Part shown: one piece after another, positions 1 to 64,000 of the stretch
How positions within the stretch are numbered: the first letter of the stretch is position 1
Layout of the letters: each line of letters opens with the position of its first letter
Translations under genes and position numbers: made by a program
The notes under the pieces: generated by a model
Database searches by the model: none
What the model was told of the DNA's origin: nothing
The model's input: the letters and a program-made list of their open reading frames with translations, nothing else
From: Bolinopsis microptera
Lineage: Eukaryota; Ctenophora; Tentaculata; Lobata; Bolinopsidae
Direction: 5' to 3'
Length of the DNA stretch: 64,000 nt
NCBI RefSeq assembly: GCF_026151205.1
Contig: NC_087076.1
Span: 20,453,919-20,517,918, forward strand

Positions 1-345
1 TTACAGATATGACACAGATCTACACAGGATTTAACAGAAGATTAGTACACGTGATACTGATACTGACCAGCTTTACAACAGGATTTACAGCAGCTTGAGC
101 TACACGTGAGACAGCTTATGACACAGCATCTACACAGGGATTTAACAGCAGGATAGCTAACACGTGATCACAGCTACTGACACAGCATCTACACAGGATT
201 TAACAGAGATTAGCTACACGTGATACAGCTACTGACGCAGCATCTACACAGGATTTAACAGTGATTATCTACACGTGCAGTGATACAGCTAATGACACAG
301 CATCTACACAGGATTTATCAGCATTACTCAGCTCAGGCATGTACA
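1..345 (-). repeat. 56-bp satellite array, left edge
   Basis: About six noisy copies of a 56-bp unit run off the left edge of the window. Typical pieces are CTACACAGGATTTAACAG, TAGCTACACGTGATACAGC and ACTGACACAGCATC. It is the reverse complement of the array at 7,115-9,165 and forms the outer end of the left palindrome arm. Each good unit carries one CACGTG palindrome. Unit length varies by single-base indels. Confidence 0.9.
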
Positions 346-2819
346 TAAACAATCAGACTCACGCAGATTTCAACTTCATCATAATTGATAATAATAAACT
401 CATGGCCACGATCAGTAGTGAGAAAAAATGATTTAAGGAGGACATATTTTTTAGTACTACTGCTATTTGTAGAACCCACAATTATAGCAGAGATTGCAGA
501 GTAACATGATATCCTGAAACTCATTGCAGCGCCCCACGTTGACACCTGTGACAGTACTACGTGCCCGGTGACTCATCCATTTCATTACATTACTCTACAT
601 CTATAATCTAATATGTCGTATTTGATCAACCTCTGTTCTCTATAGTCTGTATACCCTTGTTTTTTCATGAGTTCCTCTGATTTACCAACTTATTATCCGC
701 GCGTCGATATTAATTTGTAGGGAGTTATCAATTATGTTGAGTCAAATTTCTGTGTTAAAACGTGCATTATGTACTAGTACTATCACCAGCGCGGCTATAT
801 TTGCACCAGCAGGCCCTCGCAGCCCGCGAGTTAGAAGACCCTGATATATCCCGGGCCCGCTGTTACAGCCCGCTGATATAGCGGGAGCCCGCTATACCCA
901 TCGGGCGATATAATTAATGATATGTATAAATTAGATCGATCTCCTTTTTAATTAGATGCTACACTTAATGGCTGATATTATGTTCGCATACATATACAGG
1001 CAGCAGTAGTTGAAATACAGATATTTCTTGTTTGGAGACCGCTTCAGTCCTGAGATATTCAATCTACTTCCTAACTGTGTAATCATGCTAACTCCCGAGA
1101 GGAACTAGTGCACACTTCAGGTTATGCTTTGATTTACAATCTTAATCCTTCGTTTTTTTGGGGGGGCATTTTTAAAGCCTCTCTGTATTTATTTTCAAAA
1201 TTCTATTTAACGAGTTATTCTCATATTGCGTTTAAACCTGTTATTTTAGGTTCGCATTTGTTTGATGATATTCAATCACAAAAAGATTAACTCTGCTCAT
1301 CATCAGTGCTCGTTCCAGTGCTCAAGTGAGTACTTGATGTTGTATTTTAGGTACCAGAATCAGGTCAGCGATCAAGCGCGTATTTCCAATTTCTTTCTAA
1401 ATTAGAAATAGAACAATCTCGATCATGAATATCAAGGTAAGAATAATGTATTTTTACTAGCACTTGACTGTTTTACAAGATCTTTGACGTTGATATTCCA
1501 ATATATGTCTTGGAATCTAGACTAATAGTCTGCCTATTATACGGCTCTCTTTCTCCATCCTAAAACAATAATTTTAAAATATTCCAGCCCACAAATCAGT
1601 GTCCAATCTATCAAATATTGAACTACATTGCTCGCAATAATTGAAAGGTTTTTTATATTTTTTAAGGTTAACAGAGTCCGGACAGAGATTAAGCTGCTTT
1701 TCGATAATTTTCCTATAAGATCTACATTTATCTTCATTATTAAGGTAATAAATATGTCACGTAATACTCAACCCTCACAAACTCCCCTTAATCAAAAACT
1801 CGTACTTTATCCTGAAACACCTGCGGGGCCTCATCTCATTTACAAAGTATGGATTACTACTTATATTGTTAAAGCTATAAATAGCTTGAAACTCTATAAA
1901 GTTTCATTATCTCAAGAAATATCTGATTACTGACTATGGACAAGTATTTAAAGAACGGAAAGAATATTCCGCAAGTTCTGCACCTCTGATGACAAAAACA
2001 TATTATGCTTGCGAGAGCTCCTGTTCAGAAGAATATAGACAGGTACCAGGAGGTAGTGAATTCCGATGATGAAACGGACGACGGCGTTCTGAGTATGAGG
2101 CGAAGTTGTTGGTGTATAGGGCTTTAGAGAAAGTACCGGGCCGATAAGATAATCGTTCTGCATAACTTGGAATTCACGTCACCACCAAATTATCGTTTGT
2201 GTGATCAGTGTCATTGTGGGTCAAAAAAGAAGTGCAAAGGGTGCAAGAATTTTTTGAATAAGGAAGGAGAATGGTGATTTTTTAATTTTATATTCAGGTT
2301 CTCGCGGTATAATCGAGTTAAGAACAGTTCATTTGAAATCGCTGATGGTGCGATTGACAAGGAAGAGCAACTTCCGAGCATTATATGGTTACGTTCAAAA
2401 GTCAGTTGAGAGAGAAAGAAGATAGAATCTCTGATTCAATGTATAGTCAAGGACACAACTATCTGTCAGTTCACTGCGTATCTAATTTCATGTAAACCAC
2501 TTAAAAGGACAGTTCCAGGTAGTGAAAAATACAAAACTTCAGCCCTAAGCGATCAGAACATTATCAACAGTGATATGCATGAGGACTTATCAAAGTTTTG
2601 GTTTTTGGTGGAATAACACGACCCACAACAATAGCTACTGACGTCACAAGGAAAATTAATCATGATGCTTTCAGAAAAGTTACGAAATTTGTTAACTTGC
2701 TATCTGGGCTACCGATTAAAAAACTGCGACTATCGAACTGTATTGTTTAGGCAAACTGCATATTAAACATTGATGGACGACTCAAATCAGGAAAATTTAC
2801 ATTTTTACCAAAAAAAGTG

Positions 2820-3080
2820 AAGAATCGTGAACGAATCCTGGCAGTTGTAACACGCTCCTGATGTTATCAGAAACTTCGTTGAGGTGGAGAACCTGACAGT
2901 AGAACAATATTGAAGCGTTCGAATCAAGCGAGACTCTGTTGTGGATTTTGGACCCGCTGGAACGGGGAAAAGTGTGATACTTTGCGGGTCTGAATAATCA
3001 AAGTGTACAACTTAATCGGGCAATAAAGTTGTGTTTTCAAATTCGGCGTAAAAGGTAAAAATGTCAGCTTTATCAGCGTG
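2820..3080 (+). pseudogene. Decayed P-loop NTPase coding remnant, left arm
   Basis: With the frame allowed to shift, positions 2,950-2,973 read GPAGTGKS, a textbook Walker A nucleotide-binding motif. It is preceded by a stretch matching LLWI in the other arm. The remnant shares its reading with the inverted copy at 4,420-4,680, where the longer phrase RSNQARLLWINGPAGAGK is legible, so the arms descend from a once-coding sequence. No Walker B, sensor or other family-defining motif was recognised. The parent could be a NACHT/STAND ATPase, a Rep-type helicase from a mobile element, or another AAA-like ATPase. Stops and frameshifts on both sides mean no protein is made from the sequence as written. 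Some of the breaks may be sequencing indels rather than true decay. Confidence 0.5.
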
Positions 3081-4419
3081 CATTAAAGCACTGCTGCAGT
3101 AGAATATCAAGAGACCAGATGGTCTGACGTAAGAACTAGTTATCTAAGATCAGAGAGTCAAGTGTAAAGTTATCATTGTAGATATTAAGGACGTGGAGAT
3201 ATACAGAAAGTTAACAGATACAATTCAGTGCTGGACCAACTGTCAATATTTATCGATCGATATTACAGGATTATTATATTACAGCTCAATGAGAAGTGTA
3301 GTGTTCTGCTGGACAATTTTTTATCTTTAGAGTGACTTGTCTGGTGCTGTGACATGGCACAGGGTTATTTGAATTTTAGTAAACAGGACTTAATTGACAG
3401 ACTAAGAATGATAAATGTCAACTATCATCACTCACGTTGGTACGTTTATCAATGCAGCCTTAGAAAACACATGTGAGGTGCATCGTCTAATGTTCTACCT
3501 CCCAATGGTGTATAACAACAGAGCAGTAAACACGTGTGCTCTTGATACATTAAGTAAAGGTTAGTCAGGTCTCCACCTCACTACTGTAACCACACACTCT
3601 GTGCAGTACTATTACAGTGTCCAATGAAGCAGAATAACTATCAGCACTGCGGCACCTGCAATCTTACTATCAGTGTTAACACATATCATATTTAACGCAC
3701 GGTCATTAACTAGTGACAATACAGTAAGTGACAAAGTGATTATACCTATTACACGAATAATCTTAGTCATCCGTAAACACCACAATCTATCTAATTCATT
3801 ATTAAATCATGCTAATACTCCCCCCAGTAAAAATTGAAATCATTAAACACAGTATGACAGTTACTGTACCGTGTATGAAGTGTCCTGGAATGTGGTAGTA
3901 CAATCATATCTAATCATCAGTATTTCTGAATATCTTATTTAATTGTTCACGTATTCCACGTGAGATGTCTGATAAATCACATGTGTTTCTAAGGTCCAAT
4001 GAAATAAACGATACCAACTGAGTGGATGATAGTTTGACATTTATCAATTTTAGTCTGTCAATTAAGTCTGTTTACTAAATTCAATAACCCTGTGGCATGT
4101 CACATGCAACCATGACAGTTTGCACTCTAAAGATAACAACTTGTCCTCAGAACACTACACTTCTCAGTGTGCTGTAATATAATTAATCTGTATATCATCG
4201 ATATATAATATGTTGCCGTTGGCACAGCACTGATTGCTATCTGTTAATTCTGTACTATTCTCCACGTCTTATTCTCTACCAATGATAACTTTACACTTAC
4301 TCTCTGATCTTAGAGAAACTAGTTCTGTACGTCAGGACATGCTGGGTCTCTTGATTTTCTACATCTAGAATTCTTTAATGCACGCTGATAAAGCTGACAG
4401 TTGTTCCCTTTACCGCCGG

Positions 4420-4680
4420 ACCGAATTGGGAAAAACACCACTTTATTGCCGATTAATTATTTGTAACAAGTTTGTTTATTCGACCGCAAAGTTCAACTTT
4501 CCCCGCTCCAGCGGGTCCATTAATCCACAACAGAGTCTCGCTTGATTCGAACGATTCTTATTGTTAACAGTCAGGTTCTCCACCTCACGAAGTTTCTGAT
4601 ACACACGGAGCTGTTACAATCCAGGATTCGGTTCACTGATTCTTCACTTTTTTTCGGTAAGTCAAAAATTAAATTTTCTG
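4420..4680 (-). pseudogene. Decayed P-loop NTPase coding remnant, right arm
   Basis: This is the mirror copy of the remnant at 2,820-3,080. Reading the minus strand through 4,497-4,518 gives GPAGAGK, preceded in the same frame by LREVENLTVNNKNRSNQA and LLWIN. A single open frame holds this phrase for about 35 residues, longer than in the left arm, and then meets a stop. The hydrophobic strand before the glycine-rich loop is what a P-loop NTPase shows. The family cannot be set from this much sequence. The last Walker A residue (Ser/Thr) is disturbed here, whereas the left arm keeps GKS, so each arm has decayed separately or carries different sequencing errors. Confidence 0.5.
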
Positions 4681-7114
4681 ATTTTGATTCGATCATCAAT
4701 GTTATTATGCAGTTTGTAAACATACATTTCGATTGACGCAGTTTTTTTCGGTTAGCCCAGATAGCAAGTACCATATTTTAACTTTTGAAAGGCATCATGA
4801 TTAATTCTTGTATCTTGCGCTATTGTTGCGGTGTTATTCCACCAAAACCAAAACTTGATATAGTTCTCATGAAAATTTCACTGTTGATAATTCTGAATCG
4901 CTTAGCTTAAGTTTTGTTATTTTTCACTAGCCTGGAACTGTCCTTTAAATTGTTTACTGAATTAGGCATACGCAGTGAACTGACAGATAGTTGTGGCCTT
5001 GTCTATACATTGAATCAGAGTTCTATCTTCTTTCTCTGGCTCACTGACTTTTTGAACGTACCAGATAATGCTCGGAGTGCTCTTCCTTGTCAATCGAAAA
5101 TCATCGATTTCAAAGGTGAGAACAATGTTTTTAACTTCTATTTTTAACGATAGAACCTGAATATTATAAAAATTAAAAATCCATTTTCTCCTTCATTATT
5201 CAAAAAATTCTTGCACCCTTTGCACGTCTTTTGTCACAATGGACTTGGATCACACAAACGATATAGGGTTGGTGCGTAACTTCAAAGTTATGAAGAACGA
5301 TGTTTATCGTCCGGTAATTTCTCTAAAGCTTTACACCTTAACTTCGGCCTCATAATCCAGATTGTCGTTCTCGTGTTCCTCTTCGAAGTCACTACTCTCG
5401 AGGTACTGTCTCATATACGTAGATCTGGAGCTTCGGCAGCATATTGGTTGTTTGTCATCAGATGTGCAGAACTTGAGGAATATTCTTTTCCGTTTACTTT
5501 TTAAATTACTTGTCCCATTGTTCAGTAGATCAAGATATCTGTGATAAATGAAAACTGTGATAAGTTTAAAGCTATTTATAGCTTTTAAAAAAAGTTATAA
5601 GTAGTAATCATAATTTGTATTGAGATGAGGCAAAGCAGGTGTTCAGGTAAAGTACGAGATTGATCTAAGGGGAAGTTGTGCGGGGTTGAGTATTTACGTA
5701 CATATTTATTACCTTAATTGAGATAAAGTTGATCTTTAGTAGGAAAATATCGGAACGCAGCTTAATCTCTGACCGGACTCTGGTACCTAAAATATAATAT
5801 CCTGTCAATTATTGCGAGCAATGTAGTTCATTTTTTTGATAATTGATAGATTGGACTACTGAAGTGTGGCTGGGGAATATTTTAATTATTGTTTAGGATG
5901 GAGAATGCTAGAATGAGGGGCCTTATAATAGCATGACTATGTAGTCTCAGATTCAAGACTTATATTGGAAAAACTTCAAGATCTTGTAAAACCGCCAAGT
6001 GCTAGTTAAACTACATCTTCTTACTTGATATTCAAGATCGAGATTGTTCTATTTATATTAAACGAAATTGGACTACGCTGCTTGATCGCAGACCTGATTC
6101 TGGTACTAAAATACAACATCTTGTTAACTCCTGAGCACTCCCATACAGCACTGATATGCGCAGGTTTAATCATTTTTGTGATTGAATATAATGCAATACA
6201 CTGCGAACATAAAACTAACAGTTTTACGAAATATGGAGAATCACCTTCGTATTAATAGGAATTTGAAAATAATACAGAGAGGCTTAAAAAAATGCAACGA
6301 GGAATGAAGAGTTGTTAAATCAAAGAATTAACCTGAAGTGTGAACTAGGTTCCCTCTCGGAGTTAGCCTTGATTAACAGTTAGGAAGTAGATTGTTATCT
6401 AGTACTGAAGCGTGTTCAAACAATATATTCTGTTTTTCAACACTGCTGCCTGTGTTTGTAATGTATGGAACTTAATAATCGCCATTAAGTGTACATCTAA
6501 TTAAATAGGAGATCGATTCTAATTTTATACATATATTATTCTATAGCCGATGGTATAGCGGGGCTCCCGCTATATCCGCGGGCTGTAACGCGGGCCGGGA
6601 TATATGCAGGTTTCTAACTGCGGGCTGCGAGGGCCCTGCTGGTGCAAATTTAGCCTGGTGGTATTTCTATAATATTGCACGTTTTTAACTCAGAAATTGA
6701 CTCAAACATATTTGATAACACCTACCAAAATTAATATCGACGCTGCGGATAATTAAGTTGGTAAATCAGAGGAACACAATGAAAGAAAAACAAGGGTTTA
6801 CAGATAGAGAGAAAACAGAGGGTTGATCACACAGACATAATTAGATTATAGAAGTAGAGTAAATGTATGACATGGATGAGTCACGGTCAGTTAGTACTGT
6901 CAATGGTGTCACGTGGTGCGCTGCAATGAGTTTCAGGATTATCATGTTACTCAGAATCTCTGCTAGAAATGTGGGTTTACAAATAGCAGTAGATACTTAA
7001 AAATTATGTCATCTTTTATCATGTTTTCTCCACGGATCGTGGCATGAGTTTATTATTATTCAAGTATGATGAATTGAAATCTGCGTGAGTCAGAGATTGT
7101 TATGTACATCCTGA

Positions 7115-9165
7115 GCTGTGTTTAATGTGGTTAAATCATGTGTAGATGCTGGTCAGTAGCTGTATCACTGCACGTGTAGCTAATCTACTGTTAAATCCTG
7201 TGTTAGATGCTTGTGTCAGTAGCTGTTTCACGTGTAGCTAATCTGCTAGTTAAATCCTGTGTACGATGCTCTGTGTCAGTAGCTGTATCACGTGTAGACT
7301 AATATTGCTGTTAAATCTGTGTAGATGCTTTGTGTCAGTAGCTGTATCGTGTAGCTAAATCTTCTGTTAAATCCTGGTGTAGATGCTGTGTCAGTATCAG
7401 TATCACGTGTAGCTAATTGCTGTTAAATCTGTGTAGATGCTGTGTCAGTAGCTGTATCCCCGTGTAGCTATCAGCTGTTAAACCTGTTTGTAGATGCTGT
7501 GTCTGTCTTATGTATACGTGGAGCTAATCTGCTGTTAAATCCTGTGTAGATGCTTTGCTGTGTCAGTCTAGCTGTATCACGTGTAGCTAATCTGCTGTTA
7601 ATTCCTGTTTAGATGCTGTTGTCAGTTTGCTGTATCACGTGTAAGCTAATCTGCTGTTTTTAAATCCTGGTGTTGATGCTGTGTCAGTAGCTGTATCACG
7701 TGTTGCTAATCTACTGTTCAATCCTGTGTAGATTGCTGTGTCAGTAGCCTGTATCACGGTTAGCTAATTCGCTGTAAATCCTGTGTAGATGCTGTGTCCG
7801 TGGTATCACGTTGTATAATCTGCTGTTAAATCTGTGTAGATGCTTGTGTCAGTAGCTGTATCACGTTTAGCTTAATCTGGTTAAACCTGTGTAGATGCTG
7901 ATGTGTGATCGTAGCTGTATCACGATGGTACCGAATCTGCTGTTATAAATCCTGTGTAGATGCTGTGTCAGGAAGCTGTATCACGTGTAGCTAATCTGCT
8001 GTTTAATTCTGTGTGATGCAGTGTCAGTATCTGTATCACGTGTAGAAATCTGCTGTTAAAATCATGTGTAGATTGCTGTGTCAGTAGCTGTATCCCGTGT
8101 AGCTAAATTGCTGTTAACTCCTGTGTAGATGCTGTGTCAGTTGCTGATTATCACGTGTAGCTATTTGCTGTTAAATCCTGTGTAGATGCTGTGTCAGTAG
8201 CTGTATCACGTGTGGCTAATCGCTGTTAAATCCTGAGTAGATGCTGTGGTCAGTAGCTGTATCACGTGTAGCCTAAATCTGCTGTTAAATCCTGTGTAGA
8301 TGCTGTGTAGTAGCTGTATCACGTGTAACTAATCTGATGTTAAATCTGTGTAGATGCTGTTGTCAGTAGCTTATCACGTTGTAGCTATCTGCTGTTAAAT
8401 CCTGTGTAGATGCTGTGTCAGTAGCTGTATCACGTGTAGCTTAAATTGCTGTTAAGCTGTGGAAATGCTATGGGTCAGTAAGCTGTATCACGTGTAGCTA
8501 ATCTGCTGTTAAATTCTGCTGTGATAAGGATGCTGAGTCAGTATCTGTATCCGTGTAGCAATCTGCTGTTTAAATCCTGTGTAGATGCTGTGTAAGTAGC
8601 TGTATTCACGTGTCGCTAATCTGCTGTTAAATCCTGCCTTGTGTAAGATAGATGCCTGTGTCAGTAGCTGTATCACGTTGTAGCAATCTGCTCGGTTATA
8701 TCATGTGTAGATGCTGTGTCAGTCAGCTGATTTAATCAGTGTAGCTAATTGCTGTTAAATCCTGTTGTAGAGCTGTGTCAGTTTTTAGCTGTATCACGTG
8801 TAGCTAATCTGCTGTTAATCCTGTGTCGATGACTGTGTCAGTAGCTGTATCACGTTGAGCTAAACTGCTGTTAATCCTGTGTAGGTGCTGTGTCAGTAGC
8901 TGTATCACGTTTGTAGCTAATCTGCTGTTAATTCCTGTGTAGATGCTTGTGTCAGTAGCTGTATCACGTGTATAATCTGCTGCTAAAACAAGTGTAGATG
9001 TGTGTCAGTAGCTGTATTCACGTGTGCTAATTTGCTGTTAAATCCTGTGTAGATGCTGTTGTCAGTAAGCTGTTCACCGTGATAGACTAATTTGCTGTTA
9101 AATCCTGTGTAGATGCTGTGTTCAGTAGCTGTATTCACGTGTAGCTTATCTGCTGAGTCATTTAA
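7115..9165 (+). repeat. 56-bp satellite array, about 36 copies
   Basis: Tandem units of about 56 bp; typical pieces are CTGTGTCAGTAGCTGTATCA, CGTGTAGCTAATCTGCTG and TTAAATCCTGTGTAGATG. It continues the right palindrome arm outward and is the reverse complement of the array at 1-345. Nearly every unit keeps CACGTG, the palindromic E-box core. Copies differ mainly by one-base insertions and deletions rather than substitutions, which looks like read error on top of a homogeneous array. No coding potential. Confidence 0.93.
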
Positions 9166-9480
9166 TAGATAACGAGTATTCTAGTCTGATATTACACCAA
9201 CCGAACGTCAGTAATATTATTGCGAAAAAACTACTCCCCTACGTCATACTCAAAGGTTGAAATATTGATAATGAAAGAGAATTGTGAATGAGTGCTTTTG
9301 CAGTGCCACAAGATGGCATTAGAGTTTACTTTAGTTACAATGTTTGCTTATATAGAGTTGTATAATGTTGTTCTATAATAATACAATGTACATTCATTTG
9401 TGTAATAGCCATTTACTTCGTTGGAAATCTCCAATTCTGGACATGAATGGTATGGCACCTCCCAAACAATTTTATATGTA
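9166..9480. other. Spacer between two satellite families
   Basis: About 315 bases of ordinary AT-rich sequence separate the 56-bp and 43-bp satellites. No gene, motif or repeat was recognised. Confidence 0.6.
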
Positions 9481-10045
9481 TAATTATGCCTCCGTTACGT
9501 ATATCTACCTTATGCAAGCGAGGATGAAATTTTGCCTCGTTACGTATATCTACATAATGCAAGCGAGATGAATTATGCCTGTTACGTAATCTACTTAATG
9601 CAAGCGTATGGAATTATGCCTCGTTACGTATATTACATAATGCCAAGCGACAGAATTATGCCGTTACGTTTATCTAATAATGCAAGCGAGATGAATTATG
9701 CTCGTTACGTCTATCTACATAAAATTGCAAGAGAAGATGAATTATGCCTCGTTACGTATATCTAACATAATGCAAGCAGGATGAAATTATGCATCGTTAC
9801 GTAAATTACATTATATAATGCAAGCGAGGATGAATTATGCTCGTTACGTATATTTACATAATGCAAGCGAGATGAATTATGCCTCGTTACGTATTTCTAA
9901 TAATGCAAGCGAGATGAAATTATGCCTCGATACGGATATCTTCATAATGCAAGCGAGATGATTAAGCTCGTTACGTATATCTACATAATGCAAGCGAGAA
10001 TGAAAGATGAATTATACCTCGATACGTATAATCTATCTCATTTTT
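9480..10045 (+). repeat. 43-bp satellite array, block 1
   Basis: About 13 copies of a 43-bp unit whose pieces are ATGCAAGCGAGATGAATTAT, GCCTCGTTACGTATATC and TACATA. Apparent ORFs here (repeats such as MPRYVYLHNASEMNYA) are only the unit translated and should not be called genes. The block ends where a LINE fragment begins. Confidence 0.93.
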
Positions 10046-11490
10046 ATTGTCCCGAAAAGGGTGGTGATACATCATACTGCTCGAAACAACAGGGGATTAC
10101 CTACGCTTCCACGGCATCAAACTCTGTCAGATAATGTTGTTGCGACGGATGAATGCGGTGGCTTGACGAACTGCTCGAGGAATCAGTGTGGGTTCCAGGA
10201 AAAACAGGTCTTGCATAGATCAGATTTATTCGACTCCGTACTATATTCACAACACGCTTGAGTTTAATCTCCCCCTTTACATAAATTTTGTTTGACTTTT
10301 AAAGCGGCATTCGATTCACTTATGGGAGTTTATTTGAAAGCTTTCATTCATTATGGCTTGCTTTGTAAATACATCCGCATAATGCCCGCATTCTTCTGCG
10401 TCACCGTCAGCGCTGTCTGACATAATGGGCGAGCTCTCTGAGTGGTTGACGTTACATCTGGCTCTGGGCAGGGGGATATTCGGTGTCACTATCTTTATGT
10501 TTGTTTTACATCAAACCTGCCTGCGCATCGGGCTGAGGATAACAAAGTGTTGTCACACGGGGCAGTGCTGCAGAGCGACACAGCTCTGGTCAGGATACAG
10601 GTCGTCTGGATACTGACTATGCAGATGATTGGCTAATAATGGACAAACACCAAGGACGGTTCTCCAGGAGTCGACTGATTTTTATGCAAGTATGCGGCTC
10701 TCAGGCTGGCTTCAGAATCATTGCGAAGAAAGAAAACAGAGGTTATGGCCATCGGGCAAGAATACATCACAGAGGCATATACTGAGCATCAACAGTGGAC
10801 ATTACAGTAGGAGCACGCGCTATCCAGCAAGTTCAGAGCAAACTTCACTTACCTTGGGTCGATTTTATCAAGGTGATGGGACTATTGACCGGGATTGTAT
10901 GCAACGGATCCAGAAGCCTCAGGAGCATTCAATCAGCTCGGTAATAATTGGTAAGAATCGCCAATATCCAAACAAACACCAAAATAGGAATAGAGTTTGC
11001 AGCGGTTCAAACAATATTACTTTATCGAAGCGAAGCTGGAACACTACTTCAAAGCAATACATCGCTTCGAAGTTTTTCATCAAAAACTGTTTGAGGAGAA
11101 TCCTTCGAATTAAGTGGTTCCACCGGACGAGCAATGTTCAAGTGTTGGGGGGCAAGAATAAAACCGGTTATAACCTACATCGTGCCAACCGTCTTCGCTT
11201 GTTTGGACATGTTTCTAGAATGCCGGACCACCAGGCTACCAAAGTATCTATTTGATTGGACACTGTCACGGCCGAAGATCACGTGGGCGGCCAAGAAAGA
11301 ATTGGCGATCCTTGTGTCTAGAAGACGCAGTAGCATTCACAGGAGATTCGACATTGTATTTGATAAGGTCCGAGGGTTGGCAGGAACCGAAAAGCATGGA
11401 GAGAGAGAGATGATACGACAAATAAGCGGCAATTCCTTGTGCAGGCCCACTCGAATGATTGAGGAGACCTTATCCGTATCAAGTTCAAGT
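10046..11490 (+). pseudogene. LINE (non-LTR retrotransposon) reverse transcriptase, broken
   Basis: This is a 5'-truncated, frameshifted ORF2 lying inside the 43-bp satellite. In order along the plus strand one can read NNRGIT (reverse transcriptase finger region), DQIYSTPYYIHNTLEFNLPLY, FKAAFDSL near 10,294-10,320 (needing one base removed), GELSEW then DVTSG..QGDI near 10,425-10,475, and the catalytic motif YADD at 10,618-10,629. The C-terminal tail follows with LRRILRIKWFHRTSN and RLRLFGHVSRMPDH (11,190-11,235). These motifs and their order are those of ORF2 of the animal LINE group often mis-annotated as craniofacial development protein 2-like. No endonuclease domain remains. At least four frame changes prevent a full product. 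CGTATATCTA-like sequence occurs at both edges, consistent with insertion into a satellite unit. Confidence 0.85.
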
Positions 11491-14400
11491 AAGTCGTATA
11501 TCTACATAATGCAAGCGAGATGAATTATGCCTCGTTACGTATATCTACATAATGCAAGCGGATCGTGACTTATGCCTCGTTTCGTATATTCTACATAATG
11601 CAATGCGGATGATTTATGCCTCGTTACGTATATCTACTTAATGCAAGCGGGTGAGATGAATTATGCCTCGTTACGTATATCTACCATAATTGCTAGCGAG
11701 ATGAATTATGCTCGTTACGTATATCTACAAATGCAACGAGTATGAATTACGCCTCGTTACGTATATCTACATAATGCAAGCGGAGATGAATATTGCCTCG
11801 TTACGTATATCACATAATGGCAAGCGATGATGAATTCTGCCTCGTTACGTATATCTACATACTGCAGCGAGATGAATTATGCTCGTTACGTATATTAATA
11901 ATGCAAGCGAGTGAATTATGCATCGTTAAGTATATTACATAATGCAAGCGAGATGAATTATTGCCTCGTTACGTATAATCTACATAATGCAAGCGAGTTG
12001 AATTATGCTCGTTACGTATATTACCTAATGCAAGCGAGATGAATTATGCCTCGTTACGTATATCTACATAATGCATGCGAGATGGAATTATGCCTTCGTT
12101 ACGTTTATTTACATAATGCAAGCGAGTGATTATGCCTCCGTTAAGTTTATTACATAATGCAAGCGAGATGATTATGCTCGTTACGTATAATATACACTAA
12201 TGCAAGCGAGATGAATTATGCCTCGCTAGTATAATTAAATAATGCAAGCGAGATGAATTATGCCTCGTTCGTTATCTACATAATGCAAGCGAGTTGAATT
12301 ATGCCTCGTTACGTATATCCTACATAATGCAAGCTAGATGAATAATGCCTCGATACGTATATCTACATAATGCAAGCGAGATGAATTATGCCTCGTTACG
12401 TATATCTACATAATGCAAGCGAGATGAATTTTGCCTCGTTTACGTATATTCTACATAATGCATGCGAGATGAATTTGCCACGTTACGATATAATCTACTT
12501 ATATGGAAGCGAGATGAATTATGCCTCGTTACGTATATCTACACTAAATGCAAGCCGAGATGAATTATGCCTCGTTACGTATATTACAATAATGGAAGCG
12601 TGATGAATTATGCCTCGTTGCGTATATCTACATAAGCAAATGAGATGGAATAATGCCCTCCGTTACGTATATCTACAAATTGCAAGCGAGATGAATTATG
12701 CATCGTTATTTACGTAGAATTCTACATAATGCATGCGAGATGAATTATGCTACGTTTACGTTATATCTACATAAGCTAGCGAGATGTATTATGCCTCGTT
12801 AAGTATATCTTTAATAATGCAAGCGAGATGAATTATGGCCTCGTTACGTTTCTACTTAATGCAGCGAGATGATTATGCCTCGTTACGTATTCTACATAAA
12901 GCAAGCGAGATGAATTATGCCTCGTTACGTAATATCTCATAATGCAAGGCGAGATGATTTATGCCCGTTACGTATATCTACATAATGCAAGCGAGATGAA
13001 TTATGCCCTCGTTCGTTATATCTACATAATTGCATGCGACATGAATATGCCTCGTTACGTATTCTACATATGCAAGCGAGATGAATTATGCTCTCGTTAC
13101 GTATATCTACCTATTGCAAGGAAGATGAAGTATGCCTCGTTACGTATATCTACATAATGCAAGCGAGTGAATTAGCCTCGTTACGTATATCTACATAATG
13201 CAGCGAGATGAATTATGCCTCGTTAACGTATATCTGCATAATGCAAAGCGTGATGAATTATGCCTCGTTACGTATATCTACATAATGCAAGCGAGATGAA
13301 TTTGCCTCGTTTACGTATATCTACATAATGCAAGCGAGATGAATTAAGCCTCGTTACGTATATCTACATAATGCAAGCGAGAATGAATTATACCTCGTTA
13401 CGTATATCTACATAATGCAGCGGAGATGAATTCTGCCCGTTACGTATATCTACATAATGCAAGCGAGATGATTATGCCTCGTTAGTATATTCTCCATAAT
13501 GCAAGCGAGATGAATTATGCATCGTTACGTAGATCTACATAATGCAAGCGAGATGTATTATGCCTCGTTACGTATATCTACCTAATTGCAAGGGAGATGA
13601 ATTATGCCTCGTTACGTATATCTTCATAATGCAAGCGAGATGAATTATGCCTCGTACGTATATCTACATAATGGCAAGCGTGATGAATTATGCTGTTAGT
13701 ATATCTACATAATGCAAAGCGAGATGAATTTGCCTCGTTACGTAGACTAATAATGCATAGCGAGAGAATTATGGCCTCGATACGTATATCATACATAATG
13801 CAAGCGGATATGAATTATGCCTCGTTACGTATATCTACATTAATGCAAGCGAGATGAATTTTGCCTCGTTACGTTATCTACATAATGCAAGCGAGATGAA
13901 TTATGCCTCGTTACGTATATTACATAATGCAAGCGAGATGAATTATGCTCGTTACGTTTATCTACATAATGGCAAGCGAGATGAATTATGCCTCGTTACT
14001 GTATATCTACATAATGCAAGCGAGTGAATTATAGCTCGGTTAGTATATGACATAATGCAAGCGAGGATGAATTATGCCTCGTTACGTATATCTAATAATG
14101 CAAGCGAGATGACTTATGCCTCGTTTACGTAGATCTACATAAGCAAGCGACGATGAATTATGCCCTCGTTACGTATATCTAATAATGCAAGCGAGATGAT
14201 TATGCTCGTTACGTATATCTACATAATGCAAGCGAGATGAACTTATGCATCGTTTACGTATATCTACCTAATGCAAGCGAGATGAATTATGCTCGTTACG
14301 TATATTATCATATGCAAGCGAGATGAATTATGCCCTCTTTACGTATATCTACATAATGCAAGCGAGCTGAATTATGCCCTCGTTACGTATATCTACATAA

Positions 14401-15110
14401 TGCATTCGAGATTGAATTATGCCTTCGTTTACGTATATCTACAAATGCAAGCGGATGATTTATGCCCTCGTTACGTATATTACTAATGCAAGCTAGATGA
14501 ATTATGCCTCGTTTTACGTAATATCTACATAATTGCCAAGCGAGATGAATTATGCTCGGTTAATTAAATCTACCTATGCAAGCGAGATGATTATGCCCGT
14601 TACGTATATTACCAATAATAGCCAAGCGAGATGATATTATGCCTCGTTACGTATATCTACATAATGCAAGCGAGATGAATTATGCTCGTTACGTATATCT
14701 ACTAAATTGGCAGCGAGATTGAATTATGCTCGTTAGTATATCTTACATACTGCAAGCGAGATGTATTATGCCTCGTTACGTATATCTACATTATGCCAAG
14801 CGAGAAGATTTATGCCTCGGTACGTATATCTACATAATGCAGCGAGATGAATTATGGCCTCGTTAGTATAATCAATCATGCAAGCGAGATGAATTATGCC
14901 TCGTTACGTATATCTACATATGCAGGGAGATGAATTATGCCTCGTTACGTATATCTACATTAATGCAAGCGAGATGAATTATGCCTCGTTACGTATATCT
15001 ACATAATGCAGCGAGATGAATTATGCCTCGTTACGTATATCTTCAAATGCAAGCGAGATGACTTATGCCTCGTTACCGTATATCTACATAATGCAGCGAG
15101 ATGAATTATG
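11491..15110 (+). repeat. 43-bp satellite array, block 2 (about 84 copies)
   Basis: Continuation of the 43-bp array after the LINE insertion, about 3.6 kb. Units keep TTACGTA and GCAAGCGAGATGAATTATGC with scattered single-base indels. A third, much noisier block lies at 23,278-23,975 at the head of a duplicated segment. Confidence 0.94.
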
Positions 15111-15313
15111 CAACATAGCAACTCCACGTGTAAGATTCAATCTCATTTTGTGTCTTCATCTCCAATTTTTGTTTCTTCCTAAAAATATTAACGATTTGAT
15201 TGGTCGGATGGGCCTAAATGGAGTTTCTCTTGAAAATAACCAGACAACGATCTACCATAAAGCCGTGAATTTTGCAATATATACAATTTCACTATCCCTA
15301 CCTGTACTTTTCT

Positions 15314-16954
15314 GGAGGGTATCAACGCGACAATTGACCCCCCGACAATGGACCCCCCGAACAATTGACACCCCGACAATCTGACCCCCGACAATTGACC
15401 CCTTATGTAATTAACTGGGGTAAATGTTGGGAATTAGGGCTGAGTACGACAATTGACCCCCGACAATTGACCCCCCGACAATTGAACCCTAGGTAATTAC
15501 ACTGGGGGTCAATATTGTTGCGAAATCTAGGGCTGAGTATCGACAATTGACCCTCCCCACGTAATTACACTGTGGTCAATTGATCGCGGTTAGGGTCTGG
15601 GTCCAGGATCAGGATCCTGGGTTCAGGGTCCTGGGTCAGGGCTAGGAATAGGGTTTTTTTTTGGGGGGGTAGGGTCCTGGGTCAGGGGTAAGGTTAGGGT
15701 TAGGGTTAGGTAAGGGTTAAAGTTAAGGGTTAGGGGTTAGGGTTAGGGTTGGGGTTTGGGTTTGTGGATTAGGGTTCGGTTTGGGTTTGAGGGTTGTGGT
15801 TGGGGGTTGGGGTGGGTTGGGGTTGGGTTTGGGGTTGGGTTTGGGGTTGGGTTTGGGGGTTTTTGGGTTGGGGTTGGGGTTGGGGTTGGGGTTGGGGTTG
15901 GGTTTGGGGGTTGGGTTGGGTTTGGGGGGTTGGGGTTAGGGTCAGGGTCAGGGTCCGGTCCGGTCTCAGGGTTCAGGGTCAAGGTCAGGCGTCAGGGTCC
16001 AGGGCAAGGTCAGGTGTCAGGGTTCAGGGTCAAGTCAGGGGTCAGGGTCTAGGGTCAGGGTCCCCCCAGGGTCAGGGTCAGGGTCAGGGTCAGGTCAGGG
16101 TCAGGGTCAGGGTCCGGAGTCAGTGGTCAGGGTAAGGGTCAGGGTCAGGGTCAGGTCAGGTTCCAGGGTCAGGGTCAGGGTCAGGGTCAGGGGTCAGAGG
16201 TCAGGGTCTCAGGGTCAGGGGTCAGGGTTGGCTGTGGTCGTCTGGGTCCGGGTCCAGGGGTTCCAGGGGTCAGGGGGGGTGTAAGGGGTCTCAGGGGTTC
16301 AGGGTGTCGGTGTTCAGGGGTTTTCAAGGGATGTCAGGGTCAGGGTAGGGTTAGGGTTCCAGGGTCAGGGGTCAGGGTTCTGGGGTCAGGGTCCCAATGG
16401 TCAGGGATCAGGGTTGGTCAGGGTTCAAGGGTTCCCAGGGGGTTTGGGTTTCAGGGTCAGGGGTCAAGGGTTCCAGGGTCCCCAGGGGTCGGGTCAGGGT
16501 CAGGGTCAGGGGTTCAGGGTCAGGGGTCAGGGCAGGGTTTACCATGGTTCCAGTGGTCAGGGGTTCAGGGGGGTCCCTAGGGTCCCCAGGGGGTCCAGGT
16601 TCAGGGTTCAGGGTCAGGGTTTCCAGGGGGCAGGGGTCCGGGTTCAGGGTCAGGGTCCAGGGGATCACGGGTTCAAGGGGGTCAGGGGTTCAGGGGTCAG
16701 GGGTCTCCAGGGTCAGGGGGGTTCAGGGGGTTTCCAGGGTCTGGGTCAGGGTTCCCAGGGTCAGGGGTCTGGGGGTCCAGGGTCAGGAGTTTCGGGGTTC
16801 GGGGCCTGGGTACCCCCTGGGTTTCCTTGGTTCAAGCTTTGGGGGGGGGTCACAATTGTCGGGGGGGGGGTAATTTGTCGGGGATCTATTGTTCGGGGGG
16901 GTTTTATTTGATGGGGGGCCTCAATGTCGGGGGGTCCAATTAGTCGCCCACCCC
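15314..16954 (+). mobile_element. Foldback-like insert with telomere-like core
   Basis: A 1.64-kb insert absent from the duplicate locus near 24,189-24,195. Its left end holds several CGACAATTGACCCCC units (15,327-15,600). Its right end (16,845-16,954) holds the same motif reversed (GGGGGTCxATTGTCG), so the insert has repetitive inverted ends. TTTCT lies on both sides (15,309-15,313 and 16,955-16,959) and once in the empty site, a candidate 5-bp target duplication. The core is G-rich hexamer arrays. There is no credible ORF: glycine-, valine- and proline-rich translations here are repeat artefacts. It may be a non-autonomous DNA transposon or foldback element; the family is not recognised. 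Confidence 0.7.
15630..16840 (+). repeat. Telomere-like hexamer tract in three blocks
   Basis: Within the foldback insert: TTAGGG-type repeats at about 15,660-15,760, TTGGGG/TTTGGG at about 15,760-15,940, and TCAGGG (read as GGGTCA) from about 15,940 to 16,840, with scattered runs of extra G. All are TxxGGG hexamers with the G-rich strand on plus. TTAGGG is the common animal telomere repeat, and TTGGGG and TCAGGG are known variant telomere repeats in other animals. It is interstitial here unless the contig is chimeric. Confidence 0.85.
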
Positions 16955-18940
16955 TTTCTGTTTGAATGAAGCCCTTTATTTTGCCTTAATAAAGGAATTT
17001 AAGGGACAAAACAATTACAATGGTGACTTCTATTATGGACACGAAAAAAAAAAAAAAAAAAGGGCTCAATGTATATGCCTTACCCAATTTCTCGAAAAAG
17101 TATCCTGGCCAATTTATAGGAATTTTGAAATAAATGGTACTTGTCCTTTCAGAGCATTTGAAATACTAACAGTAGCCAAATACGGACGGGAAAAAAAACA
17201 CCACAATAACTGGGCCTTACAAAATTACACTATAAAAAAACGGGTCAATTTGGCCGGGTAAGGGGAAAAAAATTTCCACCAAGTTTAGCCAATGGGTCGA
17301 CAAAAAATAACACAAGGCCCCACTCTTAAGGGGCACGGGGTGGGGCACAAGGAAACGGAATAGGGCACAACAATGGGAGTCTTATCTAAAAACAAAATAA
17401 CAATTATGGTAGGGGAACGAGCACTATGTCGTCTAAAATACTATATTAACGTTTTTTAACAAAAACCTGATTAACTTGGGTTGAGGGAGATGGAGTCTCA
17501 CCAGTATTTGCTACCAGGTTAGGAATGATAGTTTGCTCGGAATATTTTTAAAGTTGTTGTTGGAATCCTTGTACTTCCTTATTTCACTGGAAATTCCTCC
17601 CGCCGTTTGAGGTTTTTTATTTTACAGCCTTTGACCAATAGGTCGCGCGGGGTGCTGTCTCTCGTATTCTAAAAATGGTTTAACTAAACTCAAGATGTCC
17701 CTCACAATAAAATAAATGGAGGAATTAATTTACAATTGATATTAAGGTTAGGTTTAATTAACTAATCCAATGAACAGCCCCCCGTAGCCAAGGGAGATTA
17801 TGAAAAGATACAATTTTTCTTAGGCCTGGAAGGGCGAAGGTTCCGAGGGGGACCCGGGAAAGGCCTTAGGGCCGGGGGGTGGGGGACGTTAAAGGGCCGA
17901 ATGAAAACATTTTTGGAAGGGAGAGAGAAATTTAGGATTATTTTTTTCCACGTTATCCTGCATTTTACCTCGTTACCATGTCCTGCAATTTTTTTCCCCC
18001 GTATCCTGCATTTTTGGCCCTTAGGGCTTTTTGAAAAAAAAAAAAAAAAAAAAAGGCCTCGAGTTATGTGGGGGAACCATCTAAGCACCAAGGCAAGATA
18101 TGGTTGTTTTTTACTGAGGGCTATCTTAAATTAAAAGGGTGTTTCAAAAAAAGGTCGGGAAAAAAACAGCCAGGCTGTTTTCTGGACAATTTATAAATCA
18201 CTTTAAGGGGAAGGCTTTTTTCAGTGTATCATTCGGTGGGGGAAAATGCTTCCAAGATTCTAGAGGGCTTTACGGCATTTTTCCAGGTTCTAAATTCGTT
18301 TACAAGGGCTTTATAACGGGCTTATTAATGCACTTTACGAGAAAGGACAATACGGGGGGCCCCCCAATGTTTCCTAATATACTTCCAAGGGAACGGAAAA
18401 GGGGGGAGAGAGGAGGAACTGTTGTTTGAGGTAACTAGGGCCAGGGTGTGGTTTACAGGGTTGGAAAAAACCTTTCGCACCTTACCTTTTTTGCAATAGT
18501 CATCGGGGGGGGGACCATGACTGTATTGGAGGGGGGGCATAGCCATAGGTGATGCATGCGGACGCGACATTGGGGACCCACTCCCACTACTCAAAACGTA
18601 AAAAAAAAAAAAAGGGCAGGAACAGAAGTTCATTTGGGGCCCAAGATTTCCATCCCACCCGATTTGGTTGTACTTTTGGGCAGGATGAATTTTAAGCCAA
18701 CTATATTTTCTGAGGTGGGACATGGGGGGGGGGGGACAAGGCCAACGAAAGTTTACCTCCCACTTCCAGGATCCGGAGGTTAGAAAATTTGCGGGCGGGC
18801 AAGCGAGGCGTTATGGGTTACCACTTAAAAAAAAACGGAAGGGGGGCCAAGTGAGGATTGGATGATTTTAATCCCATCTCTACACTTCGACTGTCCACGT
18901 GACTTTTTTCAAACCCCAGTTCTCTTAGCTGGCCTCTTGA
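16955..18940. other. Unique part of duplication copy 1, no gene seen
   Basis: About 2 kb with long A and G runs. A partial reading ALIKEFKGQNNYNGDFYYGH at about 16,985 resembles ALIKGKLRKKQFHMGELSIYGH in copy 2 at about 24,214. That is expected of two copies of one sequence and is not by itself evidence of coding. No domain was recognised. Confidence 0.5.
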
Positions 18941-21900
18941 AACGGAAACCTATATTCGCAAACCCCTAAAACCCTCTAGGGTTAATTCTGATTTTACCCA
19001 ACCCTAAAACCCTAACCAAATTCCCTAACAAAAGGCATATGCTGACAAACCCTAAAAAAACCGAACGAGGTGAAAAATTCCGGGGGGGGGACCTACTAAA
19101 AACTTTCTTATTTTTTTTACGCACGGTTTTCATATTTCACCGTCGATTCAAGGGGGTAACGTTTTTTTCCGCCCAATATTCTGGGCAGGGGAGTGCATTT
19201 TAAACCCTATAATGTTTCATGGGGTCTGTGATTTTCTGAATCAAAGGTCCCGTAAAATACATCGGTATTTCCAAGCTTGGTTTTCAAAAAAAAAAACTGT
19301 CGGGGGGGGGCCCCTTTTAAGGTAAAACCAATCTCGGGGACGGAAGGAACGGGGGACTCCCCTGGGATTTAGGCACGCTCAAAGGGGGCAACACAGACCA
19401 AGGGTATATTGACATTTGAATTTTGGGAAATTTATGGGGAGGAACTCGATCTAAGCGGGACCTCTAAATGCTTGAGGGTTTGCCCTACAAATTGTATAAG
19501 TTACATAGCCCCACAGTAGGGGAGGGATTAAGGGGTTAGAAAAGGGACAAAAAGCATGGGGTGACTATTACATAGGAACTGGGGAAGGGGATATTTTGGG
19601 AAATTTCCACAACCCTTGAAAAAGAGCCTTTTAAGGATTAGGGATTTGTTTCATAGCGGGGCTTTGTGATTCCCCAGTATGGCAGGTTACTAGCATCTAA
19701 CGGCATCAGGTGAATATAACCTTGGAAAAAAAAACTAACCTGAGGGACGGAAGGCTCAAGAGAAAAAGTTTGGGGACGGTGGGACATAACACAAAAGAGA
19801 GCTTTGGCGTATGGCGATTTGGGTATCTCATGGGGGAATAACAAGGGTCAGCATATAAAAACTTTGTATGGGTTAGGCCTAACCAAGGAATCAAAGTTAT
19901 TCCCAATTAATGCAAATTGACTGGGAGACGGACGAGTAGGGGTTACGCGAGCAGGGGGAAGGGATTTAAAAAGGGCCAGGAACACACTGCGTCAGTCCAT
20001 CCTAAGGCTTACTTGCTATTGTTGGATTTTTAGTTCTTATGGGGAACCTATTTGGCATGGTAGGGGGAGCACTGGCAAGGGCCGACCAAGGGACAAAGCT
20101 ACTTGTTCTATGTTTATGAAAAGGGGGGGAAAATTTTGTGTGGGGGGGACAATAACGTCTAAAGAGGGAAAACTGCGTTACCCTTTAGATGCGGGGACAG
20201 GAATATATTTATGGAATGGGGGTTATCTGGGTCGGGCTTTTCGCCCCAAGTTTCCTGCCTAATTCTTAAATTGCTGGCTTACGTGGGGCTGAAATCAAAA
20301 AGAAACCATTAATTGGTGGTGGGGAAAGGAAAGATCTTTGGAGAGTTTGGGGGAGCTGTCTAGATTTTTTTTATGAGAATCCCGTTATCGCTTTCAAAAA
20401 AAAAATAGCGTAGGTGGGCCAGGGGTCGTATCTTAAATGGGTTAATTGGCCACTTACCGGGAAATAAGATGGTCCCCTAAAATTTAAATTCAGGCATTTA
20501 TTTATTCATTTTAAATAGTAATATAAAACGGAAAAGATTAAAGTTGTTTTGGTTTAAAAAAAAAACATACACCAAAAAAATCCTTGGGGTTAATTTTGGG
20601 ACTAACCTGGGGGTTCGGGACGGAAAGGGGTCCCTTCACCAAGGTTCATAAAATAGAATTTTTGTTAAGGGAATAAGCGGAAAAAAAACAGTGTTTTCTT
20701 CTCAAAAATCGCTTTTTCAAAAGTTTCTTGAAAACTTCCAGTCACTTGGGAAAAAAAAACATTTTTCAAATCAAAAAAACATTGGAAAAAAAAGGTTATT
20801 TGTACCAGAAGTTTTTACTTAAACATTGTTGTTTAAAAATTACCGGATTGGAGAGTTTATTGTTTTATCATTTATGATGTCCGCCTGGTTTGCCAATGTT
20901 TTTCTTTGTTAAATTGTTATTACTTTTGTTTTAATTTCCCCGTTTTTTGGGATTTATTTGAAGGTTTTTTAACGGGCTGTACATGCAAAGTCGTATTGGG
21001 TGTACCCCAGGCCCCCAAAATCTTGCCCCAACAAAAAACACCCATTAAATACTGTTTACTGGGCGTGGTCGTTGTTTAAGTTCCATATTATTGGAGGGGA
21101 TGTTAAATTTGGTTGTTAAAGTTTATATGCTCCCAGGGGGCCCAGCTGCCTGATTTGGGGCCAGGTGGGGAGAAAAATCTATATATTTAAATCACGGTTT
21201 ACTTTCCGTATCAGCCATAATAACTTAACTGAGGTGGACTTATTATAACCCATTTGCATTGGTATTGGTAATTTATATTAATATAGTAGGTAAAAGTTAC
21301 ACGAAAAAAAAAGGAAATAAGAACATAAAACAGTACTCCCAACTACCCCGAGTTTATTAGTCTTGGAAATTTAGCTAAAAAACTCCGGGGGGATTAGTGA
21401 GTGCTGAATTTAGCGCTTGAGTTTTTTTTATACCACTTAAGGGAAAGGGTCTCTTTTTAACTATTAAATCTTGTTCCATCGTTTACCTGCCCAAGAAAGT
21501 ATAAAATGTGTCCTCGTCAAACAACAAAAGGATTGCGTCCGATTAAAATTACAAGCTAAAAACAACAAATCTGGCCCAGGTTTTAGTGTGAGCTTACCAA
21601 AAGGGGGACAAGGAGATCCGAGGGGAATAAGAAATAATCAGGTCACAAACGTGCTGGACCAACCAAACGAATTTGTGGGATGTTAGATTAAACTGGGCAT
21701 TCCGAGGTTACATGATTAAAAAATGCGTTTCCGTGGGCCCACTTTCACGTGGGGGGGGGGACCCGTTTCCGAAGGGAGGCTCCAGGAAAATAGCGTGAGG
21801 TTTTTTGTTGGTCAGGCAGGTTAAAGGTTAAAACGGTGGATGTGTAACGTTTGACCAATTTCATTTAGATTTTCACGGCGGTTACTTTATATTACTACCT

Positions 21901-22610
21901 ACCCACGGAAGCTGAGAGTACTCAAACACCACCTATCTAGGTGGTGGGGGAGTTAAAAGTATGGGGAGTATTCATTAAGGGCCTGTTAGCCAGACCGGGA
22001 CATTGTAGGTAACTGTTTGGTGTTTGTTGCTGAGGCTGCTTCCAATTTATCCGGCAATTTAATTCAATTTAAAAACTGTTGTCACAAAGTTTTGGGGTTT
22101 TTTTGTGAGGGGACAATGTAAGGGATTTTTGTAGTGGACCCCCCAAAAAGGGCAAAATAAACTTTGGACAAAATCATTTTTGGAGCAATGAGATGTTTAT
22201 ATAAGGGGGGACGTTATACGGGCTGGCTGGCCCAAGCGGCTGCTTGAAAATCTTTAAGGTTTATTGCTGTTGAGGGGGGGGGGGACAATTAGATGCAGGG
22301 GGAAGCTTGTGGAGACTTCTCCATAAAACGTTGGATTAAAAAACCGAGGCCGGACTAACGCTCATTATATTTTAGACCACCCGTATTTGCAGGGACTGCA
22401 GAAGTTTTGGGTCTATTCTTTGTTTGTTAGGTTTGTTTTCGTTATATTTGTAACTGCTGGAAATGGTTTTATGTTGTGGGAGTCGTGTATTACCTTGTTT
22501 CATAGTCCCATCATTTTTTATTACTTTCAAAATAAATACCAGTTGTTTCATATATTAAAAATCAATATTTTAAATTACAAGTTGTTCTATAATATTTACT
22601 TCAATATTTA
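18941..22610. other. Low-quality gene-poor stretch with CCCTAA-like patch
   Basis: Homopolymer-inflated sequence with no credible gene. Near 18,965-19,060 short CCCTAAAACCCTAA-like pieces (complement of the telomere-like hexamer) occur. The only other recognisable part is the LINE 3' piece at 20,030-20,225. Confidence 0.5.
20030..20225 (+). pseudogene. Noisy LINE ORF2 3'-end fragment
   Basis: This aligns base by base, with many small indels, to the clean LINE tail at 32,495-32,650. Shared pieces are GGCCGACCAAG followed by ACAAAGCTACTTGTT, then TCTAAAGAGG, AACTGCG and GCGGGACAGG(G)ATATAT. In the clean copy these encode the GRPRQSYL and LMRDRDIW parts of the ORF2 C-terminus. Here the frame is lost every few codons by inserted G or A. 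It shows how heavily this stretch is corrupted, or decayed, relative to the clean side of the window. Confidence 0.7.
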
Positions 22611-23277
22611 CTTACTATACTACTATTACTTATAATATTACTTCAATATTACTACTATTACTTTTTTACTTTATACTATATATTTTTACTCCAAATATTA
22701 ACATACTTTACTACTATTGCTAATATAATTTAAACTCCCAATTTTTAATTTTACTATGCCTACTATTCATATAATATTACTAAATTTATACTTACTATAC
22801 TATATATTTTTTACTCCTATTACTTACTTATACTTTTACTTATACTATTATATTACTTCAATCATAACTACTATTTTTACTAAATATAGTTCTCAATATT
22901 TTACTTTTTTTTTTGACTTACTTTTTACTATTTTTACTATATATTAACTTCAATATTTAACTTGACTATATACTATTAACTATATTGATTAATCAATTTG
23001 ACTACTATAAGTACATATTTACTTTTATGTTTACTCAATATAACCTGACTATTACTTACTATTTGATCTATATATTACTTCCAATATACTACGATTTTAC
23101 TACTATACCTAATATATTTATCTCCAATAATACTACTTATTACTTACTATTACTTATATATTAATCCAATTCATTCTACTATCACTACTATTATATATAT
23201 TACTAAATATATTTAACTTTCTTATAACTTACTATTTATATATAATTACTTCATTATTCGTATATTCTAACATATTA
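22610..23277 (+). repeat. AT-rich satellite-like array
   Basis: Irregular repeats of TTACTACTATTACTTATA and TTACTTCAATATT-like units, with a period near 30 bp blurred by indels. It sits directly before the third 43-bp satellite block. ORFs rich in Tyr, Leu and Ile here are artefacts of composition. Confidence 0.65.
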
Positions 23278-26080
23278 AATGCAAGCCGGGATGGAATTTT
23301 GGCCTCGTTAACGTATTTTCAACTTATGCAAAAGCGAGATGGAACTATGCCTCGTTAACGCTTATTGTATTTTCTTACATTAATAGGGCAGGCGAGATTG
23401 AAAAATTTATTTTGGCTCGTTACCGTATATCTTAAAACTAATTGGTCATGCGACGATGAAAACAACAACTAAAACTATGGCCTCGTTTACGTATTTCTTT
23501 TACATTTAATGCAAGCGAGGATTTGAATATAGCTATGGGCCTTCGTTACGTATTAAATTTCTACATAATGCAAATGCGAGAGGTAATTATTTATTGCCTT
23601 CGTTTTTTACGTATTTTCTTTACATTAAATTTGGGCATAAGCGAGGGATGAATTTATCGTCCATCCCGTTACCGTATAAATCTTTTTCAACATAAATGCC
23701 CAATGCGAGATTGGGAATTATTTGCTCGGTTAACGTATCAATATCTACATAAATGGCAAGGCGAAGAGGTTGGGAATTATGGGCCTCGTTGTTTTACGTA
23801 TAATCTACATTTAATTGGCATAGCGGAGTTGGGGGAAATTATTGCCTCGTTAACCTATTATCTAACATAATGCAAAGCGAGAGGAATTTATGGGGGACCT
23901 CGTTTTACGTATATCTATTCATAATGCAAAAACGGAGAGAGGAAATTTTATGTCTCCTTTCGTTTACGTATATCTCTACCATGTAAGATTTCTTCTTCAA
24001 ATTTTGGGTTTTGTTATTCCTAAATATATTAACGTTTTTGATTTTGGATTCAGGGATTGGGGCCTCTTAAAATGGGGAATCTTTTTGAAAAAATAATAGC
24101 TAGTTTACATCCCGATTTATACCATAAAGAGTTTTGCCATATTGTGCAATATTTACATTTTTTAAATAATTCCCACCTGTTTACAGTTTTTTCTGTTGGA
24201 AAGCCCTTAATTTTTGCCTTAATAAAAGGGAAATTAAGGAAAAAACAATTCCATATGGGGGAACTTTCTATTTATGGACACGAAAAAAAAAACGCTTCGA
24301 TGTTAATATTGGCTACAATTCTCGAAGGAATTCCTAGCCAAATCTTAGGAATTGAAATAAATTGGTCCTGGGTTCTTTCAGGGAGGGCAATTGAAAAAAT
24401 TAAACCTTATGAGTAAAAGCAAATTTACTGGCTTTACCAATACCACCAATCAACAACAGTCAAATGCCCGGAAAATTTTCTTGACATGTTTTAAGCCAAG
24501 GTTCGAATTGGTACACCAGGCACTAGGCAGGGTGGGGCACAGAGGAACGGGGAATTAGGGGGCCACAAACAATGGTGATCGTATCTAAAATCCATAATAT
24601 TTGATGGTAAAGGGGAAAGGACTATGTTTCGTCCTAAATTTTCTTATTATTATAAAACGTTTACCCAAAATACCTTATATCAAAAAACCTTTGGGGGTTG
24701 AGGGTGGATGGAGTCTTCACAAGATTAGGATTTACCCCAGTTAGAAAAGTAGTAGTTGTCGAATAAAGTTTGGTTTTGTGGATACCCTGTTTACTTCACT
24801 TGTAAAATTCTTCCCGCGTGAGGTTTTCTTTTTAATTTTACAGCTTTAACAAATTAGGAGGACGGGCGGGGCCAGTCGTTATTTTTCTAAATATGGGTTA
24901 CTAACTCAGATGTCCCTCAAACATTAAATGGAGGGAAATTTAATAATTGATTATTAAGTTTAGGTAATTAACTAATCAAGATATACAAAAGCCCCGCGTA
25001 TGGCCTAGATATGAAGATTAAAAATCTGCCATTGGGGCAGGGGGGCGAGTTTCCGACAGCGGGTAACAGCTTAAGGGGCCAGGGGGGGGACGTAAAGGGG
25101 GCCGAATGAAAACAACAAATTTTGGGAGAGAATTTTGGTGGAATTATTTCCCATCGTTTTTTATCCTGCTTTTTTCCACGTTTCCTGCATTTGCCAACGT
25201 TTTCCTGCATTTTTTGCCTTAGGCTTTTTGAAAAACAAAGTGTGCCTCGATTTTAATTGTCTAGGGAGGGGACCATTACTATAAGGCCCAAAGCAGTTAT
25301 GGTTACTTGAGGGGGGGCATTCTAATTAAAAAGGGTTGTCAAGGAAGTCCGGGGATAAAAAAAACTGCCAGCCTGTTTCTTGAACATTACAAACTTTAAG
25401 GAAAGGCTTTTCTACAGTGCTAACCATCGTGGGGGAAAAATGCTTCCTAGGGATTCTAAGAAGCTTACCGGGGGCATTTCCAGTCAAATATACGTACAGG
25501 CTTATACCGGCTTTCTTGTTACGACAGGGAAGCGGGGGGTGGACCAACGGGCAAAAAGGGTCCTACATATATCTCCAGGGGGTGGGGGCCTGAGGAAACA
25601 AAAAAAAAAATCTGTTTGTTTGGAGGGTATGCCAGGTTTTGTGTTTTCAGGTGTCGGGAAACTTTATTCAAACCTTTACCTTTTTTGCATTTTGTCATTT
25701 CCGGGACTGCTTGTAATTGAGGCCCAAAAGGCCTTTAAGGTTGATTGATGCGGGAGCGGACTTGGACTCCACTCTTCGAATAACGTAAAAAAAAAGCAGA
25801 AGAGTTGGTGACCAAGGATTCATCACCGATGTGGGGATTTTCAGGATGGGATATTAACCCTTATTTTTCTTGTGAGGACATGGGACAAGGGGGCCCAACC
25901 GAGTTCCTCAAGTTCATTGCTCCGTGGTATGGATTCGGCGGGGCGGGCAAGCGGGAGGGGGCGTATGGCTACCAACTTAAACCGAAGAGCAATAAGTGAG
26001 GATGATGATTAAATCCAACTCTACCACTTTCGGACTGTTCACGTTGGACTTTTTCAAAAATAAACCCGTCTCTAGTTAAA
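23278..26080. repeat. Segmental duplication, copy 2 (empty site)
   Basis: Degenerate 43-bp satellite (23,278-23,975) followed by sequence matching 15,110-15,313 and 16,955-18,940. The join that corresponds to the telomere-like insert reads through as ACAGTTTTTTCTGTTGG at 24,184-24,200. This copy therefore represents the locus without the insert. No gene recognised. Confidence 0.82.
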
Positions 26081-29000
26081 AAGAATTTTCAGTAATTTTT
26101 TTTTTTACACTCCCACCCATACCCGTTTCAAAAATAAGCTCATTCCCAAAACCACATTATATGTATTCGTCTTTTGCTTTTCTGTACTTTTAATATTTAT
26201 TTGGTTCCTTTGGATTTTTGCCCTTGGGGCAATTAAAAATCAGTGGGGGTAAATGAAAAAGAGAGGAGTTGGCGGAGACCGGAGAGCCGGGAGTTTTCCA
26301 GATTTGTTGTTATTAGATCAAAATAAGCTCTGTTCAGAAAGAGGTTACTTGGGTTCAACAGGGGGACGGGCACACAAAGCCACCAATTGGTTGCCTTCTA
26401 CACCTTACAAGGGAAAGTCTGTTGGAAATAGTTTGTTCAGATTCAGTGAAGAGTACGGAAAGCTGTTGTTGTCCGGGAAAGGCTCTTGTCACTCAGTGTG
26501 TGTTGTAAAACTGTAGCAGCTGGGGGGCCTTGTCTCCTGGAAAATCCGTAATGGGCCAATCTTGTCCGGACAAAAGGTTTCTTCAAAGGGGAAGCCAATC
26601 TTGGAGGACATGTTTATTTCAACCCTATTTGGCCTAACGGTTATCAGTAACGAAGGGAAAACTTTATATAAGGAGATGAAATGGTCGAGGTGTCCTCTTG
26701 CTGAAAGGAATCAAGGAAAAGCCACGATGGAAAGGATGCTGGGCACGTTCTGCAGAAGTGGTTTGATGGACACTCCCCGCTTTCTTATTCCTTTTTAGCG
26801 AACTTTTGCCATGGTTTTAGGAATGGGGTCTTGGGGACTACAAAAAGGAAGGGAGGGGCAGGGGGGGGACCCCTCGTTAAAAATTTATTTTGATTTATTA
26901 TTAAAAAAGACCATTTTATGACGGGAAGGGGAATTATTTATTTGTTTGGCTTGTATAAAAAAAAAGATATTTTAAGTTTAAGTAGTTAATTTCAAACAAA
27001 CCGAAATTTAGTGTATACAAAAAAGCTCATGGGTAGGGGTGGGGACGTTGTCTGGAGAAAGCTTATGCGGTGAGTCCGAAGAGGGGGACTTTTTTTACTC
27101 CGGGCCAACTTCGATTTTAGGATTTATTTTCCTATTTATCCTTTGTGGTTTTGCTGTATTTATAAGTTGATTAAAATAATTAATAAAAAGAAATTTATTT
27201 CGGTCCGTTGTTTTATGTTACTCTGTTTTTATCCACCTTTTATTTTTATGGGGAAAAAAGAAAAACCACTTACAACTTCCTGCTAAAGTGAGATTTCCAG
27301 GCTTTTTATTTAATATCTCCCACTTCATTACTCCAATATTGGGGGACAGTCTTGGTTAATTTTTAACTTTGCAATTTCTACCTCGTGTTTTTTTGTGGGT
27401 TATTGCAATTTTAGGATCGTACCAATGAGTAGCTATATCTATTAGGAGGGTTTTTAAAAAAACACACAAACTTTACATAAACGTTGTTTGTTTTAATACA
27501 ATCCCAAACGAAGGGCTTTTAAATTTTTCCCCCATAATACTACAAAAATTATTAACTGTGCAATCATCTATACCTTTGGGATAATTTCAAACTACTCATT
27601 TAAATTTCTTTCCTTAATCTTTATTTTTGGTAACCCTAGCATGAAAAAATCCAGCGGTCCCCGGGGAAATAACTGCTCAGTTTTTTTATTGTTAAACGTT
27701 CGGTTCAGGGCTTTGATGATCCCTTTTTGGTGGAGAACTTTGGAGATGCAAAAACATTTTTCCCCCAACTCTCCACTCTACCAAAAATTCACGGAATAAA
27801 AAAAACTTTAAAAACCCATTTTATTTATATCAATAAGCAACCCAAGGGATATTGTTAGGTTTAATAATGAAAAACTTGGTTTTAAAGGGTAAATATCCAT
27901 TTTGATAGTGAAAAAAAATCATCTTCGGGACACGGGGCTGATTACCAAAGTTATTTAGAACTGGAACCGTTCAAGGGCTTTACTCCAGTCCCCGGGAACC
28001 CCCCCAGAATAGTCGGGGGAAATTCAGGAGTAAAAATGGGGGGGGGTGGTGGGTTGGGGGGGGTGTGGTGGGGTAGGTTTGGGTGTTGTCCCCTATTGCC
28101 ATTTAACAAAAAACATATTGGTCTTTGGACATTGAAGAATCTAAAAAATCATTTCTGTCCAAAATGTCGAGCCGGGTGGGTGATTTTGGGAAAGTATTTG
28201 AGCTTTTCTGGCCAAGTTAGGAAGGAAAAATCCCATATTTAGGGCTTTCATTCTACAGAGTTTGGGCATGGCCCCCCACCACTTGGCAATGATAAAACCC
28301 ATGGATAGGGGAGTCAAGCCCAATTTTACCTTACCATTATAAACAATTCCGGAGGGTGCGTTAGGTAAGGAGCTTAAGGTATGCCCAATTACATTGGGTT
28401 GGGGTCGATTTGGATCATTTTTTGCCCAAGGGTTTCAGGGGAATGGGGGGATGAATGGGGGCTCCTCCTCTGTTCCCCTTATTGAAAAACAGCATTCACA
28501 TTGGATTACCGTTTTTAAATTGGATTTTTATTCTTTTACAAACGGCCAGTTGGTAAAACTGGGGACCCTACCCACATTACAGGGGGATGGGGAAATGGTT
28601 TTAGATGTAGGGTTTTTGAATACGGGATGGATAAATATTTATAAGGCCAGGGGGTAAATTATATCAGGAATTATTTTGTTTGACAATGTAAAACCTTGGC
28701 ATTTGTGGGGTTCGGAATTTCCCCACCTATGCGATTAATGAGATTTTTGGAACATTTATAAAGGGACTTAAAAAGGGGGGGGGGGGGTTCACCCTTGATT
28801 ATTTTTGTGAACATACTTAGTTTCGAGATTTTAGCAGTTGGACCAACCATACTAAGTGGACGGGTTTGGACCGGAACTTTTGAATGGGGGTCCCGGCCAC
28901 AAAAACGCCATAACGGGTTTGCCTGCGGGGGCAGCCCACCGCCTCCATTATTTTGGTATCCAATAATTTTCTGGGCCCAATTTTAGGGCCAAATAACCCT

Positions 29001-31169
29001 GAAACATTGCCCATAACCCCGATTTAGGTGAGGCTTCTACTTGTAAAAACTGTGGTCCCCTGGAAATCTCGTTTATATGGGCAAATTTTCTTTTAAGTTG
29101 GACAAAAAAACTGGGGGAAAAACTGGAGGGGTTATGGTGCTAAAAAAAACTATATGGGGGGCCCCAATATTGGGGGGTACGCATCCAAAAATATTTGATC
29201 GATTTTGGGTTCCATAAATTTGGGTTCAAATATCCCAATATTTTTGAATGAAAAAACCAAAACTTTATTATGGGGAGGTATGGGCCTAAACTAAAAAACT
29301 ACAACATTTTTTTCTATGTTTGTCCAGTTCATTATGCTAATACTAAAAACTGGTGGGATTTTTTCTGTGTTCAAAAATTAATCGCAAAAAAAAATGGAGC
29401 AACATAAAATGGGCCCCAATAATTCTTCAGGTTCGGCGATAATTAGCAAAACTGGGTGACTTCGCCTCAAAAAACAAAACAATAGAATTACCTCAATTAG
29501 GGTATCAAATATGCTTTTTCATGGAAATTTTTCAGAATCAAAAACGTAGGGGGAAATTTGCGTCTCATTGGGATCCTTAGGTTTTGGATACAGGGAATTT
29601 TTGAGTTAGGGCCTTTAAAAAAGGATTTTGGCGGCACAATTTCCAAAAATTTTTGGCCACTGCTTAAATCTGTTTGGATTTGGGGCCGCCCAAAATTTTT
29701 TTTAAAGGGGGGCCTAACAACCTCAAAAATTTCTGTCCCAATAAAACAAAACTTAAGGGTCATGGGGAGGGGACAATTCTTACGTTTTGATCTGAATAAA
29801 TTTTTCCATTTGAAAAAAAATATTGGGAAAAAAAAACCTAAATGAGGTTCTATTCGGTTTTGAAGCCGAAGGTCAGTTTTTGCAAAAATTATCGCGGGAA
29901 CCTGAAAGGATATGGGGGGGCAATTTTTGCCTCATTTTTTGCGATTATATTGATAAACTCCGGTGGGGGAATCCCCCACAGTTAGGTAGATACTTGAAAT
30001 GAATTGGACCAATCATATTTTAGAGAATGTTGTGGTTTTCTAGGCATACCCCTTTCCATATAAAGTTCCTGGGGTTTTTCATTCAACAAATCATTTGATT
30101 ATTTGACAATTTAATGGGGACCCAAAAAAAATCGATTTTTCCAAATTTTTGGTGCGGTTACCACCCCCAAAACATATGGGGCCGGGCGTTTCGTTTATTT
30201 TTACATGTATTTGGGCGCCAAATAAGGCTTCTTCGAACTTTTGTTGAGTGTAGACCAATGTAGCAAAATGGAACGGGGATTTTTACTCTTTGGGACGTTA
30301 AAGAGTTCCTGCGAAGGGATTGGGAATTGGGAAATGGGGCATTAACTTTCCCACCAAAAAACTCCCAAAAACAAGGGTAACAAAGCACGGTTTGATACTG
30401 AAGAGTATTTATCCACCAAGGATTTTGCGGAGACCTACGGTTCCCTTAGAAAGGGGCAATCCGCAACAAGACTTCAAGTCATTCCCCTGTTCGATGAATT
30501 GAAAATTCAAAAAACAAGAGGATTGGGGACGGGAATTTCGTATCACAAAACCCAAATTTCCTGCTGACGAAATAAACCACATTCAAACCCTTATTGAAGC
30601 CGGAAAACAGGAGGGAGGAAAAAAAAAAAGGGTAGGCGCTTGGGTTCTTGAAAATCAAATCGAGGGATTTTCAAAAAGTTAATATTTCGTCACGAGGTTT
30701 TGGGCGGGGGGACAAAAGGGGGGTTGGGAATAGGCTTACCCCGCTGCTTTTGGGGGGGGGGAAACTATAGGGGGTGACCCCGTGGATGGGGATTTTACTG
30801 ATACAAGATCTGAAATACTGGGAGGAATAGAAGGGTGGGACAAAATTTACAAAAAAATTGGGGGGGAGGGATTAAGGTGTAGGGAGTGAAAAATGCGAGC
30901 ACCCAGGCAGGGGGGGACTCCAATTGAAAAGTTGGAAGGGAAAAGCAGGTTCCTCAAAAAACATTCCATTCATCTTGAAAAACCCATTCATCTCTGGTGA
31001 GGAGGTAATAGAAAACGCGGGAATAACCAGGTATAAATTGACCAAGGGCGGAACATGGGGGTTCCCACGCCAACCTGGAAATCGCACCTGGAAATTATTT
31101 TCTTTTACCATAAGGGGGCGCGGTTTAACCCTTTATTACAAAAGGTTCACATAAACTATCTCAAAGGAA

Positions 31170-31171
<2 letters not shown>
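26081..31171. other. Gene-poor, homopolymer-rich stretch
   Basis: About 5 kb with frequent runs of G, A and T and no ORF longer than about 95 codons. No domain, repeat family or RNA gene was recognised on either strand. If the indels are sequencing errors, genes could be hidden here and would be invisible without polishing. Confidence 0.5.

Positions 31172-31200
<29 letters not shown>
31172..31200 (+). repeat. Poly-C run, 29 bases
   Basis: A continuous run of 29 C. To its left the sequence has inflated homopolymers and broken frames; to its right it is clean. It may be a true homopolymer, a read-end artefact, or a join between contigs of different quality. Confidence 0.95.
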
Positions 31201-31334
31201 ATAACAGATTTTCTATATAATCAGGTAATTTGGCAGTGTCCTCAAGATTGCCACTCAAGCTGTTACGCGACCTTACCATTTGAAGGCATGGGTCACATCC
31301 TTTTATGTAAATTTGCAGCCGTCTCACATAATCC

Positions 31335-31635
31335 CGCACTATATAGTGACAACACTATATAGTGACAAGCACTTTATAGTGACATGTCACTATATAGTCC
31401 TGTCCATAGTTGGTTCGTGCGTCAATTTTTCGGGAAAAGTACGTAAAGTGCGTTTGAATTATTTCGTGCGTTAAAAGTGCGTTTAAGTACATTTACCGTT
31501 GAATTCACCGTTTTACGTTTTTTCGTACGTTAAGTGCGTTATGTTTTAAAAGTACGTTAAGTGCGCACGAACCAACTATGATCCTGTCACTATAAAGTGC
31601 ATCTTGCACACTATATAGTGACATGTATAAACAGT
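31335..31635. repeat. CACTATATAGTG palindromic repeats
   Basis: Four to five copies of the self-complementary CACTATATAGTG or the variant CACTTTATAGTG, spaced by ACA or similar. The block is split by the MITE at 31,405-31,580. Confidence 0.8.
31405..31580. mobile_element. hAT-like MITE, 176 bp
   Basis: Terminal inverted repeats CATAGTTGGTTCGTGCG at the left and CGCACGAACCAACTATG at the right are perfect over 17 bp. Direct flanks are gTCCTGTC (31,397-31,404) and aTCCTGTC (31,581-31,588), 7 of 8 identical, as for an 8-bp target duplication. A CA...TG end with 8-bp duplication fits the hAT superfamily. The interior is made of repeated GTACGTTAAGTGCG-like motifs and has no ORF. Removing the insert restores the interrupted CACTATA repeat. 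Confidence 0.75.
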
Positions 31636-31905
31636 GCATGTATAAACAGTGCAAAAGTTAAATTGCAGCATAAGTATTTGTATAAATAGTGCAAAAGTTA
31701 AAATGGTGTAAAAGTATTTGTATAAATAGTGCAAAAGTTAAAATGGTGTAAAAGTATGAACACGATCACTGATCAGGTGAAACTGGCCGCATTTGAGTGT
31801 ATTCATGACTTAATTCTGAGTGCCCCTCAATTATCTAACAGTAATACTTGCACTATTTATACAAATACTTATGCTGCAATTTAACTTTTGCACTGTTTAT
31901 ACAGA
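31620..31905. repeat. Inverted repeat around a 40-bp tandem repeat
   Basis: TGTATAAACAGTGCAAAAG and the following AATTGCAGCATAAGTATTTG (31,636-31,690) return reverse-complemented at 31,847-31,903. Between them is a 40-bp unit (AGTATTTGTATAAATAGTGC followed by AAAAGTTAAAATGGTGTAA) in two tandem copies. It could fold into a hairpin with stem of about 55 bp. No coding. Confidence 0.8.
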
Positions 31906-32414
31906 CTAGCAGGAACCCGTATAACCCTAAAATGGTGTCAAGACTCGACAAGAGACTAAAATAATTATTATCTATTTAATTCGCGTTTTTGACACCACTT
32001 GGGGGTCCAAATTTGGGGCTCTAAAACTTCTATTTCTTGGCCAATTTTTTATTTTTTCATGCTGATTTGGAGGCCATTAAAGCATTTGGCCCAGTCTAAA
32101 AACTTTCAGTTGTATATCTTTTACGGTTTTTGCGGAAAGTAGCGTTAAAGTTGATGCCGTGGTGTCAGTAAAATGGCACGGATAAACATACATCGTCTCG
32201 CTTTATATATAGTAAGATACTATTACTTTTGCTACAATTTATCTGCGATAATGAAGTTCCAGCCGTTCGTGTTATAGCTGTAGGTACGGGTTACACTAGT
32301 GCAAGGATAATTGTGTCAAGTTTAATCATTAATATGGGTTGGATTGTACTGATCAATTGCGATTTACTCATTTCATTCGATACTTTTGTGATAACAGAAA
32401 TTAATTTTGGCAAC
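31906..32414. other. Intergenic, no feature recognised
   Basis: AT-rich single-copy-looking sequence. No gene, motif or repeat identified. Confidence 0.5.
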
Positions 32415-32430
32415 AATAAATCCTTTTACG

Positions 32431-32683
32431 AAGCAGGAGATTAAAAATGGCGGGACACTGCATCCGACATCCTGAGCTACTTGCCAGTGATTTAGTCTTA
32501 TGGGAACCTACGCACGGTAGAGCACAGCAAGGCCGACCAAGACAAAGCTACTTGTTTATGTTACTGAAGGAAGTTGGGACAAACTCTAAAGAGGAACTGC
32601 GAACCCTGATGCGGGACAGGGATATATGGAGGGGGTTTTCTGGCGTAGATCGGACTTAGCTCCGACATAGTAGTAGTAGTAGT
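32431..32683 (+). mobile_element. 5'-truncated LINE 3' end with target-site duplication
   Basis: The ORF at 32,447-32,659 encodes about 70 residues of a LINE ORF2 C-terminus: AGHCIRHPELLASDLVLWEP, then GRPRQSYL and LMRDRDIWRGF. This is the zinc-knuckle-like tail that follows reverse transcriptase in this LINE group. The insert ends in an (AGT)n tail. The direct repeat AATAAATCCTTTTACG flanks it at 32,415-32,430 and 32,684-32,700 (one extra T in the right copy), a 16-17 bp target-site duplication. It was therefore a complete, severely 5'-truncated retroposition event about 253 bp long, with no endonuclease or reverse transcriptase. A corrupted relative is at 20,030-20,225. Confidence 0.88.
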
Positions 32684-32739
32684 AATAAATCCTTTTTACG
32701 GAAACAATACAGCAGCCTAGCCTCTTTGCTTTTAACAGT

Positions 32740-32895
32740 GGTACACGTACGTACCGTACACGTACGTACCGTACACGTACGTACCGTACACGTGCGTACC
32801 GTACACGTACGTACCGTACACGTACGTACCGTACACGTACGTACCGTACACGTACGTACCGTACACGTACGCATCGTACAGTAAACGTACGTACA
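32740..32895. repeat. 15-bp minisatellite
   Basis: About nine copies of GTACGTACCGTACAC. The unit contains overlapping palindromes (GTAC, ACGT). It is open in several minus-strand frames (RYVRVRYVRV, TVRTCTVRTC), which are repeat artefacts and not proteins. Confidence 0.92.
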
Positions 32896-33200
32896 TACAT
32901 ACACAAGTTGTTTACCACCTTTCCTGTTTGTCGAATATCTTTAGTTGTGAACATTGTAAAAGGTTCCAGATTAATGGAGGGTTTTCATTTCATCAGGAAG
33001 AAAAACTTTTGTAAAGTCAATTTTTACGTCAGATAATCATTTAATTTGATAATTATCAATTAGCTAATCCTTAATATATAACAGCCACTATACAGCCTTT
33101 TTTTAAGGCCACCACTTTCACTGAGTGATAATTTAAAATAGTTTTTAAACACGATCAGTTTATTTTATTTATCCTGAGTACGTTCCTATTAACAGTTGAT
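32896..33200. other. Intergenic, no feature recognised
   Basis: AT-rich sequence between a minisatellite and a retroelement fragment. Nothing identified. Confidence 0.5.
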
Positions 33201-33204
33201 GAAA

Positions 33205-33567
33205 ATATAACATGGGCAGACGTTGACTCCATTCCACATTAGGCTCAATGGGCACCGGAGCAAGTTCAACATTGACGACCGTGCCCTCTACGAGCACTCA
33301 GCCTTATCAATGCATTGTTACGATGTACACAAGGACACTTTCAGTTTTGACTGTTTCAAATTCGGGATTGTGAAAAAGACTAAACCTTCCCTATTAGATA
33401 GGGAAGAGGCTAGATTTTGTGCAAAGTTTAGGACTAATGTTTGGGATTTAAATAGGATGGAAATTAAGTTTTTTGTGGTTTTTACCAATATCTGTAATTT
33501 ATTAATTTTACCAATTTTGTGCCAATTTTGCGTCATTTTTCTTTATAAATTTTATCTACCACGCTGA
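33205..33567 (+). pseudogene. GIY-YIG endonuclease fragment, retroelement-derived
   Basis: The translation opens with GQTLTPFHIRLNGHRSKF, which matches the second half of a GIY-YIG nuclease (GxT, then R and H at the usual spacing). After about 60 residues comes LLDREEARFCAKFRT and VWDLN, matching the terminal helix with its Glu and the T..P.GLN-like end seen in retroelement GIY-YIG domains. The first part of the nuclease (the GIY and YIG strands) is missing: a stop lies just before GQT, so the piece is 5'-truncated. In animals such domains usually sit at the C-terminus of Penelope-like reverse transcriptases, so I infer a Penelope-like origin. No reverse transcriptase is adjacent. The last 30 codons (FFVVFTNICNLLIL and on) are probably read-through. 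Confidence 0.6.
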
Positions 33568-33995
33568 CAGTGAAACAATTTTATCGTATTCCAATTTCTG
33601 ATTGACTTTCATGATATTCTCTAATCATGACCTTTTTATAAATTTTTGAATCTCTTTGACTGAGTATTATGATTGATTTTATCTGACTAATTTATTTCTT
33701 TTTTGTAGTCTCTAGCGATGTATTAAACGAAGTTTCCAAGCCAAATTTGTGTGTTTCCCTTCGTGTCCAAAATCAATCAATATAACATAGTATTTGAAAT
33801 GTTTTATTTTGCTTAATACTTTAATTTCATGTGGACTCCAATATTTGTTTACTTTTTAGAACTTGAAGAAAAAATAATTTTTTCACTTTAGTAAAAGGTT
33901 TTGAAAAAGAAACATAGCATAATTTGAATCGATCAAACCATGCAAAATAAAAGTGATGGTTAAGCTTGCGTGCAACTTTGCAGAATACTTGGTAA
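33568..33995. other. Intergenic, no feature recognised
   Basis: AT-rich sequence downstream of the lipoxygenase gene. Nothing identified. Confidence 0.5.
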
Positions 33996-33997
33996 TA

Positions 33998-34105
33998 ATA
34001 AAGCAACTCATATTAAGCTCATTACGTATCATAAGTCTGTTTATTGTTAACTCGGTGATCAGAGGAGTATTAAATTAGAATTTAAAATATCAGACTATAA
34101 ATGTT
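33998..34105 (-). pseudogene. Degenerate second copy of the lipoxygenase 3' end
   Basis: About 100 bases resemble the end of the lipoxygenase gene and the start of its 3' UTR (34,290-34,400). Both share AATAATAA, then CATA..AGTCTGTT, TATTAA-like and TCAGAGGAGT. On the minus strand the relic reads NTPLITE where the gene reads NTPLTTQ. It lies about 295 bp beyond the gene in the same orientation. It is probably what remains of a tandem duplicate of the last codons and UTR. The rest of a second gene is not visible. Confidence 0.6.
34040..34045 (-). promoter_or_regulatory. Candidate poly(A) signal of the lipoxygenase gene
   Basis: AATAAA on the minus strand, about 285 bases after the stop codon. 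It lies inside the degenerate duplicate, so its use is an inference. Confidence 0.35.
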
Positions 34106-34329
34106 GCACAAAACAAAACAGATCATATCAAAATCTTCTGAAAGTTAAACACATTTAAAATTGATGAACCATCCATATCGCAAATTTTCATTGAATATTG
34201 CGTTTTAGTTTCCTGAAATATCTGAGATCAACTAATAATATAATTATATAATCAACTACCTAGTAATATAGCACAAAAGAAAAACGTCACAATAATAAGG
34301 CAGTTTGTCATACTTCAGTCTGTTCGTTA

Positions 34330-36588
34330 TTAAGTCTGGGTGGTCAGAGGAGTGTTGACTGGACTCAAAACATCATACTTAATATATCGTCCAACGTTTC
34401 TAGCGTCAATTTTCGCCTTCAATCCCCTCATTTTCTCCGTCATCCGTTGCATGCACGCCTCCTGCTCAGGAGAAACAGCCATGTTCTCTCCAAAAATGCC
34501 AAGTTTGTTCTCTCCAGGTGAGTCGAGGTAGAATCTCTCAATAGGAGAGTACTGTCCCAGGTTATTTGATATGTTCATGGCAATGAAGTGGAGCTCCAAC
34601 ACAGGAAGAGCGTCCAGTATCATATCCATGGTGACCTTTGTATCTTGTTTAGGAGGAGGGAGGGTCATGCACGAGGGGACATTCGGCGGGAAGGTGTAAG
34701 TGGTGAATGTCTGGAAGTTGACCGCGGTATGGAACACAGAGATGTTGACGATGACGCATGTTAGATACTCAACTAGCTGTTCTCTATTGGCCATTGATCG
34801 TGGGAAACCAGCACCGTTTTCGTAGCCATGGAAGCCAAAGTCAACCAAGTCTTTGAAGACGTTCTGAAGCTCAAGATCTTTGACGACGTCTTCATCGGAG
34901 GGGTATGTCAAATTGACCATCTCAGAGACGTATTCACCGATGTATTTCCAGTAATCAAGAGTGTCTTCTTTGTATAAATACTCAGGAATGTCTTTAACAC
35001 CACGTTTTTCAAAGTTCTTTTCTAAATTCAGGTCTGCGTAATCAAAGGTTTGGTAGTAGTTGTGAAGAAGTATCTTCAAACTATCACCTGCTGAGAGGAA
35101 TAGGGCAAAGGCATTTTGATCAGGATTTATCAACACAGCTCTTGCTTGAACATTGACCGGGATTATACCCTGAATGTGGGGCTGCAGTAACCTAAAGATG
35201 GGATGGGCATTTGGCAGGTTTCGGTAAGCTGCTACTGCAAAGATTTCGTTGGTGGCGTGACCTCTAGCGTAGTGGGTGCACAGAGAATATACACCTAGAT
35301 CAGCACACCTAAACCACATTTTGGCGTATAGCCAGGCTAGATGTTCGGGGTCATTCAAATCCGTTATATCAGGACTAGGAGGGGACCACCAAGTTTCAGG
35401 CTCCCCATCAGCTCTGTTTTCTAATCGAATCAGAACAGGAACCAACTTTCCATCATCTCTCTGATACAGAAGACAATCGGCGAGACACACATACCAAGTT
35501 TGTGCTGTTCCGGTCAGCTTTTTGCTGAATGCCCCACCATGAGGGATACCAACTAAGTCGTCGAAGCAAACCTCAAACAAATGTCCTTCTCCTATCACGT
35601 CCTGCACGGATTTATTTTCCAATGCGTGGTCGGGAACTGTTCCTCCAGCCCAGCGTCCCTCCAGGGATGTTACCCTTCTGATGTGCAAAGAGTTGGGGCC
35701 ACACAGCATCTGTCTTCCGAACTCTTCATCCTGACGGAATACTTTGGAAACTTTCAATGCATCAAGGACAAGGTCTTTGGGCCATTCCATTTCATCTGAT
35801 TGCTCTTTCATATAATCTCTGTATTTCTGAAAAGAGTCGGCCTTTTCCTCTTTGTACTTTCCTAAGATTTTTTCCTTTATGTTTGACAAAGCGTTATTTT
35901 TAATCTTTTTCACTCCTTCAGCCCTCAAATCGTTAAAAGCGTCTAATTTCGCTTCCCTAAACTTTAGAAACCTCGGTAGATTGTCATACTCCATGATGTT
36001 CAAGTAACCGGGATAAAAATATTCACTTGATTCATTTTTGAAATCATTCCACTGAACCAAGGAGTGAATGGTTTGCAAATCTTCTTCTCTTGCTTTGATG
36101 ATGAAGTCCTCAGTTTCTTGGTGTTTCAGAGTTCCAGCTCCCTCTCGAACGAGAAAATGTGGCGGGCATCCCAATTCGGCAACAGTAGGGTTTCCTCGCA
36201 TCGGGTTATGAGGGTACACAAAGTTTTTGATGGGGAAACGGTAAGGGTCCCGGTTATACACGATTGTTATTTCCCGTACATACAGAGCATCCTTCACAAG
36301 TTCAAATCTGTTGCTTTCCAAGTCTACTTTAATCAGTTTTGGTACCCCTACATTGGCGGGAAGCCAAAAATCTACCGTCACTGCCCCTTCTGTCATCATC
36401 GGGAAGAGTTCCTTGACTTTAAGGGGTTTGGATTCCGAAGTCTCACATCCAGGGTTAACCGTCAAAATCATCATTCCATCGTCCCATTTCTTGGTTGACT
36501 TCTTGGAAGGAATGTAAGAACCAGTTTGGATGATGAATGTATAGGAAGCTTCTTCTCCTTTGTTTTCTTCAACACCGTTAACTGTCAT
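34330..36588 (-). CDS. PLAT-domain lipoxygenase, intronless
   Basis: 752 residues, close to the usual 660-750 of animal lipoxygenases; such enzymes dioxygenate polyunsaturated fatty acids such as arachidonate, with one non-haem iron. Residues 1-125 form the N-terminal PLAT (C2-like) membrane-binding domain; the rest is the helical catalytic domain. Iron ligands are seen as His439 and His444 (THYARGH), His620 and Asn624 (FHTAVNF). Typical helices are legible as LAWLYAKMWFRCADLGVYSL and NLPNAHPIFRLLQPH. The last residue is Thr752 where animal enzymes normally end in Ile; its carboxylate could still bind iron. The ATG at 36,588 has AAA before it and an in-frame TAG six codons upstream, which fixes the start. 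TATATCTAG just upstream could be a splice acceptor for a 5' UTR exon. The single-exon form may reflect retroposition or intron loss. Regiospecificity (5-, 8-, 12- or 15-) cannot be told. Confidence 0.96.
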   Translation of the reverse strand: MTVNGVEENKGEEASYTFIIQTGSYIPSKKSTKKWDDGMMILTVNPGCETSESKPLKVKELFPMMTEGAVTVDFWLPANVGVPKLIKVDLESNRFELVKDALYVREITIVYNRDPYRFPIKNFVYPHNPMRGNPTVAELGCPPHFLVREGAGTLKHQETEDFIIKAREEDLQTIHSLVQWNDFKNESSEYFYPGYLNIMEYDNLPRFLKFREAKLDAFNDLRAEGVKKIKNNALSNIKEKILGKYKEEKADSFQKYRDYMKEQSDEMEWPKDLVLDALKVSKVFRQDEEFGRQMLCGPNSLHIRRVTSLEGRWAGGTVPDHALENKSVQDVIGEGHLFEVCFDDLVGIPHGGAFSKKLTGTAQTWYVCLADCLLYQRDDGKLVPVLIRLENRADGEPETWWSPPSPDITDLNDPEHLAWLYAKMWFRCADLGVYSLCTHYARGHATNEIFAVAAYRNLPNAHPIFRLLQPHIQGIIPVNVQARAVLINPDQNAFALFLSAGDSLKILLHNYYQTFDYADLNLEKNFEKRGVKDIPEYLYKEDTLDYWKYIGEYVSEMVNLTYPSDEDVVKDLELQNVFKDLVDFGFHGYENGAGFPRSMANREQLVEYLTCVIVNISVFHTAVNFQTFTTYTFPPNVPSCMTLPPPKQDTKVTMDMILDALPVLELHFIAMNISNNLGQYSPIERFYLDSPGENKLGIFGENMAVSPEQEACMQRMTEKMRGLKAKIDARNVGRYIKYDVLSPVNTPLTTQT

Positions 36589-36664
36589 TTTAACGCTCAA
36601 ACTCTAGATATAAACAGGATTAAGTTTAGATTTAGTCAATATTAATTTATTTAGGAATGAAATA

Positions 36665-36818
36665 CAGTAAAACCCCGATTTACCGCGGCCATCTTTTTTC
36701 CCCCAAATAGAGCTTTACGTGTATAATTTAAAAAACAAAACCCCGATTTACCACGAACCCTTATTTACCGCGGATTTTTCCTTTCTCCCAAACTCCGCGG
36801 TAAATCGGGGTTTTACTT
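36665..36818. mobile_element. Tigger/pogo-like MITE, about 154 bp
   Basis: Terminal inverted repeats CAGTAAAACCCCGATTTACC at left and the complement CCGCGGTAAATCGGGGTTTT followed by ACT at right, about 23 bp, with one mismatch at the very end. TA precedes the left end, as expected for a Tc1/mariner-type insertion. The interior repeats CCCCGATTTACC once more. No ORF. CAGT-type ends with CCCCG are usual in pogo/Tigger MITEs. Confidence 0.7.
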
Positions 36819-36819
36819 A

Positions 36820-38500
36820 AATAGGATTATTAATTATACATACATATAACTAGTTACTAGGCACACAGTGACACAGTATAAGTTTGTAATAAAGCAAAGT
36901 GGAAGCAGGTAACAAGGTCTGATAAGGTACAGAAATGAAAATCATTGATTCCATTACAACATCAAGCTTCGAGGATCGGAGGAAACACAATAGGCTCTTT
37001 CCTTATAAATTCTACACTGGGAGAGGTTCAGGTAGTTACTCTAGCTCTCTAGTGAGTGTCCTGCATGTAGCCATACAATTACAAAAGATGGCCGTTTAGG
37101 AACATTCAAGAAGAGAGCAATCATTTGTGCATCAACCTTATTTATGTATTATCTGTATTTACATAATATAGTAATATAATACATTACATGATACATAATA
37201 TATAATATGATAATACAACCGTAACCCTGTCCCTATGGTAAGGGGGAGCTTTCACAATCAGACAATAAAACAAGCCGAGGAATCTCCAGAGATTGGTAAA
37301 TATCTTCAAATCAATGAGTTTGGGGATCAGGGAATATGCTGAGTGGCTCAAAGAGCTTAACAAATACGAATGAGGTAATAGGTTCAGTAGTTACAAGATC
37401 ATGAAGTGTGTGGCTGTTTATACGATGCATTGAGCTCAGATTAAAATGCTTAAGTCAATTTACTGCGATTAATCTGCTCATATTAATTGTTCGATGGAAT
37501 GAAGAAAGTCTAAAACAAAAGTCGGACTTTTAAGATTTTGATTTGGTTAAGAAACTAAATTTAGTATTACTATTAGTGAGCGATCTAAAAACGTAATTTT
37601 CAAAAATGTCTCAAAAATGTCTCATTCGATATATACGGCGATAATAAGGTAACTGAGTTAGTGTATCTATCATACCAGATTGGAAATACAATAAACAACC
37701 AAGCTCGTTATAGAACTAGTGCAGCAACAAAACACTCTGCTTACCACTAAAAATTCTGTCTAAAAGAATGTTATTTTCGTCCCTTTATACCCGATGGGCA
37801 GTGGGCACGTCATCACATAGCGATCTATTACATCAGATAAAGAAGCTCCCAGAATGCAAATTTTACTTCATTCATGCAGTCATAAATATTTCCGCAACTA
37901 CTGCAGCCAGATGAACGACTATAAAGAATTTTATTGTTGTTCCTACATAAAGATGCTCTCAAATGGCAAACTTTAATCTAATCATGAAGACTTTTAGAAT
38001 TTTCTACTGCTAGATAATATGCTAGATTATATTACACAAAACGACCAGCGAATGTGAAGTGCTTGATATGATCGCTTACAGCACGGCTCCGGTGTGTCTA
38101 TACACGTGGTATCCGAGTGACGTAGTCACGAGGTACTGTCACGTGGTATGACCTGTGATAGTTCTTAGCCATTTAGAGGGCTGATACACCCTGATGTATC
38201 AGTGTTTTTTTACTTCCTTCCACTTTTTTACTTCCTTCCACGCTTCAACCTGGAGCTCGCCTGTCACTGATACTTATGAAAATACAGTACGTTTATAACG
38301 GAGGTCACATGAACAACACCAAGCATCCATTGATATGTTAAGAAATCGCCACGTGATACCCAGATGTCCTGCACGCTACCTGTCAGATGGAAGGCCTCTC
38401 ATTGGACAAGGAACACTTTTGAAGGTGTGAAAAATCAGTTTTTCGGTATTTTCGACCTCTTAATTAACTCCAAATTTCAAATTTTTGGCCGCAAACGGTA
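36820..38500. other. Intergenic upstream of lipoxygenase
   Basis: About 1.7 kb, the likely 5' flank of the lipoxygenase gene. AT-rich stretches at 37,140-37,215. Two copies of TTTTTTTACTTCCTTCCAC-like sequence at 38,202-38,241. No gene or clear promoter motif recognised. Confidence 0.45.
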
Positions 38501-38502
38501 AA

Positions 38503-38562
38503 TTATAAAACTGCTGACAAAACTCGTGCCTTCGGCACTCGTTAGGTCAGCAGTTCTATAAC
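38503..38562. repeat. Strong hairpin
   Basis: CTGCTGAC (38,511-38,518) pairs with GTCAGCAG (38,546-38,553). Inside it GTGCC-TTC-GGCAC forms a second stem, and outside TTATAAAA pairs imperfectly with TTCTATAA. A compact hairpin of this kind may be a MITE core or an RNA or DNA structure. Function unknown. Confidence 0.7.
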
Positions 38563-38950
38563 TAACCTTATAGATGTGAACTGTTATGGCTTTTATGATT
38601 TCAGGAATTATCTATATATATAGCGAATCAGCGATACATGCGATCTGCACGACAAATCACATGCAAAACTTTTAAATAAATCTCAACAGACTTAAGATAA
38701 CTTTTATATAATAACAACGATCCCGAGATTCAAAACAGCTTCTAAACTAATTCTGAGGATCTATGCACCAATCTATAAGTGATTAGGATTAAGCGATGGA
38801 ACATAATTTGTCGTTTAAAATGTTGCAACTTGCATGACTAAAGTAAGTATTATCCTGGACAAAGAGTCATGCTACTCTTCACATCTTTACATAATACATA
38901 TAATAATTCTAGCTTCAAGCTATTTATAGATCAATAAATAAGCTTAGTAA
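38563..38950. other. Intergenic, no feature recognised
   Basis: AT-rich sequence, nothing identified. Confidence 0.45.
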
Positions 38951-38955
38951 CCGAA

Positions 38956-39044
38956 GTGCAGAGGACCTATACTAGAGTGCAGAGGACCTAGACAAGAGTG
39001 CAGAGGACCTAGACAAAAGTGCAGAGGACCTAGACAAGAGTGCA
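38956..39044 (+). repeat. 21-bp minisatellite
   Basis: About four copies of AGTGCAGAGGACCTAGACAAG, with the first and last units slightly diverged. Confidence 0.88.
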
Positions 39045-39049
39045 GTTAA

Positions 39050-40660
39050 AAATTAGACATGAGCGACAAACTGAACACTACTGAATTGCCACTTTGCCAT
39101 AGTTAAAACGTTTAGATTTGTGTAAGCTGGCAAGCAACTAGCAAGCTGAGTTCTGTGTGAGTGCCTGCCATTCTGCCAAGTCTAATCTGGCTGCATGCTA
39201 CCGCCCTACAATCTACATGACAGAGCAAGGAGCAAGCAAGTTGCAGGACAGCAAATAAGAAACAAGTAGATATTTTACAATGATTAATGTAATGGAGCTT
39301 TGCTTGTAACTCTGTGAAGGTTCTCTTCGAAGATTGTTTTTTATTTAAAGAATAGTGTCTGTTGAAGGGTTGCAATTGTGTTTCAAGAAGGTTTAATTGT
39401 GTGCCAAAACAACATTAAGCTACGTAATTATAGACTAAAGACTAAAGTTTTCGGGGTGTATGGGAGAAATGTCCTGAAAACTGGAACTGACAGTTCAGAT
39501 GGAAAATTGAAAATCATTGGATCTATCTTGGAAAGGGTCTAATGTGATCCTAATGATAACTAAGTTAACACGTTGCACTAATCTACGGAACTAAACAGCC
39601 AGTAACGGGTAATTACAAAATGGAACTTATTTCAGATCCCTTTATTGGGTCGATCAACAAACAAGTAGGTCAACAAGACAAGGCAGCATGAAATCACAGT
39701 GCTTTTCCCATTCATTTACAATTACAATAATTGTAATAGATTATTATTAAGAAGAACTACCCGAATGCAGCTGTACTCGGCAATAACGACTCAATAATTA
39801 TAAACATCAGCTAATTGGACATTAACTAGTATACAGCCCTTATCCCGAATTCCGAAATACTAGGTATCGAGTAGGTATCGACCTGAAAGCAACCCAGAGA
39901 GATTTGTATATCATTTGAATGTGCTGTGATTGATGTAATTTATCGAAACTTTTTAAAATTCGTAAGCCGTGCGTGAATGCAGAATGGGAAAAGAGAGCGA
40001 CCGATTTCATTCTCGGTATCAATTTGCATTTGCAGACGGTCATTCAAATTAATATCATTTACTTTTGTTTGGGAAAGAGAGACACTGCGGCAGCGATCCA
40101 CTCTACCTAATTATGGGTTTTGGTCAAATTATGATATATAAATTATAAATATCCCTAAAATTAAAGCGTCATTCTGATAGTTATTGTATTGTAATATATT
40201 GAGAGTTATGCATGCAACAATTCACTCAATATGTAATTACTGCTTGCTTCTTTGCATAATACCGTATTCCATATGCCCTATCTAGTGACCATGATTGGCC
40301 AGTACGTGCCTTATGTCCCTTGATTATAATCTGTTTCGTTCTTCATCACTTATGATCTCATTTCATACCTAACATGAACAACCATACTTAGTATTTACGT
40401 CATATACAGAGAAGAGGCTCCTCGGGATATCTTACTATTTATAAAGCGAGACGATATATATAGGTATATAATTGTGGGCGGCGTCGTCTGCTGACAGTGC
40501 TCAATCGGCAAGCCGAGAGCTAGATACAAAATTTTCATTTTGTATAATGTATATAGGTATATATATATATATATCTCAGATAACGATGTTTAATAAATGA
40601 TGCAAAGAATTTCGAAGATCTAATCAACACCGACTTTTAATGTGTAGGAGTACAGCAACG

Positions 40661-40697
<37 letters not shown>

Positions 40698-43080
40698 AAT
40701 TGAAACGACCGGTTGAATCAGACAAATGTTTCAATCATGATACAAAACCATGATATCATCAGTGACAACTGAGGTATAGGAACTAAAATTAAAATTACAA
40801 AGCTAAAAGTTAACATAAATATATTATATATATATACAACTACAAGCGTGTTTGTTTCTCCTTTCAGCAAAGTGCTCGGTAGCTCAACAACAATTTCGAT
40901 GTTTATGGATAACTGAATAAGCTTTGTAAACATGTTCTAGAAAGTCATTATCCAGACCGAAGCAAAAACTTACAGAAACCTGGCGAATGATCGAGAATAT
41001 TCTATCATGATTAAGCTGACTACTAGCAGTAGGAAACTTTCCTACCCCTAGTACTAGTAGTCAGCGGTGCTTAATCAAAACAGAATAGTCTCGAAGTTGT
41101 GCACCACCTGGGGTTTTAAAATGATGAAGTCACTATAGTGAGTAGTACTTAGTAGTCTCCAGACGAAGTACCTGGCGGTATATGTTTCAACTTTGGATGA
41201 TAATGAGAGAGCTAAAGCACCGCAAACATTTTGTTATATTACCTTAGGTTCAACCGTAAATTGTACAACTAGAATGGGACTGCGGTGAACCGTGAATGAC
41301 GATAATTAAATATTGTCCGCTCTTATTATATTTATTCACATAAAGGGCTCAGTCAAGCGACTAGCTGCTGAGTATGTTATTTTTAAATGTTAATTATTAT
41401 TAAAGCATTATGAAGTTGTAAAGCATATAATAAAGCTCAAACTATTATAAATAATAACATACTATAGTACAATCTCAACTTTAAAGAAGCATGCAACTAG
41501 CCTAGCTAAACGATTGGGCAAATGTTGATTAGCCGCACAGAACGTGTTGAACGTTTTTATATATTCCAGTAGCTAAACTGTTGGATAAGTGACATGAAGT
41601 GTTAATTCCTGCCGATTAAGACGACGTATCACATATATTCACCAACAGTTTAGTTGTCTGGGGATCTCAGGTTTAAATGTTCATAAAAATTAAACACCGA
41701 TCGAAGGATATATGGCAGAGTGACAGACTGAGCGCCGCCCAATTGAGCTGCTAAAGATTTAGAGAATACAATAAATGTTATACAAGGTTGAGATAATCAT
41801 GATTTGAACACTATTTCCATTATCTTTTTATTCCTAATCCTATGTATCAATCCTAGATTGTAACAAGTAACTTACGAACTAGAAATACGGTTGCAAGTTC
41901 TGACAGAAGGTGGATGAGGCTATGACCATATTTATGTTATTAATTAATAATTTGTTTGTCCAAAACTCGTCGTGATTAAAGAATGGGGAAAAAAATTCAC
42001 AACTGAATTAATTTTTTGATCTTGCCTCTTTAATAATACTTTTTGCATGATATGGCAAGGTGAAACGAAAGAAGAGGAAGGGTATTATAAATTAAATGGA
42101 ATATCGAACATTTTTCAGAAATATGTTCGCGTCCTTGATGTCGAGCTGATTCGATTAAAATTACATTTTACTTGCATGAGAGGAAATAGTGTGAAAAAGT
42201 GCACATGAATTTAAGTAAAAATCTATAATAGAAGTTCATCCATTTGTGACCAAAGAAACGTCTTAAAAATAGGATATCACTATTGGGCCAATTCAGCGTT
42301 GCAGAACGAAACCATCCATAAGAAGATAACGAAAGTTTCCAACAGGAACTTTTAAATCCTCACCACTCACTTGCTACTCGCTAACATAGAACACATCAAC
42401 CTAAGTATCCAACGATCGGCTGCCATGTCCATTAGCTGCATACATTCTTCAAGCCCTTATATAAATGTAATACCGCCTAAAGGTTAATTCACTTCTCACT
42501 ACCAAATTGACAAAGACTTGCGGAAAATCTTCGGACAACACTTACCTTCAGTATATAGAACGCCTACACAGTTCTATGACATAGATAGAAACCATTGATA
42601 CCTTACCCGATACTGAATAAGCAAACTTATTCATAGCTACAAATTCATAGCTACAGCACTAAATCTATACAAATAGGGTGACTTTGTTGGTAGTGATTGA
42701 GGGTACGGCATTGAGAGACATGCATACGCACTATGAGCGGAATTGGAGTGTAGTGCAGTAGCACATTATTCAAAACTATGTACATATAGATATGTAACTA
42801 TGTATGATATAAACAGACTTAATCCAATGAGGAACACAGGTCAGGGTGGTCATGGTCCGCTTAATATTAACAGAGCTCCCTTGCCTTATATAGCTACCTT
42901 ATCGGACCTTATTTGACCGGAAATTAAATGAACGGAAATAATTATGAACAGACATTAAAATGAACGCTCGAAGACATTCTCTTTTAAATCCGAAGGTCAA
43001 ATATCACGTTCTTTATAAAGTTATAAGTATATCATACTTATAACTTAGTATATGGAACCAATCACAACCACAGCCTTCCG
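39050..43080. other. 4-kb intergenic region with simple repeats
   Basis: No gene recognised. It contains (AT)n at 40,556-40,577 and 40,662-40,696, and an inverted repeat at 41,009-41,077 (GATTAAGC and ACTACTAG at one end, CTAGTAGT and GCTTAATC at the other) that may be a MITE. A copy of the dispersed motif GACAGACTGAGCGCCGCCCA lies at about 41,720-41,740. ORFs are short and lack recognisable domains. Confidence 0.5.
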
Positions 43081-43430
43081 AATGTAGGTAAATATTTTCA
43101 GCTCATAATGATCAACGTAGCATGATACATGAACAAAAGTAGTTTCCAGAAAAACTTTGAAAAAATTTCGATTTAGAAAATGTTCGGTCCGAGTCATTCT
43201 CGATAGGTACTTCGATGGCAGAGCTTCCGCTTCCGAGCTCGTATTGCAAAGGGGTTAAGCCTGCCTTCCGAGATCGCGTTACAAGGAGGAAGCCTAAAGT
43301 CCAAAATCGTATATCGAGGGGTAGGTGCGACTTCGAAAAACCGAAACAATATGTTAGGCTCATAATGATCAGGGTAGCATGAACCGTGGAAAAAATTGAT
43401 TTCCAGGAATCCACTTCCACAAGCATTTCT
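43081..43430. repeat. Diverged direct repeats
   Basis: GCTCATAATGATCAACGTAGCATGA (43,100) recurs at 43,359 with changes, followed in both by GATTTCCAG or TAGTTTCCAG. Between them a roughly 33-bp unit (CTTCCGAGcTCGxxTTxCAAxG) is tandemly doubled at 43,225-43,290. Short minus-strand ORFs overlap but show no domain. Probably an old transposon or decayed duplicate. Confidence 0.5.
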
Positions 43431-43664
43431 TAACCCACTCGTCTGCTGACGTAACATTGTTAGCCAAAAACTTCCCAACTTCCCTAAAACTTAGACACAA
43501 AAACTTAACTTAACATGTGCACGTTCGAGAACAGTAGCAATCATTTTATTCAGTAGCAATCATTTTATCTAGCTTATGCAACGGTTTAAATCGTCTCTTA
43601 TCAGCTGTTTTATCAACTTTAACACAGCACCGTGCTGTACAGCCCGTTTGTTGTACAATTGATA

Positions 43665-44513
43665 ATGGAATTCAACGTAGCAGATCTACACACACAAGAG
43701 GAAGCTTTGCATTCATCAGTGGAAAAAGTTTTAAAAGCTGTCAATACTGCAAATACTGCGAAGAACGCTGTCAATATTGAAAAATTTGAGGAACTGAATC
43801 ATGCAGCACTCATGAAATGTAACAAGGACACGATGGCAAAACTCATTGAGAACTTAACCAAATCACTGATCAGTAACATTGTTTTATGCAAATCTGCAGC
43901 CGGTACCATCGATTATGTTAAGTCAGAACTGATAAAAGTGCAGAGAGAGCAGCTAAAGTCTGTGCAGGAGACTGTTCAAACTGAGATTAAAACGGAGATG
44001 AAGACATGGAGCGAAATTGCCAGAAAAAACTGCGACAATAAAGCTCCAACTTTGAAGACAGTGAAGAAAGCAGTACAGTCTGCTGTTCAAGACGACGCTC
44101 GGAGCAGGAACTTCATCGTCCACGGAGTTCCGGAGGACTACTCCACGTGCCCCGCTGATTTAGCAGATGAAGTACTGGACAAGATTTTGCAACACAATAA
44201 CCACTCTGATGTTGTAGCTGCTAATCGTATCGGTGTGAAGAAACGGGAGGATGGTAGGCCGAGGCCAATCAAAGTGACTATGAATAGTAACGAATCAGTG
44301 AAAGAGGCTCTCTCGAGAGCAAATCATTTGAAAAAGTCCCTCTGTACAACCTACCACAGCTGGTTCGTTGCTCCAGATAGAAACCGAGAGGAACAAGCAA
44401 CACATAAAAAACTCGTAGCTCAATTAAAGGAGAAAATATCTGCTGAACCGTCGAAGTATCACTATATTAACGACGGAAAAGTTTTGAGTGTAGTGAATGC
44501 ATATAAGAGATAA
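43665..44513 (+). CDS. LINE ORF1-like nucleic-acid-binding protein
   Basis: An intact 282-residue frame. Residues 1 to about 130 are charged and helical with coiled-coil character (KVLKAVNTANTAKNAVNIEK, then KSELIKVQREQLKSVQETVQ). From 146 RSRNFIVHGVPED begins an RRM-like domain of the type seen in LINE ORF1 proteins, followed by RIG (188-190) and RPRPIKV (198-204). The C-terminal part has APDRNREE (236-243) and a YHYINDGKVLSV ending. In LINE retrotransposons ORF1 proteins coat the RNA and act as chaperones. No reverse transcriptase frame follows, so the element is incomplete or the ORF moved alone; domestication is possible but not shown. The ATG at 43,665 is the first in frame. A hairpin (ATTGCTGAATAGCAAT) at 44,717-44,732 lies in the 3' flank. 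Confidence 0.75.
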   Translation: MEFNVADLHTQEEALHSSVEKVLKAVNTANTAKNAVNIEKFEELNHAALMKCNKDTMAKLIENLTKSLISNIVLCKSAAGTIDYVKSELIKVQREQLKSVQETVQTEIKTEMKTWSEIARKNCDNKAPTLKTVKKAVQSAVQDDARSRNFIVHGVPEDYSTCPADLADEVLDKILQHNNHSDVVAANRIGVKKREDGRPRPIKVTMNSNESVKEALSRANHLKKSLCTTYHSWFVAPDRNREEQATHKKLVAQLKEKISAEPSKYHYINDGKVLSVVNAYKR

Positions 44514-46166
44514 TTAACTCAGATTAATCTGTTATCTTCTTTGTTGATTTGTGTGCAATTGGGCTGAGTTTAAGAGTTTAGAATAAAGTGCGTGATTTCG
44601 CTGAATTTCAAATTTGGTATAGCAACTCGAAGTGCAGACTTTTTGAGACCTGATGAAGTATGGCCAACGGGATTGTTACTCATATAATTTCCCGTGATGA
44701 TTTTTGGACCATACATTGCTGAATAGCAATCGTGAAGGAAGTCTCACCAGTAGGTTTTATTTAACTAGGCTAAGTTTTCATACGCATATTCTATAGACTA
44801 TACATTTACTTACTATGATTTATTAAAGGTTAATTTCTGCCCGATGGGAGTGAGATATTGTTTGGTGTGCGAATTTTTTGATTTTATAAGTTGACTTGAA
44901 ATCCCTTAAGGGTACCGGCAAAAAAAGCTGGTTTCACAACAACAACTTATAATAAACATATTATGATTTATGGCTAGCAAGAACTGGTTTTTGGCATTTT
45001 TTTTTCGAGAACGTCCTTTATTACCACGTCCTTTATTAACACGTTCATTCAAGGTTTCCCTTTCGTCTCGGACTATAAGCAGAAAGTCGCGTATTTTGAA
45101 GAAACAGTTCTCGAAAACACACTTATCAGTTCTCCTACTCCTAGTTGTATAAATATACATATATAATAGTGGTATCCTAACTAACTAAAAACACAACACA
45201 ATAGATTACTTATCAGTGTTATCATGAATGTTGCAACTAGTTCTGTTTGTACATACACTCGTGGATTGCGGAAATGGTCATAAAATTAATGTTATGTTGA
45301 TCAGATTCAGAGGCAACATAGGTACGGTGGGTGTGGAATCGCACTATTGATCTAATACCGCACTTTTTGGCCCAGAATTTGATGCAGTTATATTAGTCCA
45401 GAAGAATTTTCTGCCAGGCAACCACTAGGCTGAGTTCTTGCCAGATTCTGGGTCATCACCTGTTGTCTGCCACATTCTGTAAGACTCTCAACCTCCAAGT
45501 CTACAGTTACACGACAGCCTAAAATACCAGTTGTGCAGAGTCTGCAGAGTCTACAGACACTGTTTGTTGAGTGTGCAAAACAACCTGCATTATATTCAAC
45601 TAGATAGTCCTGACTGCGTGTAAACGTGTGAACTTGTGTTATATACTTAAACCGTTCAGGTGCACTTCAAAGCCAAGTCAAGTATATACTACCACTTCAG
45701 TCAAGTGTTAACCGTCCACAGCTTGTGCAGGCCACGTGTTATTGAGTATTATTATAGTGTTATACTTATACTTATAGTAGGTGGAGACTTATATTCAAGC
45801 TGGCTGGCTGGCTCTGCACTGTTTGTTTTCGTGGATTGGCTGGCTCATGATTCACCCGAAATGTTGAAAATATTGAGTACCTTTTGTCGAGTTTACAGGT
45901 TTTCTTGCCACCTTGTACGGTAGCACTGTGTTAAGTGAAAAGTTTAGTAACAATAACATTATCACTGTTTTTCCTACTTCCACGATTATTTGGTAAGGTA
46001 GGTGCTGCTTACAAATTATTTCCTTGCTTTAGTTAGTGTTTAAACCGAATTTCACAACACACTTGTTTGATTATCCAACGTTTAACCACATCTCTCCAAA
46101 GTCCAAAGGCAACCACTGAGTAAGTATATCAGTTCTCACAACTGACGGCCTGTTCTCTATTTCCAG
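44514..46166. other. Intergenic, possibly 5' UTR exons of a plus-strand gene
   Basis: No ORF with a recognisable domain. From about 45,420 the sequence is less AT-rich and ends in a splice-like CTCTATTTCCAG before 46,167. It could hold untranslated exons of a gene whose coding start is at 46,190. Confidence 0.35.
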
Positions 46167-46285
46167 GTTCACTGACCAGGTGACAAGAAATGGCGGAACC
46201 TCCGCAACAAGATGATCCTGAATACACTAGACTGTTTGACGTTATCACCGGCAGATTAACCCTTATCTTATCTGTTGTCGGGTAG
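46167..46285 (+). CDS. Candidate first coding exon, unknown protein
   Basis: After a good splice acceptor (TTCTCTATTTCCAG) an ATG at 46,190 in strong context (AGAAATGG) opens 31 codons: MAEPPQQDDPEYTRLFDV followed by ITGRLTLILSVVG. A GT (46,282-46,283) lies just before the in-frame TAG, so the exon may splice onward in phase. The acidic start followed by a hydrophobic run resembles the N-terminus and first membrane segment of a small receptor or membrane protein, but this is inference from 31 residues. I found no following exon. It could equally be chance or a gene remnant. Confidence 0.3.
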
Positions 46286-47170
46286 GATCAGATTCTTTCG
46301 GTAAATTTTTGTTTCAGTGATGCGTGACCATCTCCCAGTAGTTTGTAAAATCTTATAAGAGTAAGGGTTCGGATACGATTGAGTCTGAGAATTATAACTG
46401 AGGTCACAGTTTCTATCAAGGGTTGTGTACAGCTTGATTTGAGTGAGGGAACTTACAGAGTGAGACACCGAGCTCCCGGTCAACTTGACATCTTAGGACA
46501 ATATAGAACTGGATTTATACTAAAAAGTCAGTAACATACGTTGAGTAGCTTATGTTGGATCGACATACTTTAAGAAAAATTTCCATCTTTTTATACAGAA
46601 AACTTGCTCAGAGACATTAAAGGTTCAGTGTTCATTAAATCGGGGCAACAAATGTAACTCCATATTTGTTAGTGTTCGTATAAACTACACGTATAAATTA
46701 ATATGATTTATAGCTCAAGCTCTGTAAGTAATGGAACGATACTGCGATTCTATTGGGAGGGGCTATTTAACAATTGTAATTTAATATTCTTGCACGTGTT
46801 GCAAGCACATTCAATTAAATAATACACTTTATTTTTTAGGCTTTGCCCTAAAGGGCCAAAGACACAATTCATATTCCATACTATGATCAAAATTTTGATT
46901 ATCTTATCCGAACTTAATTTAAATTCCAAATAAGGAAGATATAATCATTGCATTTAAAATTTCAAAGCATGCAAGACATATCATGCTGGCTCCAATAGCC
47001 GAGAAGAATCATGACGAAAGTTGGTTGAAATAAGCTGTTAGCGTTAATATTGGTATTGGTCAATAAGTATAACAACATTACAGGGCGCAGCAGCAAGAAA
47101 AAACAAGATGTACTTGTAAAATATTCAATAAACAGAAACGTCATGGGGAACAGGACCCATTCTTAATGTA
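46286..47170. other. Intergenic, no feature recognised
   Basis: AT-rich; no gene seen on either strand. Confidence 0.45.
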
Positions 47171-47174
47171 GAAT

Positions 47175-47575
47175 CTACTGTAGTTCGACACGTACTGTAG
47201 TTCGACACGTACTGTAGTTCGACACGTACTGTAGTTCGACACGTACTGTAGTTCGACACGTACTGTAGTTCGACACGTACTGTAGTTCGACACGTACTGT
47301 AGTTCGACACGTACTGTAGTTCGACACGTACTGTAGTTCGACACGTACTGTAGTTCGACACGTACTGTAGTTCGACACGTACTGTAGTTCGGCACGTACT
47401 GTAGTTCGACACGTACTGTAGTTCGACACGTACTGTAGTTCGACACGTACTGTAGTTCGACACGTACTGTAGTTCGACACGTACTGTAGTTCGACACGTA
47501 TTGTAGTTCGACACGCATTCTAATTCGACACGTACTGTAAGTGTAGTTGGACACGTACTCTATTTCGACACATGA
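47175..47575. repeat. 17-bp minisatellite, about 20 near-perfect copies
   Basis: Unit TGTAGTTCGACACGTAC, almost invariant from 47,177 to 47,500 and then degenerating to about 47,580. Because 17 is not a multiple of 3 and the unit lacks stops on the minus strand, all three minus frames stay open and translate as SNYSTCRTTVRVELQYV. These long ORFs are artefacts. Confidence 0.95.
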
Positions 47576-47579
47576 TGTA

Positions 47580-49710
47580 GTTCGCCAAGCTCAAAATTCA
47601 ACTTTTTTAAACTATAGAGTGCGCTACGGCTAAGAAGTACGTGAATCGAATTTAAGGAACGTACAAAATATAAATTAAAACAATTAAAGAACCTTAAATC
47701 TTAATTAATAAAGATCTCAATTTATTGAGTGTTGAATTAAGAACTATGATATAAGGCGTTACAATAGTCAATAATGTGGTTTGAGTACTTTAATCATATG
47801 TAACTACAGAAAGTCTTGATGTTATCTAATCTTGATATAACAAGTGACTACAACGACAATATAACACGCATAATGATAACGTCGGCACGTACTAGGATTA
47901 TATTTCAACTTATCCCGCGGCTCGCGGCCGATAATTGGATAACAATCCAGTATTCGTAGCACGAGGGATTGTTATGAAAATAACTCCAATGTGCGTAGCA
48001 CGAGGGGTTATTTTAATGTAACTTTAAGCGTGAGGCGTTTTGTGTTATAAACTCCTCTAGGATACTGCTAGGAGTAATTCGTTTTAAAATTTACCTTTCA
48101 GCAGTCCTAAACGTAGGGAATATGCTCAGGGAACAAAAGAAAATGTGGTTATTATCCGGACTATTCAGTATTACAAACACAGTTATAAGACAATGTCTAT
48201 TAGACAATAGACATCATGTTTACGAGACCCTTTCTTAAGCTAAGGATATTGTAATGACGTAACGCTAGGCAAAAAACAAAAGACGGAACTCCTGTATGAA
48301 TTTACTGATGTAAGATGTATATGAAATGTATTAATATAGCTTTACGACCATCATCTAGAACTAAACATATAAATATACGTTATATTGCAGTTCTCATCAA
48401 TTTTTCCGTTTTCAAAGTCGAAATTTTTAAAAATCACGAACGTCAAAACTGAAGGATGATCACAGGAACGTTGTTGGCCATCTCAGAAATTGCCAATACC
48501 ATCTATCATTATTCATAAACATACCCTAAACACTATAAATATGTGTACTTTAGAAATCATCTTTGATCTTACCATTCCTGTCACTACTTCTGAAACCTAC
48601 AAGCTAGTTTCATTATTCTACCCCTACATCAAAGTGACTCGGACATTCCAAGTTCAACATTCAACAGAAGTAGGTACCCTCCAGTAACAGATGCAGGCTA
48701 CATGGTGTAGGTATCATTTAATAGAGGCACTCTGCAATTTACAGTTACAACTGCATGCCTTCAGCCTTGTGACTTGTTCTGGTTGCACGAAAGGTTATTG
48801 CAAAACTAAGAAACTTAACACTGACGCCACAAGATGATTGGGCAAGGCCCAAATATGAGATCAACGTGAAATAAATGTATATTTGACACAATATGTCCGA
48901 TTGGTCTCAACTACAATAATACCGTGTTAAACAGGACGCAGTATTATTCTTGCTAATATGAGAGGTAACCCGTAACAGTACAGATATAATATATATTAGA
49001 ATGTAAGATCCAATCCAGCCTTGGGTTACATCGTTAACAGAACCTTTTGTGCACTGTCTATAACTGTTGATATAACTGATAACATTAATTAGGCCAACAA
49101 AACAGGATCTTTTTTCGAGAGCCCACGGAACATCCTTTTAAATAACCTTTCTATAGAACATTCTGGAGAGGATGAAATTCGTATTAAACTCTAAAATAGG
49201 AGTAGGTAAACTTAATATGATAGCAGCAAGTAAGGGTGCCCTAAAATCTGGAGCCAACACTTTGTAGATAGCAGGCCGTGTTCAGCTGTGTTGACTGCTG
49301 CTAGATAAACCTGGTACCTGTTTGGGGTTCTTTGCTTTATAATTGACTTACAAACCATGGAACCCTAACTATAAGTATAATTGATTTACTAACTGGAGGC
49401 CTAATTATAATCGACTTACAATCTGGAGGACTAAGTGGACTATTCCATCATCAAAACAAGTAAAACACAGGCCTCGAAGCAGAGCTAGGGAAATATCTGA
49501 CACACCTATAATACCAATTTAACAAGATTTAGCGATGAACAATTTCTCCGGAAGAGTAGTATAGGGTAAACGGAATTTTGACTTTAAAAGACGACTGAAA
49601 TAGAGTAAACCTTAACACAAATAGCCCCGTAACTAATTTCATTATCATCCATCATGTCGTAATATCCAGTTACATACATACATGTTACATGGCGAGATCT
49701 CCATCCAAAA
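47580..49710. other. Intergenic, no gene recognised
   Basis: About 2.1 kb. A short structured patch at 47,935-48,015 carries two copies of CGTAGCACGAGGG(A/G)TTATT-like sequence. Otherwise nothing identified. Confidence 0.45.
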
Positions 49711-49713
49711 GGA

Positions 49714-49990
49714 TTAGTCTGCGTCATCTGCGTCATTACTTTGTATTATACAACTTCGGCGGGTAATATTTCTCCATCCTTTTCGATCTGCAGCCAATCT
49801 TCTCATACAATCAATCGTGAGTCCATTACGATCCAATCTCTGCTCAGCATCTTCAATAAATACATCATTTAAGCTCTTCCTAGGCCTGCCTCTTGATCGT
49901 TTCCCATGCTTGGGTTTCCATTCAAGTAGATAGTTAGGTAACCGATCTTCAGGCATTCTACTGACATGTCCAGTAGAACTTTAAATAAAT
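49714..49990 (-). pseudogene. LINE ORF2 3'-end fragment
   Basis: The minus strand reads GHVSRMPEDRLPNYLLEW, then GRPRKSLNDVF, CMRRLAADRKGWRNI and an acidic end NDADDAD before the stop. This is the C-terminal tail of a LINE reverse transcriptase protein of the same broad group as the fragment at 10,046-11,490 (which has GHVSRMPDH). The reverse transcriptase itself is absent, as in a 5'-truncated insertion. The acidic end comes from a small repeat (GATGACGCA) at the 3' edge. No target duplication was identified. Confidence 0.82.
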
Positions 49991-50253
49991 CAGATTTTAG
50001 AATCTATAATAATATTTTCAAGATGTGTGTGTGTGTGTGTTTTGTCTGTCCGCGTGTAATTTCCGAGCGGCTTAATCAAGAAAACGGTAAGAGTTACGGG
50101 GCTGGTTTTTTCGGTATAGTGCCGACAAAACTATGAGGAAGTCAAACGGTAAAGGGTTTTTAAATTGGTCGGTGGTAAGTGGTTTAATTGATGGTTTTGT
50201 ACCACAAATGTTACATAAAATGGCTTGAGCAGAACGGCAATAATTACGGGGCT

Positions 50254-50354
<101 letters not shown>

Positions 50355-50805
50355 ATTACTGTATAATAATAATATGTAGCTGCATAAGTAGCGGCATAAT
50401 TGGGTTAGCCCGGTAAGATTCGCTGTAATGTTATACCGTTTATTAGGGGAGAGGGCACTGTTAGTGTTTGGGGTCTGTTTTGACTGCAAAGAGAGTTCAT
50501 ACGACAATGTTATGCCGATGCGTGTTTTCAAATATAATAGGCGGGTGTGGTGCGGAGTTAACAAGGGTTAATTTCTATAACGATTTAAATAAAAATGGAA
50601 AGCGGTTCAAGACGGGAGTGATGAGGTGTAATAGTGGGTGTTCAGACCTTATGATTATGGAATGTGGTGCCTAATGGCTAATAATGACTTAATTATCCAC
50701 GAGAAAGAACTTAGATTATTATTTAAGATACTATTGGGTCACCTAATGCGGGTTTTGACTCAGCGGGTAATTACTCCTACCCTTTTTAACTGCGGCAGTG
50801 AAATC

Positions 50806-50822
50806 CCGGCCGAAGGCCGGGT
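50806..50822. repeat. GC-rich hairpin
   Basis: CCCGGCC-GAA-GGCCGGG, a perfect 7-bp stem with a 3-base loop in AT-rich surroundings. It is similar in style to the hairpin at 38,511-38,553. Function unknown. Confidence 0.8.
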
Positions 50823-50824
50823 TA

Positions 50825-52900
50825 CACTGCTACTAGTATTCAGATATTTACGTTTGGTGTGTGTTCAGATTTCTGAGTCGGTGAGATCAAGGAGTCATGG
50901 AGGGAGGGTTAATGAGTTGAGGTAAATGGGAAATTAGCTCAAATTAGCTTAGCAAGGGTAGTCAGGGAGGAGAGAGATTACCATGCATGCAGAGATAATA
51001 TTCACAGTAAACCACACAATTGGGAAGTCAGAAATCCTGACTCTGATACAGTGGCCATGAACTGGATAATGTTAAGAAGGATGAAAAGTAGGACGACTCC
51101 CAACTCCCTTCCTTGGTCCTACTTATCATATCATTTCAGAGTGGCGATGAACTGCATGCATGGTGCTGTGTAGAATGAAAAGTAGGACGACCCCCAACTT
51201 ACTGGGCCGCGCTCAGCCTGTCATTCCGCCAAATCTTTATTCGGGCTGAGTGATTTACGACCTCCATCGCCTCAGAAAAAATGGCAGTACGCTCATTGGA
51301 AGTTGATGTGCGCGTGACCAGCATTCACGTGATCATTTAGAACCAATTGGGGCCTCAGAAAAGACACGTGCACGCAAACTGCCAATTGGAGAAAAGTAAC
51401 GTATTAGCTAGAGGAGCCGCGCGCTGAGTTAGATTGTAAAATTTGATTATTGGATTGTAAAATCGAGCGATATGAGTGTCATCAGTGATGTGCTGCTCAC
51501 TGCACCTCGTGTTACTGTTATCACACTGCACAGTAACTTCGGTACCTCCTTCATGTTTATGTTGTTCCTGTAGTTAAGATATATTTTGATGACCTTTTCG
51601 ATTGCTCGTACGACATTTTTAAAAAATCGTCCAGTTGTCTACACTTGTTTATATTTAGCTGCCCGACATTTACTTCGTTTAAAGACCCTAGCGAAAGATG
51701 TTAGCTTTACTTAATATCAAAGTAACATGGTCCTGTCATGACTACCACTCTGATGAGGGATGGTTTAGTTTGTCAATCAGTTTGCAGTTATCTGAAGATT
51801 TTATTTTATATACTCATGCTATGCATTTGAATTAAATTTCCGAACTAAGATCGTGTTACTTAAATCCAAATCAAGAGGTTCAGGGTTCAGAAGGAACAAA
51901 ATATGTCAGATTGATGTTGACCATTATACTGTCTGTTTGTAGTTTTTATTTCTTTCGGACTGCCTGTTCGGGCCCGGCTACTTTTTGTCGTTTTCAAAGA
52001 AGGCCTGTGATCGAAAGAAATCTCTTAGATGTGATCTATAGATTAGTTCTGCCCTGCACCTTTTTCCTTTACAGTTAGTGTCAAAATTCTGAATAGGATC
52101 GTAGAAAAACGCTTTAATGGTCTGATATTCATACTGTACAATCTTTGATGATGGATTAAGATATTTAATCCTAGTTATTACTTATTTAATAGATCGCATT
52201 GTGATGGAAATCATGTGTTCTCGTACTCTATATTAGTCACTTTGTCCTTAATCCTAGATGTTGTAAAATATTTAGTTTGTTTTAACATTTTTGCAAGAAT
52301 AGATTAGTCTCCCTGAATTGAAATCGGGAGTTAATCTATATAAATTAATTTTTAAAAAAAGGAAGCAACTCACGGTATCACTCTCATAAGAGACATGTTT
52401 CATCATTTACCGGAGTTGCAACCAAATATTCACAATAGGTTTGGTACTTTATCCGTACCTCCCCTTTCATAGAAATAATAGCAAAAATATACACCTATCT
52501 TTAAGAAATCAACATCTGATATAAAACATTCGATGAACCAAAATTAAAACAATTTTCCTGTTAATAATTTATCTATATAAATTATCCTTTATTGTGAAAT
52601 GCTTTGAGAGCGTCATAATTTGCTGTGTCTGATCTTACATATCAGTAGTGTGGATCGAACCAAACGTTTGATTTGTTTCTGTTAGTATCTGTGCTTTGTT
52701 TAACCACAGGATAATTTTTTCCCCAAATTTTACAGTCATCCTCCCAGACAATTATATTCTATATTATGTTATCTTTTACAGAGTATTGTATAGCTCATCT
52801 AAATGGGCCAAGTTGTGTAAAAATCTCAAATTTAATAAATAACATTTTCTAATTGATGTATAGCCAAGACGAGTTCGTTAGTGTTCTCCTTGGTAATTTC
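50825..52900. other. Intergenic, no gene recognised
   Basis: About 2 kb. A 30-bp phrase (ATGAAAAGTAGGACGACTCCC) occurs twice, at 51,080 and 51,175. A minus-strand copy of the dispersed motif GGAATGACAGGCTGAGCGCG lies near 51,205-51,235. No ORF with a domain. Confidence 0.45.
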
Positions 52901-52901
52901 A

Positions 52902-53044
52902 TGTTTAATTCCTCTTTAATTCCTCTTTAATTCCTCTTTAATTCCTCTTTAATTCCTCTTTAATTCCTCTTTAATTCCTCTTTAATTCCTCTTTAATTCC
53001 TCTTTAATTCCTCTTTAATTCCTCTTTAATTCCTCTTTAATTCC
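52902..53044 (+). repeat. 11-bp minisatellite
   Basis: About 12 perfect copies of AATTCCTCTTT. Confidence 0.95.
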
Positions 53045-53235
53045 GTGTGTTATTGTCTGTCTCTCTTGACCCCACCTTAAAGAAACACCGGTTACTGCTA
53101 GTGTTAGTAATTTCACACAATGGGAGTCAAGAGGCTTATTTCATCAACCATCTAGTCTGTTAGCACTTGTTTTGGTCAACGGAACAACACAAGTGAAATA
53201 TGATTCTTTGTTTCTGTTATCAGTGCTTGCTTTTA

Positions 53236-53320
53236 CCTGAGGACCCCAGGCTATTATGTTCATTAATAGAGATTAGGCGGAATGACAGGCTGAGCGCGGC
53301 CCAGTTAGTGCGATTCTTTC
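53236..53320 (+). repeat. Dispersed repeat, copy at 53.2 kb
   Basis: GACCCCAGGCTAT, then about 20 bases, then AGGCGGAATGACAGGCTGAG and CGCGGCCCAGT. The same order is seen at 57,855-57,925, and the core alone at 41,720 (plus) and 51,205-51,235 (minus). Likely a short interspersed or MITE family. Confidence 0.6.
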
Positions 53321-56300
53321 AATTTTGCCTAGGTCTAACTTCCATATCAGTTCATATCGCCTTTGTGTGTTGTGCACATGTGCCGTTCTTTTATGATATT
53401 CAACGATCATTCTGTGGTCTATAGTTCATAATTCGTTCTTTATCTATCCGTCTGCCAATCAAATGTTTTTGTAGTTTGTACAGTGTTGGTGGACAAGTTT
53501 TTAGCGTAGGTGTAAAATGATTTGAACGTTTAATATATCTGTTATTGCATCCGGATCACGTATACTTTCAACTTTTACTTTTATGACGAAGCCTCTTGTA
53601 GTGAAGGTTTGATCTCAGAGTCAACTAAACCATAAACAGTCTTCTAAGAATAATTAGTTAAAATATAGCTTCACTTATTTGTACTGGTTCCGGCTATCTC
53701 GTGTGTTTTAAGTTTCAAATCCCCGTGTTCTGTTCTCAGGAAGCTGCCGTTAAATATTTTGTCTCGGAATTTAATAAACTTCATCTTTCAGTCGTACAAT
53801 CCACAATATATTTCGATAGTGATACTGACTCTGAGATATATGCTGAGAGCTCGCATTATTTCTTACTATCTAGTACCTGATTATATATTGATATTTACCT
53901 GGGATAGGACAGGCTTATGTGACCACTGACACAATTTATATCGTGTAATATCATAACTTTAGAAATCCTTGTATATCCCCTTGCCTGTTCTTTGTCACAA
54001 ATTTTAGGCAAACAACTGTTTAATCCAAATTTATTGTTTCGAATTCGAATTTGCCACTCTTGCAACTCCTGTAACTCATAAATTTAATGAGGGACACCTG
54101 CCAATTTATCAATATCGATAAAAAAATATAACATTTGTTTGCTCGCATTATTTCTTAAGTTCTTTATCTTACTATCTCATGCCTGATTATAGACTTTGCC
54201 ACCTAATAGTCCTGTTTTTTACACCTGTTGTTTTTGTACGGCGCCACCGTAAAGTTTTCCACCGTAGAGTCTTACGCCATAGATTCCCAGACCCACTTAC
54301 ATTCACCGTGTAGATCTCCTGTAAGACTAAGACTAAGAGTAAGAACATTTTAAACTCTGTTACCATTGAGACAGTTTCAAGTAGAACGAGTCACCGTGTA
54401 AAATAAACCGTACTATTATAGCAGCTGATCATTGGCTGTTTATGACATAGAATACTATTCACCGACGTTTTTAGCAAACTGCGATTGTCATGACTACCTC
54501 AGTACCTCTCGATCCTCGTTATAATTAACATTATTATCTTGCTATACGTGGTGTTGGCTTTTATTTTCCGTTTCACTTTTGCAATTTCATCTATTTTGTC
54601 TTGGTCTAACTAGTGTGCTATCGTATCATGCTATCGTACCATGTTAGTTTACAATGCTTTTAGTCATTAGTGTCGCTCTTTTGTGATATTTAATGATCAA
54701 TCTGCAGCACTTAGTTCTCTATTCATCCATCTGCGAAGAACATATTAGCTCACTTTTGATTATTTGAACCTTTGGTTATTGGTACATCTGTCAGTGTCAA
54801 TGCAATCACGTCTACGATTTACTTTATAACGAAGCATCCTTCATCCTAGTTATCATAGACATTAGACATGGAGTAAATTAAACTGACTCTACTAACAATC
54901 AGGTAAAATATGACTTTACGTATTTGCACTGGTCCCAGTTATTTCGTGTGTTTTAAGTAGCACATCCCTGTTTTCTGTTCTCTGACCGATAGACTAAATA
55001 AATCAATGTGTGATTATTGTTTAAGAAAGTTGCCGGTAAATATCTTATATCGGAAAGCCTGATCATTAAGTTGCACTATATATATAGATAGTGTTACTGA
55101 TTCTGAGAAAGAATAAGGCATAGAGCTAGCATTATTTCTCATTACCTCATACCTGATTAGGTTGACATTCACCCGGGACCTTAGTCGTGCTCAATGCTCT
55201 TTGACACAATTTATATGGTGTCATGTCATGGTGTCATAGGATATTGGTAATTTCTTTATTGAAAGTCTCGCATTGTCGTCCTCATTTTGGCTTCATCTAT
55301 CCATCTTAAACTGCCAAATATAAAATCATGGAGTTTAACATGCAATTGCGTACACACTTAAAAATTCTCGTTAATCCTCACATCTGTTCTTTTTCTCAAA
55401 TTCTAGGCGAACAACTGTTTAATTCAAACTACTGTTCAATCGAAATCGAAATTTTAATTTCACATTCTTATTTGCCATTTCATGTTAGATATAATATAAG
55501 TAGCAGTGGACGATTTCCGTTACCTCAGCTCTGTAGTCTGTAATGTACTCTGCCAATTGCAACACTTGACTAAATTTATTTTATATAATTATACTGTTTG
55601 ACACTTTTATATAATTTGCTATTTTAATTCTTGAAACTGTTGTAAATCTTGTTACTTTGTTACCCTTACGTATGCTATTTATGACAATCTTCTACGGTAA
55701 AATCGTTATTATCACTCCAAGCCTTACTTGGTAACACTGTCCAACCTTCTTCTTCATATTACTACAAAGCTGTCCTCAATAACATAATATAGTTTTCGTC
55801 AGTCTCACTCAGAACATTTTTCTCAGGTACACATTTGTTTACACTCATTCTCAATGTTTGGCCCTTAAATCTTCCCCTGTACATTCAACAAATATATCCC
55901 GAATAAGGTGTCCACTATATAGTTACATAATATTATGTTGTGATCAATGATCGCGTTGTTTATCGTGAGTTGGCACTTGATGAATGTATAGTAGTGGGCC
56001 AATCAGGTTTATCAGCGTCTTTATCAACGCACTGTTCATTATTATTCTACCCTGATTCCGGATTCGCTATATAAGGATTGAATGGAAAAAAGGCAACCGC
56101 CCTGTGTAAACTATTTGAGATCAATTAAAATGTAATAGCGTGTACATGTGGTTAATACTTATAGAATGGTGACTGGTGAGTGTGATAGCTCCTTCCGCAT
56201 AATATAAGATGAATCTGAATATTTCAAACTCTGGTTACCACGGAGACAGTCTCAAGTAGAACATACACGAGTTGCCGTGTCAAATTAACCATAATAATTC

Positions 56301-56994
56301 AGTACCATTATCATTAGCGGTTTATGACGTAGCTTATATCAGCAGCGATGTTTTTACTGCTAGCTTTATTGTTTTCAGTTGTCTCATTTATTTCAAAGGT
56401 ACCGTACGCGTACCGGCCTTAACTTGTCTTTAACTATAAATTTAACGATATACGCAGTCATTTTAGATGTAACTGCACATGCTGCCATGCTGGTGAGAGT
56501 ATAAAGATGTAACAAGCTTCGACGGTAAAATCGTCATAATCACTCTAAACCCAGCCCAACTTGGCTATACTGTCTAACCTTCTCCTTCATATTAATATAT
56601 AACTGCGAAGCTGTCCTCAACAACATGATATAGTTTCCTCTGTCTCACTGAGAAATTTTTCTAGGTAAATTACATAGCCTTAACCTTGCTATATGATATA
56701 ATTTATCGTGAGTTGGTACTTTATACATGTATAGGGTGTAGTGGTCCAAAAGTCAGTGGGTATATGTTGGCCTCAATTGCTCCGCCGTGTTTTACATTTT
56801 AGAACTGTAGCTTTGCAGATGTAATGCCATATAACTGTTTTTACCATGGTAAATGGTTCGACGAGATTCCGTCGTCGAAATTTATGGTTTTGCATATTTG
56901 CACAGTGGAACTATCAGGTTTATTAAGTATCAACGTCTTTATCAACGCAGCTGCGCATAATTATTCTACTTAGTTTAACTCTCTTTCTATTTTA

Positions 56995-57060
56995 GCTGAA
57001 TTCCATTCCCTCCCTCTTCGAGATGATTGCTTCCGTCAATTGCGAAGGACTCGCTCAAGG
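56995..57060 (+). other. Candidate spliced exon A (duplicated)
   Basis: CTCTTTCTATTTTAG (acceptor) precedes CTGAATTCCATTCCCTCCCT, and the segment ends CTCGCTCAAG followed by GTAAGAAATT, a near-consensus donor. One frame is open through it (NSIPSLFEMIASVNCEGLAQ). The counterpart is at 59,209-59,291. It may be a coding or non-coding exon; no family recognised. Confidence 0.4.
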
Positions 57061-57854
57061 TAAGAAATTGACTCTCACGTATTTTTATAAGTTCAGATTA
57101 ATCGTTTTAGCGATATAATATAATACTAAGACAAAAGTTCCGATTTTATGCGAATATTCAATTTATTTGTTTAGAGTTTGCCATGAATAAGTATTAAGTA
57201 TTTGTTAATGTGGCGGCTAGAATAACTAGATTAGCCATCTTGAGCTATGATTTATCATGAAATACTTACAATTTCGACAGTTGCTTTTTAAACCTTAACT
57301 CGATAATTTTAGATAGAGAGATAATATTAAGACGAGCGGATCGATAAATCGAAGAATTAATTCATAAACTCGATTGTGTTTCATATAGTTTCATCTGCAA
57401 GATGGTAGACTTCTTCACTTCTCAGTTCTCAAAGCTCGACGATCTTCATATTATATTATACTTATAGGATAAAGGTTGTTATTTTATTTTTTAAATTAAG
57501 TACATTCATTTAACAATTCACTTTATTTGATAGCTTCTTTTGATTAACCCCTCCAAGCTCGATATTATATTTTATCATTAATATTATCTGCCATTTGTTC
57601 AATTAGTTACATTTCCAGGGTCAAATTACAGATAGTAATTGAGAGCGGCTTTAGAAATCAGGGAACGTGACCTATACATAGCATAGATTATCTCTTAATC
57701 AGGTAACATGTTAAATTGAGGGTAATTGTTACAATCTCTTAATGTGTACGGCAGATTATATCGTTAGTCATAACAAATATTTGTCCACCTACATGTTTAC
57801 AATTGGCCCTTACTCACACATATAACCAATACTCCACACTTTCCTGTTACTGGC

Positions 57855-57930
57855 GACCCCAGGCTATAATTATCATTAACATAGACATTCGGTGAAATGA
57901 AAGGCTGGGCGCCACCCAGTCTGAGGGTTA
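57855..57930 (+). repeat. Dispersed repeat, copy at 57.9 kb
   Basis: GACCCCAGGCTAT, then CATAGACATTCGGTGAAATG and AAAGGCTGGGCGCCACCCAGT, a diverged relative of 53,236-53,320. A short (CA)n lies after it at 58,023-58,040. Confidence 0.55.
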
Positions 57931-59208
57931 CTGTGCCCAGTAACTCCACCGTCTACACGTGCGCGCGGCTCTAACCGTGCTTCAATCGAAGCAATGCTAA
58001 TTATAGTGGTTACACTCACAGTCACACACACACACACACAGAATAGTAAACCTAAGAGTTCATGAATCCGATATTTTGGAACAGTAAGACAGAATTGAGA
58101 CAAATTTGGAACAGGCTTTTGGGGCAGTAGTTATGCCTGGACTGACTTAAAATTGATCTGGTATAAGGGGCATGGGAACTAACATGTTCAGTCACTGATC
58201 AGAAGTGGCAAATGATCCCCTGGTTCATGAAATGAACGAAATGAACAAAAATGAACTTTCCATAAAATCGCCTGAAATGAGTTGAAATCAATCAGAATCG
58301 ATTGGTATTGATACTAGGAGTATTCCTGAAAAGTTTGGAGGCTCTAGCATGCTCAGAAAGGGCTCTAAGGGCAATGTCCCATTTTGGTTTCAGAGTAGTT
58401 GAGATTTTGGAACTGGATTGAGACAAATTTGGAACAGGCTTTTGGGCAGTAGTTATGCCTGGACTGACTTAAAATTGATCTGTTATGGTAGAGGGGCAAT
58501 GGGCATGTGAACTAACATGTTCAGTCTCTCAGAAGTGCCAAATAATCCCTTGGTTCATGAAATGAACGAAATGAATAAAAATGAACTTGATCCTAAAATC
58601 GTTGTAATCACTCTAACATCTAAACCCATCCCAACTTGGCAACACTGTCCAACCTTCTCCTTCATATATGATATAATTGCATAATTCTCCTTAGTAACCC
58701 GTCCCCGTCGCCATAGTTACAGACGTAAACAGGACATGAGTGGAATATCGTTCATAAAAGGCTATAAGCAAGCATACTAACTAATCCGCTTTACCAAGGT
58801 GTGTCATATAATGTACATACAATTATTTACACGCAATATTTGGCGCTTAAATCTGCCCCGTACATTCAACAACTATATTCCGGGCGAATAAGGTGTCCAC
58901 TTCATAGTTAAATATTGTGATCATTTAGTCGCGTTGTTTATCGTGAGTTGGTACTTGATGAATGTATATAATAAGGGCGGGCCAAACATCAGTTGGTATA
59001 CGTTGGCCTCAATAGCTCCGCCGTGTTTTACATTTTACTGTAGCTTTGCAGATGGCATATAACTGTATTTACTATGGTTCGACGAGATTCCGTCGTCAAA
59101 ATGTATGTTTTTGCATATTTGTACAGTGGAACAATCAGGTTTATCAACTATCAACGTCTTTATCAACGCATTATTATTCTACTCAGTTTAACCCTCTTTC
59201 TATTTCAG

Positions 59209-59291
59209 CTGAATTCTGTTCAACGAGTACAGTAGACACAAGAAAACCTCAAGAAAGCTTCTAGACTACTCCGCTTACTGTCACAACACTA
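59209..59291 (+). other. Candidate spliced exon B (duplicated)
   Basis: CTCTTTCTATTTCAG (acceptor) precedes CTGAATTCTGTTCAACGAG, and the segment ends CAACACTAT followed by GTAAGTTC, a consensus-like donor. The first 10 bases match exon A at 56,995, then the two diverge. This frame meets a stop (TAG) where exon A stays open, so the pair could be untranslated exons of one transcript. Confidence 0.4.
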
Positions 59292-59295
59292 TGTA

Positions 59296-59832
59296 AGTTC
59301 ATAATTTTACGAATTTAAGAATTATAACACATTTCTTTCTTATTTAAATATCTGAACCTTTTTCTATTGAAATCTTCTATATTAATCAATTGTATTATAT
59401 TTATATAATATACAGTGCAGTATACACTATACATTACACAAATATGTTAACTCAAGGTAGTAATCAAGTTTTAATTTATGGACCGAACTGAAAATGTATC
59501 AAAGGTAAACAAAGGATCCATACCCCTGTTGCCAGAAATAGACTTTAATAACACTGTAAAAAACGTACTGTGCAGAATTTGGGCTCAACGTATTTGAGCA
59601 TACAAGATTTAATATATTATTTGAACTTAATCTAAAATCCTCAATCTAAATAGTTTCTCCAAAATGTCTTATTTAATTAATTACCATTAAGTAAGTATAC
59701 ATTCAATTTGAACATATGATTTATAATAATAATAATAATCTATAATATATCCAAACAAATGTGTAATTCACCGGTTGACTCATGATTAGGTCTCCGCTAT
59801 TTTGCGATAAACGAAAATTGAGACGAGGTTAC
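59296..59832. other. Intergenic, 3' flank of the RecQ-like gene
   Basis: AT-rich; nothing recognised apart from a short (AAT)n at 59,725-59,740. Confidence 0.45.
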
Positions 59833-61650
59833 TTAAAATATATCGTTAGTTATAACTAGTATGTCCCTCTTCACCCTGTCACTCAGTCCTGGCACGATTC
59901 CTTCAATATCTTCCAAATTAAAAATATGTCCGCATTCATTTGTGAGAAGTTTAATGACTCCTTCCGTGAGTTTACAGTCCAGAAAGGGTCTGTTGTCACT
60001 ATAGGACGTCAGCTGGCATGCTAACGCTTTTGCAAAGAACTCCCTATCTTCTTTCGTCACTGTGCGTCTAGGTTCTGGAAATATTATGACTGATATTGCT
60101 GATTCTTCACCACTCGCAGGAGCACAAAGTTAAATTGTTGTTGTTGTTATCATTACTTTTCGATAAAAGCAAAAAAGCACAGTTTAGGCATGAACGTTAC
60201 AAATATTACATGTGATTTAAAACATTCGGTACTAAGTACTCAGTACTCACGCATGTCTACATCCGACCTCCTCTGCTTGTTATTCCGTTCCCGGAGTCTT
60301 TGAATGAGTGGGTCTTGGGAAGGTCTGCAAACATCGCAGCAAGTATCGTTATAAACGTTGTCATGCAGCTTGAGTACCCCTGATGACATTTATGTCATCG
60401 CATTGAAATGGCTAAAATTTGTGATTTCAAATGCCGTTGGAGAACTTAAAGTATTTGCCAACTAATAAAGGATATTGAATTACTTTTTCAATTGTAGGAC
60501 TACGTGGAGCTGTTTTACCTTTAAAGGTACCAGAAAGTATTATCCTACGGCAAGTTCCATTCTGGTCGCGGTACATAAGACACTCTCCGTCCATATCCCT
60601 GGTCTTGTTGTGCGTAAATACAATACATATCGCCTTTAGATTTGCACTTCTCCCAGCCCGACCTGAGATTAAAAAGCAACGTTTAAGACAATTAAGCTCG
60701 TTAAACCTTTAATAGAGGTATATGTGCAGAGCGCTCTATAAAATTATTACAAATAACTTAATTGTTTCACATTACCCACCAATCATCTGGATGAAATCCT
60801 CTGCCGTACGAGCCATTTTCGAATGGATGACGTATTGGATCCCTAAAGAATATACATTTTTATCAAATTTACTATTAACCGTGTTTAACACAGAGAATCC
60901 ATTTGTTTGAAATAGACTGTTTAAAAGGTGTTTAAAATAGTCTTCGATATACTTGGTGCCAAACATAGTACATACCTGCTGCATCAAATCCCATAGATAA
61001 GGCACTTGTAGCTATGACGAATTTGATACGCCAATTGATATTCATTAGATCAGCCGCTATTTCTTCCTGTTTACTGTCTGGTATCTGGGAGTGAAATACT
61101 TCAACAAGACTAATTTTCCTCGGATCCTTTTTGAGTGCCTGAAATTAAGAAAATGTCACTGGTAATTGGTAAATAATGAGTTCCGTACACAGTTAACTTT
61201 AGTTAAGTCGGTAGATGGTTTAAATGCTGATAACCCGGCACAAAAAGAAATTTTTAAACAACAGTTTAACAAGTTTAAGTATGAACAAGTTAAATGGTTA
61301 TGTCAGTCTTCAATATTTTATATCCCATATAAGCTAAACATGTGGCCATAAAATGAATTATTTAAGTATGTGCACAATCAATCATATTAATTGTATATAT
61401 GCTGGCAAATAACCATTTTTACCTGCATGAATTCTAAATATCTATATCCGCAGTCAACCAACGAGTTTTCGAAGATTATCACCCTGGGACACTCTTCTGC
61501 TTCATTCTCAAGTAAGGACACCAGTGGTACTATGTCTAGCTTTCCCGGGATATTAATTAAAGAAATCCTGCTATTAACAGGATTTTGCGAGATTCTCATC
61601 AACTGATGCAACATTACAGAAAGTGTCACATATGCTCTAGTTCTTTCTAA
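59833..61650 (-). CDS. RecQ-like helicase, C-terminal half, six exons
   Basis: Exons on the minus strand: about 61,650-61,423, 61,138-60,976, 60,842-60,780, 60,662-60,519, 60,379-60,251 and 60,074-59,833. Every junction is GT-AG and the phases join without breaks. RecQ enzymes are ATP-driven DNA helicases. The joined product covers helicase domain 2: FHSQIP, then IATSALSMGFDAAG (motif V region) and FIQMIGRAGR (motif VI with both arginine-finger positions). A zinc-binding region follows with C..CRR and DTCCDVC. The tail reads KEDREFFAKALACQ and ends VKRDILVITNDIF. The ATPase half (Walker A, DEAH box) was not found between 61,650 and 64,000, so either it lies beyond the window, upstream of the transposon at 62,122, or the gene is a 5'-truncated copy. 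The 5' edge of the first exon is uncertain (ATTTAG acceptor near 61,651). Such RecQ-like copies are often multiplied in invertebrate genomes. Confidence 0.8.
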
Positions 61651-61651
61651 A

Positions 61652-62115
61652 TGTTAAGCAGAGAAATCTGGCTATATAATATATTTATCAAATAAATGTG
61701 TAATAACAACAGATGTATACAATTACTGCAATTCTAAAAAATTTAAGTTTACATTAATGTGCTGATACGATACACTCCAAAATATTCCTAATTTTGTGTT
61801 GTTATCATAATCCCATTCCGCAGGGCACAACACCACAACTTCAGAAGATGCAAGGAGCGTGTTCTTAACTATCCAAAACGAAGGTTGGTGAACAATAGAA
61901 AAATTGATATTTTGTTGGTTGGCGTTATCATGGTGAGAAACCAGGGGTATTACGAGATATTATAACGTCCCGAAGGTCATTTTAATTGTAATATTTATCC
62001 AATCTAGTACAATAATGTAGACCAAGGAATACCGATAGGGCAGCTAAGTAATTAAGTTTTCAAACTGGGGCGTTTTGAACATTATAGTACCTAACCACAA
62101 ATGTTTAAAACTTCC
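61652..62115. other. Intergenic or intronic, possible open stretch
   Basis: On the minus strand about 61,802-61,950 is open without a start (NTLLASSEVVVLCPAEW is legible). It is not assigned to any family. Otherwise AT-rich. Confidence 0.35.
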
Positions 62116-62417
62116 GAGAATGGGCAGTATCGAGATAGCCCGACCACTGTCCGCGGACAGTTGTCCGCAGACTGTATAATAACAGTATCCCCTGAATCAA
62201 GCAAACAGGTGTTTGTGAATAGTTCAAAATAGATTCAAATGTGGTCTCTCGGATATAATTAGTTACTAATAATATTGATTGCTCAATGAAATAAATGATT
62301 ACGATTAAAATGTGGTATATAAGTCGTTCGTTTTGGTGAAGTATTATCAGTTGCCATCATCAACAACAACAACTATTCCAATTCCTGACATGGTACTCTT
62401 CTGTCTAATGGACGACA

Positions 62418-62639
62418 TTAATGGACCCACCGCCTCCCTCGAGACTTCCTATTCCAGAAAAACCTCCTAAAGAGCTCCATGTCCTGTTCTGGGTGTAATG
62501 CATCTATGTCCCTGGTTCCCTCCTCGTCCTCGAAGTCTCCAGATGGCCTGATATGGCGCTGCTCCCCCTGCAAGAAGTACAAGAATATCAGAACAGACAG
62601 CATCCTCTCTGGACAGAAGCTCGCTTTCAAGACCTTCAT
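62418..62639 (-). CDS. Short ORF inside the transposon, possible transposase exon
   Basis: 73 codons from the ATG at 62,639. The middle is acidic (GDFEDEEGTRDIDALHPEQD) and the end is basic and aromatic (FRRFFWNRKSRGRRWVH) before a TAA. An RRRxWVHP-like block near the N-terminus is typical of PIF/Harbinger nucleases (HARBI1), and this ORF could be a first-exon remnant, but the evidence is a dozen residues. A second frame is open over part of the same stretch (62,467-62,697). No catalytic D-D-E residues. It could also be a captured host exon. Confidence 0.3.
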   Translation of the reverse strand: MKVLKASFCPERMLSVLIFLYFLQGEQRHIRPSGDFEDEEGTRDIDALHPEQDMELFRRFFWNRKSRGRRWVH

Positions 62640-62851
62640 ACAACTGCTGTTCGCAGAGTAGGGCTGAGTTCATCCGTTTCGTTTTCTCTGAGACCATAGT
62701 TGTAGTTGTTCAAGAAGGAGTTGATTATAGAAATGATTGATGCAGTCTGATAATAGTTATTCTTTATATATTGCATGATGTGAACTGATCTCGTAAGGTT
62801 GCTTAATCGTTTAATAAGCCTTGACACCACCGCTGATTGAAATTCGCGTGC

Positions 62852-62972
62852 GATGATGTGAACCCTGCTTGACTCAGGGGATGATGTGAACCCTGCTTGA
62901 TTCAGGGGATGATGTGAACCCTGCTCGATTCAATGATTCAGGGGATGATGTGAACCCTGCTTGATTCAGGGG
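62852..62972 (+). repeat. 28-bp tandem repeat in the transposon
   Basis: Four copies of GATGATGTGAACCCTGCTTG followed by ATTCAGGG, the third with a small insertion. The unit's end (TGCTTGATTCAGGGG) is also the inner edge of the left inverted end (CCCCTGAATCAAGCA), so the array grew from the terminal repeat. Confidence 0.9.
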
Positions 62973-63082
62973 ATACTGTTATTATACAGTAATATGATCT
63001 GGTAGACAGGTGTCTGCGGACAACTGACCGCGGACAGTTGTCCGCGGACAGTGGTCGGGCTATCTCGATACTGCCCGAGAAT

Positions 63083-64000
63083 GTTGGGTTAATACAGTGG
63101 GTGCTTAATATGTTTACGGCATGTCTAAATAAGAGAGTTTGAATGCATGTCACGTGATATAGTTAACAGTCAGTGTAATTACGAGTCAGGGAATGTGTCT
63201 AGCTATACAGGGCCCTTTGGTGTATTTGTAATAAATTTTTTAGTGACGTGACACCTCTTAGTAATAAGTAGTGACGATTAACGGGACAAATTATGGTTAA
63301 TTTTCTAAAAAACTAGCAAATATGTCACCTTTAGATAATAAAAAGGACCCACGCTCAAACATTTTTCGAGGTACGTTAAGCGCGCGCACCGCAGTTCCTT
63401 TTAATATGATTATGACGTATCGTCTCGGTTTAACAATCATAACGTGATCACGTACTGTACGTGACGTATAATCTTACTTATTTAGTGAACAAAGAGTGTG
63501 AGAGAGTGTGAAAGTAAAAGTACTATACTATACTGCGAAACGGACAAATTGGTTTAGTCAATAAACTGGGATGAACCGCTTTTGGTGTTACGCCTTACGG
63601 TCAGATAAATAAACTACTGTATTCTGGTCCCAATAGTTTACTGTGACTTTTGAGTTGAAGATTAGGCGTACATCATAATGTCCCTAGTGTTTTGTTTAGC
63701 TCACCAAGGTTTAAGGACTATTTGAAAGTGAGGGATTTTACTAAGAAGAAGCAAACATCGACCAATAGCTCTTATTAATGCTATTTGTTTGTTTAAAAGG
63801 CGAAATGTGGGATTCTATTCGCTTTAAATCCGGTTCCATAATGATACTTGACTTAGTTCGGCTTTGATGTCCGAGCAAAGCTATTATAAGTTAAACCTTA
63901 GTTTGTTAAAGTTGGCGGTTTTTCAAGAATCTCCGCCATACTGTCCATATCTCAGTTCTCGATAGGCGTAGAATCGTATCATACTGATAACTGATGTTGT
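63083..64000. other. Intergenic to window edge, no gene recognised
   Basis: About 900 bases without a credible ORF, repeat or motif on either strand. Confidence 0.45.

Follow-up and report, generated by a model that had tools for sequence, protein, structure and literature searches.

Telomere-type hexamer cores in a foldback transposon family of the ctenophore Bolinopsis microptera with a FLYWCH-MULE transposase copy

Foldback elements such as TU of sea urchins and FB of Drosophila carry arms of short tandem repeats, with a unit of 15 bp in TU, and we know of no telomere-type core in either of them. Tm1 Mutator/Foldback elements have been described in root-knot nematodes (Meloidogyne; PMC3169594). 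According to that description, Tm1 shares with the ctenophore family reported here asymmetric outer motifs (7 bp in Tm1) with one kind at each end, arms made of a variable number of tandem repeats (~14 bp), a MULE transposase with an N-terminal FLYWCH domain (496 aa vs 477 aa here), long target-site duplications (9 bp vs 8-9 bp here), a single transposase copy beside many non-autonomous copies, and one class in which acquired host-type sequence, a histone hairpin in Tm1, lies between the arms (PMC3169594). The two differ, by eye, in the arm motif (CGATTCAGTATCCGC in Tm1, CGACAATTGACCCCC here) and in the tips (CGGTTAA / CCTACCC vs GGTACCG, GGGTGGG); moreover, 39 and 22 elements are described for Tm1, whereas the copy number is higher here, the Tm1 transposase has seven predicted exons instead of an uninterrupted open reading frame, and the ctenophore family, unlike Tm1, has cores of telomere-type hexamers (PMC3169594). 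Since the motif letters differ, the ctenophore family follows the same plan as Tm1 but is not Tm1 itself.

Phantom MULEs also combine FLYWCH and MULE domains with duplications of 8-10 bp and arms of up to several hundred bp, although ctenophores are absent from the host list of group 20 in that account and the likeness to Phantom is one of domain plan (PMC6446971). Tetris / TIR-220 of Drosophila virilis is, as described, likewise a foldback element whose internal tandem repeats expand to satellite-like arrays and vary in number between copies of one insertion, but there the expanding repeat lies in the arms, is about 220 bp long and is not telomere-like, and the description reports no transposase copy (PMC4079207). 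Interstitial telomeric sequences inserted at breaks by telomerase are similar in being TTAGGG arrays away from chromosome ends; however, each of those arrays is described as its own repair event, whereas here the arrays ride in transposons with one common junction (PMC2246262). As far as literature searches show, the novelty here lies in the telomere-type core and in the fraction of the examined interstitial telomeric repeats that it makes up; judged by titles and abstract openings, we noticed no paper on such cores within elements of the Mutator or foldback type.

The window is the whole stretch of DNA analysed, 64,000 nucleotides at C5:20453919-20517918 of the 264.65-Mb Bolinopsis microptera genome. 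Judged from its sequence, the insert in the window is very probably a non-autonomous cut-and-paste transposon of the Phantom-type Mutator/Foldback (MULE) kind, and its family has roughly two hundred or more copies in the genome. The family has defined tips, arms of 15-bp repeats, target-site duplications of 8-9 bp and empty sites, and one copy with these ends bears a transposase. The ends, the duplications and the transposase-bearing copy point to a kind that is already known, Phantom-type Mutator/Foldback elements like nematode Tm1, and in this respect the original prediction of an undescribed mobile unit did not hold. The parts of the insert and its empty counterpart are given below in window positions.

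15310..15317, plus strand: left target-site duplication TTCTGGAG, 6 of 8 bases identical to the right copy
15318..15329, plus strand: A tip, a noisy reading GGTATCAACGCG of GGTACCGCG/GGTATCGCG
15328..15576, plus strand: A-side foldback arm, tandem units of CGACAATTGACCCCC alternating with a palindromic module TGTAATTACACTGGGG...GCGAAATCTAGGG
15577..15595, plus strand: A junction, a noisy reading of CAATTGATCGGG followed by TTAGGG (clean form CAATTGATCGGGTTAGGGT)
15590..16790, plus strand: telomere-type hexamer core, mainly TTAGGG and TCAGGG to begin with, followed by a block of TTGGGG and, last, a long block of TCAGGG
16841..16945, minus strand: B-side foldback arm, 15-mer units inverted and strongly corrupted
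16945..16953, minus strand: B tip CGCCCACCC, the reverse complement of GGGTGGGCG
16956..16964, plus strand: right target-site duplication TTCTGTT(T)G
24191..24198, plus strand: empty site in the duplicated locus, with the undisturbed target TTCTGTTG

The insert runs from its A tip at about 15318 to its B tip at 16953 and is a little narrower than first given. The inverted CGACAATTGACCCCC clusters that had been claimed to surround it are present in the sequence: the 14-base pattern CGACAATTGACCCC has eight matches at two or fewer mismatches against 0.34 expected, only one of them in the right cluster, which is heavily error-ridden. TTTCT on both sides, also claimed, is present as part of the target duplication (TTCTGGAG on the left, TTCTGTT(T)G on the right), and strictly only TTCTG is common to the two sides of the window insert. 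The palindromic module of the A-side arm was compared by eye with L020 and L053, and the order of hexamers in the core is that of L093-L095, three clean copies read whole. The locus at 24.19 kb, from which the insert had been said to be missing, does behave as an empty site, with the left flank aligned up to 24195 (152 identities, 16 mismatches, 72 gap columns) and the alignment of the right flank starting at 24190 (410 identities, 48 mismatches, 155 gap columns). Indel differences are dense between the window copies at 15.1-17.5 and 24.0-24.8 kb, which is consistent with an unpolished long-read consensus. Given this noise, what is said of the window copy is based on cleaner copies at other loci.

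The remainder of the window contains two satellites at 7130-9155 and 9482-15111, with units of about 55-57 bp and 43 bp; the 43-bp array stops 200 bp before the insert, and units resembling it by eye also lie at 23.6-24.0 kb, ahead of the empty paralogue. Positions 31172-31200 form a run of 29 C. On the minus strand, 34330-36600 holds an uninterrupted 756-aa open reading frame with a lipoxygenase domain (PF00305, E=1.9e-50), and on the plus strand a 293-aa frame at 43632-44513, with no Pfam match at E 0.001, resembles by eye the first open reading frame of a LINE. Glutamate-receptor matches (PF10613) number 32 in the genome, 13 of them in single open frames of 654-989 aa. Of three glutamate-receptor open reading frames compared with solved structures, one (L091) has as best relatives the ML032222a iGluR chains, ML denoting Mnemiopsis, and the other two have kainate receptors.

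The flanks of the window insertion, joined by a single target copy, were searched against the genome. The join is crossed at three places, C2:241937 (all 112 bases, 94%), C2:138455 (bases 13-112, 96%) and C11:5329509 (bases 13-104, 95%), where the flanks run straight through with one target copy; the two C2 sites read CCTGTACTG-TTCTGTTG-AAGCCC and the C11 site reads TTCTGTAG. No excision footprint was seen at these three clean empty sites. The same query also returned five filled C2 loci as split matches, together with three partial matches (C10, C5, C3). L093, L094 and L095 (C2:210395, 393029 and 402352) share the flanks of the window, with CCTACCTGTACTGTTCTGGAG before the A tip and TTCTGTTGAAGCCC after the B tip. 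Of the five filled copies, four have the left duplication of the window letter for letter, and the fifth, L094, shows one further change. This shared alteration suggests that a single old insertion was afterwards copied along with the DNA around it, and the window locus and the filled loci related to it on C2 look like duplicates of one insertion rather than separate insertions. Lengths of 1302, 1086 and 1261 bp in three filled copies and 1963 bp in a fourth imply that the hexamer arrays changed length after duplication. The window insertion is precise, and its duplication reads as 8 bp with a left copy that now differs by 2 bases. The precise insertion that had been proposed is therefore borne out by the cleaner empty and filled paralogues, and the comparison of flanks with empty alleles supports its interpretation as mobility or insertion.

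Other tracts bounded by inverted CGACAATTGACCCCC, which the original prediction had suggested looking for, are many. The 15-mer has 2,670 exact copies in the genome (1312 forward, 1358 reverse; none for the reversed-letter control), mostly in facing clusters at the fetched loci, while exact A tips (GGTACCGCG) number 192 and exact B tips (GGGTGGGCG) 200, with no control match for either. Pairing was scored on C1-C6, for which 100 A and 96 B tips were listed. An exact B tip within 8 kb faces 60 of the 100 listed A tips, at distances of 60 to 6568 bp (median 641), and is absent for the other 40; there is no A..A, B..B or same-strand pair among the listed tips, and a single back-to-back pair. An A..B pair was recognisable in 34 of 44 loci given for the duplication test and not in 10. 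Exact flush duplications border 28 of these 34 copies (8 bp in 24, 9 bp in 4), the six others being L042, L093-L095, L109 (one mismatch) and L111; when copies of one insertion are pooled, 24 of 28 distinct insertions have one. Of the 1,122 mismatched flank pairs that served as control, 10 match too, which is the number of ordered pairs among the copies with identical flanks (L005/L012, L029/L045, L044/L051/L107). L068 is inserted in a tandem repeat whose neighbouring units, by eye, lack the insert, and has the duplication GTAGTAAG. As expected of foldback elements, the family has long inverted arms in which short tandem repeats vary in number. L110 and L031 have the left flank and the target TTGTGAAG in common, the former being a 60-bp element with both tips and the latter longer and without a B tip, so that size changed after insertion. 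The 6.57-kb A..B pair at C3:17234097 was rejected as an autonomous candidate; its only two open reading frames of at least 80 aa are one of 85 aa and one of 179 aa that runs over arm and hexamer repeats.

A transposase with the same terminal motif was also found. The genome has 88 MULE profile matches, and the CGACAATTGACCCCC motif occurs in two (L051, L053) of the 20 loci fetched. The element in L053 (locus C3:14094809-14098087, element C3:14095306-14097909, 2604 bp) consists of a B tip, ten 15-mers, a 477-aa open frame, a module-bearing right arm and the A-tip variant GGTATCGCG; it is bordered by the 9-bp duplication AGTTTTTAT, and its interior is without a hexamer core. The frame matches MULE (PF10551, residues 199-291, E=1.7e-14, 54.5 bits with a cut-off of 27.6) and FLYWCH (PF04500, residues 4-73, E=8.9e-9). 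A MULE domain thus lies inside an element bounded by the family ends and the duplication falls within the 8-11 bp of the Mutator superfamily, while the N-terminal FLYWCH finger joined to the MULE domain is the arrangement of Phantom. In an alignment of 16 frames from the 20 loci of the same genome, with four frames below 200 aa dropped, D199 of L053 is common to 11 of 16 rows (2 gaps, 3 other letters), D264 to all 16, and E395 to all 10 rows that cover its position. The acidic triad D199, D264 and E395 is present in L053 and is putatively catalytic, the role that such residues have in the MULE family.

Among the 89 of 422 candidates scored in a tblastn search with the L053 protein, there is only one full-length transposase copy. 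A second copy, L087, is 91-95% identical but lacks residues 157-315 in the middle of the gene; it has kept both arms and the A tip and lost the B tip, and its duplication is, by eye, GTAGATAT. Further matches are two fragments of 77% and one of 81% identity, the other listed matches being 27-37% identical. The 81% fragment (L089) was set aside, as no 15-mer was found there, and L051 was rejected as a second motif-bearing MULE because its MULE adjoins the element, itself a duplicate of the L044 insertion. Among solved structures, no convincing relative of the L053 transposase was found (best E 0.35). A genome search for the KDZ domain gave no match, and its control likewise matched nowhere.

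A core of at least 10 hexamers on the A-to-B strand, with at most three on the other, is present in 30 of the 34 elements, and L053, L099, L110 and L111 have none or almost none. The orientation is accordingly the same in all 30 bearing copies (24 distinct insertions). The core arrays are composed of TTAGGG, TCAGGG and TTGGGG. The exact A junction CAATTGATCGGGTTAGGGT has 120 genome copies and no control match. In a junction test of 36 rows, 7 of which were dropped as duplicates to leave 29 distinct insertions, the first unit after the A junction CAATTGATCGGG was TTA-type in 22 of the 25 found and never TCA, and the last unit before the B-side sequence AATTGTATTAAATT was TTA-type in 13 of 18, against 360 TTA and 639 TCA units overall; these counts are not independent trials because the copies share descent. 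L053 has the same B-side sequence as the hexamer-bearing copies. The most economical reading is that a TTAGGG-type tract replaced the interior once and that TCAGGG and TTGGGG blocks grew later. A tract made by telomerase would start as exact TTAGGG in register with the exposed flank; the junction units are mostly TTAGGG, a comparison limited by shared descent and by the unread telomere repeat of the host. None of six contig ends (600-base ends of C1, C3 and C5) has a telomeric array, the host repeat not being readable there, and in two papers on ctenophore genomes word searches met no reference to telomeres.

The usual interpretation of interstitial telomeric sequences is that they are scars left by chromosome fusion or break repair. 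In this genome, overlapping counts are 15,396 for (TCAGGG)4 (control 46) and 4,273 for (TTAGGG)4 (control 0). All nine distinct (TCAGGG)4 places among the matches listed (C1, 2.11-7.99 Mb) lie within the family of the window insert. Among the matches listed for (TTAGGG)4 (C1, 0-17.1 Mb) there are 17 distinct places, of which 12 lie in either of two foldback families, six in that of the window insert and six in a second one; three are in copies of one larger repeat (L078, L082, L084) and two in no recognised element (L076, L083). Two of the six places in the first family were assigned from listed tips alone, 16240411 sitting between an A and a B tip and 14599229 about 200 bp from an A tip. As these listed C1 places are mostly in foldback elements, telomere-type DNA can spread by transposition, and the window-insert family may account for much of the telomere-like DNA away from chromosome ends. 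In L083 (C1:12189400-12190700), TTGGGG, TTAGGG and TTGAGG blocks lie side by side. In L078, L082 and L084, a TTAGGG array lies between an inverted repeat (17 bp in L078, GACAACTGAACCCAATT) within a larger duplicated sequence.

The second foldback family (L075, L077, L079, L080, L085 and L086, all on C1) has arms GGGGTCCGGACTCTAGGGCGTAAGACTCTAGGG... / GGGGTCCGGACTCTAGGGCGTAAGACTC... with the 15-bp unit GACTCTAGGGCGTAA, one arm being recognised in L086. Its exact arms number 102 genome-wide; the 100 listed form 42 facing pairs (34 of 131-221 bp) and no outward pair, leaving 16 arms unpaired. By eye, 9-bp duplications are CACCGGAAC in L079, ATTTTGATG in L080, AACAGGGTA in L077 and GAGCATATA in L113, with no clear duplication in L085, and L075 lies within a GT repeat. 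The cores in the six (TTAGGG)4 loci are TTAGGG with at most one TCAGGG each, and no transposase of this family was present in the loci read. L113 (C12:4702588-4706804) is a 4.2-kb member without a TTAGGG core that contains an 886-aa reverse transcriptase frame (PF00078, E=5.7e-19), and it may be a nested retrotransposon or a composite element.

Several other explanations bear on these data. The duplicate at 24.19 kb could have lost the element by deletion or excision, in which case its site would not be ancestral. Assembly noise keeps the window pair from being judged by itself; however, the three cleaner empty sites have a single target, TTCTGTTG in two and TTCTGTAG in the third, whereas excision usually leaves part of the second duplication and such a remnant would be expected, which makes loss highly improbable. 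It is also very unlikely that the elements were moved by a transposase of another family (hAT, P or Merlin) and that the MULE copy shares their arms by capture. Duplications of 8 bp are compatible with this, being also produced by hAT and P elements, but L053 combines both ends, its own 9-bp duplication and the MULE gene, and a second, older copy (L087) has an arm at either side as well as the A tip. Duplications of 8-11 bp are, moreover, described as normal for MULEs (PMC6446971). The tract could finally be a chance interstitial telomeric sequence from break repair and no transposon, as insertions of this sort, some with target-site duplications, are described in mammals (PMC2246262). Such an origin, already refuted by the family-wide ends, is extremely improbable in view of ~200 exact copies per tip, target duplications of 8-9 bp and a transposase copy that matches the family.

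For the core alone, a non-telomeric origin is conceivable, by slippage from the GGGTCA of the element itself, with TTAGGG as a later C-to-T variant. Each arm unit (GGGGGGTCAATTGTCG) contains GGGTCA, the more frequent hexamer is TCAGGG (639 vs 360), all nine listed (TCAGGG)4 places are within the window-insert family, and in L044 and L051 the array continues in phase into an arm unit. On the other side, the junction units are mostly TTA-type (22/25 at A, 13/18 at B), and the second family, with other arms, has TTAGGG cores with one TCAGGG at most in six loci; we consider slippage possible but rather doubtful.

If the window insert is a Phantom-type Mutator/Foldback element, the FLYWCH-MULE transposase would bind the 15-mer arms, pair one A tip obligatorily with one B tip and move transposase-less copies in trans. 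The hexamer lineage would have arisen once, when a TTAGGG tract, bordered by the A-side module and by ATTGTATTAAATT, the subterminal sequence of the B side, replaced the interior of a transposase-type element; blocks of TCAGGG and TTGGGG would then have grown inside it by tandem-repeat instability, and transposition and local duplication would have spread them. The first TTAGGG tract may have come from telomerase at a break, telomere capture or slippage. A speculative extension, to which we give only limited credence, starts from breaks inside transposons: independently in two or more foldback families with different arms, telomerase or telomere capture would have put TTAGGG in place of the interior, probably in failed gap repair after excision. 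These families would have stayed mobile, since movement requires no more than the ends, and would have become the chief vehicles by which telomere-type DNA reaches internal chromosome sites.

Mutator arms in placozoans are described as bearing a chromatin-loop motif, which suggests that a host can take up arm motifs of such elements (PMC12221973). In the ctenophore family, the tip rule (60 facing A..B pairs and no A..A or B..B pair among the listed tips) offers a way to test whether a MULE transposase pairs unlike ends, and one open transposase copy with many short partners provides a small system for an assay. Interstitial telomere-type DNA should be checked for a transposon before it is read as a fusion scar.
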